Part shown: positions 1-64,000 of the stretch, piece after piece | How positions within the stretch are numbered: the stretch's first letter is position 1 | Layout: every line of letters begins with the position of its first letter | Source of the DNA: Candidatus Puniceispirillum sp. | GTDB lineage: Bacteria > Pseudomonadota > Alphaproteobacteria > Puniceispirillales > Puniceispirillaceae | Assembly: GCA_028382965.1 (NCBI GenBank) | Contig: JAOEUK010000001.1 | Location: forward strand, 124,001-188,000 | Direction: 5' to 3' | DNA: 64,000 bases | Position numbers and translations under genes: made by a program | Notes under the pieces: generated by a model | Databases searched by the model: none | What the model was told of the DNA's origin: nothing | Seen by the model: the letters and a program-made list of their open reading frames with translations, nothing else

Positions 1-1
1 A

Positions 2-202
2 TCTCTTAGAACCAAGCTTATTGCAGACAAGCGCGTATCATCATTAAATTTTGACATAGATATTGTGAATGGCATCGTTTATTTATCTGGTATTGCTTCA
101 AATGCCGCTGAAAGGAGCATCGTTGTTGCACATGCTCGTGAAGTAAACTTCACTCAACAAGTTGTGGATTATATTGTCCTACAGACTGACAAACGGCTTT
201 AG
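2..202 (+). CDS. BON-domain protein, 3' end only
   Basis: The first 202 bases are open in one frame and end in TAG at 200-202. The 66 visible residues contain the end of a BON domain, with the pattern VNGIVYLSG followed by a helix and a final strand (VVDYIVL). BON domains are found in OsmY-type periplasmic or outer-membrane stress proteins and are thought to bind membranes. The 5' part, including any signal peptide, lies outside the window. The gene ends 8 bases before gshB on the same strand. A BON protein directly before gshB is a common alphaproteobacterial order, so the two are probably cotranscribed. The function is inferred from the domain alone. Confidence 0.72.
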   Translation, partial: SLRTKLIADKRVSSLNFDIDIVNGIVYLSGIASNAAERSIVVAHAREVNFTQQVVDYIVLQTDKRL

Positions 203-210
203 ATTATCGC

Positions 211-1179
211 ATGAGTCTTTCAATTGCCATTCAAATGGATCCCATTGAGGCTCTTCAAATAATTGGAGACAGCACATTTGCACTTGGGTTAGAAGCACAA
301 AATCGGGGATATACCTTATGGTTCTATACGCCTGATCTATTAAGTCTTAACGAAGGTGTGGTAGTTGCGCGGGGCCAAGCCGTGACGTTTTTTGATACGG
401 TAGGTGCACATTTTAAAGCTGGTCATAAGGAAACCCGCTCGCTGGAAGATTTTGATGTCGTTCTAGTGCGCCAAGACCCTCCTTTTGATATGGCATATAT
501 AACCGCAACACATTTACTCGAACGACTCCAATCAAGCACCATGGTGTTAAACAATCCAACTGAAATAAGAAACGCTCCAGAAAAATTATTTGTCACTCTT
601 TACCCTAATTTCATGCCGCCTACATTAATTAGTCGAGACTTTGAAACTATTACTGCGTTCCGGCAAAAGCATCAAGACATAATAGTTAAACCACTGTTTG
701 GGAATGGTGGGGCAGGAGTGTTTCGTTTGCAGCCGAATGATGAAAATCTAACCTCACTTCTTGAGATGTTTTTTACTGCAAGTCGGGAACCAATAATTGT
801 TCAGGCCTATCTTCCAGCTGTTCGCAATGGAGACAAACGAGTAATTCTTGTTGATGGAAATGCCGTTGGTGCAGTGAACCGGATACCCAAAGATGGGGAG
901 GTCAGATCTAACTTTCATGTTGGTGGTAGTGCTGCAAAAACTAACTTAACCAGTCGAGATGTTGAGATTTGTGCCGCCATTGGTCCAGAATTGCGCCGTC
1001 GCGGATTGCTTTTTGTCGGTATTGACATAATTGGAAATTATATGACAGAGATTAATGTTACGTCTCCAACTGGTATCCGTGAAATACAGCGTCTAACAAA
1101 TGTTGATATTGCATCATTGATATGGGATTCCATTGAAAGCAAACATCAAGATCTTTTAAAAAAGGGTATCAAACAATAA
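211..1179 (+). CDS. gshB: Glutathione synthetase
   Basis: This gene makes glutathione by ATP-dependent ligation of glycine to gamma-glutamylcysteine in the cytoplasm. The 322 residues match the usual length of bacterial GshB. Residues 1-120 form the prokaryotic glutathione synthetase N-terminal domain, and an ATP-grasp domain follows. Visible motifs are a nucleotide-binding lysine near 160, the glycine-rich loop FGNGGAGV at 163-170, and the C-terminal metal/substrate segment EINVTSPTG. The ATG start fits the family N-terminus, which begins directly with the first strand. The gene follows the BON protein closely and converges on the HIT gene. Confidence 0.95.
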   Translation: MSLSIAIQMDPIEALQIIGDSTFALGLEAQNRGYTLWFYTPDLLSLNEGVVVARGQAVTFFDTVGAHFKAGHKETRSLEDFDVVLVRQDPPFDMAYITATHLLERLQSSTMVLNNPTEIRNAPEKLFVTLYPNFMPPTLISRDFETITAFRQKHQDIIVKPLFGNGGAGVFRLQPNDENLTSLLEMFFTASREPIIVQAYLPAVRNGDKRVILVDGNAVGAVNRIPKDGEVRSNFHVGGSAAKTNLTSRDVEICAAIGPELRRRGLLFVGIDIIGNYMTEINVTSPTGIREIQRLTNVDIASLIWDSIESKHQDLLKKGIKQ

Positions 1180-1223
1180 AAACATAAAATTAAATTTATT
1201 TATCTGCGAACTAAGTTAGAATT

Positions 1224-1589
1224 TTATTCTTTTCTTTCCAATAAGGGTCCTAGTGGTCTCCCGCCAATAATGTGCATATGCAGATGAGGTACCTCTTGAT
1301 TGCCATCAAGGCCAATATTTGAAATTACTCTATAACCAGTTTTAGTAACACCCTTCTTTTTAGCAACACGGCTAATGGCTTTTATAAATTTTATTATTTC
1401 TTCTTTGCTCGCCCTTTTGGTAAAATCTGTCCAATCGACATAGGGATTTTTAGGAATCACTAGAACGTGAACCTGAGCCTGAGGGTTAATATCTTCAAAA
1501 CTAAGCGTGTAGTCATCTTCATCAACTAACTGACATGGAATTTCACCACGTAAAATTTTAGCAAAAATATTTGAATTATCATAAACCAT
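1224..1589 (-). CDS. HIT-family (histidine triad) nucleotide-binding hydrolase
   Basis: This is a small cytoplasmic purine nucleotide-binding protein of the HinT/PKCI branch, expected to hydrolyse nucleoside phosphoramidates. The 121 residues carry the signature HLHMHIIGG, with the triad histidines at 102, 104 and 106. An upstream HVLVIPKNPY strand is also typical of the fold. It lies 2 bases downstream of the GNAT gene on the same strand, so the pair is likely one transcript. The physiological substrate cannot be told from sequence. Confidence 0.92.
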   Translation of the reverse strand: MVYDNSNIFAKILRGEIPCQLVDEDDYTLSFEDINPQAQVHVLVIPKNPYVDWTDFTKRASKEEIIKFIKAISRVAKKKGVTKTGYRVISNIGLDGNQEVPHLHMHIIGGRPLGPLLERKE

Positions 1590-1591
1590 TT

Positions 1592-2134
1592 TTAAAGCTC
1601 TTTATGATAATAAAATCCAGAAACATAAGTTTTATCTACTTTGGCATAGAAATCATTTTGAGCATAACATTTGAAATCACGCGCTTCAAAGGATTGAATG
1701 GCTCGATTCTGTGTTGCGCGCACGTCAAGATTAATCATCACAAACCCCTCAGATTTAGCCAATGCTTCTGCTTCAGCAACAATCTTTTTTGCTAAGCCAT
1801 GGCCACGGGCCCAGGGAGCAACAAAAAAGGTTGTTAATTGGCAAGAAAATTTTTGAGCTTCGTTGTTTTTCGGAGGACGCAGAATTTGGCAGCTACCTGC
1901 AATAACCTTATCAAGTCGTGATATAATCAAATGTCGATCTGGAATCATCTGCACGCCCCGCCAATAGTCTTCCATTACTGATTTGGGCGGAGGTGATAAC
2001 CATCCAAAACCACCACCTGATAAAATCGCTGTTTCCGCTGCATCACTCAATTCATGAATATCGCGTTCTGTTAATTGATCCACTGTTTCAACAGATAACT
2101 TGGGAGTATGCTCTTGCAACAAATTTGGCGGCAT
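1592..2134 (-). CDS. GNAT-family N-acetyltransferase
   Basis: This is a 180-residue acetyltransferase of the GCN5-related family. Motif A, which binds the acetyl-CoA pyrophosphate, is visible as a strand ending FFVAPWARGHGLA (residues 103-115). A helix follows it, and then the LDVRATQNRAIQSFEARDF segment typical of motif B, where the substrate is positioned. The N-terminal 40 residues are less conserved. The gene is first in a two-gene unit with the HIT gene. The substrate (amino acid, amine, antibiotic or protein) is unknown. Confidence 0.85.
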   Translation of the reverse strand: MPPNLLQEHTPKLSVETVDQLTERDIHELSDAAETAILSGGGFGWLSPPPKSVMEDYWRGVQMIPDRHLIISRLDKVIAGSCQILRPPKNNEAQKFSCQLTTFFVAPWARGHGLAKKIVAEAEALAKSEGFVMINLDVRATQNRAIQSFEARDFKCYAQNDFYAKVDKTYVSGFYYHKEL

Positions 2135-2330
2135 TATATCAATCCTTAATGGCTAACAAATGGGCCCAACCACACTAACCATTAGTCAATGAATTTTTCA
2201 ATTATTGCTAATGTTAAAAATATTGTAACAAAACTACATGCTGTTACTACACCCGTTGTATCTACCACAAGAAAGACTTTTAGCAAATTACTCTTATATT
2301 ACAGTTCTTGGCCTCATTAATTAAAGTGCA

Positions 2331-2693
2331 CTAAGAAGATATTCGTTGATCAATCTCGTCGATAAGCTCCTTGCAATCTTTCGCCGAAAAGCGGTTTATA
2401 TTTTGCGCAAATAAATTCGCTAGATAAACAGCATCAGCATTTTTACCTCTAACATCAACTGATGGCTTTGGGTGTGAAAGGCTAGCTAACCGCTTTAATT
2501 CTTCAGCATCATCCCATATCAAACCAATCCAAACACATATCTGATCCACAAAAACCACTGAGGGTTTTCCACGCTTACCTGTTTCTAGCGCAGAAATATA
2601 AGCTTTAGAGACACCAAGGTGATCTGCTTGATGTTGTTGTGTTAATTTTTTAATCTGGCGCCATTCACGCATTTTTGAGCCAAAGGGGGTCAT
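2331..2693 (-). CDS. XRE-family helix-turn-helix regulator
   Basis: This is a 120-residue protein with a Cro/C1-type HTH in roughly residues 8-65, including GVSKAYISALETGKRGKPS, the recognition helix and following turn. The C-terminal half is short and charged, with no ligand-binding domain that I recognise. It starts 3 bases after the stop of the Smr gene, so it is the last gene of a Tim44-like/Smr/XRE unit. Alphaproteobacteria often keep a small HTH protein next to the Smr gene in this region. Target genes are unknown. Confidence 0.85.
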   Translation of the reverse strand: MTPFGSKMREWRQIKKLTQQHQADHLGVSKAYISALETGKRGKPSVVFVDQICVWIGLIWDDAEELKRLASLSHPKPSVDVRGKNADAVYLANLFAQNINRFSAKDCKELIDEIDQRISS

Positions 2694-2696
2694 TGT

Positions 2697-3290
2697 TTAA
2701 CCATTACGTTTACGACGTAACAGCACGTAAAGGGCTCCGCCACCGCCATCTTTCGGCCGCGCTTCAGCCAAAGCTAAAACATGCGGCGCAAGAGGTGGTT
2801 TCTTTAACCAGTTTGGTACATGTCTTTGAAGAACGCCCGCACCCTTACCCGTGATTACAAGTACACAACGACAACCGTCATAGGAAGCTATCTCAATGAA
2901 CTGTTTTAGCTTGCTCTCAGCATTTACAGTTGTAAGACCATGAAGATCAATTCGTCTATCGACCAACACTTCTCCCCGAAACAAACGCTTTTGTGTTCCA
3001 CCATCAATTCCAGCACGCTCACCTTGGCGCAAATCGACGGGTTCAGTTTTTCTAAGAACCGAGTGTTTTTTGCTAAAGCTTGATAAGTGCGCCCCTTTAG
3101 AAAAAACTCTAGTTTTGTTGCAGACCGAACGAGAGTTTTTTGGTAGAGTTTTTTCTTGCATCTCTGGGCTAACAAATAAAGCATAAGTCTCGGCGGACTG
3201 GATTGTCGATTTTAATGGTTTGACTTGAGAAACAACCCTTTGCCATAAAACCATATCGTCATCTGAGTCAATAATGGGAATTTTTGCCAT
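2697..3290 (-). CDS. Smr-domain protein (possible nuclease)
   Basis: The C-terminal half carries a small MutS-related (Smr) domain. It has the IDLHGLT motif near residues 111-117, a central VLVITGKG strand-loop, and a basic tail. Smr domains bind or nick nucleic acid, and stand-alone forms are linked to RNA or DNA endonuclease activity. The N-terminal 100 residues are basic and low in recognisable structure. A TTG at 3302 is also in frame, but the ATG at 3290 is preferred because it gives a normal N-terminus and a normal initiator. The gene lies between the Tim44-like gene and the XRE regulator, with gaps of only a few bases. Confidence 0.85.
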   Translation of the reverse strand: MAKIPIIDSDDDMVLWQRVVSQVKPLKSTIQSAETYALFVSPEMQEKTLPKNSRSVCNKTRVFSKGAHLSSFSKKHSVLRKTEPVDLRQGERAGIDGGTQKRLFRGEVLVDRRIDLHGLTTVNAESKLKQFIEIASYDGCRCVLVITGKGAGVLQRHVPNWLKKPPLAPHVLALAEARPKDGGGGALYVLLRRKRNG

Positions 3291-3302
3291 AATAGATCCC
3301 AA

Positions 3303-3962
3303 TTAATCATCAGCAGCAGATTCAGTTTCTGTCAGATACCAATTTGGATTTGACAAAGTGAGATCACGTTCAAATGTCCAAATATCAGTAAAATCACCCG
3401 TGTCTGAGTCATCTAGCTCAATTGTTTCCCCATTTTTATCCTTCGCTATGCGCTTTTGAACTGAATGGAAATGCACAGTAATACTCGCAGTTTGATCAAT
3501 AACCGAAATATTCAGGACACTGACTTCCCGGATTTCGTCTATAATAATGTTTAAACTTTCATTAGCTTTGGCACGCGCTTGGATTGATGATGTAAAGCTT
3601 TGTAAAAGTTCATAGCCCAAAAGCCGTTTCAACTGGGTTAAATCACCATCAGCATAAGCCGTTAAAATCATCTCAAATGCAGCACTTGCTCCAACAATAA
3701 ATTCTTTTTCATTAAAGTTTACATCAATATGACGCAACGCATCCAATCCTTGTGCCATGACAGGTTCATCTCCCACTTGACCAGGGTGAAGCGGAGTAGG
3801 CTCGTTATTACTATCGGTAGCATCAAATTGTTTGACATGTTTCTCACCATTTGACTGCTCATAGCCGTTGCGTTGGCCTAAAACAGAGCGCAAACGCAGT
3901 ACCAGTAGTACTGCTATGACGGCGAAAATAATTATATCAATAAATTTCACAGAGGCCCCCAT
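3303..3962 (-). CDS. Tim44/TimA-like domain membrane-anchored protein
   Basis: This 219-residue protein has one N-terminal membrane segment (FIDIIIFAVIAVLLVLRL, about residues 7-24), a variable polar linker, and a C-terminal Tim44-like domain of roughly residues 90-215. The domain shows the typical helix FEMILTAYADGDLTQLKRLL and the closing WTFERDL strand. In alphaproteobacteria this family sits next to secB and fxsA and is related to mitochondrial TIM44, so a role at the inner membrane near protein export is plausible but not shown. It is first in the Tim44/Smr/XRE unit and divergent from fxsA. Confidence 0.88.
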   Translation of the reverse strand: MGASVKFIDIIIFAVIAVLLVLRLRSVLGQRNGYEQSNGEKHVKQFDATDSNNEPTPLHPGQVGDEPVMAQGLDALRHIDVNFNEKEFIVGASAAFEMILTAYADGDLTQLKRLLGYELLQSFTSSIQARAKANESLNIIIDEIREVSVLNISVIDQTASITVHFHSVQKRIAKDKNGETIELDDSDTGDFTDIWTFERDLTLSNPNWYLTETESAADD

Positions 3963-4106
3963 TCAAGGATTTAATATACATTTTTAAACATCATTGTGTA
4001 TTTAGTAATCAAAATCATAGTATAGATGACATATGTCAGCCCTTAAATCCAGATGAAGTCTAATAATGTTAAAAAAAATAAATATAAAATCATCAGGATA
4101 TTTTAA

Positions 4107-4673
4107 ATGAGACTTATTTTAACCCTAAGCCTATTGCTTTGGGTATGGGCAGAAGTGACCACCTTCATTTATATTAGCAATGAAATTGGAGGACTGCTAA
4201 CCCTTTTAGGGATTTTTATAACAGCTGCCATGGGTATAGCATTACTAAAAAATCAGGGTTTGTCCGTTTTAAAACGTATTCGTAGCGATATGTTGAAAGG
4301 CCGAGCGCCAGTTTCATCAGTCGCTGATAGTATTTCTTTAATAATCGGTGGGGTTTTAGTGGTTATTCCTGGTTATTTCTCTGATGTTGTTGGACTTTTT
4401 CTATTTATACCAGGATTTCGAACCTATTCGGGTATTTATATTATAAAATGGTTTGCGTATTCCAAGAAGCTTAGCAGTTTTGAAAATCTTGGTGACAATA
4501 TGTTCAAATCAGGGCTATGGCACTACTCCAGCACCAATAGTAGAAAAAATCCTTATGAATACAAAGAAACGCCCTCTAACCCCAAAAATTTTGACGACAT
4601 AGTCGAAGGAGATTTCATAGAGAGATTAAGTCCTAAACCAACGCTTAAACAAGAAAAAAGAGACCAGAATTAA
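4107..4673 (+). CDS. fxsA: FxsA-family membrane protein
   Basis: This is a small inner-membrane protein of the FxsA family, named for suppression of phage T7 exclusion in E. coli; its ordinary role is unclear. Hydrophobic segments lie near residues 2-22, 27-47 and 73-105, followed by a hydrophilic tail. The GYFSDVVGLFLFIPGFR segment is the conserved family core. The gene lies just upstream of secB on the same strand and is divergent from the Tim44-like gene. This order is conserved in alphaproteobacteria. Confidence 0.88.
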   Translation: MRLILTLSLLLWVWAEVTTFIYISNEIGGLLTLLGIFITAAMGIALLKNQGLSVLKRIRSDMLKGRAPVSSVADSISLIIGGVLVVIPGYFSDVVGLFLFIPGFRTYSGIYIIKWFAYSKKLSSFENLGDNMFKSGLWHYSSTNSRKNPYEYKETPSNPKNFDDIVEGDFIERLSPKPTLKQEKRDQN

Positions 4674-4796
4674 AACAATTTAACGTTGTTGTTACAGGAC
4701 GCTAATCCGTGCTTGTTGCAGCAGCTAAATTCAAAACCTAATATCGCAATAGCAACTAATTGTTCTAAACAATTATATCTTATTCTGGAGACAACC

Positions 4797-5318
4797 ATGG
4801 CAGCAAAGAAAAAACACCCAGAAACACAAACAACAAAACACAGTAGTAACAAAAATGGACCTACTAGTAATTCGAATTCAGATAACCAGATAATTGTTCA
4901 CACGCAATATATTAAAGATTTATCATTTGAAAATCCAAACGCGCCTCATATTCTTATTGAGGGGCCCAGTCAACCAGACGTTGAAATTGCAGTTAATGTA
5001 GGTGCCGAACTAATTAACAAAGATCAATACGAGGTCACCTTGAAAATTGCTGCCAAAGCCATTGCTGGTGAAACCACATTGTTTCTTGTTGACCTAACCT
5101 ATGCCGGCCTTGTTACTCCAGAGGGTGCAACCGCTGATGAAGTGAACCCACTTATCATGATCGAGGCGCCAAGACTATTATTTCCATTTGCACGAGCAAT
5201 CATTTCAGAAGCAACTCGTGATGGTGGTTTCATGCCTTTAAATATTCAACCTGTTGATTTTATTGCTGTTTATCAACATAATATTGCACAGAAAATCAGT
5301 GCGAAAACTAATAATTAA
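4797..5318 (+). CDS. secB: Protein-export chaperone SecB
   Basis: SecB is a tetrameric cytosolic chaperone that holds precursors unfolded and hands them to SecA. The chosen ATG at 4797 gives 173 residues, is preceded by a CTGGAG ribosome site, and matches the family length. An in-frame extension back to 4686 is rejected because it has no homology. Recognisable parts are IKDLSFENPNAPHIL, the strand VTLKIAAKA, the LVDLTYAGL segment, and the FPFARAIISEATRDGGF core. The gene converges on dnaQ and their ends overlap by 4 bases. Confidence 0.95.
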   Translation: MAAKKKHPETQTTKHSSNKNGPTSNSNSDNQIIVHTQYIKDLSFENPNAPHILIEGPSQPDVEIAVNVGAELINKDQYEVTLKIAAKAIAGETTLFLVDLTYAGLVTPEGATADEVNPLIMIEAPRLLFPFARAIISEATRDGGFMPLNIQPVDFIAVYQHNIAQKISAKTNN

Positions 5319-6028
5319 TGGCGTTTCCAGATTGGATTTTCTAAACCTTTCAAAAATATATCATGCGCTTTCTGTTCACTATCAGTGGGCGTGTGCGCTC
5401 TAATGTGTCTAACTGCCTTTTTGTCACCTTGAAACCTTAAATCTGGGATAACTCCTTTTGTAAAAGCTTTAGTTTCCATTTTTTGGTCAGCCTCCGTATT
5501 AAGCGAAAGGCCTGGCTGCAATCCCCCCAATAATTCAATATAAACACTTGCTAATAAATCAGCGTCTACCAGAGCGCCATGTAAATCACGATGAGTGTTA
5601 TCGATTTCAAACCGTCGGCACAAAGCATTTAAATTAGCTTGCGAGCCGGGGAATTTTTTTCGCGCCATAAGCAAAGTATCTATGGATTGAGTCATTGATA
5701 GAGCTGGGCGATCAAGGCGCGCCAATTCAGAGTTGATAAAACCCATATCAAAAGCAGCATTGTGGATTACCATTGCATCTGGACCAATAAAACTTAAAAA
5801 TTCATCAACAATATCAGCAAAAACCGGTTTATCAGCAAGAAATTCGGTGGTAATTCCATGTACTGCAATTGCACCATCATCAATATTACGCTCTGGATTA
5901 ATATACAGGTGTAACTTCCTTCCAGTTGGAAGGTGGTGCATTAATTCAAGAGCACCAATCTCAATAATGCGATGACCATCATGCGGATTAATGCCAGTGG
6001 TTTCAGTATCAAGAGCAATTTCACGCAT
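5315..6028 (-). CDS. dnaQ: DNA polymerase III epsilon subunit (proofreading 3'-5' exonuclease)
   Basis: DnaQ is the proofreading exonuclease of the replicative polymerase. All three exonuclease motifs are visible: Exo I IALDTETTGINP (Asp7, Glu9), Exo II VIHNAAFDMGFI, and Exo III HRDLHGALVDADLLA, of the DEDDh type. The short C-terminal tail after about residue 185 would bind the alpha subunit. The 237 residues are normal. It lies 21 bases downstream of coaE in the leftward ppsR-maf-coaE-dnaQ unit next to the putative origin. Confidence 0.95.
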   Translation of the reverse strand: MREIALDTETTGINPHDGHRIIEIGALELMHHLPTGRKLHLYINPERNIDDGAIAVHGITTEFLADKPVFADIVDEFLSFIGPDAMVIHNAAFDMGFINSELARLDRPALSMTQSIDTLLMARKKFPGSQANLNALCRRFEIDNTHRDLHGALVDADLLASVYIELLGGLQPGLSLNTEADQKMETKAFTKGVIPDLRFQGDKKAVRHIRAHTPTDSEQKAHDIFLKGLENPIWKRH

Positions 6029-6049
6029 GATATAATCCTTCTTTACAAA

Positions 6050-6676
6050 CTAAAGTCTTAATTGTCTGGCTGACAAAATAGAAATGCCGATTTTTGAAAG
6101 CCATTTAACTAAATCATCAAATGTTTCTTCTTTAGATAAGTCTGAATCAAGCGCTAAATCAGCTCGTATTATTTTTTCGTCAGTTGGTATTTGAGCCGCA
6201 AGAATATCGCTTAGCTTTTCCCGCGTCATTCCAGGGCGAATCAATGCCCTAGCAGCAGTGGTTTCAACACTAGCATGAACAACAATTGTATAGTCACAAA
6301 TCAAATCGCCACTTGTTTCAAATAGTAATGGCACATTGAGAACCACAACAAGGGCGCCTTGACCAAGCTGCCACATTAAAAAAGCATCGCGATGCTCACA
6401 GACCAAGGGGTGTAGAATAGATTCTAATTGGTTTCGTTTTTCAGGTGCCGCAAAAACCTCGTTTCCCAGCAGATCCCGATTAATTCCCATATCCAAGCAA
6501 CCAAAGTGGGCGCCAAACACTTTCAATACTTTAGCAACCGCTTTGCCACCCGGCCCAAGTAATTCATGAACCACTAGATCTGCATCATGAGTCGCAATAC
6601 CTAACTCATTAATCCATTTAGCAACTGTGGATTTACCTGCTGCAATTGATCCAGTTAGGCCAATGATCTGCATCAT
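6050..6676 (-). CDS. coaE: Dephospho-CoA kinase
   Basis: CoaE carries out the last step of coenzyme A synthesis, phosphorylating the 3' hydroxyl of the ribose of dephospho-CoA. The P-loop GLTGSIAAGKSTV occupies about residues 6-18, and the substrate-site segment THDADLVVHELLGPGG follows. The lid region contains RALIRPGMTREK. The start codon overlaps the maf stop in an ATGA arrangement, which indicates translational coupling. Two consecutive ATG codons are available, and either would serve. The 208 residues are usual for the family. Confidence 0.94.
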   Translation of the reverse strand: MMQIIGLTGSIAAGKSTVAKWINELGIATHDADLVVHELLGPGGKAVAKVLKVFGAHFGCLDMGINRDLLGNEVFAAPEKRNQLESILHPLVCEHRDAFLMWQLGQGALVVVLNVPLLFETSGDLICDYTIVVHASVETTAARALIRPGMTREKLSDILAAQIPTDEKIIRADLALDSDLSKEETFDDLVKWLSKIGISILSARQLRL

Positions 6677-7329
6677 TCTTTCTCATGAAAAGTTAAACCA
6701 TGTTTCCGTAAAATTTCTAATAGCTCAAGTAAGGGTATGCCAAGAATACCATAATGACAGCCTGAAATTTTTGACAATAAATGGGCGCCAGGCCCTTCAA
6801 TTTGATAACTAGCTGGAGATATTAACGCCTCATCACCTATATGCTTGATATACGCATCTATAAAATCACTATCCAACTTACGCATCGTTATATCTGCTAC
6901 AGATAGATGATGCCAAATCCGGTTACCGTGCTGAAGCAAAACCACAGCAGTGTATAATTGATGAGTTTTGCCCGATAAAGCCATTAGTTGTGATTTGGCA
7001 GCTACAGCATTTAACGGTTTATTGTAAATTTGATTTTCATAAGCAAGTATTTGATCACAGCCAAGAATATACCCTGATGGTTTTTGCCCTTCGATAGAAA
7101 GTAGCTGTGCCGCGGCGCTAGCCTTCATTTCTGCCAGGGCGATCGCTATATCCGATGGCGGTATCATTTCAGCCATGCCCGCCATACGAACAGCATCTTC
7201 ATCTATATTGACTGGATATTGGCAAAAAACTAAACCGCTATCCGTAAGAAGTTTTGCTCGTGTCGCACTTGCAGAAGCTAAAACAAGATCACCTGTAGAT
7301 AAAGTCGCAAAATTTGGTTTAATTATCAC
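6673..7329 (-). CDS. maf: Maf-like nucleoside triphosphate pyrophosphatase
   Basis: This cytoplasmic house-cleaning enzyme hydrolyses non-canonical or excess nucleoside triphosphates to monophosphates. The N-terminus shows LVLASASATRAKLL, the conserved phosphate-binding SxSxxR stretch, and YILGCDQIL carries the catalytic acidic residue. The 218 residues are normal. Translation begins at a GTG that overlaps the ppsR stop codon (GTGA), so the pair is coupled. Whether it prefers dTTP/UTP or m7GTP-type substrates cannot be settled by eye. Confidence 0.92.
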   Translation of the reverse strand: MIIKPNFATLSTGDLVLASASATRAKLLTDSGLVFCQYPVNIDEDAVRMAGMAEMIPPSDIAIALAEMKASAAAQLLSIEGQKPSGYILGCDQILAYENQIYNKPLNAVAAKSQLMALSGKTHQLYTAVVLLQHGNRIWHHLSVADITMRKLDSDFIDAYIKHIGDEALISPASYQIEGPGAHLLSKISGCHYGILGIPLLELLEILRKHGLTFHEKE

Positions 7330-8147
7330 TGATTCTCACACCAAGCATTATAGTGTTGCAAAATTGACGCTGCCGTTTCCTCAACTGAACGGCGAGTCAC
7401 ATCAATTACCGGCCATTTATTATCGGTGAATAATCGCCTAGAAGCGCGGACCTCTTCGGTGATTTGTTTAACGCTTACGTAATTTTTATTATCTTTATCC
7501 TGCATATACGACTGCCGTGTATGACGAATTTGGCTAAGACGTTTAGGGTCGTTCGTTAAACCAATTACAAAAAGTGCAGCACCATCAAGAAAATGCTTTG
7601 GAAACGGCACATGTGGCACTAAAGCATAATTTGCGACTTTATATCCACGATGAGCCAAATACATCGATGTAGGTGTCTTTGAAGTACGTGAAATGCCAAC
7701 AATCAGCATGTCAGCTTTTTTTAAATTCCCCATATTCATGCCATCATCATGACTTACTGCAAAATCAACGGCAGCCATTCGATTAAAATAAGCTGTATCA
7801 AGTCGACGTTGCCCACCAGGTAAATTTATCATTGCTTGATCAAGTACAGTTGCCAACAAATTTACTACTGGATCAAGTACTGAAGTTGATGGAACGCCCT
7901 TAGTCCGACATGCACCTTCAATTGCTAAGCGTATATCCTGATCTATTATACTCATCAACAATATTCCTGGGTGCCGATCCAATCCAACAAATAACGCATC
8001 AAGATGCTCAGATGAACGCACCAAAGTCCAAACATGCTCAACTGTTTTAACGTCGGTAAATTGTGCAAGGCATGCGCGTGCTACCTGATGCACAGTTTCA
8101 CCAGTAGAATCCGAAACGAGATGGATATGTAGCGTTTGTTTAGGCAT
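7326..8147 (-). CDS. ppsR: Pyruvate, phosphate dikinase / PEP synthase regulatory protein (DUF299)
   Basis: This is a bifunctional ADP-dependent kinase and Pi-dependent pyrophosphorylase that switches PEP synthase or PPDK off and on by threonine phosphorylation. The sequence begins with IHLVSDSTGETV, has the P-loop-like GISRTSKTPTSMYLA near residues 151-165, and ends with the basic helix SVEETAASIL typical of the family. A GTG lies one codon upstream of the chosen ATG. It is the first leftward gene from the candidate origin, the position held by the homologous gene beside the Caulobacter and Rickettsia origins. Confidence 0.93.
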   Translation of the reverse strand: MPKQTLHIHLVSDSTGETVHQVARACLAQFTDVKTVEHVWTLVRSSEHLDALFVGLDRHPGILLMSIIDQDIRLAIEGACRTKGVPSTSVLDPVVNLLATVLDQAMINLPGGQRRLDTAYFNRMAAVDFAVSHDDGMNMGNLKKADMLIVGISRTSKTPTSMYLAHRGYKVANYALVPHVPFPKHFLDGAALFVIGLTNDPKRLSQIRHTRQSYMQDKDNKNYVSVKQITEEVRASRRLFTDNKWPVIDVTRRSVEETAASILQHYNAWCENQ

Positions 8148-8150
8148 CAC

Positions 8151-8544
8151 ATAACAATATGTAAATAAAAACTGTTAATTTGTCATCTTTTTCATAATTA
8201 GAATGCATTAAACTGTCTAACTGCAACCGTTCAAAGACAACTTATAAATTATGATTGACATTGTGTATAGATTTAACGGCAGTGGGGATGGTTGTACCCC
8301 TTAAAATATAAAGCTACGTTTCCCACATAAAGACAGGATTACTCCACCTGGGGATAATAATAAAAATGAGTTGTTTATAAAAACCGATTACCAATAGAAA
8401 TTAATTAAAACATATGCTTATTTAATCTGCCTTTGTGGAAGAAATAGTGGATAACCTGTGAATACCTGATAATTTGCACTTACACACAGGACCTACAACA
8501 ACAACAACCTTTTTTTAATATATATTTAATGATAGAAAATTTAA
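8151..8544. other. oriC: Candidate chromosomal replication origin (oriC)
   Basis: This gene-free gap lies between the divergent genes ppsR and hemE, the place where oriC lies in Caulobacter and Rickettsia. Five 9-mers match the DnaA box TTATNCACA at 8 of 9 positions: 8262-8270 (minus), 8349-8357 (minus), 8446-8454 (minus), 8457-8465 (minus) and 8480-8488 (plus). An (ACA)n tract at 8497-8508 is followed by an almost pure A/T stretch at 8511-8544 that could be the unwinding element. Nearest genes on the left read leftward and those on the right rightward. parAB and two parS sites lie within 10 kb. The function is inferred. Confidence 0.75.
8515..8529. promoter_or_regulatory. CtrA-like binding motif (TTAA-N7-TTAA) upstream of hemE
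   Basis: TTAA at 8515-8518 and TTAA at 8526-8529 are separated by exactly 7 bases, the spacing of the CtrA consensus. It lies in the candidate origin, 16 bases before the hemE start. In Caulobacter, CtrA binds such sites in oriC and at the hemE-proximal promoter and blocks replication. The surrounding sequence is nearly pure A/T, so a chance match is quite possible. Confidence 0.4.
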
Positions 8545-9573
8545 ATGATTGATAAATTGTTCCTTTCAACAATTACCGGCAATAAATCGCAAAGAACACC
8601 CATTTGGATGATGCGACAAGCTGGAAGATATTTAAAAGAATATCAATTAATTCGTTCAGCACAGAAAGACTTTATCACATTTTGCCTTAACCCTGAGAAA
8701 GCATCAACTGTTACGGTACAGCCAATCACACGTTATGCATTTGATGCAGCTATTATTTTTTCTGATATTTTAATAGTACCTTGGGCTATGAATCGTGATG
8801 TAAGATTCCAAACAGGAATTGGTCCGTTACTAAATCCAATGGTTAAACCAGATGATATAAATAAGTCATGCTTAAATGATTTTGAGCAAAAATTATTGCC
8901 TGTAGGGGAAGCAATAAAACTCACTAAAGCATTATTACCCAAAGAAATAGCACTAATTGGATTTGCAGGCGCACCTTGGACATTAATTACGTATATGGCA
9001 GAAGGAAAATCATCACGTGACTTTCAAAAAGCACGGCTATGGGCGTGGCAAGATGCAAAAGCACTTGACGGTTTATTAGAAATTCTAATAGAGGCAACAA
9101 TTCTATTTTTATGTTTACAAGCTAGATCTGGAGCAGAATGTCTGATGCTATTTGATAGCTGGGCTAGCGCAGTACCTGCAAGTCAGCGTGATTGGCTAGT
9201 AACAAAGCCAACAGCAGCAATCGTAAAAGGTGTCCGCAAGCAAGGATATAAACAACCTATTATAGGATTTCCTAAAGGATTTGGTGATGGACTGATAAAT
9301 TTTGCTAATGAGAGTGGAGTAGACGCGATTGGATTAGATCATAGCATTAACCCAATGTGGGCCGAAAAAAATTTACCAAAAAATTTACCTGTTCAAGGTA
9401 ACTTAGATCCGATAAGTTTGTTAGGTTCGGGAAAAGAAATGTTTCGAGACATAGATAATATTTTAGAAGCATTTCACAATCGGCCACACATTTTTAATTT
9501 AGGCCATGGCATTACTCCACAAACACCAGTAGAAAACGTTCAGATTATGATCGATTATATAAGAAACCGTTAG
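8545..9573 (+). CDS. hemE: Uroporphyrinogen decarboxylase
   Basis: HemE decarboxylates the four acetate groups of uroporphyrinogen III to give coproporphyrinogen III in heme synthesis. The N-terminal signature RTPIWMMRQAGRYLKEY lies at about residues 18-34, and the second family signature GFAGAPWTLITYMAEG is near 138-153. The 342 residues are typical. The ATG has no clear Shine-Dalgarno sequence and is preceded by an A/T-rich leader within the candidate origin. hemJ follows 10 bases downstream, so the two heme genes form one unit. Confidence 0.95.
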   Translation: MIDKLFLSTITGNKSQRTPIWMMRQAGRYLKEYQLIRSAQKDFITFCLNPEKASTVTVQPITRYAFDAAIIFSDILIVPWAMNRDVRFQTGIGPLLNPMVKPDDINKSCLNDFEQKLLPVGEAIKLTKALLPKEIALIGFAGAPWTLITYMAEGKSSRDFQKARLWAWQDAKALDGLLEILIEATILFLCLQARSGAECLMLFDSWASAVPASQRDWLVTKPTAAIVKGVRKQGYKQPIIGFPKGFGDGLINFANESGVDAIGLDHSINPMWAEKNLPKNLPVQGNLDPISLLGSGKEMFRDIDNILEAFHNRPHIFNLGHGITPQTPVENVQIMIDYIRNR

Positions 9574-9583
9574 GATTGTTGAA

Positions 9584-10012
9584 ATGAGCTATGAAATTAT
9601 CAAATCTCTTCATATCTTATCAGTTATTTCATGGATGGTTGGGCTTTTGTATTTACCAAGATTATTTGTATATCATTCACAGTCACAGATAGGTTCAGTG
9701 CAAGCCGAAACTTTTAAAGTAATGGAACGGCGACTATTAAAAGCCATTATGACGCCAGCAATGATAGCAAGTTTTATTTTCGGTTTATGGCTTATAGCAC
9801 TGAATCACGGATTAGTTTATGAAGTCTGGTTTCAAATCAAATTTGTAGCAGTATTTTTAATGGCTGGAGTGCATGGAAAATTTTCTAAAATGCGTCGCTT
9901 ATTAGAAAATGATGACAAACCTTTATCTTCAAAAGCCTATCGGATCTGGAACGAAATTCCGACTGTTTTAGTGATTATTATTGTAGTTATGGCTGTTGCA
10001 AAACCGTTGTAA
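9584..10012 (+). CDS. hemJ: Protoporphyrinogen oxidase HemJ
   Basis: This is a 142-residue inner-membrane protein with about four hydrophobic segments. It matches HemJ, the heme-containing oxidase that turns protoporphyrinogen IX into protoporphyrin IX in many alphaproteobacteria and cyanobacteria. The conserved histidine is in the first helix (KSLHILSVISWMVG), and conserved basic residues appear in RRLLKAIMTPAMIASF and QIKFVAVFLMAGVHGKF. Its place directly after hemE and before rho is conserved in the class and supports a heme role. Confidence 0.9.
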   Translation: MSYEIIKSLHILSVISWMVGLLYLPRLFVYHSQSQIGSVQAETFKVMERRLLKAIMTPAMIASFIFGLWLIALNHGLVYEVWFQIKFVAVFLMAGVHGKFSKMRRLLENDDKPLSSKAYRIWNEIPTVLVIIIVVMAVAKPL

Positions 10013-10168
10013 TTGTGACACTACTGATTTTACCATTTTTTTAAATGCCGTTCTTTTATGAGATTAAAAATTAATCACGTCGTTTATTAATTTCAGCTTA
10101 GCTGGCCGTTACATTGCAATTATATGATCGCCACTCCATCTTCTACTTTCTCCCATCAGAGTAAAATT

Positions 10169-11428
10169 ATGCATTTACAAGAATTGAAAGCAAAGTCACC
10201 AGCGGATCTCTTGGCGTATGCTGAAGAGTTAGAGATAGAAAACGCAAGCACACTTCGTAAACAAGACATCATGTTCGCTATTTTGAAACAACTAGCTGAT
10301 AATGATGTAGCTATTTATGGAAGTGGTGTTTTAGAGATCTTATCTGATGGATTTGGGTTTTTACGTGCGCCTGAGTCAAATTATTTACCTGGACCAGATG
10401 ATATTTATGTATCGCCTAGTCAAGTACGACGATTTAGTCTTCGCACTGGTGACACTGTTGAAGGTCAAATCCGTGCACCAAAGGACGGTGAGCGTTATTT
10501 TGCACTGTTAAAGGTTGAAACAATTAATTTTGAAGAACCAAACGCGGTTCGTCACCGTATAAATTTTGACAATTTAACACCCCTTTATCCTGAAGAAAAA
10601 CTTACCCTTGAGTTAGCTTTTGACCCAGATAAAAAAGACAATACACCGCGTGTTATCGACCTTATATCCCCAATGGGTAAAGGTCAGCGTGGTTTAATTG
10701 TTGCACCGCCACGCACCGGCAAGACCATGATGCTTCAAAGTATTGCTCATGCAATTTCAGAAAACCACCCAGACGTGTACCTGATTGTTCTCTTGATTGA
10801 TGAACGGCCTGAAGAAGTGACAGACATGCAACGTTCGGTTCGTGGTGAAGTGATTTCGTCAACTTTTGATGAGCCCGCCTCAAGACATGTGCAAGTAACT
10901 GAAATGGTAATAGAAAAAGCAAAAAGGCTAGTTGAACACAAACGTGATGTGGTGATTTTATTAGACTCAATTACACGACTGGCACGAGCATATAATACTG
11001 TTGTACCATCGTCGGGTAAAGTGCTTACTGGCGGTGTAGATGCAAATGCTTTACAGCGGCCAAAGCGATTTTTTGGTGCGGCTCGTAATATAGAGGAAGG
11101 CGGTTCTTTGACGATCATCGCTACCGCACTTATTGAAACTGGATCACGTATGGATGAAGTGATCTTTGAGGAATTTAAAGGTACTGGCAATAGCGAGGTT
11201 ATTCTGGATCGAAAATTGTCAGATAAAAGAACGTTTCCAGCGATTGATATCACGAAATCCGGCACGCGTAAGGAAGAATTGTTAGTAGATAAAGGTACGC
11301 TCGCGAAAATGTGGGTGTTGCGCAGGATATTGATGCAAATGGGTTCTGTCGATGCGATGGAGTTTCTTGTAGATAAGTTAAAGAATTCAAAGAGTAATGA
11401 TGAATTTTTTGACCACATGAACAGCTAA
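10169..11428 (+). CDS. rho: Transcription termination factor Rho
   Basis: Rho is a hexameric RNA-dependent ATPase that ends transcription. The chosen ATG at 10169 gives MHLQELK and 419 residues, the usual Rho length. An in-frame ATG at 10124 adds 15 residues with no family match. The N-terminal RNA-binding domain contains [14 protein letters not shown]. Walker A is [10 protein letters not shown], Walker B is [15 protein letters not shown], and the R-loop follows. The 156 bases before the start hold no gene and could be the leader through which rho often regulates itself. Confidence 0.96.
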
Positions 11429-11459
11429 ACAATAAACCGTTCCTGAAACTATTTATTAT

Positions 11460-12035
11460 TCATTTTGAGGGCGCTGTAAGATATGTCGCATCCGGCTGTC
11501 TACGTCTTAGACGTGTGGTTCCTTTGGACTCGAGGTGCAATAAGCCTGCCTTACGTGCTAAATTAGTACTGTGTGTTGGCGGAAGATTACTTCCACTTCC
11601 ATAATTTCCCAACCCTCCATCGGTTCGTATTATTCTGTGGCAAGGATATATTATTGGGATTGGGTTAGTTGCACATGCAGTTCCTGCAGTGCGTGCTGCG
11701 TTAGGTTTGCCAGCGATTCTAGCAAACTCGGCGTAAGTGATGAGTGTGGCATAGGGGATTTTTGCCATAACATTAAGCCAATGTTGGCTGGCATCAGTTT
11801 TTCCAGCAGGTGCCAAAGGGAGTGTAAACTTACAAAGTTTATTATTGAAATAAGCTTGAAGCTGAAAGATTGTTTCACGTGAAACACTGTCGGGGTGGTC
11901 TGGTTCGTCCCACCCAGTCTGATTCCAATCAAGGCGTATTAAGCTTGCGCCATCACTAATCGGCCGTATCCAGCCAAAGTTGGTTTTTAAGGTAGACATG
12001 TAAAATTTAATTAGTGGTTCGTTAATTTTTTGCAT
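11460..12035 (-). CDS. ogt: Methylated-DNA--protein-cysteine S-methyltransferase
   Basis: This DNA repair protein transfers the methyl group from O6-methylguanine to its own cysteine. The active-site PCHRI lies at residues 131-135 with Cys132, preceded by the helix-turn-helix region ITYAEFARIAGKPNAARTAG that enters the minor groove. At 191 residues it is close to Ogt length. The gene converges on rho. A perfect parS palindrome lies in its coding sequence and specifies VSRET at residues 51-55. No Ada regulatory domain is present. Alternative start at Met13 is possible. Confidence 0.92.
   Translation of the reverse strand: MQKINEPLIKFYMSTLKTNFGWIRPISDGASLIRLDWNQTGWDEPDHPDSVSRETIFQLQAYFNNKLCKFTLPLAPAGKTDASQHWLNVMAKIPYATLITYAEFARIAGKPNAARTAGTACATNPIPIIYPCHRIIRTDGGLGNYGSGSNLPPTHSTNLARKAGLLHLESKGTTRLRRRQPDATYLTAPSK
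11871..11886. promoter_or_regulatory. parS: parS centromere site 1
   Basis: TGTTTCACGTGAAACA is a perfect 16-bp palindrome and matches the conserved bacterial parS consensus bound by ParB. It is inside ogt, about 3.4 kb from the candidate origin and 5 kb from the parAB genes. ParB loading here and spreading would place the segregation complex beside the origin. Confidence 0.93.
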
Positions 12036-12158
12036 GAAATCATCCTTAAAGAAGCGTGTCTACTAGTTAATATAGGGATCGTAGAAAATATGGTCTTGTT
12101 GTCAGCATCCGTTCACTTTAGATAAAAGCTATCAGAATTAGTCAGAGATGAAAAGAAT

Positions 12159-13535
12159 ATGAGCGTAGAAGTTGATGATACTATTTTTGCAGTAGCTACC
12201 CCTCCTGGGAGGTCAGCAATTGCAGTTATACGAGTTAGTGGTGCTGAAGCTGCGTCAGCACCAGCATTGTTTTCTGTTCCCTGCCCAGTAGCTGGACAGT
12301 TTGGGATAGCAAGGCTAATGCAAGAAGGAAAAGTATTAGATCAGGTCATTATCTTGTTCATGAAAGCGCCATACTCCAGCACAGGTGAAAATGTATGTGA
12401 AATTCACTGTCATGGGAGCCTTGCAGTTATCGACGCAATTATAGATTTGTTAGGAACAAAGGATGGGTTCCGTGTTGCAGGACCCGGTGAATTTACAAAA
12501 CGTAGTTTTATGAATGGGAAAATGGACTTGTTAGGTGTGGAAGGGCTTGCAGATCTGATTGATGCCGAAACTCCAGCTCAGCTTCATCAGGCATGGGCGC
12601 AGATCGATGGGGCACTTAGGGCGCCAGTAATGTCATGGCGAGCTGAGCTCATTACTATCGCTGCTAGATTAGAGGCTTTAATTGATTTTAGTGATGAAGA
12701 TTTACCGTTAGAAATTGAAAATTCTTTGCGCAGCAGCACCAAGGCTCTAGCGTCAGCCTTGTTAAAAAATCTTAATGATGGCGGCGTTGGCGAATTAGTT
12801 CGTGACGGCGTGGTTATGGCGTTGGTCGGCCCAGTAAATGCAGGAAAATCAACAATTTTGAATGCGCTTGCCGGTCGTGATGCTGCAATTGTGTCCAATG
12901 AGGCTGGTACAACACGGGATATCGTCCAAATCCAACTCGATTTTCATGGTGTACCAGTAACAATTCGTGACACAGCAGGAATTCGTGATGCTAGTGGTGA
13001 GATTGAGAGCGAAGGTATTAAGCGATCTATTATGGCAGCCGCTAGCGCTGATTTAGTGCTCATCATTCTGGATGGGAGTGATAAAGGCTGGCAAGACGCC
13101 CGTGACAAGATTAATAAATCCATTGAACGGCAAGTAACAGACAGTGGTATGATTAAAGGCCAGATATTTTACGTTTTAAACAAGGCTGATTGTGGTATTT
13201 TTGAGGATGCTAGCATTGAATTAGATAGCATGCTGGTAATGTCAGCGCAAAGTCCGGCTGATATTTGTAAGTTGGTTAAGGCACTGGAAAAGTGTTTAGT
13301 GCCTTTAAATCACACTGAAGGCAGTGTGATTATTACTCGTCAACGTCACCGAAAGGCGATGCAAATTGCGTATGATGCACTTACCCGCGCTGTGACTCAT
13401 AATTTTCAACGTGAACCAGAGCTTGCTGCTGAAGAATTCCGCGCTGCAACAGGTGCTTTAGGCCGTATTACTGGGGAAATTGATGTTGAGGAACTTCTTG
13501 AAAGCATCTTTTCAGCCTTTTGTATTGGAAAATAG
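12159..13535 (+). CDS. mnmE: tRNA modification GTPase MnmE
   Basis: MnmE works with MnmG to add the carboxymethylaminomethyl group to wobble uridine 34 of certain tRNAs. The N-terminal formyl-THF-binding domain begins DDTIFAVATPPGRSAIAVIRVSG. The G domain shows GPVNAGKSTILNAL (G1), DTAGIRDA (G3) and NKAD (G4). The protein ends with FCIGK, giving the conserved C-terminal CIGK cysteine motif. The 458 residues are normal. mnmG follows on the same strand after 70 bases. Confidence 0.96.
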   Translation: MSVEVDDTIFAVATPPGRSAIAVIRVSGAEAASAPALFSVPCPVAGQFGIARLMQEGKVLDQVIILFMKAPYSSTGENVCEIHCHGSLAVIDAIIDLLGTKDGFRVAGPGEFTKRSFMNGKMDLLGVEGLADLIDAETPAQLHQAWAQIDGALRAPVMSWRAELITIAARLEALIDFSDEDLPLEIENSLRSSTKALASALLKNLNDGGVGELVRDGVVMALVGPVNAGKSTILNALAGRDAAIVSNEAGTTRDIVQIQLDFHGVPVTIRDTAGIRDASGEIESEGIKRSIMAAASADLVLIILDGSDKGWQDARDKINKSIERQVTDSGMIKGQIFYVLNKADCGIFEDASIELDSMLVMSAQSPADICKLVKALEKCLVPLNHTEGSVIITRQRHRKAMQIAYDALTRAVTHNFQREPELAAEEFRAATGALGRITGEIDVEELLESIFSAFCIGK

Positions 13536-13605
13536 AGAAAAAACCGGCATAACAGCGATTTGATTTAATATCTTTGGCCAGTAGATAGATGAAAGTGGAA
13601 AGATT

Positions 13606-15504
13606 GTGACAGATCGTTTTGATGTCATTGTTGTTGGTGGTGGACACGCTGGCTGTGAAGCGGCTGCAGCGGCGGCGAGAATGGGCGTATCGGTTGGTCT
13701 GATTACAATGCGGGCTGACCGTATTGGAGAAATGTCCTGTAATCCTGCCATTGGGGGACTTGGGAAGGGCCACTTAGTTCGTGAAATAGATGCACTCGAT
13801 GGTATTATGGGTCGGGCAATTGATCGTGCTGGAATACAGTTTAGAATGTTAAACAAGTCACGTGGACCAGCTGTTCATGGTCCACGTGCACAAGCGGACC
13901 GGGCTTTATATCGTGATGCAATTCAGAATCTTCTCGCCGAGCATGATAACATCCAAATTATCGAAGCTGCAGTTGGTGATATTTTAGTTAAAAAAAGTCA
14001 GGGTGGTGATCGGGTTGATGGTATAGTTACTGAGAATGGCCGAAATTATCACTGCGTTGCTATAGTGCTGACAACCGGAACGTTTCTTGGTGGCGTCATT
14101 CATCTTGGAGCTGAGCGCACACCCGCAGGTCGAATCAGTGAAGCTCCATCAAATCAGCTTGCTGCGCGATTGGCAGATATGTGTTTGCCACTTGGACGGC
14201 TAAAGACAGGAACACCAGCACGGCTTGACAGCAATAGCATCGATTGGGCTAGTCTTGAGATGCAGCAGGCTGATGACCCACCTATACCTTTTTCCACCCT
14301 TACCGATAAAATTAATGTGCAGCAGATTTCTTGTGGTATCACTCGTACAACTCCGCAAACCCATAAAATTATTAAAGATTCTATTCATTTATCTGCGATC
14401 TATAGTGGTCAAATATCAAGCAAGGGTCCGCGTTATTGCCCATCGATTGAGGATAAGGTTCATAGGTTTGCTAAAAAGGAATCTCACCAGATATTTCTTG
14501 AACCTGAAGGATTAAATGATCTGACTGTTTATCCAAATGGTATTTCTACAAGCCTACCACGCGATGTTCAAACAGCCATGATCGCGTCAATTCCTGGATT
14601 AGAATCAGCTAAAATTTTGCAATTTGGTTATGCAATCGAATATGATTTTGTTGATCCTCGGACCTTGCGTCGCTCTCTTGCAGTAAAGTCACTCCCAGGT
14701 CTTTATCTTGCGGGCCAAATCAATGGCACTACTGGTTATGAAGAAGCTGCGGCGCAAGGATTAATTGCTGGTGTGAATGCAGCTTTACTGGTTGGAAATG
14801 GGGTGGATTATAAGCCATTCGTGCTTGATCGTGCTGATGCCTACATCGGCGTAATGGTTGATGATTTGATCACCAAAGGTGTTCCAGAACCTTACCGGAT
14901 GTTTACTTCTCGGGCTGAATATAGGCTGTTGTTAAGGGCTGATAATGCAGATCAGCGTCTGACTGATCGAGGGCTCGCAATTGGCTGTGTTGGCCGACTA
15001 CGTCAAAAGGCTTGGTATAGCAAGGAAGCGGCCCTTACCGCAGCACGGACAATGTTGCAGACAGATAAGCGATCGGCCAAAGCGGTTGCTGCCGCTGGCC
15101 TCCCAGTTTCACGGGATGGAGGCGCGCGTAGCGCCGCTAATTTACTTGCGCTGGAAGGAATTAGCATTACTAAACTTCTACATCTTTGGCCAGATCTTGA
15201 GGCGATACCACCGTTTCTTCATAGTCAACTCGAGGCTGATTACCGTTATTCAGGCTATATTGGGCGGCAACAGGCGGACATTGATGCATTGCGGCGTGAT
15301 GAAGCGGTAATTATACCGGCCCATACCGACTTTGCATCTGTGGGGGGCTTATCTGCTGAGTCAAAAGATATATTATGCCTTCGCCAGCCTGAAACCATTG
15401 GCCACGCAAACCGTCTTCCTGGCTTGACCCCAGCTGCGGTGGTTGCAGTGCTTCGTCATATAAAGCGGCGGCAAAAAAATATAGACATCAGGGCTGTATC
15501 GTGA
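13606..15504 (+). CDS. mnmG: tRNA uridine-5-carboxymethylaminomethyl modification enzyme MnmG
   Basis: This is the FAD- and NADH-dependent partner of MnmE. The FAD fold is [20 protein letters not shown] near the N-terminus, and the GidA signature [20 protein letters not shown] lies at about residues 42-62. The second signature [16 protein letters not shown] is near 370. The 632 residues match the long MnmG form. Translation begins at a GTG. The stop overlaps the rsmG GTG start, so mnmG and rsmG are coupled. Confidence 0.96.
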
Positions 15505-16100
15505 CAGCTGAGGAGATTGGTGAGCTCCTGAATGTTTCACGTGAAACAATAAGTCAATTTCAAGAGTATCTAGCCTTATTGGAGAAATGGCAGCCTCGAA
15601 TCAATTTGGTCGCTAGCAGTACGTTAGTGCATGCTTGGCAACGTCACATTTTAGACTCTGCGCAGCTAGTGGCTTTTTATCCTGCAAACACTAAACATAT
15701 ACTCGATGTTGGCAGTGGTGCAGGGTTTCCTGGGCTTGTGTTGGCAATCATGGGAGGTGTGCAGGTTGATCTTGTTGAATCAGATCAGCGGAAGGCAATT
15801 TTTTTGTCAACGGTAATTCGTTTACTTGGCTTGCCAGCAAAGGTTCATAATCAACGGATTGAAAAAATGACGAATATGTTTCCTGATGTAATTACCGCTC
15901 GCGCAGTAGCTCCTGTTCCTAAACTATTGAAAATATTAAAAAATCAGATAAACAAGGATACTGTTTGTTTGTTTCTAAAGAGTGCTTCAGTGCAAGAAGA
16001 ATTGACCAACTTACAAACTTATTCCAATATGATTCCGACGACTTATCCGAGTCTTTCTAGCCCAGATGGTGTCGTTTTAGAGATGAAAAATAAATGTTAA
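15501..16100 (+). CDS. rsmG: 16S rRNA (guanine-N7) methyltransferase RsmG
   Basis: RsmG methylates guanine 527 (E. coli numbering) of 16S rRNA using S-adenosylmethionine. The SAM-binding motif is [17 protein letters not shown], near residues 68-84. The 199 residues are typical. The GTG start shares bases with the mnmG stop. Codons 12-16 form a parS site, so the N-terminal VSRETI is constrained by DNA as well as protein function. parA follows after 59 bases. Confidence 0.94.
15533..15548. promoter_or_regulatory. parS: parS centromere site 2
   Basis: This is a second perfect copy of the palindrome TGTTTCACGTGAAACA, located in the 5' end of rsmG where it encodes VSRET at residues 12-16. It is 3.66 kb from site 1 and about 600 bases before parA. 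parS at this place in rsmG is known in several bacteria, and the family N-terminus carries the same peptide. Confidence 0.94.
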
Positions 16101-16159
16101 ATTAAATGTTATCACTGTTGGTGCTTCGATAAGACTGACAAACGTCAAGGTTTGCTAAT

Positions 16160-16942
16160 ATGACTTCTACAGCGCGCATTATAGCAATTGCTAATCAAAA
16201 AGGTGGTGTTGGAAAAACAACCACTTCTGTTAATTTGGCAACAGCTTTATCGGCGTGCGGACGTCGAGTGTTGTTGGTTGATTTTGATCCACAGGGAAAT
16301 GCCTCTACAGGGCTTGGTATCAATCCCAAAGACCGTCAGGCTAATAGTTATCGACTTATAACTGGCGAGGTTGGTATTCTGGAAGCCATTAAGCCTAGCT
16401 CGGTCCCAAGTCTTGATATAATCGCAGCTGTGGTTGATCTCTCGGCAGCAGAAGTTGAACTAACAGCGGTAGATCGCCGAGAGTTCCAGTTATTAGACGC
16501 ATTAAAGCTCGGTATTCCAAATTATGATTATATTATAATCGATTGTCCCCCATCGCTTGGACTTTTGACAGTCAATGCACTTTGTGCAGCTAATCGCGTT
16601 TTAGTGCCATTGCAATGCGAGTTTTACGCTCTGGAAGGCTTGTCTCAATTAATGCGAACCATTGAAACGGTTAGAGCAGGATTAAATCCAGATTTAGCTA
16701 TGCAGGGGATAGTTCTAACAATGTATGATAGCCGCAACAAACTGTCTGAGCAGGTTGCAGGTGACGTTCGCCAACATCTTGGAGACATGGTTTATGATAC
16801 TGTTATTCCAAGAAATGTTCGTGTTTCTGAGGCGCCGTCCTTTGGCCAATCAGTATTGATGTACGATCTACATTGTGCTGGCTCGCAAGCCTATGTTGCG
16901 CTTGCTGCTGAATTTTTGAATCAAGAAAAGGAAGCTTTTTAA
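16160..16942 (+). CDS. parA: Chromosome partitioning ATPase ParA
   Basis: ParA is a deviant Walker ATPase that moves ParB-parS complexes to the cell poles. The deviant Walker A is ANQKGGVGKTTTSVNLA (residues 11-27), and DFDPQGNASTGLG and IIIDCPPSLGLLT are the A' and B motifs. The 260 residues without an N-terminal HTH identify the chromosomal (type Ib-like) form. The stop codon shares one base with the parB ATG (TAATG), so the two are made together. Confidence 0.96.
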   Translation: MTSTARIIAIANQKGGVGKTTTSVNLATALSACGRRVLLVDFDPQGNASTGLGINPKDRQANSYRLITGEVGILEAIKPSSVPSLDIIAAVVDLSAAEVELTAVDRREFQLLDALKLGIPNYDYIIIDCPPSLGLLTVNALCAANRVLVPLQCEFYALEGLSQLMRTIETVRAGLNPDLAMQGIVLTMYDSRNKLSEQVAGDVRQHLGDMVYDTVIPRNVRVSEAPSFGQSVLMYDLHCAGSQAYVALAAEFLNQEKEAF

Positions 16943-17883
16943 TGTCGTCAAATTTCTCCTTAAATAAAGAAGTGCCAAAAAAACCAGCTGCTCGCGGCCT
17001 TGGGCGGGGATTATCGTCTCTTCTTGGGGATAGTGGTGTCGCAATGACAGCAACGGCATCGTCCAATCTTCAGCCCAATTCAATTGGAAACCCGCAAATA
17101 ACTGGTTTTAGACAAATACCCGTTGAGTGGATTAATGTTGGCCCCTGGCAACCACGGCGACGGTTTGATAAAGCTGGCCTTGAAGAATTAGCAGTATCGG
17201 TTCGCAAAAATGGCATTGTTCAGCCAATACTGTTACGGCCAAATCCAGAAAATAATTTACGATTCCAGCTAGTTGCTGGCGAACGGCGTTGGCGCGCCGC
17301 GCAACTGGCAAAAACCTATGAAGTGCCTGCTATTATTCGAGATTTAGCTGATTCTGAATGTTATGAAATTGCACTTATTGAAAATATCCAACGCACTGAT
17401 TTAAGTGTTATTGAAGAAGCGCAGGGCTATCACAAATTGTTGGAATCTAACCGCTATACACAAGCACAACTATCTGAAATTATTGGAAAATCTAGAAGCC
17501 ATATTGCCAATATTTTGCGCCTGCTGTTATTGCCAGAACTGGTTCAAACGCTTCTTCTTGATCGAAAGATTACAATGGGGCAAGCGCGACCCTTGATTGG
17601 CCATAAACAAGCTGAAGCGCTGGCCAAATCTATTGTTGCGCGAGGGCTGTCGGCACGCCAAGTGGAAGTGTTGGCTAAACAAGGCGAAAGTAAGGTGAAT
17701 AAATTAAAGAAAAAGCCAAAAAAATCATCAGATACAAAGGCCCTTGAACAACAGGCAGCGGTCAAGCTTGGGCTGGCGGTAAATATTGAATGGGACGAGA
17801 CTAGGGAATGCGGCAAGGTTACAATTGACTGCCGATCTTTGGATCAAATAACTGGTTTCTTAGCTAAACTTGGAATTCATTAG
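16942..17883 (+). CDS. parB: Chromosome partitioning protein ParB
   Basis: ParB binds parS and spreads along DNA as a CTP-dependent clamp. The N-terminus has the ParA-stimulating basic stretch RGLGRGLSSLLG. The CTPase motifs are seen as QPRRRFD, GIVQPILLRP and the GERRWRA box. The HTH region is AQLSEIIGKSRSHIANILRLL, and a C-terminal dimer domain follows a lysine-rich linker. The 313 residues are normal. Its 3' end overlaps holA by 4 bases on the opposite strand. Its presumed targets are the two parS sites in this window. Confidence 0.95.
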   Translation: MSSNFSLNKEVPKKPAARGLGRGLSSLLGDSGVAMTATASSNLQPNSIGNPQITGFRQIPVEWINVGPWQPRRRFDKAGLEELAVSVRKNGIVQPILLRPNPENNLRFQLVAGERRWRAAQLAKTYEVPAIIRDLADSECYEIALIENIQRTDLSVIEEAQGYHKLLESNRYTQAQLSEIIGKSRSHIANILRLLLLPELVQTLLLDRKITMGQARPLIGHKQAEALAKSIVARGLSARQVEVLAKQGESKVNKLKKKPKKSSDTKALEQQAAVKLGLAVNIEWDETRECGKVTIDCRSLDQITGFLAKLGIH

Positions 17884-18899
17884 TAGGGGGAGCGGAGACA
17901 AATCCCAAGAAGGCTTTGTGCGGTACACACCCGATCATCAATTTTGTTAGATTTCAGTTGGAATTCAATGTCTTGTAATCGGTTTACTACATCCATTGCG
18001 AGATGAGGCTGCCAGCGCTGCAGGTGCACTTGCAGACGATCCTGAAGCTTAAAATGTATAGGTGGCTTTAGGCAGCGGATTGCATTCTGGGCGGATTCGC
18101 CACTAGCCATGGCATAACCGGCTAACCCTAATTGTCGAAAATAGCTTTGACAGCCGCGCACAATCATCACAGCATTCATATCTTCGTACCATGCTTTTTG
18201 TAATGACTGTTGAAGCCTCCTCACCGTCCCGCTTGCCAGTGCTTCGGCAATATCATTTATGGCAAGGTTTGCACTATCACCAAGTGCAATGTGAACACTA
18301 TCAGCATCAAGTGTTCCACTAGGGCCAGCCATTAAAGCTAGTTTTTCAATCTCACGTCTTGATATAGCGTGGTCACTGCCAAGTCGGAGAGCAATAATAT
18401 CGAGAGCATCAGTGCTTGCCTTAATGTTGTCTATTGCAAAAATCTTTTTGGCTAGGGCATAAATATCTTTAATTCCATCAGCGTAACAACCAATTGACGC
18501 CGCATGTTTGGTGGTTTCAAAAAGTTTTACAATTGCATGTTTGGTGGTTGTTTCAGTGGCTTCAACTATGATTATAGCGCCAGAAATCGGGTTGGTTAAT
18601 GCTAGCTTGCATGCAGAGAGCAATTCAGTACCGCGTCCTTTTACCAAAACGAGTCTTTGTGTGCCAGTAAGTGGGATTGCGGAAGCTGAATCGGAAATTA
18701 AACCCGTTTCTCTAACCAACATTTCGCCATTCAAACGTGTAACGGAAAAGACGTCTTCAAGATCACAGCTAAACTTATTAGCAAAGAGTTTGGCCCGCTC
18801 ACCTATCAATCCAAGATCATTACCATGAAAAAGCACAGCGGCAATTTCATCTGGTGGATTTTCCAGAAAAGTATTTATTTGGCGAGGCACAATTTTCAT
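17880..18899 (-). CDS. holA: DNA polymerase III delta subunit
   Basis: HolA is the clamp-loader subunit that opens the beta sliding clamp. The protein has 339 residues, with the DELTA-family N-terminal pattern AAVLFHGNDLGLIGERAK near 20-37 and later the ATPase-like lid segments around SDHAISRREIEKLALM. Clear catalytic motifs are not expected because delta does not hydrolyse ATP. It is the distal gene of the leftward leuS-lptE-holA unit. This order and its convergence on parB are conserved in alphaproteobacteria, which strengthens the call. Confidence 0.9.
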   Translation of the reverse strand: MKIVPRQINTFLENPPDEIAAVLFHGNDLGLIGERAKLFANKFSCDLEDVFSVTRLNGEMLVRETGLISDSASAIPLTGTQRLVLVKGRGTELLSACKLALTNPISGAIIIVEATETTTKHAIVKLFETTKHAASIGCYADGIKDIYALAKKIFAIDNIKASTDALDIIALRLGSDHAISRREIEKLALMAGPSGTLDADSVHIALGDSANLAINDIAEALASGTVRRLQQSLQKAWYEDMNAVMIVRGCQSYFRQLGLAGYAMASGESAQNAIRCLKPPIHFKLQDRLQVHLQRWQPHLAMDVVNRLQDIEFQLKSNKIDDRVCTAQSLLGICLRSPY

Positions 18900-18911
18900 G
18901 TTTTGAAAATT

Positions 18912-19445
18912 CTATCTCTGCTCGTGCTCAAGAAAATATAGCTGTAGCCGACGAACTACTCGTTGGGCAAGCAATATTGCTAGTCGTTCCTTTGAATGAG
19001 TTACCGCCTTACTTTGTCCAAAAAGGGATGATACAGTTCCAAAAGCCGCATCTCCTACAACAGTGTCACTAACAAGGGCTTTGCCTAACTCCACATCATA
19101 AAGAGTAAATGATGCTTCCATTGTCATTTTTTTTAATGTTGAACTAGCACCCTCTAATGATTGAGTGCCCGAAGCGGTACTGTAAATTTTTGTTGTCAGT
19201 TTATATTTTTCATGTGTTTTGCCACCAACATGAAAAAGATTACGTAACTCTCTTACGTAGAGCTGGCCTTCACGGGTACTAATGTCAGGCACAGAAACCA
19301 TTTGAAGCTTCTTTTGAATATTCTTATCTAACTGATGTATGTTTATATCGCTACATCCGCTTACCATCAATGTGAAGACTGACAAACTAACAAATTTGCT
19401 AAAATTTTGGACTGCCTTTTTATAAATTGGACTAAATAACCACAT
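18912..19445 (-). CDS. lptE: LPS-assembly lipoprotein LptE
   Basis: LptE is an outer-membrane lipoprotein that plugs the LptD barrel and helps insert lipopolysaccharide. The ATG at 19445, with an AGGA ribosome site, gives 177 residues; a TTG seven codons upstream is a weaker option. A signal sequence runs into the lipobox LMVSGC near residues 25-30, with the cysteine as lipidation site. Sequence conservation in this family is low, so the call rests on length, lipobox and position. It overlaps the end of leuS and precedes holA. Confidence 0.82.
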
Positions 19446-21999
19446 TAATAATCCTATTTTTAACAACTATAATTTTTTTTGGCGCCTTATTATCAAGATA
19501 CCTTAGAACAGCTGGGGATTCTAGTGCTCTTGCCTCTGCATCAGCATTATCACTATCACGTGGTAGACTAATTGTATCACGGAGTTTACCATTTACTTGA
19601 ATACCGATATTGACTTTGTCATCAGTTGCAATGGATTCATCCGCTTTTGGCCAAGTGCCATTCGCCAGCATATTATCGTGCTCAAGACATTGCCAAATTT
19701 CTTCTGCAACATGTGGCGATAGTGGGCTTAATAATTGCGCCAAAGTTTCAATTCCAAAACGTTTAGCTTCAGCCGCTCCCCTATCAGCCAATTTAACATT
19801 TGTAATTGTATTAGCAAGTATATGAAGTTGGGCAACGGCTCTATTAAAGCGGAAATTTTCAATATCATCAGATAGGCTGATGATCGACTTATGTACCACA
19901 CGTATTAGAGTACGTGCACTACCTTCACTATCCGGCAGAATGGTTGCGCCAACAGGTGCTAAAGTCGGGTCTTGAGCCATTTGGTAGACGCGTTTTAAAA
20001 ATCGTGCGGCCCCTTCAACGCCAGACTCAGTCCATTCCATGTCGCGCTCAGGTGGTGAATCTGATAGCATAAATAAGCGGGCTGTATCCGCGCCATAATT
20101 TTCTATAATTAGCTCTGGATCAACAACATTCTTTTTTGACTTGCTCATCTTTTCTATACGGCCAGCGACGACAGGATGTCCTCCGGCAACGGTTATCCAG
20201 TCACTGCCTTCTTTCATGACATCATTTGGGAAAAGCCACTTACCATTTTGATCCTTAAAGGTTTGATGGCAAACCATGCCTTGTGTCATTAAGCTTGTAA
20301 ATGGTTCATCAAGGTTTAAATAGCCAACTTTTGATAGAGCGCGTGTAAAAAATCGTGAATACAGCAAATGTAAAACAGCATGTTCAACACCACCTATATA
20401 TTGATCTACTGGTAACCAATAAGCTGTTGCCCTGCTGTTGATTCCGTCGGCATACTCTGGATCTGCGTAGCGTAAGAAATACCAAGAGCTCTCAAAGAAT
20501 GTATCGAATGTATCCTGTTCACGCTCAGCGTCGCCTTGGCATTTTGGGCAAGGTACATATTTCCAAGTTGGATGATTTGCCAAAGGGTTGCCGCTGGTTG
20601 AAAGATCCACATCTTCAGGCAAAGTAACAGGCAAATCACTTTCTGGGACTGATACTGCACCGCAAATTTTGCAATGAATGACTGGGATTGGACAACCCCA
20701 ATATCGTTGCCTTGAAACCCCCCAATCACGCAGTCTATAGGTTGTTTCAGCTGTTCCAGCATTAGCGGCTATTAGGGATTCGATGGCGGTTTTCTTACCG
20801 GCGTCAATATCGAGACCATTCCAATCATGAGAATTAAACAAAACACCATTGCCTGTATAAGCAATGTTGGTGATAGTATAATTTTCAGCCGTTTTACCAT
20901 ACGGCAAAACAACAGGTAAGATGTTTAACCCATAAGCGTTGGCAAAATCAAGGTCTCTTTGATCATGCGCTGGGCAGCCAAAAACGGCCCCTGTTCCATA
21001 ATCCATTAACACAAAATTAGCGATATAAACTGGTAGCTTTATTGACGCATCAAGTGGATGGGTAGCAATTAATCCAGTATCAAAACCTTTTTTTTCTGCA
21101 GTTTCTAGGGATGCTTCTGATGTTCCAAGTTTAGCGCACTCAGAAATAAAAGCTTTTGCTACCTTATTGGTTTTACCAATGGCTAGTGAGAGGGGATGAT
21201 TTGGGGAAATAGCAATAAAAGAAGCCCCAAACAATGTGTCAGGACGTGTTGTAAAGACTTCAATATGATGATGTTCGCGCGCCGGATTGTTTTCAAGAGC
21301 AAATTTGATTTTTGCGCCTTCTGATTTTCCAATCCAATTTTTTTGCATTAGCCTGACACGGTCTGGCCATTGATCAAGATTGCCTATGGCTTCTAAAAGT
21401 TCATCCGCAAAATCAGTGATTTTCAAAAACCATTGTGATAAGAGTCTACGCTCAACAAGTGCTCCAGATCGCCAACCTCGCCCGTCAACAACTTGTTCAT
21501 TGGCTAGAACAGTATTCTCAACAGGATCCCAATTAACCCAGCTTTCTTTCTGGTATGCGAGGTCCGCATCCAAAAATTTAAGAAACATTTTCTGTTCATG
21601 TTTATAATAGTTAGGCTTACAGGTAGCTAACTCCTTTGACCAGTCATAGGATAAGCCCATGCGTTTTAGTTGGGTTCGCATTGAGATAATGTTTTCGGTT
21701 GTCCATTTTCTAGGATGAACACCTCTTTCTATTGCCGCATTTTCTGCAGGCAGGCCAAATGCATCCCATCCCATTGGGTGAAGGACATTAAATCCGTTGG
21801 CTCTGCGATAACGAGCAACCACGTCGCCAAGAGTGTAATTACGCACGTGACCCATATGTATGCGGCCTGATGGGTAGGGAAACATTTCTAAAACATAATA
21901 CTTTGGTTTTGCGTGGTCGATGCTAGCTAAAAAACAATTAGCTTTTTCCCATTTTTCCTGCCACTTTTTCTCAATAGATGGAGCATCATAATAATTCAT
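19432..21999 (-). CDS. leuS: Leucyl-tRNA synthetase
   Basis: This is a class I aminoacyl-tRNA synthetase that charges tRNA-Leu. The HIGH-type motif reads [16 protein letters not shown] (about residues 39-54), the KMSKS loop is [12 protein letters not shown], and the editing (CP1) domain with its TTRPDTLFG threonine-rich segment lies between. The zinc-like CxxC pair HCKICG is present. The 855 residues are normal for the bacterial form. It heads the leuS-lptE-holA unit. Confidence 0.97.
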
Positions 22000-22168
22000 A
22001 AAAGCTATCCTTTAGTCATCTATCTCGTTTTTCATTCTGTGATCTAATAATCCAGCCACTTGGACAAGGGTTAGCTATATGGCATTTCATTTAAAGCCAC
22101 CATTGATTGACAGTCCATTTTAATAATGTTGGCATAAATTGAAGGTATAAAACTTGTTGTCATAATTA

Positions 22169-22702
22169 TTATTCAATAGTAGCTGTCATATTAGATCGTA
22201 ATTCACGAGCACGAGTAAGGATCAAATTTTCTACATTTCTGCTGAGAGATTCATCTCGACCAGCGCTAATCCATTCTTCACCACTCCGTTTTTGAACATG
22301 AGCCTGAACTTGAATAGCATCTGAGCGTAATTCTCGTCCTATAACGAATATGATTAATTTTAAACGGTTACTTGGATCAGATTTTGGATGATGCCATTCG
22401 GTAATGATGCTACCGCCAAAGGTATCAACATCATCAAGAGGAACGAATGAAGCAATATCAAGGGCTGCACGCCACAAAAGAGCGTTAACAGGCATGTTAT
22501 TGTTCAGATTATCGCTTGAGCCTAAATCTAAGATTTTTGTTCCACCTGCCTTGCCTGTTAAAATTGATACGGGCTCTGGCTCTAGATGTGGGTTTTCAGT
22601 TGATGTTTTGATGTTGGAACAAGCTGCTAATAGTATTAATACTCCAAATGAAAAAAGCTTGGTAGAATAAATAATATTTCCAATTCTCAAAGCGTTTATC
22701 AT
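22169..22702 (-). CDS. DUF3576-family lipoprotein
   Basis: This 177-residue protein begins at an ATG placed 6 bases after a strong AAAGGAG ribosome site; a longer reading to 22738 is unlikely. A hydrophobic signal ends in the lipobox LLAAC (near residue 29), so it should be a lipoprotein. The rest matches DUF3576, with NALLWRAALDIASFVPLDDVDTFGG and the ITEWH strand. This family sits upstream of leuS in many alphaproteobacteria. No function is known; an envelope role is inferred from the lipobox. Confidence 0.85.
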   Translation of the reverse strand: MINALRIGNIIYSTKLFSFGVLILLAACSNIKTSTENPHLEPEPVSILTGKAGGTKILDLGSSDNLNNNMPVNALLWRAALDIASFVPLDDVDTFGGSIITEWHHPKSDPSNRLKLIIFVIGRELRSDAIQVQAHVQKRSGEEWISAGRDESLSRNVENLILTRARELRSNMTATIE

Positions 22703-22760
22703 TTTGGGCTCCTTTAGATTAATAACTATGCCAAACAATGCAGAAAAAAGGTAAAATTAT

Positions 22761-22794
22761 AAAGAAAAAAGGGAGGATTATAAACCCTCCCTTT
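22761..22794 (-). terminator. Rho-independent terminator of the porin gene
   Basis: Read on the minus strand, a perfect 9-bp stem (22786-22794 with 22768-22776, AAAGGGAGG against CCTCCCTTT) encloses a 9-base loop. A T-rich run (TTTTTTCTTT) follows at 22770-22761. It begins 27 bases beyond the porin stop, so it should end the abundant porin transcript before the DUF3576 gene. Confidence 0.9.
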
Positions 22795-22820
22795 AAACAT
22801 ACTGCATTTCTAATGTTCGA

Positions 22821-23681
22821 TTAGAAGCTTACTTTTACGTGACCGTATGTTGATGTTACAGACGGTGAAGCTGCGCTGTTTGCAGTTTCAGCTGCTAACT
22901 GTAATCCAGGAGCAACTTGGTAATAACCACCGATAGCATTGGCTGTAGATCCGCCTTTTATCTTTTGTGATGTATAGTACACTTTAAGAGCTTCATTTAC
23001 TGTGTACTTTGCACCCATTGCTGAATGCTCAACCTTTGCTACGCCGCCACCAGGCTCATCGTCGCCTGCACCAAAGCCAACTGTTAGGCCTGCCATTGTA
23101 AAGTTAACGGCAATGAGGGTTTGGTTTGCAGTACCATTGGTACCTGACTGGTACATTGCTGTAACTGGTCCGCTTGTGTAGTTGACACCCATACCGGAGT
23201 AAGTGCCTTCTGCAGTACTTGAAGCGTAGATAGTAGCGCCAGAAACTGCTGGAAGTATGATGGATGCTGCTGTTTTGTCACCACCGATTGCAAAGCCTCC
23301 GTTGCCTGACTCGTCCCAGTTTGATGGCATTGCCCCATCCATGCGATCAAGTGCCTCGTCGGTTTGGCCTAAACGAATTGAACCAAACTCACCTGCAATA
23401 TCAACATATGAGTCATCGAGGTGCTGGCCAATAGATGTACCTGCGTTGACTGCCGCTGCTGTTGTCAAAGAAGTATTGATGTGGTGTGCTGCAGTGAGTG
23501 TTAGACCACTATCTGTTGTGTTAGTGCTCTTGATTTGAACGTCACCGTCCTGGAACCAAGTTGTTGCAGTACCATTATCTTTCATTTCAAAATTCTGGTT
23601 ACCGCTGATTGAAACATCAGCTTGTGCACCAGTTACGCTCATAGCTACTAGAGCAGTAGTCGCAAGAAGAACCTTACGCAT
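22821..23681 (-). CDS. Outer-membrane porin (gram-negative general porin type)
   Basis: The ATG at 23681 follows a GGGAG ribosome site and gives MRKVLLATTALVAMSVTGAQA, a classic cleavable signal peptide ending AQA. The mature protein (about 265 residues) alternates polar and hydrophobic residues, is rich in Gly, Thr and Ser, contains GSIRLGQTDEALD (a typical porin strand), and ends in phenylalanine (HVKVSF) as beta-barrel proteins do. It is expected to be a trimeric diffusion channel. It has its own strong terminator and a long upstream control region. Substrate selectivity is unknown. Confidence 0.88.
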   Translation of the reverse strand: MRKVLLATTALVAMSVTGAQADVSISGNQNFEMKDNGTATTWFQDGDVQIKSTNTTDSGLTLTAAHHINTSLTTAAAVNAGTSIGQHLDDSYVDIAGEFGSIRLGQTDEALDRMDGAMPSNWDESGNGGFAIGGDKTAASIILPAVSGATIYASSTAEGTYSGMGVNYTSGPVTAMYQSGTNGTANQTLIAVNFTMAGLTVGFGAGDDEPGGGVAKVEHSAMGAKYTVNEALKVYYTSQKIKGGSTANAIGGYYQVAPGLQLAAETANSAASPSVTSTYGHVKVSF

Positions 23682-23990
23682 AATATAAATCTCCCTTAGA
23701 GAAATTATTGTCACCATTAACAATACCCTTAAACTATTTAACATGACTGGAATAACAAGGAATGATTCACTCAGGGCATGTATTTTTTCTTAACGTGTGA
23801 TATTTTTATCACAATTCTTTAATTGTAACGTTAAACACACGATACATTCCATAGTAATTCTATCGTAAAAAAATAGCAGGAAAATAAAAAATCGCTTTCA
23901 AATCGAAGTAACGTTGTTAATTATGCGGTTGGCTTGTGTTTTCATATAAACTAAATCACAAATAAAATTAATTAAATATCGAGGAATTTT
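23682..23990. promoter_or_regulatory. Divergent control region between porin and yggS
   Basis: This is a 309-base gene-free region. It contains the palindrome TGTGATA-TTTT-TATCACA at 23796-23813, which has Crp-like half-sites but 8 bases between TGTGA and TCACA rather than 6. The next 35 bases hold TAACGTTA. A/T-rich stretches near 23870-23890 could carry promoter elements. I assign no specific regulator. Confidence 0.4.
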
Positions 23991-24683
23991 ATGTCAGAAG
24001 AAAGTCCTGACTTGGTTATTGATAATTTAAAAAATATCCAAGCAAAAATACTGGTATCACAAGAAAAACATTTTCAAACCATGGGTAAAAATCAATCAGT
24101 AGAGTTAATTGCAGTTAGCAAGCGCCAATCTGAGAATCGTATTAATGCTGCTTTAGCGGCTGGAGTTAGGGTTTTTGGTGAAAATCGAGTTCAAGAAGCT
24201 CAAAATCGGTGGGTACATCGCCGGGCAGTTCATCCTGATTTAACACTGCACCTAATTGGACCTTTGCAAACCAATAAGGTGAGTGACGCAGTGGCATTGT
24301 TTGACGTGATTCAAGTGGTTGACCGGGTAAAACTTGCTAAAGCACTTGCTAATGAAATGGCAAGTCAAAGCCGGCAAATTGAGTATTATATTCAAGTAAA
24401 TACTGGTGAAGAATTACAAAAATCTGGCATAGCACCGAAGGAAGCAGATAAGTTTATTTCTTACTGTCGCGATGATTTAAAACTAAATGTCACTGGGTTA
24501 ATGTGTATACCGCCACTTAGTGAAGAGCCTTCCATGCATTTTGCTCTTTTACAAACAATCGCTAATCGTAATGAAATTGTAAAACTGTCGATGGGAATGA
24601 GTGATGATTTTGAAGAGGCCATTGCTTTTGGGGCTAGTGCTGTTCGAGTTGGATCAGCTATTTTTGGGACCCGTGAGCCCTAA
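23991..24683 (+). CDS. YggS-family pyridoxal phosphate homeostasis protein
   Basis: This is a 230-residue PLP-binding protein that buffers PLP and affects amino- and keto-acid pools. The PLP lysine is in ELIAVSKRQSENRI, followed by the conserved GVRVFGENRVQEAQNRW, the HLIGPLQTNK segment, and the C-terminal LSMGMSDDFEEAIAFGASAVRVGSAIFG, which holds the phosphate. These are all family hallmarks. The gene converges on ribA with 2 bases between the stops. Confidence 0.94.
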   Translation: MSEESPDLVIDNLKNIQAKILVSQEKHFQTMGKNQSVELIAVSKRQSENRINAALAAGVRVFGENRVQEAQNRWVHRRAVHPDLTLHLIGPLQTNKVSDAVALFDVIQVVDRVKLAKALANEMASQSRQIEYYIQVNTGEELQKSGIAPKEADKFISYCRDDLKLNVTGLMCIPPLSEEPSMHFALLQTIANRNEIVKLSMGMSDDFEEAIAFGASAVRVGSAIFGTREP

Positions 24684-24685
24684 CG

Positions 24686-25816
24686 TTATCCTGACTTTTT
24701 ATCTTCATTAATTAAATGACCGGTTCGATTCTTTTTAGTGGTTAGATACTCCTGATTATACGGATTACTAGCTAATGCCAAAGGCACACGGCTTTTTACT
24801 GCAATGCCGCATTGTTCCAGTTGGCTAATTTTATCTGGATTATTGGTAATCAGTCGCAATTCAGTTATGCCAAGTGCATCAAGAATACGCGCTGCAGGAA
24901 GAAAAACTCGCTCGTCGGTGTTAAATCCAAGTGCGTGATTAGCATCAACTGTATCTAGTCCCTTATCTTGAAGGGCATAAGCACGCATTTTATTTAGCAA
25001 GCCAATATTACGACCTTCTTGGGCCAGATAAATGAGTACTCCTCCACCTTGTTTGGCCATAAGGCTCATAGCCGCTTGCAATTGATCTCCACAGTCGCAT
25101 TTTAGGCTGCCTAAAACATCACCAGTGATGCATTGTGAATGCAAACGAACAAGTGGTGTTTGTTCCTCGGCGCCAGAGCCAATTAATACTGCAAAGTGAT
25201 CTTCGCCACCAATTTCAGCTCGAAACATTACGACTTCGGCATTTTCAGCGACTGCTAATGGCACCTTTGCTCGTGCCGCAATTCGCATCACTGTTTCAGC
25301 CTGTGGTTGCTGCAACTCAAGATCTCTTGCTTCAAGGATTAGAAGATTATGTTCTAGCGCAAAGCGGTCTTGCGCAGCAAAATCACGAAATGGAAGTCGT
25401 GTTAATAATGCAGCAGGCAATAACTTAGCTTTTCGTAAAAGACGAGTCGCGTGATCAGCAATTGAGCCGGTCTGTTCGGCAACGATATTTAATTCATTAT
25501 CCAGGCTGGTTTGACCAAACGCTAGACCAAACACATCACCAAAATGACGGCGAGTGAGAGCTATTGTAGCAACAGGCCAGTTTTCACGAATTGAACGTCC
25601 TAAGCTTTTTATTCGATTGGACGTTAGCACTAGAAGCGGGCCAGAACCAGCAAGTTTACTCAAAATTAAAATATCATCTTCGTCAACAAATTCTGCACCA
25701 AGAAACAGAGCAGCTTCGCCATTATTATGCCTTAACATGACGTAGCCACCTCGGCGTAATTCAGCACTGGCGCGCTCGGTCTTCAAATATGCGTTTTTTG
25801 CACGGGTATCGTGCAT
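24686..25816 (-). CDS. ribA: GTP cyclohydrolase II
   Basis: RibA opens GTP to start riboflavin synthesis. The C-terminal half carries the zinc site CITGDVLGSLKCDCGDQL, the catalytic IYLAQEGRNIGL, and the LGFNTDERVF segment, all typical of GTP cyclohydrolase II. The 376-residue chain is longer than a stand-alone RibA (about 200). Residues 1-170 resemble the RibB half of RibBA in length, but I do not see the acidic motifs of a DHBP synthase, so it may be inactive. The ATG at 25816 gives MHDTRAKNAY. Confidence 0.92.
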   Translation of the reverse strand: MHDTRAKNAYLKTERASAELRRGGYVMLRHNNGEAALFLGAEFVDEDDILILSKLAGSGPLLVLTSNRIKSLGRSIRENWPVATIALTRRHFGDVFGLAFGQTSLDNELNIVAEQTGSIADHATRLLRKAKLLPAALLTRLPFRDFAAQDRFALEHNLLILEARDLELQQPQAETVMRIAARAKVPLAVAENAEVVMFRAEIGGEDHFAVLIGSGAEEQTPLVRLHSQCITGDVLGSLKCDCGDQLQAAMSLMAKQGGGVLIYLAQEGRNIGLLNKMRAYALQDKGLDTVDANHALGFNTDERVFLPAARILDALGITELRLITNNPDKISQLEQCGIAVKSRVPLALASNPYNQEYLTTKKNRTGHLINEDKKSG

Positions 25817-25939
25817 GATCTAATTTCACACTTCTTAAAAGGTATACAATTGTCAAAAGAAAAAGCTAAGCTTGCTTGGATTACCTGTCTAGTATCCTTA
25901 TTTACGTTGAGTCTTTGATGTATTGAGTTGTGATCGAAA

Positions 25940-26659
25940 ATGCAAGTGCTGCTAACAAGTAAAGAAAAGGAAGCTATTTCATCTGCAAGGATTTTAATAG
26001 TTGATGCCGATTCTTACCTACGCGGAACGGTCCGACAGCAATTAGCAGTTGAAGGTTTTAGTCATGTGTTTGAGGCTGATATTGTAGCTCATTTCGACAC
26101 AACCCTGAAAAATGCAAACCCTGATTTAATATTACTTGATATTGAAATTTCAGATGGGAACGCCATCGAAATTTGTCGGAGTTTGCGCGGGGGTGGGTTT
26201 GCTAAACCAATTATTATGCTGACGACTAAAGGGTCTGAAGATGACACCATTCTTGCTCTTGAAGCTGGAGCGAATGATTACATCGCAAAGCCATTGCGTA
26301 TGGGTGAACTGTTAGCTCGTATCCACGTACAGCTGCGTCAATCTTTTGTGTTGGGTGATGTTCAATTTGAAATTGGCGATTTAATTTTTACACCAGCAAA
26401 TAAAACGCTCCATGAAATTAGTACAAAAAAAGTACAAAAATTAACTGAAAAAGAAGCAACAATTTTAAAGTTTCTCTACCAAGCTTTTCCGGGTGAGGTA
26501 ACAAAAAGTCAAATTCTGTGTGAAGTCTGGGGCTTTCAGAATGGTTTAAGCACGCATACATTGGAAACTCACATTTACCGGTTGCGCCAAAAAATAAACC
26601 GATTCAACAAAACACAGTTAGTATTAACAACTGAAAAGGGCTATCGGCTCGCTGACTAG
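25940..26659 (+). CDS. OmpR-type response regulator (orphan)
   Basis: This 239-residue two-domain transcription factor has a receiver at residues 17-125 and a winged-helix DNA-binding domain at 135-238. The phosphoacceptor is Asp67 (LLDIEI), with Thr95/96 and Lys117 (AKPLR) as switch residues. The N-terminal acidic pocket reads VDAD, not VDDD, so one metal ligand may be replaced by alanine. No histidine kinase is next to it, so its partner is unknown. It is divergent from ribA and converges on the dehydrogenase gene. Confidence 0.88.
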   Translation: MQVLLTSKEKEAISSARILIVDADSYLRGTVRQQLAVEGFSHVFEADIVAHFDTTLKNANPDLILLDIEISDGNAIEICRSLRGGGFAKPIIMLTTKGSEDDTILALEAGANDYIAKPLRMGELLARIHVQLRQSFVLGDVQFEIGDLIFTPANKTLHEISTKKVQKLTEKEATILKFLYQAFPGEVTKSQILCEVWGFQNGLSTHTLETHIYRLRQKINRFNKTQLVLTTEKGYRLAD

Positions 26660-26667
26660 ATGCTGGC

Positions 26668-27768
26668 TTAGGCATTTTCTCTATCCAAAAGAAATGAGAT
26701 CTCTTTAGTGATAGCTTTTGTTCCCATATTACCGCCCAATTCTATTGGTCGTAATCTATTAAATGCAAAACCTGTTTCAATTGCTGAGCTTAGGATTCTG
26801 GCAGCATCTTCATAAGCAGGCTCGTTTAATTTTTCAGAGAGGTAATCAAGCATCAGCCCAGCACTCATTATTGCAGCTAAAGGATTAGCAATATCTTTGC
26901 CCATAATATCCGGTCCACTACCGTGTGCTGGCTGAAAAAGACCAATTTGTTCTCCAATTTCACCACAGGCCGCCATACCCATGCCTCCAACAAGCGCGCC
27001 TGCCAAATCTGAAAGAATGTCTCCAAAAATATTTTCTGTGACCAAAACATCTGCTGTCCAAGGGTGACGGACCAAATCAAATGCAGTTGCATCAACATAA
27101 CGATAGGATTTACTTATGAGAGGATACCTTAAGCTAACCTCGTCAAAAATCTGCCGAAAAAATGCCATTGCTGTGAAGACGTTGGCCTTATCCACACAAG
27201 TGACTTGAGCTTTATACCCCTTTTCTTTGCGTTTTGTAGCGAAGCGAAAAGCAAAGTCATGTAATTTTTCACTTGTGTCGCGGGTAATACGCAGTGTTTC
27301 ATCACACACAGAATCATTAATAACCTTGCTTCGACCATGAACAGCTGCTGAATAAAATAATCCCTCACTAGACTCACGGATAATTACAAAATCAATATTT
27401 TTTGTTTTAGGACTAATTAACGGCATTGGAACGTTAGGAAAGGCTTTAATTGGACGAACTCCAGCATAAAGCTTATATCGTTCACGAAGCCGTAAATGTG
27501 GTGAAATTTCTGTTCCATCGGCATGCCGAATACTCGGCATGCCTATTGCCCCCATAAAAATTGCGTCAGCATCACCAGCTTTTTCCTCACCCTGAGGTTC
27601 AATGTCTAAACCGGTTTCTGCAAAATATCCCGCTCCCGCTGATACTTCAAAAATCTTTGGCGGGACAACACCAACTTTCGCCAAAGCTTTTTCCGCCAAA
27701 TATAAAGCTGCTTCACTTACATCAATGCCGATTCCATCACCCTTAATCAAACTGATAGTTACACTCAT
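26668..27768 (-). CDS. Isocitrate/isopropylmalate dehydrogenase family protein
   Basis: This is a 366-residue beta-decarboxylating NAD(P)-dependent dehydrogenase. Family features are ISLIKGDGIGIDV at the N-terminus, the substrate arginines in RLRERYKLYAGVRPIKAF, the tyrosine region RESSEGLFYSA, the lysine in CVDKANVF, and the metal aspartates in ENIFGDILSDLAGALVGGMG. The cofactor segment is PAHGSGPDIMGKDIANP. I cannot decide between isopropylmalate, tartrate/malate and homoisocitrate activity. No other leucine genes are adjacent, which argues against a firm leuB label. Confidence 0.85.
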   Translation of the reverse strand: MSVTISLIKGDGIGIDVSEAALYLAEKALAKVGVVPPKIFEVSAGAGYFAETGLDIEPQGEEKAGDADAIFMGAIGMPSIRHADGTEISPHLRLRERYKLYAGVRPIKAFPNVPMPLISPKTKNIDFVIIRESSEGLFYSAAVHGRSKVINDSVCDETLRITRDTSEKLHDFAFRFATKRKEKGYKAQVTCVDKANVFTAMAFFRQIFDEVSLRYPLISKSYRYVDATAFDLVRHPWTADVLVTENIFGDILSDLAGALVGGMGMAACGEIGEQIGLFQPAHGSGPDIMGKDIANPLAAIMSAGLMLDYLSEKLNEPAYEDAARILSSAIETGFAFNRLRPIELGGNMGTKAITKEISFLLDRENA

Positions 27769-27912
27769 TTTGGGCCCTTGGATTTTCAGCTTTCATTAAC
27801 GTAACGCTTATAGGCTATTGATTTTGGTAATCCTTGGAACAAAAGGGGCCAACAGCGGATAACCAGCTGAAGCTGCCATTTTATCAACGACGCCAATATA
27901 TTAAAAAACGGA

Positions 27913-27987
27913 TGGCTGGGGCGGTAGGATTCGAACCTACGATACACGATACCAAAAACCGATGCCTTACCACTTGGCCACGCCCCA
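27913..27987 (-). tRNA. trnQ: tRNA-Gln (anticodon UUG)
   Basis: On the minus strand this reads as a complete cloverleaf. The 7-bp acceptor TGGGGCG pairs with CGCCCCA, the D arm includes AAGTGGTAA, the anticodon loop is TTTTGGT with anticodon TTG, and the T arm is GTAGG-TTCGAAT-CCTAC. Discriminator G73 and an encoded CCA follow. The first base pair of the anticodon stem is a U-U mismatch, which is minor. Total length is 75 bases. Confidence 0.95.
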
Positions 27988-28098
27988 CTCCGTTGGACGC
28001 TGCAATTTAGCGACCAAGTTCCAAGCAATCAAGCCCGTTCTTTTCTGAATGTCTTTTAAAAACATGATATTTAGCAATATGATTCAAAAATTGTATGG

Positions 28099-28950
28099 TT
28101 ATGTTGACTTTTGTGGATGACGAATACGGCTAACTTGAGTCCAGAATCCAGCTGCCTTCATGTGATGTTCTGCTTCATTTGCTTTTGTTTTATTAACAAA
28201 AAAGGCAAAACAACTCCCACCGCTTCCTGACATACTTGCTGTAATTATACCGTCAGCCGCCATTAAACGGTCTAAACAAAGACCCACCTCAGGTAAAAGA
28301 GTGATTGCAGTCGCTGTCAAATCATTGCCAAGCCTAACAAGACTGGTGGTGTCAAACATCTCCAGCGATCCAGCATATCCACTGAATGGTCCAGTGAAGC
28401 TGCTAAAGACATCCTCTGTTGATAATGGTATTTTTGGGTTTGCTAAAAGTATGGCGCCAATTTCTGGCAAAACATGTGGCGTTAATATTTCACCAATACT
28501 GGAAATACGCTGGCAACCCCCTGCAAGACATACTGGAACATCAGCCCCAAGTGTTACAGCAATATCGTAAAGTTGTTTTTCTTCAAGGGGTTTAGGGCTG
28601 TGTTTGTTCAGAGCACGAAGAAGGGCAGCAGCATCTGTTGAGCCACCACCTAGTCCAGCCCCGACCGGAATTTTTTTTTTCAATGTAATGTGGGACTGAA
28701 CAAAGGCACCCCCAGCATCTCGAAATGCATTAAGCGCACGCATAACCAAGTTATTTTTTGTGCTAACTTTAATGACGCCAGAAAAGTCACCAACCAGAGT
28801 AAACCGATCCTCATTGGCTGGCTCAATAGTCAATTGGTCGCCAAATTCGGTAAAAGCAACAAGTGAATCTAAAAGATGCAAACCTAAATTATTTTTACCA
28901 CAAACCCGTAAAAATAAATTTATCTTCGCTGGCGCTAAAACTTCTATCAT
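28099..28950 (-). CDS. ispE: 4-diphosphocytidyl-2-C-methyl-D-erythritol kinase
   Basis: IspE is the ATP-dependent kinase of the non-mevalonate isoprenoid pathway, of the GHMP fold. It begins LAPAKINLFLRV, has the GHMP phosphate loop IPVGAGLGGGSTDAAALL (about residues 92-109), and the C-terminal SGSGGSCFAFF motif. The 283 residues are normal. Its ATG overlaps the stop of the TPR gene (ATGA), giving tight coupling in the unit ETF-QO, TPR, ispE. Confidence 0.94.
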   Translation of the reverse strand: MIEVLAPAKINLFLRVCGKNNLGLHLLDSLVAFTEFGDQLTIEPANEDRFTLVGDFSGVIKVSTKNNLVMRALNAFRDAGGAFVQSHITLKKKIPVGAGLGGGSTDAAALLRALNKHSPKPLEEKQLYDIAVTLGADVPVCLAGGCQRISSIGEILTPHVLPEIGAILLANPKIPLSTEDVFSSFTGPFSGYAGSLEMFDTTSLVRLGNDLTATAITLLPEVGLCLDRLMAADGIITASMSGSGGSCFAFFVNKTKANEAEHHMKAAGFWTQVSRIRHPQKST

Positions 28951-30629
28951 TGCGAAATTTTGTCAAAAAACTCAGCTTTTAAATCATCTTCAGTCGCTAT
29001 GGACAGCGCATATTGCCATTTGAACCGAGCCTCTTGATAGCGCCCTATTGCCCAATAAGCATCACCCAGATGTCCGTTAATTACTGGATCTGTTGGTTCA
29101 AGAATTGTTGCTTGTTCGAGAAACGAGACTGCAAGGTCAAGATTCCCAAGTTTGAAATGCACCCAACCTAAAGAATCTACGAAGTAACCACTTCGTGGAC
29201 GTAGCCTTACCGCTTGCTCTATCAATTGGATTGCCTCATCAAGTTTGCGGCCATCGTCAGCCCACCAATACCCCAGATAATTGAGTGTGTAAGGATCTTT
29301 AGGATTTTTTTGTAGGGCGTCTTTAAAGCTATTTTCTGCTAGCTGGTCCTGCCCTAATTGTTCGAAGGTGATGCCAAGGTTACGGTCAAGGTCAGCTGAT
29401 ATTAATCCAAGGTGGGTAGCTTTTAAGTATGCGTTGCGAGCTTTAATAAAAGAATTAGATATACGATAAAGATCGCCCAATTCCTTTTGTAAAAAGGCAT
29501 TGGTTTTATCTTTGTCCACCGATCCTTCTAAAAAGCTCAGGGCAATAGAAATATCTTCATTTCTGTTGATGTCAGCTTGCAAAAGCAGGCGTGGCTGGCC
29601 CCAAATTCCTTTTGCATCAATGGCTGAAAGTTGTTCAACAGCACGCTTTTTTTGTCCCATTTCGTGCAAGGCTTGCGCCAACAGAAAATTTGCAGAGTCT
29701 AATTGTGGATCAAGATATAATGCTAAGCTAAGCCGAGCATTCAACATGCCATTAGCCTTTAACTGAGGATTGACGAGGCTTACATCAATTATCCCAGCTG
29801 AAATATGGCTAGCAATTTTTTTTGGGGATGATTGAGTTTTAAGATTTTGTTGCAAATTTGATTTGTTAAAACCGTTTGGTAAGCGAACAATTAATTGTTC
29901 TAGTTTATCATTTTCGTCATGGCGAGCATAGATGCTGGCAATTTGGATAATGAGCTGTGATGATAAATCATTACGAATAGAAAGCTGATTAGCCAACGTT
30001 AGCATTTCGTTATAATTGCCAAGATATTCGGCCAGCCGAGCCGCTTGCATTACAAATATATTAGAGACTGACTCATCGCCAGATATATTAGATCTACCGG
30101 CTTCGAGTAGATGTGACAATCCAGCCGCACCTTGACCCTTGGCAACTAATGCCCAGGCTCGAATGATTGCCGCTACTGGCTGGAAATGAACATTTTCTGC
30201 AATATGATCAGCCAGAACAAGAACTGCATCCCAGTCATCCATTAAGATTGCTTGCGCGGTTGCTGGCTCACTTGCAGACCTGCTCGTGATATTAAGCACT
30301 TCCATATCACGAGCTAGTGCAGCAGCAGCATCGATATTACCAAGCTGATATTGCGTATAAAAGGCTTGTTGTAACAGGTTGGCATTGTTGCGATCTAAAT
30401 TCAGGGCGGCTAGATAGAAGTTGGCAGAAGCCCTAAGGTCCTTGAAATACAGCGCTTGCCGCGCAGCCAAAAAATTTGCTTCTGTTGTTTCCAAGCGTTC
30501 ATTTGAATTATTTGATGCAAAAGTTTTTAGTGTTGGTATTGAGCTGAAAGTTGTGGCCATTAGCATGCCCAAAAGTATAAGAAAATGCCACCTTTTACCA
30601 ACTGTTGATAATGATTTATTTGTTGTCAT
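28947..30629 (-). CDS. Secreted or membrane-anchored TPR-repeat protein
   Basis: This is a protein of about 560 residues with an N-terminal hydrophobic signal (HFLILLGMLMATTFSS) and multiple tetratricopeptide repeats. The clearest lie in the C-terminal third, with patterns such as NYLGYWWADDGRKLDEAI, GYFVDSLGWVHFKLGNLDLA and GHLGDAYWAIGRYQEA. These form helical scaffolds for protein contacts. The start is uncertain: an in-frame GTG at 30656 adds 9 residues, and neither choice has a good ribosome site. A TPR protein between the ETF dehydrogenase and ispE is common in alphaproteobacteria; its partner is unknown. Confidence 0.85.
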   Translation of the reverse strand: MTTNKSLSTVGKRWHFLILLGMLMATTFSSIPTLKTFASNNSNERLETTEANFLAARQALYFKDLRASANFYLAALNLDRNNANLLQQAFYTQYQLGNIDAAAALARDMEVLNITSRSASEPATAQAILMDDWDAVLVLADHIAENVHFQPVAAIIRAWALVAKGQGAAGLSHLLEAGRSNISGDESVSNIFVMQAARLAEYLGNYNEMLTLANQLSIRNDLSSQLIIQIASIYARHDENDKLEQLIVRLPNGFNKSNLQQNLKTQSSPKKIASHISAGIIDVSLVNPQLKANGMLNARLSLALYLDPQLDSANFLLAQALHEMGQKKRAVEQLSAIDAKGIWGQPRLLLQADINRNEDISIALSFLEGSVDKDKTNAFLQKELGDLYRISNSFIKARNAYLKATHLGLISADLDRNLGITFEQLGQDQLAENSFKDALQKNPKDPYTLNYLGYWWADDGRKLDEAIQLIEQAVRLRPRSGYFVDSLGWVHFKLGNLDLAVSFLEQATILEPTDPVINGHLGDAYWAIGRYQEARFKWQYALSIATEDDLKAEFFDKISQ

Positions 30630-30658
30630 AGCTGATTTCAAATCACTTGATTTCACTT

Positions 30659-32293
30659 TTACATATTTGGATAATTAGGCCCACCGCCACCTTCTGGACT
30701 TACCCATACAATATTTTGCAATGGATCCTTGATATCACAAGTTTTGCAATGTACGCAATTTTGCGCATTGATTTGCAATTTTGGACCACTGCCATCATCG
30801 TTATGGACGATTTCATAGACGCCAGCAGGACAGTAACGTTGTTCAGGCGAATCATAGATAGCCAAATTGTAATTGATTGGAATTTCTGCATCTTTTAACT
30901 TCAAATGAGAAGGCTGATTTTCTTCATGGTTTGTGCCGGATAAGAAAACTGATGAATTTCGGTCAAAACTGATAACCCCATCTGGTTTCGGATAATCAAT
31001 ATTGGGCGCATCTTTAAACGCCTTCAATTTTTTATGATCAGCGTGGTGTTTTAACGTCCAAGGGGCTCTTCCTAAGAGGACATAAGTATCAATCGCAGCG
31101 TGAACTAACCCAAGCCAAAGACCTTTAGAAAAGCCTGGCCGAATGTTGCGAACTTTATACAGTTCTGTCCATAACCAGCTCTCTTGAATAAGCGTCCCAT
31201 AGCTTATTGGTTCATGGTTTTCTTTTTTATCATCTAAAACACTAAAAACAGCCTCAGCGGCCAGCATTCCAGATTTCATCGCAGTGTGTGTGCCTTTAAT
31301 TTTTGGTACATTTAAAAAGCCTGCTGTGCATCCAACGAGGCAACCGCCCGGAAATGTTAATTTTGGTACAGATTGAAAACCCCCCTCATTCAATGCTCGA
31401 GCGCCATATGAAACCCGACGCCCACCAGCAAATGTATCACGTACTCTTGGATGATTTTTAAATCGCTGAAATTCTTCATATGGAGATAGATTTGGATTGC
31501 TGTAATCAAGTCCAACCACATAACCAACAGCAACTTGGTTTCCATTGAGGTGATAAAGAAATGATCCGCCATAAGTGTCGCTAGCCAAAGGCCAGCCGAC
31601 GGAATGCCAAGCTAAACCCGGTTGTGCTTTCTCTGGATCAATGTCCCATAGTTCTTTGATACCAATTGCATAAGTTTGCGGGTCTTTGCCTTCACGGAGT
31701 GAAAATTTATCAAAAAGTGTTTTTGTTAAATGACCACGGCAGCCTTCGGCAAAAATAGTCTGTTTTGCATGAAGCTCCATGCCCCGCATGTAATTTTCAG
31801 TTTGTTTGCCATCCTTGCCAATGCCCATATCACCGGTTGCCACACCTTTCACTTGTCCCCAATCATCATAGAGAATCTCGGCAGCAGGAAAGCCTGGGTA
31901 GATTTCAACTCCAAGCGCTTCAGCCTGCTCGCCAAGCCATCGGCAGAAATTACCAAGAGATATAATATAATTGCCATGATTTTTCATGCTTGGTGGTGTT
32001 GGAATGCGGAAACTGCCAGTTTCAGTAAGAAACATGAATTGATCATTAATAACAGGCGTATCGAGTGGCGCACCACGCTCCTTCCAGTCGGGAATAAGTT
32101 CATTGAGGCTGCGCGGCTCCAGAACCGCACCCGATAAAATATGAGCCCCTACTTCACTGCCCTTCTCGATGATACATACTTCAATATTTTTCCCAGCCTC
32201 ATCTGCCAACTGTTTTAGCCGAATGGCTGCTGACAGACCAGAGGGTCCACCACCAACAATTACAACATCAAACTCCATCACTTCTCGTTCCAT
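30659..32293 (-). CDS. Electron transfer flavoprotein-ubiquinone oxidoreductase
   Basis: This inner-membrane-associated flavoprotein passes electrons from ETF (fatty acid and amino acid oxidation) to ubiquinone. The FAD fold is [19 protein letters not shown] at the start. The C-terminal ferredoxin-like domain has the 4Fe-4S cysteines in YCPAGVYEI and [13 protein letters not shown]. The central [22 protein letters not shown] strand segment is conserved. The 544 residues match bacterial and mitochondrial ETF-QO. The ATG has an AGGA site 6 bases upstream. It heads a leftward unit with the TPR protein and ispE. Confidence 0.95.
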
Positions 32294-32460
32294 TATTATT
32301 CCTACCTATGTCTTCAATGTTATATATTTTTCCAAGCTCTACGCTAAATAAGAAGACTTGAAACTGCCTTCAAGACAATTGAAAAAATTTGACATCTATG
32401 CAAGATTAATATTGCGCATTTTTGAGCTGATGAAACAACCAAAATCTAGTGAATTTATAT

Positions 32461-33357
32461 ATGATAGCAAAAATTCCTGACCAAAATGATTTAATTGAGA
32501 TGCTAACATGGCAGTTTGACATGGGTATTGACGAAGCGTTGTTAGATTATCCAGTTGTACCATCACAGCAAGCTCGGATGGGTGAATCATCCGCACTTGC
32601 AGGTGGTCTGGCTGGTCCAAATGCCGTCGTGGTGCCACAAGAGGAATCAAAACCACTAACGTCAGAAAACAAAACTAAAGAAAATGATTTAAAAAATAGA
32701 TTGGCAGATACTAGCTCAAAAAATAATGGGCCAGAATACGAGCTTTGTACGCCCACATCACCTTCCAGTATAACAAGCCTTGCTAATTTGCAAGCAGGTC
32801 TTGCTAGACTTGAAGAGTGTCCGTTGAAACATACGGCAAGCAACCTTTGTTTTGCTGATGGAAATGCAGGCTCTCGTTTGATGATTATCGGTGAGGTGCC
32901 GGGTCGTGATGAAGATCGAGTGGGATTACCGTTTGTAGGAGATGCAGGCCAGTTACTAGATAAAATGCTGAAAAGCTTTAATCTTGACCGTACATCAACC
33001 TATTTGACTAATTTGTTACCTTGGCGCCCACCAGGCAATCGGACCCCAACAAGTGAAGAGCTAATTATGTTAAAGCCTTGGCTTTTACGTCATATCCAAT
33101 TGGCTAAGCCAGAAATTGTTTTACTTTTGGGCGGTGCACCAGCTAAATTCTTTCTTGGTAGTCATGATGGTATTATGAAGTTGCGTGGTGCTTGGTGTGA
33201 TATGGATTTTGGTGATGGAATAATTCGTCCAACGCTGGCAAGCTTACACCCGTCTTATCTGTTGCGCTCTCCAGCTCAGAAGCGATTTGCGTTTGAGGAC
33301 CTTCTGCTAATAGTTGACCGCCTTAATATGGAGGTTAAAAATAATAAATCCAGTTGA
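32461..33357 (+). CDS. Uracil-DNA glycosylase (family 4-like)
   Basis: This enzyme removes uracil from DNA. The catalytic segment IIGEVPGRDEDRVGLPFVGDAGQLLD matches family 4 (GE-A/V-PG motif), later followed by NLLPWRPPGNRTPT and the C-terminal ASLHPSYLLRSP motif with its histidine. Residues 1-100 are a poorly conserved lead-in. Only one of the usual N-terminal cysteines (ECPLKHTASNLC) is in a CxxC-like setting, so the iron-sulfur ligands should be checked. A GTG at 32449 is an alternative start. It is divergent from the ETF dehydrogenase. Confidence 0.87.
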   Translation: MIAKIPDQNDLIEMLTWQFDMGIDEALLDYPVVPSQQARMGESSALAGGLAGPNAVVVPQEESKPLTSENKTKENDLKNRLADTSSKNNGPEYELCTPTSPSSITSLANLQAGLARLEECPLKHTASNLCFADGNAGSRLMIIGEVPGRDEDRVGLPFVGDAGQLLDKMLKSFNLDRTSTYLTNLLPWRPPGNRTPTSEELIMLKPWLLRHIQLAKPEIVLLLGGAPAKFFLGSHDGIMKLRGAWCDMDFGDGIIRPTLASLHPSYLLRSPAQKRFAFEDLLLIVDRLNMEVKNNKSS

Positions 33358-33449
33358 TCATCCCGTTGTGACAAGGTACCTAATATACGGTGGGATTTTG
33401 GCAACAATTACCCAGTGTTAGCCAACCATAATATGCAAAGGCCATATTA

Positions 33450-35270
33450 ATGATCTTAAAATTAGCTCTAAGATTTGCAAATTTTTTTTTATTTAGCCCG
33501 TTCATTAGTGTATGCGGTTACGTTAACAACGTTAAAAATTTTGGCTGTTTTTTTTTTATTGCTTTAATCATTATAAGCTCATCAGGGACTGCTCAAAGTG
33601 GGCCTCTTCCCCAACCGCTCAATAGTTTTGATATAGCCCAATATAAGCGCCTTATTGACTTGCAAAAACAGGGCGATATGAAACAGGCTATTCGGGAAAT
33701 GGGTCGGCTGAAAGACCCATTACTGACAGGTCATATTTTGGCACAACGCTATCTTCATGCAACAGCTTGGCGCTCCAGTTTCAAAGAATTGTCAAATTGG
33801 CTTGTTTCTTATAATGATCATCCTGACGCAAGCCGCATTTATTGGCTTGCAAAACGCCGAAAACCGGCAAATGCGAGACGTTCAAAAGCACCAAAAGCAG
33901 GCTATTTAAATGGTTATGGGCAGGCCGGTGCCTATGGTTATCGTCCTCGTATCCCGCAAAAAAGGGTTGGTCGCGCGTCGCCAACCCAAACCGCTTTTGT
34001 CGCTCGTAGCATCCGCCGTGCCATTCGCAAGGGCTGGCCATCTGGTGCACTAGATATTGTCAACGAATCAAAAAACAAACGTTATTTGACAGCCGCTGAA
34101 GAAGGTCAGCTTCGAGGTGAAATTGCGCATGCCTATTTTATTTTTGGTGTGGATTCAAAGGCTATTCGACAGGCACGTTATGCCATTGGTATTGGGGGAG
34201 TTCATGCCCAGCTCGCCTATTGGGCGGGTGGTTTGGCAGCTTGGCGGAGTGGCCAGATTAATCTTGCAGGACAATTTTTTCGCACGCTTGCGGATTTAGC
34301 AGAAGCTAGTCCGGGTCAGCGTAGTGCAGCTGCTTATTGGGCGCACAGGATTGAGCTTCGGCAAGGCCGGCCTATTGAATCAGTCCGGTATCTGGAGTTG
34401 TCCGCACGTGAAATTGACAGTTTTTACGGTGTGGTCTCCCGCTATGCCCTTGGACAGAAAATTGATATTTCTTTTGATCTTCCTAACGTTCATGTGGAGT
34501 TTTTTGACTGGTTGTCCAAGATGCCTGGCGGCAATCGTATTTTTGCGTTGTTGCAACTTGGTGAAACGCATGCAGCTGAACGCGAATTACGATATCTCTG
34601 GATGGAAATGCCCGATCAATACCGCATTGGGGTAATGCGGTTTGCAGCTGAACAGGGCATGGCTGGACTTGCATTTAGAATTGCTGAAATCATTCGTAAG
34701 GATACGGGTGTTAGTTGGTATGGTGCGCTGTATCCGCATCCACAATTTGTGGCTGAATATAGTATTGACGAGGCACTTGTCTGGTCAATTTCGCGTCAAG
34801 AATCTGGCTTTAATCCGCGCGCTAAAAGCAGCGCAAAAGCGGCTGGTCTGATGCAACTTATGCCTGCCACTGCGTCATTTATTGCGCGTGATCAGGGTTA
34901 TCTTCGGCGTAAGCGGCACCAATTGTTTGAGCCGGAGTTAAATTTAAAATTGGGACAGGCGTACATTCAGCATTTACTGGATGAAAAAATTGTTGAAAGT
35001 TCGCTAATCAGATTGCTTGCCGCCTACAATGGTGGACCTGGAAACCTACGTAAGTGGCTTGCCAAAGTTGATCATCAGGGTGATCCGTTTTTGCTTGTCG
35101 AATCAATTCCAGCGCGTGAAACGCGTTATTATGTGAAAAATGTTATTTCCAACCTTGGTATTTACCGCCAGCGGTTCGGCCAGACTGCGCCTGCATTAGT
35201 GGGTTTGGCCACGGGGAATGGTGGCCGGTTTGTTCCAAGTATGGCTGCTAACAAAAGTTTGACCAATTGA
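33450..35270 (+). CDS. Soluble lytic murein transglycosylase
   Basis: This periplasmic enzyme cleaves peptidoglycan glycan strands to give anhydromuropeptides. A hydrophobic N-terminal export region (GCFFFIALIIISSSGTAQS) precedes a long alpha-superhelical U/L-domain. The C-terminal Slt domain shows ISRQESGFNPRAKSSAKAAG with catalytic Glu451, then LMQLMPATA and the AYNGGPGNLRKWL motif. The total of 606 residues is typical for Slt70-like proteins. It is followed on the same strand by moaB, rnhB and ccrM, an order I know from related alphaproteobacteria. Confidence 0.92.
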   Translation: MILKLALRFANFFLFSPFISVCGYVNNVKNFGCFFFIALIIISSSGTAQSGPLPQPLNSFDIAQYKRLIDLQKQGDMKQAIREMGRLKDPLLTGHILAQRYLHATAWRSSFKELSNWLVSYNDHPDASRIYWLAKRRKPANARRSKAPKAGYLNGYGQAGAYGYRPRIPQKRVGRASPTQTAFVARSIRRAIRKGWPSGALDIVNESKNKRYLTAAEEGQLRGEIAHAYFIFGVDSKAIRQARYAIGIGGVHAQLAYWAGGLAAWRSGQINLAGQFFRTLADLAEASPGQRSAAAYWAHRIELRQGRPIESVRYLELSAREIDSFYGVVSRYALGQKIDISFDLPNVHVEFFDWLSKMPGGNRIFALLQLGETHAAERELRYLWMEMPDQYRIGVMRFAAEQGMAGLAFRIAEIIRKDTGVSWYGALYPHPQFVAEYSIDEALVWSISRQESGFNPRAKSSAKAAGLMQLMPATASFIARDQGYLRRKRHQLFEPELNLKLGQAYIQHLLDEKIVESSLIRLLAAYNGGPGNLRKWLAKVDHQGDPFLLVESIPARETRYYVKNVISNLGIYRQRFGQTAPALVGLATGNGGRFVPSMAANKSLTN

Positions 35271-35328
35271 TTGTGTTTATTGACGTAATTTGAAACAGAG
35301 CTGTCTGGTTTCATGATGAAAGGCAAAA

Positions 35329-35892
35329 ATGATGGATCATGACAAAAGGATTAATAAGTCGATTAAATTTGTTGCGGTTAATATTGCTGTTTTAACAGTC
35401 TCAGACTCACGCAAACCTAGTGAAGATCGTTCTGGTGATTTGCTGGCTGGACGTATCAATGAGGATGGACATCATCTCGCTGGAAGAACTATTGTAACAG
35501 ACGATTTTGATACTATTACGAGTCAGTTACGAACATGGATTTCTGATAGCGGAATTGATGTGGTTGTTGCTACTGGCGGTACAGGCCTTACCGGACGTGA
35601 TGGCACCCCTGAAGCTTTCCGTGCGATTTTTGAAAAGGAAATTGATGGTTTTGGTGAATTATTTCGTTACATTTCGTTCGCTAAAATTGGTACCTCTACT
35701 GTTCAGTCACGCGCTGTTGCTGGCGTTGCCGGTGGCACCTACTTGTTTTCTCTTCCGGGGTCGCCATCTGCATGCCGTGACGGATGGGATGAGATATTGC
35801 GCTATCAGCTAGATATTCGTCATCAGCCCTGTAATTTTGTTGAAATTATGCCGCGCCTTGCCGAATCTCCAACACAGCGGCGTGGTGGTTAA
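35329..35892 (+). CDS. moaB: Molybdenum cofactor biosynthesis protein B
   Basis: This is a 187-residue MPT-binding domain protein of the MoaB/MogA type, thought to adenylate molybdopterin. The motifs are LTVSDSR near the N-terminus, VVATGGTGLTGRDGTPEA (glycine-rich loop), and LPGSPSACRDGWDEIL. No other molybdenum cofactor genes are close by. Its last base overlaps the rnhB start codon (TAATG), so the two are translated together. Confidence 0.92.
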   Translation: MMDHDKRINKSIKFVAVNIAVLTVSDSRKPSEDRSGDLLAGRINEDGHHLAGRTIVTDDFDTITSQLRTWISDSGIDVVVATGGTGLTGRDGTPEAFRAIFEKEIDGFGELFRYISFAKIGTSTVQSRAVAGVAGGTYLFSLPGSPSACRDGWDEILRYQLDIRHQPCNFVEIMPRLAESPTQRRGG

Positions 35893-36533
35893 TGCCTGAT
35901 TTTAGCCACGAGCGCCAGTTTAATGGGCCTGTGATTGGCATTGATGAAGCCGGTCGGGGTCCATGGGCTGGCCCAGTAACTGCTACTGCCATTTGGCTTT
36001 GCCCGTCCTCTTATAATAATTTGCCTGCAGATATTGATGATTCCAAAAAAATAAAAGCAGCCCGGAGGGCGAGTCTTGCAAGTCAGTTAATAGCACCACC
36101 CCATTTTCACCACACGGTATCAATTGATGTTGCTAATATTGATCGTATGGGTATCTTACAGGCTACATTTCTTGCAATGACGATGGCAGCGGCTGGTCTT
36201 TTTGATAAATTCATTATTGCTGGATTGACTCCCCCAGTGCATGCATTGGTCGATGGCAATTTATTGCCTCCTAATATGCCCTTGCCAGCAACGGCGCTTA
36301 TCAAGGGGGATAGCAGGTCGTTATCTATTGCAGCGGCATCTATCATTGCTAAAACGGTGCGAGATGGAGTTATGCTTGATCTTGATGCTGCCCATCCTGG
36401 CTACGGTTGGGAGAGTAATATGGGCTATGGCACTCAATCGCATAAAACTGGTCTTGATCAGTTTGGCGTTACCAAGCACCATCGTAAAAGCTTCAAACCA
36501 ATTCGCCAGTATCTTGGCTCCTTTGACAAATAA
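35892..36533 (+). CDS. rnhB: Ribonuclease HII
   Basis: RNase HII cuts the RNA strand of RNA-DNA hybrids and removes misincorporated ribonucleotides. The catalytic acids lie in GIDEAGRGPWAGP (Asp, Glu), ALVDGN (Asp) and the later LDAAHPGYGW region, with the conserved KGDSRSLSIAAASIIAKTVRD helix between. The 213 residues are normal. It is coupled to moaB by a one-base overlap. Its transcript may end at the hairpin at 36537-36562. Confidence 0.95.
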   Translation: MPDFSHERQFNGPVIGIDEAGRGPWAGPVTATAIWLCPSSYNNLPADIDDSKKIKAARRASLASQLIAPPHFHHTVSIDVANIDRMGILQATFLAMTMAAAGLFDKFIIAGLTPPVHALVDGNLLPPNMPLPATALIKGDSRSLSIAAASIIAKTVRDGVMLDLDAAHPGYGWESNMGYGTQSHKTGLDQFGVTKHHRKSFKPIRQYLGSFDK

Positions 36534-36536
36534 GTT

Positions 36537-36562
36537 ACGACACAGTCTCCATTGAGTGTCGT
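36537..36562 (+). terminator. Hairpin after rnhB, weak terminator candidate
   Basis: The inverted repeat ACGACAC (36537-36543) and GTGTCGT (36556-36562) has a 12-base loop and starts 4 bases after the rnhB stop. No T-run follows, so it is not a standard Rho-independent terminator; it may act as a 3' end stabiliser. Confidence 0.4.
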
Positions 36563-36662
36563 TCAGGCTGTAATTGAGACATTGATGTATTTGCTTTTAA
36601 AAATGTGCACCACAAGATAGGCACGACAGATCATTACTGGACTACTACATGTTGATTTAACA

Positions 36663-36708
36663 TTAAGAATATCTTATAAGCTATTGACTTATATTGATTC
36701 TGTGATTC
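36663..36708 (+). promoter_or_regulatory. ccrM promoter region: CtrA-like box and two GANTC sites
   Basis: TTAA at 36663-36666, 7 bases, then TTAT at 36674-36677 matches the CtrA consensus at 7 of 8 positions. Two GANTC sites (GATTC) follow at 36696-36700 and 36704-36708, and a third (GAATC) lies inside the first codons at 36777-36781. In Caulobacter the ccrM promoter is activated by CtrA and reduced by methylation of GANTC sites in the leader. The match in layout is suggestive but untested. Confidence 0.5.
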
Positions 36709-36723
36709 TTTTAGTTCAACTAA

Positions 36724-37848
<1,125 letters not shown>

Positions 37849-37954
37849 AAAACAAGGAATCACCGCCGATGCAGTCTAAGTTTGCTGGAAAATTAAAATG
37901 GTCTTAGTGCAAGATCTAGTTTGGGTGTTTGGAGTAAAACTTTAATCTAGCGAT

Positions 37955-40123
37955 TTAGTTGGCGCGGTCTTTAGCTTTTTTTTCTAAACGGCGTGCATGC
38001 AATATAGGCTCAGTATAGCCAGATGGTTGTTCAATACCCTTGAACACAAGGTCTAGCGCAGCCTGAAAAGCAATTGACCCATCAAAGTTTTTGGCCATAG
38101 GTGTATACAACGGATCGTTTGCATTCTGTTCATCAACAACAGTAGCCATTTCTTTCATTACATCCATGACAAGGTTCGCATCACAGATATCATGATGTAG
38201 CCAATTAGCGATATGTTGTGATGAAATACGCAAGGTAGCACGATCTTCCATTAATCCAACGTTGTGAATATCCGGAACTTTTGAACAGCCAACACCTTGA
38301 TCAATCCAGCGCACTACATAGCCAAGAATACCTTGTGCGTTATTCTGCAATTCAGCACGAACATCATTGGCTGACCAATTTGGGTGGTTAACAACAGGTA
38401 TTGAAAGAATATCTGACCGCTTGGCGCGGGCTTTTCCAATGAGCTCTGCTTGTTTTTTGGCAACATCTATTTTGTGATAATGTAGTGCGTGAAGGGTTGC
38501 TGCTGTTGGTGATGGAACCCAAGCACAATTAGCACCAGCTTTTGGGTGCACAATTTTTTGAACGATCATATCAGCCATCAAGTCTGGCATAGCCCACATT
38601 CCTTTACCAATTTGTGCTTTACCGGAAAACCCACAGGCAAGTCCAACATCAACGTTCCAATCTTCATAGGCTGAAATCCAATTAGCTGCTTTCATGTCTG
38701 CTTTACGGATCATGGCACCCGCTTGCATAGATGTATGAATTTCATCGCCAGTTCGATCTAGAAACCCAGTATTGATGAAGGCGACACGCTCCTTGGCAGC
38801 ACGAATACATTCTTTCAAATTCACAGTTGTGCGCCGCTCTTCGTCCATAATTCCAATTTTGATTGAATTTTTTGGTAAGCTTAGAAGCTGTTCAACCAGA
38901 TCAAATGTTTCAACTGCAAAAGTAACTTCTTCTGGACCGTGCATTTTTGGTTTTACAACATATATCGATCCAACCGTTGAATTAAATTTGCTTTTAAGAT
39001 CTGGGAGGGCTGCTGCAACTGAAATAAACGCATCCAGAATGCCTTCCGGAATTTCGTCACCATTGGAAAGATGAATGGCAGGATTCGTCATTAAGTGACC
39101 GACATTACGAACTAACATTAAAGCTCGCCCATGAAGTAAACCTTCGCTTCCATCAGCCGCAACATAGCTTTTGTTGGAATTCAGTGTGCGGGTAAGTGTT
39201 TCACCATTTTTATCAAAACTTGCACTCAATGTTCCTCGCATTATTTGGCTCCAGTTTCGATAAGCCATAACCTTATCTTCAGCGTCAACTGCTGCGATAG
39301 AGTCCTCTAAATCAATAATGCTTGTTAATGCAGATTCAACCATTACGTCATTTATATTGGCATCATCTTTAGCACCATTTATACCTTCTGCATCAATCAC
39401 AATCTCCAGGTGTAGTCTGTTTTTAACTAAAATTATGCTATCTAATTTATCAACTGTGCCTGTATAACCAACAAATTGATTAGCGTTTGCGAGACTAGTT
39501 GTAGCGCTTCCTATTTCGATATGCAGTGAACCAGTGACAACACTAACTTTTGTCACTTCAACCCAACTTCCTGATGCTAGTGGCACTGACTGATTTAAAA
39601 AGTCTCGCGCAAAGGCGATAACCTTAGCTCCACGAACAGGGTTATAGCTAGATGTTTTTTCCGCTCCACCCTCATCACTTATTGCGTCCGTTCCATAAAG
39701 CGCATCATACAAACTGCCCCAACGAGCGTTTGCTGCATTTAATGCATAACGTGCGTTGGTGATTGGCACTACAAGCTGCGGGCCAGCAACGGTGGCAATT
39801 TCTGGATCAACATTTTTAGTGCTAATTTCAAAATCACCCTTATCAGGGCAAAGATAGCCAATTTCTATTAAGAAAGCTTCATAGGCTAAGGCATCAATTC
39901 CTCCTGCACTATTTGTCTGCAGCCACATATCAATTTGTTTTTGTAGCTTTCTTCTTGCGTCGAGAAGTATTTTATTTTTTGGCGCTAACGTGTGGATCGC
40001 CTTATCAAACCCTGACCAAAAATGGTCAGGTGCAATGTTGCTATCAACAAGAATTTCATCGTTGACTAGGTCATAAAGTTCCTTGGCAACGGTTAAACCA
40101 CCATGGTTGATTACATTCATCAT
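37955..40123 (-). CDS. glcB: Malate synthase G
   Basis: GlcB condenses glyoxylate with acetyl-CoA to malate in the glyoxylate or glycolate route. The chosen ATG at 40123 lies 6 bases after a GGAG site and gives 722 residues, the normal isoform G length. A TTG at 40147 is a weaker start. Conserved parts are [15 protein letters not shown], the magnesium-site [16 protein letters not shown] area, and [20 protein letters not shown]. No isocitrate lyase is in the window. Confidence 0.95.
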
Positions 40124-40311
40124 TATTTGCTCCACTTTGGCAGGCAACCCAATTTTTTTTGGGCAAGGGGCATTAATTAGAGTTGTCTACTTCTAGCTGA
40201 AGCGGATGGCTGTTTCAAGCGGCTATAGATTCATTATTTTTGATAATCGCTTATTTTTTTTAATGGGGCCAAAAATTAATAGGAACAATTTTTTAAGTAA
40301 GAACTTTAGCG

Positions 40312-41700
40312 TTAAAGTTTTACCCATTCAATTTTAGCGGCAGCAACAGCGGCTTCTATATCTTTAACAAGCTTTTTAAGTGCTGCAGGGGTTTTGCCTT
40401 CTGCGCGTGCTACAATTGCTGCTTCGGTATTAGAAGCACGAACTAGCCACCAACCGTAGTCTGTTCGCACTCTTACGCCATCAATAAAGCTAACATTTTG
40501 ATTTTTGATTTTTGATTCTTTAATATATTTCTTCAACCGTTCCATGGCATCAAATTTTTGATTGTCTGGGCAATCAATTCTTAATTCTGGCGTGGCATGC
40601 TGGGGTGGGAGCATATCAACAAAATTGGTTATACTTTGCCCAGTTTTGGCCATTTGACTTAAAACACGAATGCCAACATACAATGCGTCATCAAATCCAT
40701 AAAATCCATCCTTGATAAAAACATGACCAGACATCTCACCAGCTAATGGAGCCCCATTCGCAGCCATGCGCTTTTTCATATGGCTATGACCAGTTTTCCA
40801 GATTTCCGCTTTGCCACCTGCAGCTGAGATTAAATCCATTGCCATGTCTGATGACTTCACATCAAGAATAACTGGAGAGCCGGGATACCGTCGAGAAATG
40901 TCCTGTGCTAAAAAGGCTGTTAAAAAATCTCCAGGTACCTGCCTGCCCTTCGCATCAATAATACCAATTCGGTCACCGTCACCATCAAATCCAATCCCTA
41001 AGTCAGCACCTGCTTTAGCAACGGATTCACGTAGCATAGCCAATGTTTTGTGATCAACTGGATTAGGGTGATGGTTTGGAAAATGACCGTCAACATCACC
41101 GAATAAAACGTGATGTGTTCCAGTAATTTTTTGTGTTGCAGCAATTGTAGCTGGTCCAGATGCGCCATTCCCACAATCCCAAACCACGGTAAAGTCGCCG
41201 GTTTCTGCGCCGGCAACAAGACGGTTGACATATTCCATAAAAATTGATGTTTCAGTTATGCTTCCGCCTAACTTTTCAGCTGGTCCAGAAGCGCTGATGT
41301 CGCTAAGTTCTTTAATATCGCTACCAAAGAAAACAGTCCCATTCATTACCATCTTAAAACCATTATGATTTGGCGGATTGTGTGACCCGGTGACCTGAAT
41401 GGCTGCATCTGACTTTAGCGATATACCCGCATAATAAAGCATTGGAGTTGGTCCGCAGCCAATATCACAAACCTTTGCACCGCCGGCGACGAGTCCGTCA
41501 CAAAGACTTGCTGCCAAAGAGGGTGATGAGAGCCGCCCATCACGCCCCACTACAACATGGTTTCCATGTCCACGCATACGCAGGCATTCAGCAAAACTTA
41601 GCCCAATGGCCCATGCATCAATATGATTTAGAGTATCATCAATGATACCACGAATATCATATTCTCTTAAAATGCTGGGGTTAAACACATGATTTGTCAT
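40312..41700 (-). CDS. Phosphomannomutase/phosphoglucomutase
   Basis: This alpha-D-phosphohexomutase interconverts hexose 6- and 1-phosphates for sugar-nucleotide synthesis. The phosphoserine is Ser106 in VTGSHNPPNHNGFK, the magnesium loop is GFDGDGDRIGI, and the sugar-binding loop GEMSGHVF is present. The C-terminal phosphate loop reads VRASNTEAAIVARAEG, close to the RxSNTEP form. The 462 residues fit the AlgC type. It is 54 bases from galU on the same strand, so glucose 1-phosphate made here can go straight to UDP-glucose. Confidence 0.92.
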   Translation of the reverse strand: MTNHVFNPSILREYDIRGIIDDTLNHIDAWAIGLSFAECLRMRGHGNHVVVGRDGRLSSPSLAASLCDGLVAGGAKVCDIGCGPTPMLYYAGISLKSDAAIQVTGSHNPPNHNGFKMVMNGTVFFGSDIKELSDISASGPAEKLGGSITETSIFMEYVNRLVAGAETGDFTVVWDCGNGASGPATIAATQKITGTHHVLFGDVDGHFPNHHPNPVDHKTLAMLRESVAKAGADLGIGFDGDGDRIGIIDAKGRQVPGDFLTAFLAQDISRRYPGSPVILDVKSSDMAMDLISAAGGKAEIWKTGHSHMKKRMAANGAPLAGEMSGHVFIKDGFYGFDDALYVGIRVLSQMAKTGQSITNFVDMLPPQHATPELRIDCPDNQKFDAMERLKKYIKESKIKNQNVSFIDGVRVRTDYGWWLVRASNTEAAIVARAEGKTPAALKKLVKDIEAAVAAAKIEWVKL

Positions 41701-41754
41701 ATCTATGTCCTTGGCAAGGGTTTTGGCAGATCAGGACCTATCACTATGTAATGG

Positions 41755-42615
41755 CTAAGTGGCTAAAAACCGATTTTCAATCCAATTTTTTAAATGATCC
41801 GCTAAATCCTCATGAGACATAGCAAAAGTTATGTTAGCCTGCAAAAACCCAATTTTTGACCCACAATCAAATCGTTCTCCCGAAAACCGGAACCCATGAA
41901 ATGGCACTTTGCCAATTTGACGGGCGAGTGCATCAGTTAACTGGACTTCATTGCCAGCGCCACGACTCTGATTTTCAAGCTGAGAGAATACACCTGGCTC
42001 GATGATATACCGGCCAACAACTCCAATATTTGAAGGTGCATTTTCAGGGCTTGGCTTTTCAACAAGGCCTGACACAACAAGAAGCTGACCATCATCTGCA
42101 CTAGGAGTTACGATTCCGTAAGAACCAGTATCTGATTTTGGAATATCCATCACTGCAACCATGTTCCCACTTTTATACGATGCAACCATTTCGGCCATAC
42201 AACTGTTACCAAATATTAAATCATCTGCGAGTAAAACAGCAACAGGTTCATCATTGATTAAATGGCGTGCACACCAAACGGCATGGCCAAGGCCTGCAGG
42301 TTCTTGCTGGCGAACATAAAAAACTGTTCCTGGCTCGTATATCATATCCCGCACGGTTTTTAAGGCTGCATCTTTGCCCTTGGCGTGGAGTGTTTCCTCA
42401 AGTTCAAAAGAATGGTCAAAATGGTCTTCAATGGCAGATTTATTACGTCCAGTTACGAAGATGAATTCCTCTATTCCAGCCGCCGCAGCTTCTTCAACGG
42501 CATATTGAATTAATGGCTTATCAACAATAGTAAGCATTTCCTTGGGCAAAGCTTTGGTCGCAGGTAAAAACCGCGTACCAAGACCTCCAACTGGAAAGAT
42601 CGCTTTTTTAACCAT
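41755..42615 (-). CDS. galU: UTP--glucose-1-phosphate uridylyltransferase
   Basis: GalU makes UDP-glucose for envelope polysaccharides. The N-terminal nucleotide loop AIFPVGGLGTRFLPATKALPKEM is classic, followed by VDKPLIQYAVEEA and the substrate region RQQEPAGLGHAVWCA. The 286 residues are usual. It heads a leftward unit with the mutase and is divergent from ugd, which uses its product. All three probably serve LPS or exopolysaccharide synthesis. Confidence 0.95.
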   Translation of the reverse strand: MVKKAIFPVGGLGTRFLPATKALPKEMLTIVDKPLIQYAVEEAAAAGIEEFIFVTGRNKSAIEDHFDHSFELEETLHAKGKDAALKTVRDMIYEPGTVFYVRQQEPAGLGHAVWCARHLINDEPVAVLLADDLIFGNSCMAEMVASYKSGNMVAVMDIPKSDTGSYGIVTPSADDGQLLVVSGLVEKPSPENAPSNIGVVGRYIIEPGVFSQLENQSRGAGNEVQLTDALARQIGKVPFHGFRFSGERFDCGSKIGFLQANITFAMSHEDLADHLKNWIENRFLAT

Positions 42616-42859
42616 TTATTTCTCCATAGAAACCTTTAGAGACACTATACCTTAAAAGTTATTAAAGAAGCCTTAAGGATCACTAGTAACATGGTCAAGT
42701 CACGCTAACATAAAATAGATAAAAATTTTAAGTTGCAACACCGACCTTGGCTTCATATTAAGAAATTAAACTAGCAAGACGGATGTTAAAAAACTCTTTG
42801 ATTGAATAAATTTAGCCCCCCTGCTATCCAACAGTAAGATAAACGTCGGGGACGGCATT

Positions 42860-44167
42860 GTGAAAATAGCAGTTGTTGGTACGGGATATGTTGGGCTTGT
42901 TTCTGGGTCCTGTTTTTCTGAATTTGGGTTTAATGTAACCTGCGTAGACAAAGACCCGGTGAAAATACAAAAGATTAATCAAGGCGAAATACCTATTTAT
43001 GAACCTGGATTAGCCGAACTAATTTCACGGAATGTAAATGCAGGACGCCTGCATTTTAGCACTGACTTAGGGCCAGCGGTGGCGAATGCCGACGCTGTGT
43101 TCATATCCGTTGGCACGCCAGCTCGGCGTGGCAATGGCCATGCTGACCTTTCATTTGTCTATGGGGCGGCTGAAGAGCTTGCTGTGCATTTAAAAAAATA
43201 CACGGTAATTATAACAAAATCGACGGTACCAGTTGGGACAGGACGTAAGGTTGCAGAAATTGTTGCAAGGGTAAATCCTACGGCGCATTTTGACATGGTG
43301 TCAAACCCTGAATTTTTGCGAGAGGGTGCTGCCATTTCAGATTTCATGCGCCCTGACCGTGTTGTCGTTGGAGCAGAGACTGACGCTGCAAGAGATGCTA
43401 TGCGAGCTTTGTACCGGCCTTTATTTTTAATTGAAACACCAATTCTGTTTACAAATTTGGAAACGTCTGAATTAATTAAATATGCAAGCAATGCATTCCT
43501 TGCAGTCAAGATTTCCTATATTAATCAGATGGCAGATCTTTGTGAGGCTGTTGGGGCTGATGTGCATGATGTCGCTAAGGGCATGGGCCTTGATAAACGT
43601 ATTGGTAATAAGTTTTTGCACCCAGGGCCTGGTTATGGCGGGTCTTGTTTCCCAAAAGATACTCTGGCGCTGTTCAAAACTGCTGAAACATATAATACTG
43701 ATGTAAGTATTGTTAGTGCCGTAATTGACTTTAATTATGATAGAAAAGCCAAAATGGCGGACCGTGTTATTACCGCAATGGGGGGGTCTGTTATTGGCAC
43801 ATCAATCGCAATACTAGGGCTTGCTTTCAAACCAGAAACAGATGATATGCGTGACAGTCCAGCAATTGATATTGTTACCACCTTGATTTCTGCCGGTGCA
43901 AAATTACGCGTTTATGATCCTAAAGCAATGGAGGAAGCAAAGCCATTACTGCCGCATGGTATAACATTTTGTAAAAGTGCTACGGATTGTCTCAACGGTG
44001 TGGGTGCAGCAGTGGTGGTGACTGAGTGGAATGAATTTAGGGCTCTAACGCCATCGCAGTTTGCTAAAGAAATGGTTGGTAATGTGCTTGTCGATCTACG
44101 GAATGTATATGAGCCTTCTGCGATGCGGGATGCAGGATTTCATTATGTTTCAATTGGCCGACAATGA
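42860..44167 (+). CDS. ugd: UDP-glucose 6-dehydrogenase
   Basis: Ugd oxidises UDP-glucose twice with NAD to UDP-glucuronate. The NAD fold VVGTGYVGLVSGSCFSEFG is at residues 4-22. The catalytic Cys263 is in GYGGSCFPKDT, preceded by the conserved helix with SNAFLAVKISYINQ. The C-terminal UDP-binding domain includes ILGLAFKPETDDMRDSP. The start is GTG with a GGGG-type ribosome site. It is divergent from galU. Confidence 0.95.
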   Translation: MKIAVVGTGYVGLVSGSCFSEFGFNVTCVDKDPVKIQKINQGEIPIYEPGLAELISRNVNAGRLHFSTDLGPAVANADAVFISVGTPARRGNGHADLSFVYGAAEELAVHLKKYTVIITKSTVPVGTGRKVAEIVARVNPTAHFDMVSNPEFLREGAAISDFMRPDRVVVGAETDAARDAMRALYRPLFLIETPILFTNLETSELIKYASNAFLAVKISYINQMADLCEAVGADVHDVAKGMGLDKRIGNKFLHPGPGYGGSCFPKDTLALFKTAETYNTDVSIVSAVIDFNYDRKAKMADRVITAMGGSVIGTSIAILGLAFKPETDDMRDSPAIDIVTTLISAGAKLRVYDPKAMEEAKPLLPHGITFCKSATDCLNGVGAAVVVTEWNEFRALTPSQFAKEMVGNVLVDLRNVYEPSAMRDAGFHYVSIGRQ

Positions 44168-44211
44168 TATTGTACTATTCTGCAGCTTGATTATATGCGA
44201 GGATTAAACAA

Positions 44212-44616
44212 TTGAAAAAGCTACAAATAGAGTCAATAGATCATATTGTTATGCAAGCAATAGATGTGTTTGCAACAATTGCATTTTATAAAGAAATTTT
44301 GGGTATGACCCATAGTGAATTTCAGCCCCCAGCAGGGGGACCAGTGCGGCAGTCTTTGCATTTTGGCTCACAGAAAATTAACCTACACGAGTCCAGAGCA
44401 CCTTTTGTGCCACATGCTAAAAACCCAGCTGCAGGCAGTGTTGACCTTTGTTTTTTAACGAAGCAACCTCTTATTGAATGGCAACATCACCTTGCCAGTT
44501 GTGGGATAAAAATTGAAGACGGCCCTGTTCAAAAGACTGGTGCTAATGGGCGCCTTCTATCACTTTATATACGCGATCCTGACGGCAATTTAATCGAGAT
44601 TTCAAACTACATTTAA
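44212..44616 (+). CDS. VOC-family (glyoxalase-like) protein
   Basis: This is a 134-residue single-module vicinal oxygen chelate protein. It has the two beta-alpha-beta-beta-beta units, starting SIDHIVMQAIDVFATIAFYKEILGM and ending YIRDPDGNLIEISNY. The first histidine (DHIV) and last glutamate (IEIS) match metal-ligand positions. The start is a TTG after a GAGGA site. The family includes lyases, dioxygenases and resistance proteins, and the specific reaction cannot be told. It lies 44 bases after ugd on the same strand. Confidence 0.85.
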   Translation: MKKLQIESIDHIVMQAIDVFATIAFYKEILGMTHSEFQPPAGGPVRQSLHFGSQKINLHESRAPFVPHAKNPAAGSVDLCFLTKQPLIEWQHHLASCGIKIEDGPVQKTGANGRLLSLYIRDPDGNLIEISNYI

Positions 44617-44894
44617 CTATTGGATTAACTAGCCAGCGGTATGATGAAGAGGGATTGGCTGTGTTGATAGTTGGTTTAGCATCGCTGTGATTTCTATTTT
44701 ATTAGATTCCTTTTAGCTAAACAAACGCATTGATTATACAAAGCGTGTTAATTTAAATTCAGAAAACAACAATTAAGAACGGCGTTTTTGCTGTTGTTAG
44801 CCTTTTGCCGTAACAAACATAAATACAAGCGTTTTATTCGATGAATTGCTTCTGAAAACAGATATTTATTTCATTTAGCAGAGCCATTTATAAT

Positions 44895-45776
44895 ATGCGC
44901 ATGAAATCAGACTCTCTAAAAAGCCGCTTCATGGATTATAGGGGCAATGGTGTCTTTTAGCTTGATGGCCATAACGGGGCGCGAGTTTGCAGCTCATCTA
45001 AACACGTTCGAAATCATGTTTTATCGTCATTGATTGGCCTGATAATTGTGCTTGTATTCGCTGGCTTTTCTGGCACGCTATATCAAGTTAATACTACTCG
45101 AATTGGGTTGCATTTTTTTCGAAATCTAGCGCATTTTTCTTTTCAAAACCTTTGGTTTTTAGCGGTTGCGTACATTCCGCTTTCTCAGCTTTTCGCATTA
45201 GAATCTTCAACGCCAATTTGGGTTGCTCTTTTGGCGCCATTCTTTTTACAAGAAGCCTTGAAAACGCGACAAATTATTTCTGTTGTTTTTGGGTTTGTTG
45301 GAGTTTTAATTATTGTTCGCCCCGATGTAAGTCATTTTAATCCTGCAGTTTTGGCGGCAATGACTTGTGCATTGTGTTTTGCGGGATCAATGATGGCAAA
45401 CAAGAAGTTAACCCAAGATCAGTTGATAACGTGTATACTGTTTTGGTTAACCCTAATGCAATTTGGTATGGGGTTGGTGACATCAGCCTATAATGGAGAA
45501 TTGGTAATTCTATCAGGAATTAACAATCTTTGGGTTCTTACAGTTGGACTTGGAGGATTGATGGCGCATTTTTGTATTACAAAAGCATTGGCATTAGCGC
45601 CTGCTGTTGTAGTTGTTCCTCTAGATTTTATGAGACTTCCATTAATTAGTGTGGTTGGCTTTCTAGTTTATGATGAAATGTTTGAATGGGACGTTATTAT
45701 TGGAGCATTATTTATTTTCTTTGCTACCTTGATTAATCTTAAAGCTGAGCAAAAGCAAAGTCAGCTCAAGAGCTAG
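44895..45776 (+). pseudogene. EamA-family (DMT) permease disrupted by two frameshifts
   Basis: From 45030 the sequence encodes about 248 residues of an EamA drug/metabolite transporter with eight or so membrane helices, but it lacks the first helices. These are found upstream in other frames. A start at 44895 or 44901 gives MKSDSLKSRFMDY and must shift near the GGGG at 44941-44944 to continue as AMVSFSLMAITGREF and FEIMFYRH. A TGA then stops that frame at 45031. One extra T there would join RH to LIGLIIVLVFAG. Both breaks are at short homopolymers. It is either a decayed gene or carries sequence errors; substrate unknown. Confidence 0.75.
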
Positions 45777-45863
45777 AATTTGAAGTTGTTTGCTTGGCAA
45801 ATTGTTCTAAATTAGCCAATATGGGTATCGAATTATAAATATAACCAGACAAGGTTAAGGCTG

Positions 45864-47483
45864 ATGGCAGACCAATTTGATTATGTGATTGTTGGTGCCG
45901 GTACAGCGGGGTGTTTGCTAGCAAACCGACTAACTGCTTGTGGTAAATACTCTGTCTGTATTTTGGAAGCAGGCCCTACTGATTGGAACCCATTGATTCA
46001 TATTCCAGCTGGTTTTATTAAAACACTGGTTAATCCATCGGTGAACTGGTTGTATCAAAGTGAGCCATGTCCCGGTACAAATGGTCGAACAATTCCAATG
46101 CCGCGAGGTAAGGTTCTGGGTGGATCAAGTTCAATTAACGGCCTGATTTTTAATCGCGGTCAAAAAATGGATTTTGATGTTTGGGCGCAGAAGGGTAATC
46201 GCGGCTGGTCTTATGACGATGTTCTTCCATATTTTTGCCGATACGAATCTTATGAAAATAGCGCCGATGATAAATATCGGGGCAAAAATGGTGAAATGAC
46301 TGTTACTGACCTTAATTGGCGTGATCCACTCTGTGAGGCCTTTATTGAAGGGGCAGAAAGCATCGGAATACCCCGAAATCCTGACTATAATGGTGCCTCT
46401 CAGGAAGGCACATCATATGTGCAGCGCACCTCAACGGGCAAGTTGCGGATGAGTGCAGCACGTGCGTTTTTAAATCCAGCAAGGAAACGACCAAATCTTC
46501 ATGTTATAACTAATGCGCATGCAAAAAAAATTTTGCTTGATGGAAAGCGTGCCACTGGAGTTTCTTATAATCGTGGTGGCGCTAATGGCAAAGCACTGAG
46601 TGTATATGCTTCGAAAGAGGTTGTTGTTGCAGGTGGTACGATTAACTCTCCACAATTATTACAATTATCTGGGATTGGCCCAATTAAGCTGCTGCATGAT
46701 CTTGGTATTGAAATCCAGCATGAACTGGCTGGTGTTGGTGAAAACTTACGAGACCATTATGGCGCCAGGTTGACGGCACGTGCTAAAAATGTTCGTACAA
46801 TAAATGAGCTGGCGCGTGGCCCAAAGTTGGTGGGTGAAATTGCTAAATATTTCATGGGACGGAGTTCAATTCTTGAGTTAGGGCCAACGCTAGTTTATTG
46901 CTTTTGGCATTCAGATGAAATAATTCGCAGTTCCGATCTTCAGATTAGCTTTACTCCGGCCAGCTATAAAGAAGGGATGCAGGCTTGGCTTGATGATGAG
47001 CCAGGATTTACCCTCGCAACTTGGCAACAACGTCCTGAAAGCCTTGGCTATGTTCGGATAAAAAGTAAGGACCCGTTTGAAAAGCCGGTGATTCAACCAA
47101 ACTATCTCTCTAACAAGGATGACCAACGTGTTCTGCTAGCAGGTATAAGAATGAGCCGTCGCTTAATGAATACTGAGGCCTTGGCACCCTACTTTGATTA
47201 TGAAGGTTATCCAGGACCTCATGTTCAAAGTGATGATGAGTTGCTAGATGTAGCGCGTCAACGTAGCACCACCCTTTACCATCTGATGGGCACGTGTCGG
47301 ATGGCGCCCAAGAGTGATCCAACAGCAGTAGTTGATGATGAACTCCGTGTCCACGGTATGCAGAATTTACGTGTTATTGACGCGTCTATAATGCCAACAA
47401 TGCTGTCAGCAAATTTAAATGCTGGCGTGATGATGATTGCCGAAAAAGGTGCTGATATGATTCTAGGGCAGGCAGCACCCTAG
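45864..47483 (+). CDS. GMC-family oxidoreductase (choline dehydrogenase-like)
   Basis: This FAD-dependent alcohol dehydrogenase has 539 residues. The FAD fold DYVIVGAGTAGCLLANRL starts at residue 6, the GMC signature GKVLGGSSSINGLIFNRG lies near 83-100, and the C-terminal active-site region includes LYHLMGTCRMAP and ASIMPTMLSANLNAGVMMIAE. The family oxidises choline, sugars or other alcohols. No betaine genes are adjacent, so choline is only one option. It converges on the mmsB-like gene. Confidence 0.9.
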   Translation: MADQFDYVIVGAGTAGCLLANRLTACGKYSVCILEAGPTDWNPLIHIPAGFIKTLVNPSVNWLYQSEPCPGTNGRTIPMPRGKVLGGSSSINGLIFNRGQKMDFDVWAQKGNRGWSYDDVLPYFCRYESYENSADDKYRGKNGEMTVTDLNWRDPLCEAFIEGAESIGIPRNPDYNGASQEGTSYVQRTSTGKLRMSAARAFLNPARKRPNLHVITNAHAKKILLDGKRATGVSYNRGGANGKALSVYASKEVVVAGGTINSPQLLQLSGIGPIKLLHDLGIEIQHELAGVGENLRDHYGARLTARAKNVRTINELARGPKLVGEIAKYFMGRSSILELGPTLVYCFWHSDEIIRSSDLQISFTPASYKEGMQAWLDDEPGFTLATWQQRPESLGYVRIKSKDPFEKPVIQPNYLSNKDDQRVLLAGIRMSRRLMNTEALAPYFDYEGYPGPHVQSDDELLDVARQRSTTLYHLMGTCRMAPKSDPTAVVDDELRVHGMQNLRVIDASIMPTMLSANLNAGVMMIAEKGADMILGQAAP

Positions 47484-47507
47484 GTCTCGCCTTTGATACA
47501 GAGTTAT

Positions 47508-48389
47508 TTATTTGACATTAGTTAATTGGCCCAGAATGGCTGAAAAATCAAAGGCCGCCCCGTTGTTACTATCAACAAAAGTAGTGTAGATATCACAAGC
47601 AAGTTTTCCTGTCTTCGTTGCCGTTCCAGTTTGTTTGGCGGCCTGCTGCGACAGGCGTAAATCCTTCAACATTAGTCCAGCAGAAAATCCAGGTTTATAA
47701 CCATGGTCTGATGGGCTTTCCGGCCCCACTCCAGGCGCTGGACAATAAGTGCTCATTGACCAGCAATTGCCTGATGATGTGCTGACTACGTCAAAAAGTT
47801 TTTGGCGATCAAGCCCTAGATTGTCAGCAAGTGCAATTGCTTCACAAGTGGCAATCATGCTGACACCAAGAATCATATTATTACAAATTTTTGCTGCCTG
47901 CCCAGCCCCATCTAATCCACAATGAATAGTTTGGTTTCCCATGATCTCAAATAGAGGCTCTCCAAGTGCAAAACTTTTATCACTGCCCCCAACCATAAAA
48001 GTTAGAGTGCCAGCAACTGCACCACTAACGCCTCCAGATACCGGTGCATCCAAACTTAAGAGACTTGAGGTGCTTAACATTTTTGCTACTTCTTGTGCTG
48101 ATTTTACATCAACGGTTGAGCAATCAATTAAACCGGTGCCCTTTTGCATTATTGGAATAATTGCCGCAGCTACCATACGTAGAGCCTTACCATCAGGAAG
48201 CATTGTAATTACTGCATCTTGGCCAGCAACTGCCGAAGCGATATCATTAGCTATAGTTAAATTGTTTTTGCTGGCGGCGGCAAGGGCGGGGCTGGACAAA
48301 TCAAAGCCCGTGACTTGATGCCCCGCTGCAAGAAGGTTGGATGCCATTGGCGCGCCCATGTTTCCAAGACCAATAAAACCAATTTTCAT
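47508..48389 (-). CDS. 3-hydroxyisobutyrate dehydrogenase-like protein
   Basis: This is a 293-residue beta-hydroxyacid dehydrogenase. The NAD fold GFIGLGNMGAPMASNLLAAGH begins at residue 4. The substrate loop DAPVSGGVSGAVAGTLTFMVGG and the catalytic lysine in GQAAKICNNMILG are present. The ATG at 48389 follows a GGAG site; a longer reading is not supported. Valine breakdown is the typical role, but the family also reduces tartronate semialdehyde, and no valine pathway genes are adjacent. Confidence 0.87.
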   Translation of the reverse strand: MKIGFIGLGNMGAPMASNLLAAGHQVTGFDLSSPALAAASKNNLTIANDIASAVAGQDAVITMLPDGKALRMVAAAIIPIMQKGTGLIDCSTVDVKSAQEVAKMLSTSSLLSLDAPVSGGVSGAVAGTLTFMVGGSDKSFALGEPLFEIMGNQTIHCGLDGAGQAAKICNNMILGVSMIATCEAIALADNLGLDRQKLFDVVSTSSGNCWSMSTYCPAPGVGPESPSDHGYKPGFSAGLMLKDLRLSQQAAKQTGTATKTGKLACDIYTTFVDSNNGAAFDFSAILGQLTNVK

Positions 48390-48527
48390 GTTGTTTCTCC
48401 AATTTTCTATCAAATTTTTATATGATCATATTTTTTAGTGGTTAAGATTCATTTGTTCAGCCTAGACTATGTGCGTTATGTTTAGCATCCTATGCTATTT
48501 TATTTTATCCAAACAAAAGGATTTTCA

Positions 48528-50123
48528 ATGCGTAGTTTACAGCGCCCCGGAAGGTCACCCGTTCTTGCCCCTGAAGGCATGGCAAGCACGTCTCACCCAC
48601 TTTCAACTCAAGCGGCAGTAAATGTCCTGCAGAATGGTGGCAATGCCATGGATGCTGCATTAGCAGCCTGCGCAGTGCAGGCGGTTGTTGAGCCAGAGTC
48701 AACAGGCATTGGTGGTGATTGTTTTTGCCTTTACTCTCAAGGTGGCAGTGATCAAGTGATCGCTTTGAATGGTTCTGGTCGGGCTCCTGAAGGTTTGAGC
48801 GCTGAGTGGCTTTTGGCGCAAGGCGTCGATGAGATTCCACAGCAGTCACCACATGCGGTTACTGTTCCAACAGCAGTTGACGCTTGGGTTCAGCTTAATC
48901 ACGACTATGGATCTTGGCCTCTTGGTGATTTGTTGCAACCTGCAATTAATTATGCCCGAAATGGGTTTCCAATTGGCTCACGTGTTGCAATGGATTTTGC
49001 GGCTAGCTCCGAACTTATCAGAGGTGATGTGGATGCAAGTGCGCTATATCTACGGGATGGCAAAAATTATAAAATGGGTGATCGGTTTGCTAATCCAAAC
49101 TTGGCCAAGGCCCTAGAAGAAATTGCCAAGAATGGGCGTGATGGATTTTATAAGGGCTGGGTTGTTGAGGATATTCTTGGAAAGCTAAAGTCCGTTGGTG
49201 GCGTACATACACAGGCTGACTTTGATAGTGCTATTGCTAATTATGTTACGCCTATAAAAACTAATTTTCGTGGCTATGACATTTGGGAATGTCCTCCAAA
49301 CGGGCAAGGTGTAATTGCGCTTCTATTGCTTAATATTATGTCAGGTGTTGATAAATTTGGGGACCATCCAATATCTTTAGATCGTATGCACTATGAGATT
49401 GAGGCATGTAGGCTAGCTTATCGTGATCGTTCACTGTACCTAGCTGACCCAGATTTTTCTGATGTACCAATTGATGATCTTCTGAGTCCAGAACATGCCA
49501 CTGCAATCCGTGCGCAAATTGATCCTGACAAAGCTTTAGTGGATTTGCCAGAAATAACTCTGCCCCGCCATAAAAGCACAGTTTATATTTCTGTAGTTGA
49601 TAAGGATCGTAATGCTTGCAGCTTGATCAATACAGTGTTTCATAACTTTGGCACCGGCTATGTTGCACCAAAATCTGGAATTGTTTTGCAAAACCGCGGC
49701 CAAGGATTTGTTGTAAAGCCAGGCCACCCAAACTGTATTGAGCCAAGCAAGCGCCCGCTTCATACTATTATTCCAGGGATGGCAACCAAGAATGGAAAGA
49801 CAGTCATGCCTTTTGGTGTTATGGGTGGTGAGTATCAGGCATTTGGTCATATGCAGTTTCTGACACGTTTGCTTGATTATGGCATGGATATTCAAGAGGC
49901 CCAAGATGCGCCGCGCTTTATGCCAGATCCTTTTAGTGATGTTGTTGAAGTTGAAGAGCCAATTAGTGACGAAATACGCGATGCGTTGCGAGGTCTCGGT
50001 CACAATATTCAGCCAGCTGCAAAACCTATTGGGGGCTCACAGGCAATTTTCATCGATTGGAAAACAGGCTTGTTGACTGCTGGATCAGATCCACGAAAAG
50101 ACGGATGCGCAATTGGCTATTAA
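48528..50123 (+). CDS. Gamma-glutamyltransferase family protein
   Basis: This Ntn hydrolase cleaves or transfers gamma-glutamyl groups, as from glutathione. The ATG at 48528 gives 531 residues. Thr351 in HKSTVYISVVDKD aligns with the autocleavage nucleophile, so the proenzyme should split into large and small subunits. The NVLQNGGNAMDAALA and TGIGGDCFCLY segments are family marks. There is no signal peptide, so it may be cytoplasmic, unlike the E. coli enzyme. Its 3' end meets the SABATH gene at a shared hairpin. Confidence 0.88.
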   Translation: MRSLQRPGRSPVLAPEGMASTSHPLSTQAAVNVLQNGGNAMDAALAACAVQAVVEPESTGIGGDCFCLYSQGGSDQVIALNGSGRAPEGLSAEWLLAQGVDEIPQQSPHAVTVPTAVDAWVQLNHDYGSWPLGDLLQPAINYARNGFPIGSRVAMDFAASSELIRGDVDASALYLRDGKNYKMGDRFANPNLAKALEEIAKNGRDGFYKGWVVEDILGKLKSVGGVHTQADFDSAIANYVTPIKTNFRGYDIWECPPNGQGVIALLLLNIMSGVDKFGDHPISLDRMHYEIEACRLAYRDRSLYLADPDFSDVPIDDLLSPEHATAIRAQIDPDKALVDLPEITLPRHKSTVYISVVDKDRNACSLINTVFHNFGTGYVAPKSGIVLQNRGQGFVVKPGHPNCIEPSKRPLHTIIPGMATKNGKTVMPFGVMGGEYQAFGHMQFLTRLLDYGMDIQEAQDAPRFMPDPFSDVVEVEEPISDEIRDALRGLGHNIQPAAKPIGGSQAIFIDWKTGLLTAGSDPRKDGCAIGY

Positions 50124-50124
50124 T

Positions 50125-50144
50125 CCTAAAGTTCAATCTTTAGG
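50125..50144. terminator. Hairpin between converging ggt-like and SABATH genes
   Basis: CCTAAAG (50125-50131) and CTTTAGG (50138-50144) form a perfect 7-bp stem with a 6-base loop between the two converging stop codons. A modest T-run (ATTTTTC) follows at 50151-50157 on the plus strand. It may end transcription in one or both directions. Confidence 0.5.
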
Positions 50145-51267
50145 CAATTGATTTTTCAATGTCTAAGATTATATGCACATAATCCATCGCATGCCCTTCT
50201 GGACAATCTGCTACTTCCTCGGCATAGGACTGATAAAAGCTATCAACAATGTTGTTGATTTCAGAACTGTCTCGTCCTTTTAGGGCCGTCTTGAACACAG
50301 TCTCTGACCATGATCGCATGGTTGGAATAAGACTCTGAGCATATTCCATGCTGGACATTTTTCCACCAGCATTTAAAAAAGCGGCTTTGTATGGACATTT
50401 TGTTAACTTACTAGAGCTTGATTTTAGCACAAGTCCTGCTCGGCTAACTTCACTATTCGGGTCGGCAAAGGGAGCACAAAACTCTTCCATTGTTCGATAG
50501 TATTGAACAAAGGTTGCGCGCTCATATTCGTCTTTTGTGATGTTGTTTTTACTATAAAGGGCTTTCCAAATTTTGTGGAAGTGTTCAAACATATGTTTAC
50601 CGCCAGTATTGCCAAGGTAACGACCCTCATCATCAATACCAAAATTAAGGCAGATAAACCTTCCGCCTGGAACCAGCTCTGCTGCTCGAGCTAATAAAAT
50701 ATTTTGCCAATCCAGTGCCGCTTGTTTTGCAAAGGCGAGCTTTGATACAGCGTCTGCGCATGCGGCATGTACGTGGTTGGGAATTTCCATAGGCTTGGCG
50801 GAGACATAATGCATTGCTGTTGCACTAAAGCCTAGATGCAGTGATGCGCTAGTCATAAGTTGTTTGTGGAATCCAGTGCCACACCCATGCACAAACACAT
50901 TTTCAAAATTATTTTGATAAGCGTGCTTGTGGTCCCCTTGCATTCCTTGCATCATCCGGAACAACGTAGAAAAGTCATTGCTTGCAAGATCAGTATAAAC
51001 CATTTCGACTTGTCGTTTGTCACCAGCATCACGTCGGCTTCCAATAACCATATTCCACATTTGTTGACTAGTACCACCATCTGCAGCGCCATAATCTGCA
51101 ATTCTTAACGTATCAGAATTAGGCAGATCATCAATCGCCGCAACAACCATAGCACCTGCATCATTGATGACATTACGTGCTCCAGCAGTCCGTTCTGAAT
51201 AATAGCCAGCGCCTCGCATAGAGAGAACATCTTGTGTATTAATGCCATCTTTTTCCATACCATTCAC
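50140..51267 (-). CDS. SABATH-family SAM-dependent carboxyl methyltransferase
   Basis: The 375 residues match the SABATH family (Methyltransf_7), best known from plants, where it methylates carboxyl groups of salicylate, jasmonate, gibberellin and indole acetate. Visible motifs are the N-terminal GAGYYSERTAGAR, the SAM site RIADYGAADGGTS (55-67), YTDLASNDFSTLF (91-103), and the run GFHKQLMTSASLHLG to HYVSAKP (132-159), which mirrors the plant pattern ending HWLS. It sits 37 bases downstream of the TRAP permease gene, so the imported acid could be its substrate. That is inference. Confidence 0.78.
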   Translation of the reverse strand: MNGMEKDGINTQDVLSMRGAGYYSERTAGARNVINDAGAMVVAAIDDLPNSDTLRIADYGAADGGTSQQMWNMVIGSRRDAGDKRQVEMVYTDLASNDFSTLFRMMQGMQGDHKHAYQNNFENVFVHGCGTGFHKQLMTSASLHLGFSATAMHYVSAKPMEIPNHVHAACADAVSKLAFAKQAALDWQNILLARAAELVPGGRFICLNFGIDDEGRYLGNTGGKHMFEHFHKIWKALYSKNNITKDEYERATFVQYYRTMEEFCAPFADPNSEVSRAGLVLKSSSSKLTKCPYKAAFLNAGGKMSSMEYAQSLIPTMRSWSETVFKTALKGRDSSEINNIVDSFYQSYAEEVADCPEGHAMDYVHIILDIEKSIA

Positions 51268-51304
51268 CTTTAGCGGGTCCTTTAAATTTTTTGCTTATAT
51301 TACC

Positions 51305-53956
51305 TTAGAAATGTAGCGAAATATCCCGATGTCTGGCCAGACAAGGAGTGATTATATCCACCTGCTCTTGTGTCAAGCGCGTTTGCTCTCTTAAACCCAG
51401 GTTATTTTTGGTGTAGCTATCAAACGCTACTAATTTATCATAAGGGCCAGCCTTTATTTTTTTACGCCATTCTATTTCTGTCTTTATAGCAATAAGACTT
51501 TCATCAATAAATGATAAAGCTTTTTTTAGATTACGTTTCTTGCCATCAATCGCACGGCGAGCTTTTAACAGTGATTTTGCTGCCTCGCCCACTCCAGATA
51601 CTTTGCTTAATTCATTGTAGGCTGATTTAAGATCAGGAAGCACTGTAGCTATTGCGTTATTATTAATCTTAGTTTGAATGGTAAGAATTTTTTCATTGAT
51701 TTCAGACAACCGTGGCTCAGTATTAACCGCGTTAATTATCATACGCACTTCAGAATAAGCTTGATCAGAGTTGCGTTTAAATTGTGTCCGGGCACGGTTA
51801 AGTCTTGTTGTGATTAATTTAAAATCGCTATTTGTTTTTTTCCATGTTTTTGGAATTAAAGATTGCCACTCAGTGATGTCTGTCTTGAACGCGATGATTT
51901 CTTTTTTTATACTGGCTTTTTTGGCTGGGTCATCAATTGCACGGATTTCACGCTTTAACGCTTTGATCTGTTTTTCATTTTGTCGGATCATACGCTCTAT
52001 TTTCCGGACTTTTGTGTGAATTGGTTTGTAATCCACAGAAGCAGCAGTCATTTCTCCTTTGGCAGATTTAATTTCATTTTTTAATTCAAAAATACTTCCT
52101 GCAGTTTGGAAACTTGTTTCCAAGCGTTTTTGTCTGGATTTAGGCATGGATGAGTAATCTAGGCGGTCAAGCAAAGCTAGCTGCCTATTAAATTCAGCCT
52201 CATTTGTATCATAAAAATTAAACAAATAATTTTCTAGGCACATTTGAAGACGAGGATTTTTGGGTGGTGGTGCAGTCTCGCCGGATAAAAAAGTCTTAGT
52301 GGGCAAATAGTTCACTAAACTTGGATTGAACCCAACAATGGCTAAACCAATCACTTGAAGGCCAATGAAAGGTACAACACCTTTATACATATCTATTGTC
52401 TTTACAGCTTTGCTGGCTACACCACGAAGGTAGAATAAGGCAAAGCCAAATGGTGGCGTTAAGAACGATGTTTGAATATTAAGGCCAATCATGACGCCAA
52501 GCCAAACTGCAGTCACGTTAGCAGATGGATCAGCTAGTAAAATTGGAGCTACGATTGGCACGACGACAACTGCAATTTCAATAAAATCAAGAAAAAACCC
52601 AAGAATAAAAATGACTAGCATTACAACGATGAATTGAGACCAGAAACCTCCTGGCAAGCTAGATAAAAAGTGCTTCACCACTTCTTCGCCACCAAAGCCA
52701 CGGAAGGCAGCCGTTAGCATGGCTGCGCCGAGCAATATTATAAAGACTAGTGATGTTGTCTTCGCTGTCTCAGCCATAACATCTTGAAGGGTGTTCTCTA
52801 TTGTAAACGCTCGCCAGCCGCTCCAGGAGATGCCAGTAAGCAAACCAAAGACGGCAATTGTAACAAAGAATAGAGCGACCCAGTCAGATGTTTTAGTAAT
52901 AGTTTTTATACTGAGGTTGTAATTAGATGATATTCCCCAAATTAATAGGAGTGACATAATTGTCAGGATAGCTGGATAAAAAGCAGATTTTGTGCCTTCA
53001 CGCAACTTGTAACCAGCCATCAACATAGCACCAATAGCGCCAATCGCACCGGCTTGATTAACCGTTGCAATGCCAGCTATGATTGATCCAAGAACAAGAA
53101 AAATTAGTAACAGAGGTGGTACTAAAGCAAGGACAACTTTAAACATGAATGACCGCTCAAGTAATTTTCCATCATAAGGAACAATTGGAGCAATGGACGG
53201 TCGGATAAGCGCTGCAATTAAAATGTATGCCATGTAGAGACCGACAAGAAGAATCCCCGGTAAAAATGCTCCAAGGAACATATCACCAGCGCTTGTAGAA
53301 ATAATATTAAGCTCTGAGGGCATGTTAAATTGACCAGTTGCCTGTTTATACAGCGCCGCTCGCGTGGTTGCTGCCTGGTCTGCGGCGCTTGCCAGCTGGT
53401 CTGCTAAGATTATCAAAACAATGGATGGAGGAATGATTTGACCAAGCGTTCCTGAAGCACAAATTGCTCCAGTGGCGAGAGGCTTTGAATAGTTGTTGCG
53501 GAGCATAGCAGGAAGGGAAATTAAGCCCATAGCAACAACTGTTGCACCAACAATGCCTGTGGTAGCGGCTAGGAGCCCACCAACAAACACAACTGAGATA
53601 CCTAAGCCGCCAGGAACAGGACCAAAAAGCTGCGCCATAGTCACTAAGAGATCTTCAGCAATCTTTGAACGTTGCAGCATTATTCCCATGAAAATGAACA
53701 AAGGAATTGCAATCAATGTGTCTCGTTCAACTTCCCAGTAGATTCCGCGAAAATTCGTTACTCCTGCAGTTAGCCATTCTATTGGTCCATCTTGGACAAA
53801 ATAAGCGCTGCTATCGCCATCAATCAGAAGGCCAGTTAGCCCAGCAAGAACAATGGTAACGATGGCTGACCCAGGTAACGCGAAAGCAACTGGGAAACCC
53901 GAACCAAGCGCATACATCATTAAAATAAATAGAAGTGCTAGAAAGACCAATTCCAT
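51305..53956 (-). CDS. TRAP transporter large permease (DctM) with long C-terminal extension
   Basis: Residues 1 to about 565 form the multi-helix DctM permease of a TRAP transporter, with typical segments such as FIFMGIMLQRSKIAEDLL, GGLLAATTGIVGATVVAMG and ASGTLGQIIPPSIVLIILADQ. Residues 575-883 form a soluble, highly charged region rich in Lys, Glu and Arg that looks like coiled coil, ending CLARHRDISLHF. I recognise no domain in it. The ATG overlaps the dctQ stop (TAATG). With dctQ and dctP it should drive sodium-dependent uptake of an organic acid. Confidence 0.88.
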   Translation of the reverse strand: MELVFLALLFILMMYALGSGFPVAFALPGSAIVTIVLAGLTGLLIDGDSSAYFVQDGPIEWLTAGVTNFRGIYWEVERDTLIAIPLFIFMGIMLQRSKIAEDLLVTMAQLFGPVPGGLGISVVFVGGLLAATTGIVGATVVAMGLISLPAMLRNNYSKPLATGAICASGTLGQIIPPSIVLIILADQLASAADQAATTRAALYKQATGQFNMPSELNIISTSAGDMFLGAFLPGILLVGLYMAYILIAALIRPSIAPIVPYDGKLLERSFMFKVVLALVPPLLLIFLVLGSIIAGIATVNQAGAIGAIGAMLMAGYKLREGTKSAFYPAILTIMSLLLIWGISSNYNLSIKTITKTSDWVALFFVTIAVFGLLTGISWSGWRAFTIENTLQDVMAETAKTTSLVFIILLGAAMLTAAFRGFGGEEVVKHFLSSLPGGFWSQFIVVMLVIFILGFFLDFIEIAVVVVPIVAPILLADPSANVTAVWLGVMIGLNIQTSFLTPPFGFALFYLRGVASKAVKTIDMYKGVVPFIGLQVIGLAIVGFNPSLVNYLPTKTFLSGETAPPPKNPRLQMCLENYLFNFYDTNEAEFNRQLALLDRLDYSSMPKSRQKRLETSFQTAGSIFELKNEIKSAKGEMTAASVDYKPIHTKVRKIERMIRQNEKQIKALKREIRAIDDPAKKASIKKEIIAFKTDITEWQSLIPKTWKKTNSDFKLITTRLNRARTQFKRNSDQAYSEVRMIINAVNTEPRLSEINEKILTIQTKINNNAIATVLPDLKSAYNELSKVSGVGEAAKSLLKARRAIDGKKRNLKKALSFIDESLIAIKTEIEWRKKIKAGPYDKLVAFDSYTKNNLGLREQTRLTQEQVDIITPCLARHRDISLHF

Positions 53957-54972
53957 TAGGCATTAACCTCTTCATTGCTCTCATCATCATTAATTTTTTC
54001 TTCAATATCAGCCATCGAATTTAGTAGGTATGCGGTGAACTGAAAAACCATGCTAAGAGCAAAAATTACAAGGAATGCTGCCATTATGTACTTTACATAC
54101 ATCCCAAAGCCGCTCATTGAAGTTTCAAAATTCAGCATTGGGCTATTGATCAGGCTTGATTTCCCCCACATTCCACGTACCAAAATAAGCCAGCACAAAG
54201 GTACCCCAAAAAGAATTATACCGATCATATTTAAAACTGATTTGGTTTTGCGCTTTAAGCCAGCATAGAATACGTCAACACGAACATGCCCATCCTCTTT
54301 CAAGGTATAGGCTGAAGCGAACAAGAACAGAGCGGCATACCAAAACCTTACTAAGTCACCCATAAAGGTTTGTTCATATCCATAAATGAAGCGTGCAATT
54401 ACAATCAGAAATTCAGCAACAACAACTAAAAGTGTCAACCAAATAAGTGAAACTGATTTGTCACGTAGAGCAATTAATGCTGAAATAATCATTAGTGGAA
54501 TATGAATATATAGGCCCCGCGCGCTTGGCAAAGCAATGGCTTCACCTACAGAATTACCAAATAGAACTTTATGGAATCCTTCAACTCGAAGAAATGATAA
54601 TATCGCGTCAGTTAGCCCAACTATTAATACAGCCCAAAATGCTGCTCGAACAATATAAGCTGATATCCACTCTAGAAATTTAGCATCTGCACGGAGATTG
54701 CAAATACTGAAGGCGCGAAAAGCAGAATAGCCAATAGTCCCAAATATAACTGCAGTTTGTAAAATGCCAAGCATGAAGGCCTGGCTGCTAAAGCCAGACT
54801 TTGGCATTGGTAAACCAAAAACCCCACCAATTTTTAGAGTGTGCAGGAAACCACTTGTACCAAAATTAAAAATAATAAAATTATTTATAACAAAAATAAA
54901 TGCGAGAAATGCGCTGCTTAGTCCAAGAAACTGGATCGTTGAAAATAAGTATGTTTTTTGAATTGAAGTCAT
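53956..54972 (-). CDS. TRAP transporter small permease (DctQ)
   Basis: This protein is the 4-helix-type small subunit but is long, at 338 residues against the usual 150-200. The extra part is an N-terminal block with several added hydrophobic segments. The DctQ-like core includes RARFIYGYEQ-type residues near the middle (ARFIYGYEQTFMG), then EDGHVRVDVFYAGLKRK, the conserved family signature. The ATG at 54972 has a GAAGG site; a TTG at 54984 is an alternative. It is coupled to dctM and lies 78 bases from the dctP stop, across a terminator. Confidence 0.85.
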   Translation of the reverse strand: MTSIQKTYLFSTIQFLGLSSAFLAFIFVINNFIIFNFGTSGFLHTLKIGGVFGLPMPKSGFSSQAFMLGILQTAVIFGTIGYSAFRAFSICNLRADAKFLEWISAYIVRAAFWAVLIVGLTDAILSFLRVEGFHKVLFGNSVGEAIALPSARGLYIHIPLMIISALIALRDKSVSLIWLTLLVVVAEFLIVIARFIYGYEQTFMGDLVRFWYAALFLFASAYTLKEDGHVRVDVFYAGLKRKTKSVLNMIGIILFGVPLCWLILVRGMWGKSSLINSPMLNFETSMSGFGMYVKYIMAAFLVIFALSMVFQFTAYLLNSMADIEEKINDDESNEEVNA

Positions 54973-55002
54973 ATCAGCCTTCAATAAAAATATTAGAAAA
55001 TT

Positions 55003-55044
55003 AAAAAAATCAAGGGCCTGACTGTTTGAGACAGGTCCTTGATT
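55003..55044 (-). terminator. Terminator between dctP and dctQM
   Basis: On the minus strand a 13-bp stem with one G-U pair (55032-55044 with 55008-55020, AATCAAGG...CCTTGATT) has an 11-base loop and is followed by a T-run at 55009-55003. It starts 7 bases after the dctP stop. It should let dctP transcripts end early and yield more binding protein than permease. Confidence 0.88.
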
Positions 55045-55050
55045 TATTGA

Positions 55051-56178
55051 TTAGCTAAGTGCTGCGTTTCGTTTGTTAGTGTAAGCAACATCATTTAACT
55101 GGATGTAATCACCCACAACTTTACGTGCGTTCATTGCAGAATCATGAATTTTTGCTGCCAATGGAGAGTGGGCGCGCACCTCTTCATAAACTTCATCTGA
55201 ACCGCGCTTAAACGCAGCATAAACGTCGTCGTTAAATTCTTTAACGATCACACCTTGATCTTTCACAAGACGCTCAAGTGCCGCACCATTTTTGGCATTG
55301 TACTCGGCCATAAAATTGTTGTCTTCACCTTGAGCAACTGCGCTAATAAGCGCTTTGTCTGAATCACTTAAGCCACTCCAGAATGATGCGTTAAAACCCG
55401 CATGTAGCTGGGATGCTGGTTCATGCATTCCAGGATAATAGTAATATTTAGCCGCTTCATAGAACTTCATCGCTTCGTCATTCCAAGGGCCAACCCACTC
55501 AGTTGCGTCAATAGCACCAGACACTAGATTTTCGTAGATTTGACCACCCGGTAACGAAACTGGTGAGGCACCAAGCTTGGCCATTACGTCCCCACCAAGA
55601 CCTGGAATACGCATTTTTAAACCCTTAAGGTCATCACCTGAGTTTATTTCTTTGTTAAACCAGCCACCCCATTGAACTCCAGTGTTGCCCATTGGAACAC
55701 ATTTTAGGCCAAATTCGCTAGCAAGCTCGTCATGAAGTTCTTGACCTCCCATCCAATGAAGCCATGATTTCATTTCCGGATAAGTTAGGCCAAATGGAAC
55801 TGCTGTAAAATATGCCCAACCTGGATGCTTGCCTTTCCAATAATAGTCAGCGGCATGATAAGCTTGTGCATTACCTGATGCTACTTCGTCAAATGAATCA
55901 AATGCGCCAACACGTTCACCAGCAGCATAGTAGGTCACTTGGATGCGACCATCACTCACATCAGAAAGTCTTTGAGCAAAACGTTGTGCACCAGTGCCCA
56001 GGCCTGGGAAATCACGGCCCCAAGTTGCCACCATTGCAATCTCAACACGGTCTTTGGTGATTGCTGGTGCAGCAACCTCTTTGACAGCCTCTTTCTTGGG
56101 CTGATTCATTATTGTTGCTGCGCCTGCGCCAACTGCGCCACCTACAACAAGACCTGTAACAAAGGAACGTCTATCCAT
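55051..56178 (-). CDS. TRAP transporter substrate-binding protein (DctP, 2-oxoacid/TakP-like)
   Basis: This is a periplasmic binding protein of 375 residues. The ATG at 56178 with a GGGAG site gives MDRRSFVTGLVVGG, a twin-arginine-type signal (RRSFV). The mature part matches the TakP-like branch: WGRDFPGLGTGAQRFAQRLS, AYHAADYYWKGKHPGW, FTAVPFGLTYPEM, GNTGVQWGGWFNKEI, LKGLKMRIPGLGG and the long SGAIDATEWVGPWND. Members studied bind 2-oxoacids such as pyruvate with sodium. The exact ligand here is an inference from similarity. Confidence 0.87.
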   Translation of the reverse strand: MDRRSFVTGLVVGGAVGAGAATIMNQPKKEAVKEVAAPAITKDRVEIAMVATWGRDFPGLGTGAQRFAQRLSDVSDGRIQVTYYAAGERVGAFDSFDEVASGNAQAYHAADYYWKGKHPGWAYFTAVPFGLTYPEMKSWLHWMGGQELHDELASEFGLKCVPMGNTGVQWGGWFNKEINSGDDLKGLKMRIPGLGGDVMAKLGASPVSLPGGQIYENLVSGAIDATEWVGPWNDEAMKFYEAAKYYYYPGMHEPASQLHAGFNASFWSGLSDSDKALISAVAQGEDNNFMAEYNAKNGAALERLVKDQGVIVKEFNDDVYAAFKRGSDEVYEEVRAHSPLAAKIHDSAMNARKVVGDYIQLNDVAYTNKRNAALS

Positions 56179-56649
56179 TTTTTCTCTCCCAATTGAATAT
56201 TTCACTTTTTAAAAAACGGTTAATCCTATTCTAGTAATCGACTGGTTTATTAATATTTAAATATTACGCTAGCACATAATTATGGAATCGCAAGTAGATG
56301 TTCATGTGTAACAAATGCTTAAAATTATGAAGATCTTAAATTACTCATAAATACTCTATAGAATTTTTTGTGGTGTTTAGCCCATTGGAAAATGGTTCCA
56401 AATTTAAGCTCTTAAAATGCATCTTATATTTTGTTTGTAGCCTTCACCTCAACAAGCTTCATTTACACGAGTTTTTTGGTTTTATGTTTTGGTAAAAGTA
56501 GAATAACTAAAGTGAGAACTGTATGCATTTGTGAAAATACATCTGTCCAAACAACTGATGGAAATAATTGTGGTAGGAAATGTTGTTATAAAAGTAATAA
56601 GTATTTTAGGCTTAAAGGATTTTATAAATTAATATTTATTGGTAATTAA
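56179..56649. promoter_or_regulatory. Divergent control region between dctP and the Crp/Fnr gene
   Basis: This is a 471-base region without a convincing gene. It contains the perfect 16-bp palindrome TAATATTTAAATATTA at 56251-56266 and the inverted repeat TTGGAA-N5-TTCCAA at 56385-56401. A 72-codon open frame at 56431-56649 is rich in Cys and has no ribosome site; I treat it as chance. Both palindromes could be operator sites for the neighbouring Crp/Fnr protein, but neither matches the E. coli Crp or FNR consensus. Confidence 0.45.
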
Positions 56650-57354
56650 ATGCGAGAGTATGCCTTCGGAAAACTTGAAAATTTAGGTGTAGGAGTCCCT
56701 CAACATTTAGTGGACGTCCTGTCTAGGGTTTCGCCATCGATAAATTATGTCAGGGGTATGAGAATCTTTCGTCAGGGCGAAGAAGCTGACATGTTATATT
56801 TTCTGCAGCGAGGTAGAGTTAAATCTACCTTATGCAGCTCTACTGGACAGGAAACGATAATAAGAATTCATTTGCCGCACAGCATATTAGGTCTAACGGC
56901 GTTTGCTTCAAGCCCTTTGCGTGATGCCGATGGAACAGCTCTTGATAGTGTGATTGCAACACCAATATCAAAAACAGTTTTTGTGGAATTAATGTTGGCT
57001 GAACCAGAACTGTCACCATTTATAGTGCGCTTGCTGGCTGACCGAATGAGTGACTTTCATTTCCGAGTTGGTGAGTGGTTGCATCAGCCTGTAATACAGA
57101 GGCTCATTCGTGCCTTGATAGTTCTTTCCACACCTAATTTAGAGGCTAACTCAGAATATTTAAATAGGGTTCCCCTAACCCATGAAGAGCTTGCAAATCT
57201 GACTAATGCTAGGCGGCCAACTGTATCTAAAATTTTGAGTAGCTTCTCTAAGCTTGGCGTAATTCAACAAAAAGAAGGTGAACTTAAAATTATAGATAGA
57301 GCCCATTTAATTCACTTAGCAGAATATTATTTAAAACAAAAATCTGAGTTGTAA
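56650..57354 (+). CDS. Crp/Fnr-family transcriptional regulator
   Basis: This is a 234-residue regulator. A cyclic-nucleotide-type sensor domain spans about residues 20-140, including MRIFRQGEEADMLYFLQRGRVKS, then a long dimer helix. The C-terminal winged helix at 150-228 contains LTHEELANLTNARRPTVSKILSSFSKLGVI. There is no FNR-type N-terminal cysteine cluster and I cannot name the ligand. It is divergent from the TRAP genes and upstream of the oxygenase/SDR pair, so either could be its target. The ATG has no clear ribosome site. Confidence 0.88.
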   Translation: MREYAFGKLENLGVGVPQHLVDVLSRVSPSINYVRGMRIFRQGEEADMLYFLQRGRVKSTLCSSTGQETIIRIHLPHSILGLTAFASSPLRDADGTALDSVIATPISKTVFVELMLAEPELSPFIVRLLADRMSDFHFRVGEWLHQPVIQRLIRALIVLSTPNLEANSEYLNRVPLTHEELANLTNARRPTVSKILSSFSKLGVIQQKEGELKIIDRAHLIHLAEYYLKQKSEL

Positions 57355-57488
57355 CTGAGGTTACATACAGCCAGTTTGGAAAACTGATAAGCTCTTCAAT
57401 GGTGTGCTTTTGGGTACAAAGTGGACTATGTTTTTATAAACCGAAATGCAGGAATGTTTTTTGCAGAACTGATAATTAGGAGTTTGAA

Positions 57489-58490
57489 ATGGAAGGTGCA
57501 ATAGACCTAAGTTTTGAGGCATTTGAGAATATTAACTCTTTGCCGGATACAGAAAGTAAAGGCTGGTTGGCATCAGATTTGTCAGAAAAGGATTGGACTG
57601 TAACTTTGTCTACTGACGCCATTAATGAAATTCTGGGGATGGTAAATAGAATGAAGGAAAACCCTTTACCTATGCTGCTTCGGCAACCAGAACAATTTAA
57701 GATAAAGGAGTTAACAAGAGCCTATACGAAAGTGAAAAAAATTTGTGATTTGGGAGTTGGATTTTCTGTTATCGATAGGTTGCCGCTGGATCAATTTGAT
57801 ATAAACGATATGGTCGCTGTTTATTGGGCTTTGGGCTTTCTAATGGGACCAAATGTTGCCCAAAAATGGGATGGAACCATGATATATGATGTGACAGACA
57901 CTGGCAAAAAATTTGAATATGGTGTTAGGGGTTCAGCCACGAATGTTGAATTGGTGTTTCACACTGACAATGCTTTTGGCATTCAGGTACCAGACTACGT
58001 TGGCTTGTTATGTAAATACCCAGCGAAATCTGGTGGCTTGAGCCGATTCTGCAGTCTTTATACGGTGCATGCACGAATGAAAGAGGCCTTCCCCAAACAA
58101 TTAAAAAGATTATACAAGCCGATGTATTTTGACCGTCAAGCTGAGCATCTGAAAGGTAAAGAAAAAGTAAGCTTTGCGCCAATGTTTACTTGGAATAAAA
58201 ATGATCTTTACTGCCGAGCAAACAGTTCTCTTGTTAGGAAGGGCTATGCAGTAATTGACCAGACCATTGATGGAGCGCTTTCAGACGCTCTTGACGCAAT
58301 AGACACAATTACATCTTCATCTGATCTATGGATTGAAGCCCCGCTAGAGAGGGGACAAATTCAGTATTTAAACAATCATCAACTTGGTCATTACAGATCT
58401 AATTTTGTTGACAATGATTACATAGACAAAAAACGACATCTTTACAGGCTTTGGCATCGGACCAAAGGTCAAATTACTTATGATGGATAA
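57489..58490 (+). CDS. TauD/TfdA-family Fe(II)/2-oxoglutarate dioxygenase-like protein
   Basis: This 333-residue protein has a C-terminal double-stranded beta-helix. The metal HxD is His158-Asp160 in VFHTDNAFG, and the distal His301 is in NNHQLGHYRS. The 2-oxoglutarate arginine is likely Arg320 or Arg324 (HLYRLWHR). The N-terminal 100 residues resemble gamma-butyrobetaine- or clavaminate-like members only loosely. The ATG has an AGGAG site. An SDR gene follows after 32 bases, so they are probably one unit. The substrate is unknown. Confidence 0.82.
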   Translation: MEGAIDLSFEAFENINSLPDTESKGWLASDLSEKDWTVTLSTDAINEILGMVNRMKENPLPMLLRQPEQFKIKELTRAYTKVKKICDLGVGFSVIDRLPLDQFDINDMVAVYWALGFLMGPNVAQKWDGTMIYDVTDTGKKFEYGVRGSATNVELVFHTDNAFGIQVPDYVGLLCKYPAKSGGLSRFCSLYTVHARMKEAFPKQLKRLYKPMYFDRQAEHLKGKEKVSFAPMFTWNKNDLYCRANSSLVRKGYAVIDQTIDGALSDALDAIDTITSSSDLWIEAPLERGQIQYLNNHQLGHYRSNFVDNDYIDKKRHLYRLWHRTKGQITYDG

Positions 58491-58522
58491 ATATATTTCT
58501 GACAATAAATGGAGAGTGTTAA

Positions 58523-59314
58523 ATGGACTTTGAAATGACAGGCAAGCTTGCACTGGTAACTGGTGGAAGCCGCGGTATTGGTAAATCAATCGCTCTTAAG
58601 CTTGCCGGTCAAGGCGCCAATGTTATAATTTGTGGGCGGGATCAAGATTCTTTAAATAGCGCAGTAAAGGACATCGAAAAAAAAGGTGTTGATGCTTGGG
58701 GATTTCAAGCAGATGTTAGTAAAAATGCTGAGATAAAGATGTTGTTTCAAGAAATTTCATCAATAAACAAAAATGTTGATATATTAGTTAACAACGCCGT
58801 TACATCAACAAGTGCGCCGTTTGATGAGTTAACTGATGATGAATTTGTTTACCATATTGAAGTTAAATTAATGGCGTACATTCGGATAGCGCGACTTGCA
58901 TTAGAGCAAATGAAAAAATTAGGCAGTGGAAGAATTGTCAATTTAGGAGGAATGACGGCAAGGATTGTTGCGCCCTTGCGTATGACAAATGGGGTTACAA
59001 ATGCAGGAGTGGCCAATTTTACCAAGCAGTTTGCTAGTTATGCTGCTAAATTTGATGTTACTGTTAATTGTGTTCATCCTGGTTACACTGCAACTGATCG
59101 CATAATGCAAATTTTTAAACGTGAGGCACAAGAATTACAAATTGATCTAAATACTATTTTAGAAAAACGTACAGCAGACATACCACTTGGAAAATTGATA
59201 CAACCTGAGGATATTGCGTCAGCTGTTTTGTTTTTTTGTTCGCCTCTGGCAAAAATGGTAACGGGTCAATGTATCGCGGTTGATGGAGGCTCGGGTGAAG
59301 CAGTTTCATATTAA
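58523..59314 (+). CDS. SDR-family protein with altered catalytic site
   Basis: This is a 263-residue short-chain dehydrogenase fold. The cofactor motif TGGSRGIG lies at residues 13-20, and LVNNAV (88-93) and the C-terminal VTGQCIAVDGGSG are typical. The active-site YxxxK that defines classical SDRs is missing: the aligned positions in MTNGVTNAGVANF are Asn156 and Asn160, and the usual serine appears as glycine in LGGMT. It may be a non-redox or altered-mechanism member. It has a GGAG site and follows the TauD-like gene closely. Confidence 0.85.
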   Translation: MDFEMTGKLALVTGGSRGIGKSIALKLAGQGANVIICGRDQDSLNSAVKDIEKKGVDAWGFQADVSKNAEIKMLFQEISSINKNVDILVNNAVTSTSAPFDELTDDEFVYHIEVKLMAYIRIARLALEQMKKLGSGRIVNLGGMTARIVAPLRMTNGVTNAGVANFTKQFASYAAKFDVTVNCVHPGYTATDRIMQIFKREAQELQIDLNTILEKRTADIPLGKLIQPEDIASAVLFFCSPLAKMVTGQCIAVDGGSGEAVSY

Positions 59315-59517
59315 GAGGTTGCCTTCATAGGCAGGCCAATCAATAACACCTTAAATTGTTATTTGGATTGCGACTGTAGTTCTAAAGATTAAATATATTT
59401 AGTGCAACGAGTATGAGTTGATTTTTACTTAAGCTAAAGTGAGATAGAGCATCTGCTCTAAAAGAGTGAGAAGCATTAACGTCATATTTGGGACCATAAT
59501 AAAAAGGTAAAGAGCCA

Positions 59518-60288
59518 ATGAAAGTTTTTCATTTTATAAGAATAGTCGGACTGATTTGTTTTTCGTTTTCTTTGACCATGGTCGCATCAGTTGGTGTGAA
59601 TGCAGCTGATTTTTCATACGAAATAGTTGTAGATGGTAATGGAGAAGTGGTTCGTAAAGGAATGCAAGTTTCAGTGCATTATCAGGGACGCTTAGCTGAT
59701 GGCACTGTTTTTGATGACTCACAAAAACGCGGTGAGCCAATAAGCTTTATTCTTGGTAGTGGGCAAGTTATTCCTGGATGGGAAAAAGGTATTGTTGGCA
59801 TGAGGGTTGGTGAAAAGCGAATGCTAACTATACCGCCTGAGCTTGGCTATGGAATTGCAGGCGCAGGATCATTAATTCCACCGAATGCAACTTTAATTTT
59901 TGATGTTGAGCTTGTTGCAGTCAGTGTTGCCCAAAAATTGTCTAATGCTAAACCAATTGATTTAAAAATCGCACGGGACAATGGCGTTGTTGTTGTAGAT
60001 ATACGCCGTCCTGAAGAATGGGCATCAACTGGTATTATTGCAGGGTCATATACAATCACTGCTTTTAGCAAGTCTGGACAGTTGCATCTAGATTTTCTGC
60101 CTAAACTCAAGGCAATTGTACCAACTCTAGATACTCCAGTTATACTCTATTGCCGTACTGGAAATCGCACTGGCACTATTGGCAGTGCATTGGCCAAGCA
60201 ACTTGGTTACAGTGACATTGCTCATTTATCTAGCGGTATTGTTGGATGGACTGCTGAAGGAGAACTTGTGGTTCCCTATAACCCATAG
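59518..60288 (+). CDS. Exported FKBP peptidyl-prolyl isomerase fused to a rhodanese domain
   Basis: This protein of 256 residues begins with a signal peptide (residues 1-30, ending VNAA). Residues 33-136 form an FKBP domain, with [40 protein letters not shown] and [14 protein letters not shown]. Residues 145-250 form a rhodanese domain with DIRRPEEW and the active-site loop YCRTGNRTG (Cys212). The expected site is the periplasm, where it could couple proline isomerisation with thiol or sulfur chemistry on client proteins. The pairing is uncommon; the client is unknown. Confidence 0.88.
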
Positions 60289-60603
60289 AGGTTGCTGCTT
60301 ACTAATATTTAGCCCTCAGGCCGCATTGCAGTTAACGCTTTCTCCAAACTCATGTCTGCACTGTCCAACTTAACTTTTGAGACTTCTCCGCATCGCTAAT
60401 ATCTCTTTTGATAAAAAACTTTCTCATGATTTCCCCCAGATAGTTCTTCTAAAAACACTTCGCTATCGTCAAAACAAAAGCAATCCTCATCTTATTTTCC
60501 ATGCAGCAAGTTAAGCTGAAACTTTCAAAAAACAGTATTTCTCATAAAACCTTTCCTTAAAAAAAGGACTATAAAAATACAGGCCAAGTTTAAGGAGGAA
60601 TGA
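60289..60603. other. Gene-free stretch before the 38-codon ORF
   Basis: This 315-base region shows no convincing coding frame. It has a C/T-rich strand bias and one small hairpin (CCTTAAAAAAAGG near 60556-60568). Near its 3' end a strong AAGGAGGA ribosome site precedes the small ORF. A promoter for the small ORF and the MFS gene presumably lies here. Confidence 0.5.
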
Positions 60604-60720
60604 ATGTTAGATAAGCCCTTATACTTTAACCGTTTTGTAGCTTGCTTTCTACGAGAGGTACCTCGTAAAACTCAAACATACACAGAAAATGGAGCTGGCC
60701 AGCTCTTAGACCGCTTTTAA
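60604..60720 (+). CDS. Short 38-residue ORF before the MFS gene
   Basis: An ATG 4 bases after an AAGGAGGA ribosome site opens a 38-codon frame ending TAA at 60720, 10 bases before the MFS start. The peptide MLDKPLYFNRFVACFLREV... is basic and matches nothing I recognise. It contains the hairpin TACGAG-AGGTAC-CTCGTA near 60648-60665. The MFS gene has no ribosome site of its own, so this ORF may serve as a coupled leader. It could also be chance. Confidence 0.42.
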   Translation: MLDKPLYFNRFVACFLREVPRKTQTYTENGAGQLLDRF

Positions 60721-60730
60721 AATTAAATGG

Positions 60731-61942
60731 ATGAAAATGGATAATAGAAGATCATGGCGGCGGTTAATAGTAGCGCTTTTAATTGCGTTAGTGGCCAACG
60801 TTGGAATTTGGTCAGTTGTTGTCGTACTACCCTCAATTGAAGCAGAATTTAATTCTAGCCGTGCAGTTGCAACATTGCCATATGCTTTGACCTTGATTGG
60901 TTTTGCCATTGGTAACTTTTTGATTGGTCATTTAGTTGATCGATTTGGTGTAACAAAAGCGCTGATCTTTGCGTCTTTTATAATTTCAATTAATTTTTTA
61001 TTTTGCGCGCTTTCTAATAATTTGTTTGCAATAATATTTTCACACTTTTTTTTAGGTTTAGGAACTGCGGCAGGCTTTGGGCCCTTGATTGCAGATATTT
61101 CACATTGGTTTTTAAAAAAACGGGGAATTGCAGTAGCAATAATTGCCAGTGGAAACTACCTTTCGGGAGTTATTTGGTCGCCAATTATTGCTAATATTCT
61201 AATCAGCAATGGTTGGCGTGATATATACCTGATCTTGTCATTAGTGATATCTGCAGTTGTTATTCCCTTGTCTTTTCTTTTGCTTCAAAAATCAAAAGAA
61301 ATAAAGCTAATAGCTTTACAAGCAAAAAAAAATGCAGATATCACTAAAATTTCCATTTCAGGCAGAAAACTTCAATTTTGTTTAGGTCTGGCTGGTGTTG
61401 GATGTTGCATCGCAATGGCAATGCCGCAAGTGCATATTGTTGCCTATTGTGTGGGTTTAGGTTTTGGGTCTACGATTGGGGCTGAAATGCTTTCATTGAT
61501 GCTTGCATGTGGAGTTGTAAGCCGCATTTTGTTTGGCCTTTGTGCTGACCGATTGGGGGGCTTTTATACATTAATTATTAGTTCAACTTTACAACTGATT
61601 TCGCTTTTTTTATTCCTTCCTTTTAATGGAATGATATCTCTTTACTTGGTTAGTGCGATTTTTGGTCTATCTCAGGGAGGCATAGTGCCATCATATACTA
61701 TTGTTGTGCGTGAGTTTTTACCCGCGCATGAAGCCGGCCAGAGGATTGGTATTGTGTTGATGTTGACTATTTTTGGTATGGCAATTGGTGGATGGATGTC
61801 TGGGTGGATATTTGATCAAACTGGTAGTTATCAAATTGCATTTTTAAATGGTATATTATGGAACATGTTTAATCTTGTAATTCTGGCTTGGCTATTCTTC
61901 AGAATAAGAAAAGGATATGTCACTTTGCAAAGTGCGAGCTAA
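60731..61942 (+). CDS. Major facilitator superfamily transporter
   Basis: This is a 403-residue inner-membrane permease with 12 predicted hydrophobic helices. The MFS signature between helices 2 and 3 is LIGHLVDRFGVTKAL (about residues 64-78), echoed in the second half by RILFGLCADRLGGFYTL. Glycine-rich helices such as GLSQGGIVPSYTIVVREF resemble the monocarboxylate/oxalate-formate group, so an organic anion is a reasonable substrate guess. A hairpin at 61995-62012 may end the transcript. Confidence 0.88.
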   Translation: MKMDNRRSWRRLIVALLIALVANVGIWSVVVVLPSIEAEFNSSRAVATLPYALTLIGFAIGNFLIGHLVDRFGVTKALIFASFIISINFLFCALSNNLFAIIFSHFFLGLGTAAGFGPLIADISHWFLKKRGIAVAIIASGNYLSGVIWSPIIANILISNGWRDIYLILSLVISAVVIPLSFLLLQKSKEIKLIALQAKKNADITKISISGRKLQFCLGLAGVGCCIAMAMPQVHIVAYCVGLGFGSTIGAEMLSLMLACGVVSRILFGLCADRLGGFYTLIISSTLQLISLFLFLPFNGMISLYLVSAIFGLSQGGIVPSYTIVVREFLPAHEAGQRIGIVLMLTIFGMAIGGWMSGWIFDQTGSYQIAFLNGILWNMFNLVILAWLFFRIRKGYVTLQSAS

Positions 61943-61994
61943 AATAATCAGACTTGAACAAAGACTGATAAAAACAATTAATAATAGTAATAAA

Positions 61995-62012
61995 AGCGAA
62001 CATCGGTTCGCT
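61995..62012 (+). terminator. Hairpin after the MFS gene
   Basis: AGCGAAC (61995-62001) and GTTCGCT (62006-62012) form a 7-bp perfect stem with a tetraloop ATCG, 53 bases after the MFS stop. The following GAATTTTA is only weakly T-rich. A second AT-rich stem, GTAAAAAT with ATTTTTAC at 62088-62109, lies after the end of the opposite TauD gene. Confidence 0.5.
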
Positions 62013-62124
62013 GAATTTTACCAGCGGATTGTGAGCAACGGTTGACGGATTGATGGAGGCTAGAGCGTAAACGAGCTTTTTCGAGTTGTAAAAATTCCAT
62101 CATTTTTACGGGTTCCCTTGTGAC

Positions 62125-62952
62125 TTAAACTGGAGTCTCGCCACTTGCGGTACAGCGATGCAACTTACGTGGCATGTCCTCGGTATAATCTTTTACTGCA
62201 TAGTGCATCGTACGACGATTATCCCAAACTAAAACGTCTCCAGCACGCCATTGATGACGATATATGTTCTCAGGTTGGGTCGCAATTTTATAAAGATGGT
62301 TGAGAATCAAATTGCCTTCTTCAGCCCCTATGTTCTCTATGCGGGTGGTAAAGTGTGGATTGACAAAAATTGCTTGTTGATTTGTGCCCTCTGGTTTACG
62401 CACGATGGGATGTGTGCGTGGTGGTTTGATCTCAGATGGGTCAATTGGTCTCGCATCAGAGGTGCTTGCAACGCTCCGCTTGAGAGTTGCCATACCACTA
62501 TGTAAGGCTTTAAGTCCCTGTATAGTCTCACGCATATGATCAGAAAGATGGTCATATGCACGCACCATATTACACAACATTGTGTCACCACGGCCCTCGG
62601 GTATGGTCAGTGAATGCAGAACAGTTGCTGATGGGGGTTGGTCTGAATGAGAAATATCAGAGTGCCAATAGTCGTTTGGAGCCCCAGGTCGTCCGGGCTG
62701 GTTCTCAAGAATCAAAACCTGAGGGAACCCCTCCACGCTTGGACGGGTCTTGAGGGGGTGCGAACGGACAAAGCCAAAAAGTTCAGAGAAGGCTACTTGA
62801 GCTGCAGGCGTCAAATTTTGGTCCCGGAACATAAGAACCAGGTGCTTGTTGTAGAGATCTAAAAGATCTGAGTTATTCTGATCGCTGATATTATTGAGGT
62901 CGACGTCGCAAATCTCGATACCTAATGCGCCGTTAATACACTTAGTTTTCAT
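62125..62952 (-). CDS. TauD/TfdA-family Fe(II)/2-oxoglutarate dioxygenase
   Basis: The ATG at 62952, placed after a GAGG site, gives 275 residues, the normal TauD length; a longer reading lacks support. The metal ligands are His97 and Asp99 in YWHSDIS and His250 in WDNRRTMHYA, and the oxoglutarate arginine is Arg266 (KLHRCT). The N-terminus GALGIEICDVDLNN is typical. Taurine, alkylsulfonates and phenoxyacids are known family substrates, and none can be chosen here. No sulfonate transport genes are adjacent. A tautomerase-like gene lies upstream on the same strand. Confidence 0.9.
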   Translation of the reverse strand: MKTKCINGALGIEICDVDLNNISDQNNSDLLDLYNKHLVLMFRDQNLTPAAQVAFSELFGFVRSHPLKTRPSVEGFPQVLILENQPGRPGAPNDYWHSDISHSDQPPSATVLHSLTIPEGRGDTMLCNMVRAYDHLSDHMRETIQGLKALHSGMATLKRSVASTSDARPIDPSEIKPPRTHPIVRKPEGTNQQAIFVNPHFTTRIENIGAEEGNLILNHLYKIATQPENIYRHQWRAGDVLVWDNRRTMHYAVKDYTEDMPRKLHRCTASGETPV

Positions 62953-63283
62953 TTTCAACCTCGATTCTTTAAAATCACAAAGATTCCTTGATTTTAAAAT
63001 CAAAAATTTTATCACTGATACAGCACGATAAGCATTCGTTTTGCTGAGATTTAAGAGCTCGGAAAGCTGTCACACCATGTTTAAACATAAGAATAGAGTT
63101 CCACAAACGAGCCCATTTCGTCAACTGTCTATGTGCCAGCGAGCTTTCTGAGACAGCTTGGACAGAGTGAGGAATGAGGCTGTGATTATGAGGTGAATCA
63201 TGTCATTTGCCAATACTTCCTACTTGTCAGTTATCCTGGGATCGTGAAAACCCGTAAGGTAAGTAACTGGACTAAACTCCAAC
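62953..63283. other. Region between the tautomerase-like gene and TauD
   Basis: These 331 bases hold no recognisable gene. A 16-bp palindrome TTGATTTTAAAATCAA lies at 62988-63003, 36 bases before the TauD start, and could be an operator. A minus-strand frame stays open for about 65 codons over the right half of the gap without a start or ribosome site; I do not recognise it and it may be remnant or chance. Confidence 0.4.
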
Positions 63284-63311
63284 TTAACCGTTACATGAGC
63301 CGCTGATTTCA

Positions 63312-63560
63312 TCAGTGATTTTGCCTTTTATCCACTCTTGAAACAAGCTTGCTTGAAAACTCAATATCTCTTTTGTTAGCCGCAAACATTCTAAGCTCGA
63401 TGTTTAAGTGAGAATAGTGATATTCGTCAATTCGTATGACCCTTCCCTTGCAGACACCAGAGCTTGGGTCAAGTTGCAGTATTATTTTCTCTATATCTAA
63501 CATTAGCGCTCTGACGTCTATTTCTAAATCAGTAGTACATTTTATATCGGCGTGGGGCAT
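63312..63560 (-). CDS. Small tautomerase-like protein (CHMI-type), possibly frameshifted
   Basis: The 82-residue frame starts at an ATG after an AGAGGA site with MPHADIKCTTDLEID, so Pro is exposed after Met removal as in tautomerases. The following pattern, with GRVIRIDEYHYSH and LNIELRMFAANKRD, resembles 5-carboxymethyl-2-hydroxymuconate isomerase. The last 19 residues look unnatural. Removing one A from the AAAA at 63356-63359 would continue the chain as EFQASLFQEWIKGKITDEI to a stop at 63284. That suggests a frameshift or sequence error. Function is tentative. Confidence 0.5.
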   Translation of the reverse strand: MPHADIKCTTDLEIDVRALMLDIEKIILQLDPSSGVCKGRVIRIDEYHYSHLNIELRMFAANKRDIEFSSKLVSRVDKRQNH

Positions 63561-63747
63561 ATCAAAATCCTCTAAACATTGTCTATGAGTTTGGCGTTGA
63601 TCATATTCGTAACTCCTGCGAATCCTGTCTTGCCCACCACATCTTAAAGCAAAGATTACACTTGCCCGTAGCTGGACGAATAGCTCGATGATCTGGATTA
63701 TTTTCGTAACCTATAACAAGAATATTTAATAATTTAACCTATTTTCA

Positions 63748-64000
63748 TTAGATTTTTCTATCTTTAAATTTTGTGATAACCTCTTGAAATTGATTGTAAA
63801 ACTCTTCAAGCTTTGTTCTTCCAACGCCATTTATTGCTAAAAATTGTTGTTGTGTTGTTGGCATGTCTTTGGCCATTTGCAAAAGTGTCTTGTCAGAAAA
63901 AACTACAAAAGCAGGCACTGAACGTTCTCGCGCTAGCGTGAGTCTTACTTTTTTCAGTTCGGCAAAAACTTCAGGGTTGGTTTGAAATTTCCAACTTGAA
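63748..64000 (-). CDS. recQ: RecQ helicase, C-terminal HRDC domain only
   Basis: The window ends inside a minus-strand gene that stops with TAA at 63748-63750. The 84 visible residues form an HRDC domain: ELKKVRLTLARERSVPAFVV, FSDKTLLQMAKDMPTT and FLAINGVGRTKLEEFY. This domain closes RecQ DNA helicases and binds DNA. Ribonuclease D and some other proteins also carry HRDC, but the sequence and terminal position fit RecQ best. The helicase part lies beyond the window. Confidence 0.8.
   Translation of the reverse strand, partial: SSWKFQTNPEVFAELKKVRLTLARERSVPAFVVFSDKTLLQMAKDMPTTQQQFLAINGVGRTKLEEFYNQFQEVITKFKDRKI

Follow-up and report, generated by a model that had tools for sequence, protein, structure and literature searches.

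According to the available text of PMC1914354, the chromosomal replication origins of Caulobacter crescentus (Cori) and Rickettsia lie between hemE and a gene of COG1806. Origins of this type share divergent boundary genes, DnaA boxes and an A/T content above that of the genome, measure 404 bp in Caulobacter and 383-396 bp in Rickettsia and, in the Caulobacter type, include IHF and CtrA sites (PMC1914354). For the basal unwinding system (BUS) of Bacillus subtilis, excerpts of the published accounts describe a DnaA box, a spacer of about 4 bases, triplets and A/T-rich DNA, in this order (PMC8287927, PMC6669920, PMC10721633). The DnaA-trio reads 3′-GAT-5′ opposite the box, that is, 5′-CTA-3′ on the box strand; it follows a GC-rich spacer of ~4 bases and its middle base is conserved (PMC8287927, PMC8235120, PMC10721633). 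As stated in the accessible parts of PMC10721633, Asn187 of B. subtilis DnaA bonds the middle A, Arg202 and Glu228 bond the G, and a middle T works less well. Among titles and abstract openings, we found nothing on the replication origin of Puniceispirillum/SAR116, Puniceispirillum being an alphaproteobacterial genus of the order Puniceispirillales, and nothing on a TTG-type trio in alphaproteobacteria.

Here we analyse a window of 64,000 bases (124001-188000 of contig C1, which has 606,560 bases) from a Puniceispirillum draft genome of 2.38 Mb in 39 contigs with an estimated completeness of 99.6%. The intergenic gap between ppsR and hemE (Table 1) had been put forward from the sequence as a candidate chromosomal origin, a reading that is supported by a GC-skew minimum 187 bases off, a cluster of DnaA boxes, nearby parS and parAB, and synteny. 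The sequence elements of the gap, their conservation in relatives and the switch in strand composition are directly observed, and with high confidence we assign the gap as the probable oriC of this Puniceispirillum-type alphaproteobacterium. It would be an ordinary origin of the hemE/COG1806 type with a variant unwinding repeat. Placing the origin in such a draft genome orients gene-dosage and growth-rate (peak-to-trough) analyses of an uncultured marine group.

The gap between ppsR and hemE

As noted in the first-pass annotation, the two neighbours of the gap diverge, with ppsR on the minus strand and hemE on the plus strand, both pointing away from it. The annotation also stated that the same neighbours flank oriC in Caulobacter and Rickettsia, and this synteny is documented in the available text of PMC1914354; the length of the gap is likewise similar to those reported there. 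A+T amounts to 71% in the gap versus 56% on C1. The DNA of the gap folds into hairpins more weakly than its shuffles (z 1.68), and a search of the window for RNA families returned a tRNA outside the gap as the sole match. The gene dnaA had been described as absent from the window, and it is indeed found outside, on the same contig, 72.6 kb from the gap.

A HemE search of 41 genomes (our own and 40 relatives) was positive in 36 and yielded 30 loci. In 24 of these, own genome included, ppsR diverges from hemE. The remaining six offer no alignable gap: two are at contig ends (L050, L051) and four, all of family f4 (L057-L060), have no ppsR beside hemE. The hemE-ppsR arrangement recurs in 33 of 80 loci from named genomes, the other 47 being without ppsR in the flank examined. 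The closest named relative among these 80 loci, which were retrieved by HemE and from which records of our own genome were possibly excluded, is Candidatus Puniceispirillum sp. AH-135-E14, with 74% identity. Two alignments were used, one of 12 genus rows and one of 16 family rows including our own. Locus L043 (665-base gap, partial hemE match) was left out of both, and the family alignment also omits L052 and L056 of the same family as well as loci of other families.

Three observations concern the surroundings of the gap in relatives. L057-L060, from the same order, contain hemE with no ppsR within 1.5 kb upstream, and the origin surroundings may be rearranged in family f4. In one genome of the same genus (G010:C7:234527-235549), hemE is divided into four overlapping pieces in different frames, one with a TGA, reflecting either sequencing errors or a decayed gene. 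The distance between dnaA and the gap is ~75, 86, 76 and 125 kb in G004, G020, G025 and G031, respectively; across the dnaA loci compared (L101-L104, L001), the gene is on the ppsR side at ~73-86 kb in four genomes and on the hemE side at ~125 kb in G031.

Table 1. Features of the candidate origin region (window coordinates; a dot marks features assigned to neither strand)
Feature	Coordinates	Strand	Remarks
Candidate oriC, whole ppsR-hemE intergenic gap	8151..8544	.	394 bases
ppsR (COG1806/DUF299), left boundary gene	7326..8150	-	NF003742, 298 bits
hemE, right boundary gene	8545..9573	+	TIGR01464, 364 bits
DnaA box TTATTTACA	8160..8168	-	one mismatch; missed in the first-pass annotation; mean major-base fraction 78% (12-row genus alignment)
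DnaA box CTATACACA	8262..8270	-	several relatives have a box at equal distance from hemE, -280 to -285
DnaA box TTATCCCCA	8349..8357	-	box at -192 to -198 in several relatives
DnaA box-like TTATAAACA	8372..8380	-	54% major base, not conserved
DnaA box TTATCCACT	8446..8454	-	mean major-base fraction 83%
DnaA box GTATTCACA	8457..8465	-	mean major-base fraction 89%
DnaA box TTACACACA, beside the unwinding side	8480..8488	+	mean major-base fraction 91%
Spacer GGAC	8489..8492	+	4 bases, from sequence
Five triplets, top strand CTA-CAA-CAA-CAA-CAA	8493..8507	-	proposed single-strand DnaA-binding repeat
AT tract	8510..8543	.	2 G/C in 34; proposed duplex unwinding element; A/T-rich in aligned relatives
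TTAA-N7-TTAA, CtrA-type match inside AT tract	8515..8529	.	full match not kept in aligned genus rows
parS palindrome TGTTTCACGTGAAACA	11871..11886	.	exact 16-base match
parS palindrome TGTTTCACGTGAAACA	15533..15548	.	exact 16-base match
parA and parB	16160..17883	+	parB TIGR00180 over cut-off; parA ParA-family models, best 108 bits, below cut-offs

DnaA boxes

The gap contains seven 9-mers with one mismatch to TTATNCACA and no exact match to it. The five boxes listed previously are all present; the list was incomplete, with 8160-8168 and 8372-8380 matching as well. Of 200 dinucleotide-shuffled versions of the gap, none contained as many as seven boxes (mean 1.0, sd 1.0). When C1 was scanned in 394-base windows, the gap was the richest place with seven boxes, followed by independent places with four.

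Conservation of the boxes is above that of the gap in general. Their mean major-base fraction in the genus alignment is 79%, compared with 69% overall, and 0 of 10,000 circular shifts of the box mask equalled this value. The poorly conserved box-like sequence at 8372-8380 is perhaps a chance match. Many relatives have boxes at about -284, -197, -111, -98, -88 and -65 relative to the start of hemE. In 14 of the 16 family rows, a plus-strand box deviating by no more than one base lies between -59 and -66. A further plus-strand box at ~-227, present in many relatives, is degenerate in the Puniceispirillum gap of the window.

Outside the boxes, the genus alignment shows two equally conserved blocks, at ~8177-8190 and 8279-8295 (surrounding TTTGTCATCT and TGGGGAT). 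Neither matches any motif searched for; they may represent the promoter of ppsR and a weak binding site for DnaA. Across the whole window, 61 one-mismatch boxes were counted versus a shuffle mean of 86.8, making them rarer than chance, a depletion that resembles selection against boxes outside the origin.

A triplet repeat beside the plus-strand box

The region 8480-8543 consists of box TTACACACA, GGAC, CTA(CAA)4, CC and the AT tract, in this order. The 34-base A/T tract reported earlier is present; it runs from 8510 and has two G/C. It has equals elsewhere on C1, where 34-base windows with no more than one G/C occur at two further places. The triplets at 8493-8507 have no equal on C1: neither strand has a second run of five in which every triplet reads C[TA]A. 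Together with the box at 8480-8488 (91%), they (~91%) form the best-conserved stretch near hemE in the genus alignment, and their register is kept in all 16 family rows. The first triplet has its first C and last A in 16/16 rows, with T (10), A (4), G (1) or C (1) in the middle. In triplets 3 and 4, the middle base is A on the top strand (T on the strand proposed to be bound) in every row.

This putative repeat is located where the DnaA-trio sits in B. subtilis, with the same succession of box, ~4-base spacer, triplets and A/T-rich DNA, and its triplet nearest the box is a perfect 5′-CTA-3′ on the box strand. The difference from the B. subtilis trio is in the bases held constant: here the middle base on the box strand is A in four of five triplets, and the outer bases, rather than the middle one, are conserved. 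Set against the BUS definition, TTACACACA at 8480-8488 has two mismatches to TTATCCACA, for which up to two are allowed, and the 4-base spacer falls within the range of 0-16 bases. The definition further asks for at least three consecutive 3′-NAN-5′ triplets, and the longest run beside 8480-8488 is one; the published three-NAN rule thus fails at this putative repeat. Strict-BUS matches in the gap are on the minus strand, within the box array, and the gaps of most relatives also contain strict-BUS matches, so the rule discriminates poorly in A/T-rich DNA. We rejected the strict rule, which requires three or more NAN no further than 16 bases from a box, as an origin test, given also its failure at the conserved place here.

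Beyond the family, the box-spacer-(CAA)n pattern is also found in the Sneathiella and Kiloniella origins (L198, L171). Our comparison comprised 56 gaps, 24 from our own genome and its relatives and 32 from named genomes (L167 was dropped, as it shares a contig with L037); in 16 of them, four or more out of five triplets read C[TA]A at some place. In 24 gaps there is a good plus-strand box close to hemE; 11 of these have at least four of five C-N-A triplets adjoining it and six an NTN run of at least three. In the sequences compared, the putative triplet pattern is clear in the Puniceispirillum family and patchy elsewhere, with the Rhizobiales gaps examined mostly being without it. A class-wide C-N-A triplet rule was also considered and rejected, the counter-cases being the relatives L037, L038, L041 and L045 and also Azospirillum L179, which obey the strict NAN rule at the plus-strand box.

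The minus strand of the repeat, 5′-TTG-TTG-TTG-TTG-TAG-3′, holds four overlapping TTGT (8494-8509), which conform to the E. coli-type DUE motif TT[A/G]T(T), and one TAG, a motif type bound in Thermotoga (PMC10316083, in excerpt). The repeat could be opened by E. coli-type ssDUE recruitment, in which the minus-strand TTGT would loop back to array-bound DnaA, rather than by trio-type growth. In the available text of PMC10380432, the motif bound by E. coli DnaA is TT[A/G]T(T), on what appears to be the corresponding strand, and in the E. coli DUE, as here, the TTGT motifs seem to be carried by the strand opposite the neighbouring box. However, most genus mates carry mixtures of CTA, CAA and AAA triplets, which hold fewer TTGT, and the fixed 4-base spacing to the box suits a trio better. 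The strict 3-base period and trio-like spacing also set the repeat apart from the E. coli DUE, as does the lack of an IHF site between the boxes by the consensus used, although HU can replace IHF (PMC10380432, in excerpt). We regard looping of this kind as a possible but rather unlikely mode of opening.

DnaA residues and the proposed reading of the triplets

When our own DnaA is aligned to that of B. subtilis (8btg), Tyr replaces Asn187 and Lys replaces Arg202, whereas Glu228 is kept; Val and Leu stand for Ile190 and Ile193 (B. subtilis numbering). We compared these positions in 34 further DnaAs, namely those of four closed relatives and of the 30 best-scoring loci in a 96-genome sample of the class. 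Position 187 is Tyr in 31, Phe in two and His in one of them (Tyr in 32/35 with our own included), and positions 202 and 228 are Lys and Glu, respectively, in 34/34. According to the accessible parts of PMC10721633, the DnaA residues reading the trio are not universally conserved, so Tyr at 187 counts as a difference and not as a formal BUS criterion.

Our tentative suggestion is that DnaA of this lineage might read 3′-G(A/T)T-5′, with the outer bases fixed and the middle one free, that this reading goes with Tyr187 and Lys202 and that it may be widespread in alphaproteobacteria. The proposed match between Tyr187 and a free middle base is suggestive only: nearly every DnaA of the class sample has Tyr, yet the triplet pattern is far from general, with NTN in Azospirillum L179. 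Residue 187 and the middle base both differ here, which makes the locus a concrete test case for the contact between Asn187 and the middle A in B. subtilis.

Strand composition

The location of the GC-skew minimum had been set beforehand as a refuting test for the origin. Cumulative GC skew along C1 (606,560 bases, 5,000 of them N; one of the 39 contigs of the genome) drops to -4421 at C1:132731 and then climbs to the contig end. This minimum is at 8731 of the window, 187 bases past the gap and inside hemE. The minima of T-A skew (133604) and keto excess (133568) are close by, all three falling within ~1.1 kb of the gap. Past its minimum the cumulative curve stays almost level over ~60 kb, and for this reason little weight attaches to the precise base. 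Fitting a single change point to C1 gives 132 kb for the switch, with 120-148 kb as the 95% range from a block bootstrap. Top-strand skew at third codon positions is -0.08 / -0.19 on the left and +0.18 / +0.08 on the right; because its sign flips whichever strand the genes are on, the switch cannot be put down to gene orientation alone.

In the closed chromosome of the same genus (G004), profiled over 200 kb, the minimum misses the homologous gap by 48 bases, and in G020 of the same family the minimum of a 20-kb stretch falls inside it. For G025 of the same order, the local minimum is 55 kb off the gap, on a shallow plateau (-2329 vs -2207). Coarse sampling of G004, G020 and G025 (40, 20 and 20 stretches of 20 kb, respectively) gave best-fit origins at distances of 12, 8.5 and 12 kb from the gap; the intervals are wide. 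The coarse GC interval of G004, 12-77 kb from the gap, omits the gap and admits dnaA, whereas the finer profile excludes dnaA.

Is the true origin elsewhere, for example beside dnaA, with the skew switch at the gap being a relic? Many bacterial origins adjoin dnaA (PMC6669920, in excerpt), and the skew profile of our own genome covers C1 only. Nevertheless, skew is still falling at dnaA of C1 (-1494 vs -4421 at the minimum) and the bootstrap range given above excludes this gene; in G004, too, dnaA is distant (75 kb) and far beyond the minimum. Moreover, no window near dnaA is among the 15 box-richest 394-base windows listed for C1. Such a displaced origin seems to us highly improbable.

We give similarly little credence to the gap being a divergent promoter region only, with boxes that serve DnaA as a transcription factor or reflect A/T richness: two divergent genes need promoters in the gap and its conserved blocks at ~8177-8190 and 8279-8295 are not boxes, but the skew switches at the gap, the box count is far above that of dinucleotide shuffles, and the three promoter-like matches at 8000-8700 equal the shuffle mean of 3.0, i.e. 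chance level.

For the assignment of the gap as oriC, the points on the opposite side are the lack of an exact box, of an IHF site and of a conserved CtrA site, the distant dnaA, the G025 minimum 55 kb off and the coarse G004 interval that omits the gap.

Proposed course of initiation

In the model we favour, DnaA made from the gene 72.6 kb away would bind the box array, which is mostly on the minus strand, together with the inward-facing box at 8480-8488. From this latter box, a DnaA oligomer would grow across the 4-base spacer onto the triplets at 8493-8507 and grip their minus strand as a single strand. The AT tract would then melt and the helicase be loaded, after which two forks would presumably leave, one through ppsR and the other through hemE.

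Regulatory factors and partition genes

The candidate origin differs from the Caulobacter type in lacking an IHF match, a conserved CtrA site, a CtrA candidate on a par with those of relatives, and ChpT. A consensus search for the IHF site WATCAN5WTR gave no match in the gap on either strand, and the CtrA-type match inside the AT tract (Table 1) is probably incidental. The best scores of the CtrA model in our own genome reach at most 127 bits, and the proteins concerned fit PhoB, OmpR or other regulators better. A CtrA-like regulator scoring 216-292 bits is present in 20 of the 41 genomes, our own not among them; the model is named for Rhodobacter-type CtrA, and its cut-off of 350 bits was reached in none of the 41. 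ChpT (PF10090) was found in none of these genomes, our own included, while the Caulobacter positive control matched. Either the likely CtrA seen in relatives has no counterpart in our genome, or it was missed in the assembly; the CtrA phosphorelay may have been lost. In its available text, PMC1914354 accepts origins without a CtrA site, so the missing CtrA does not exclude membership in the hemE/COG1806 type.

GcrA is present in our own genome, in a search whose control also matched one archaeon. The gap contains no GANTC. A CcrM-type adenine methyltransferase is encoded at 36769-37848 of the window, ~28 kb from the gap; its RAMA domain scores over the cut-off and the NCBIfam CcrM model gives 601 bits, below the cut-off of 830. 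Finally, parAB and parS had been said to be close to the gap, and this proved accurate: parAB and two parS palindromes are 3-9 kb away, and C1 has no exact parS palindrome besides these two, at 11871 and 15533.
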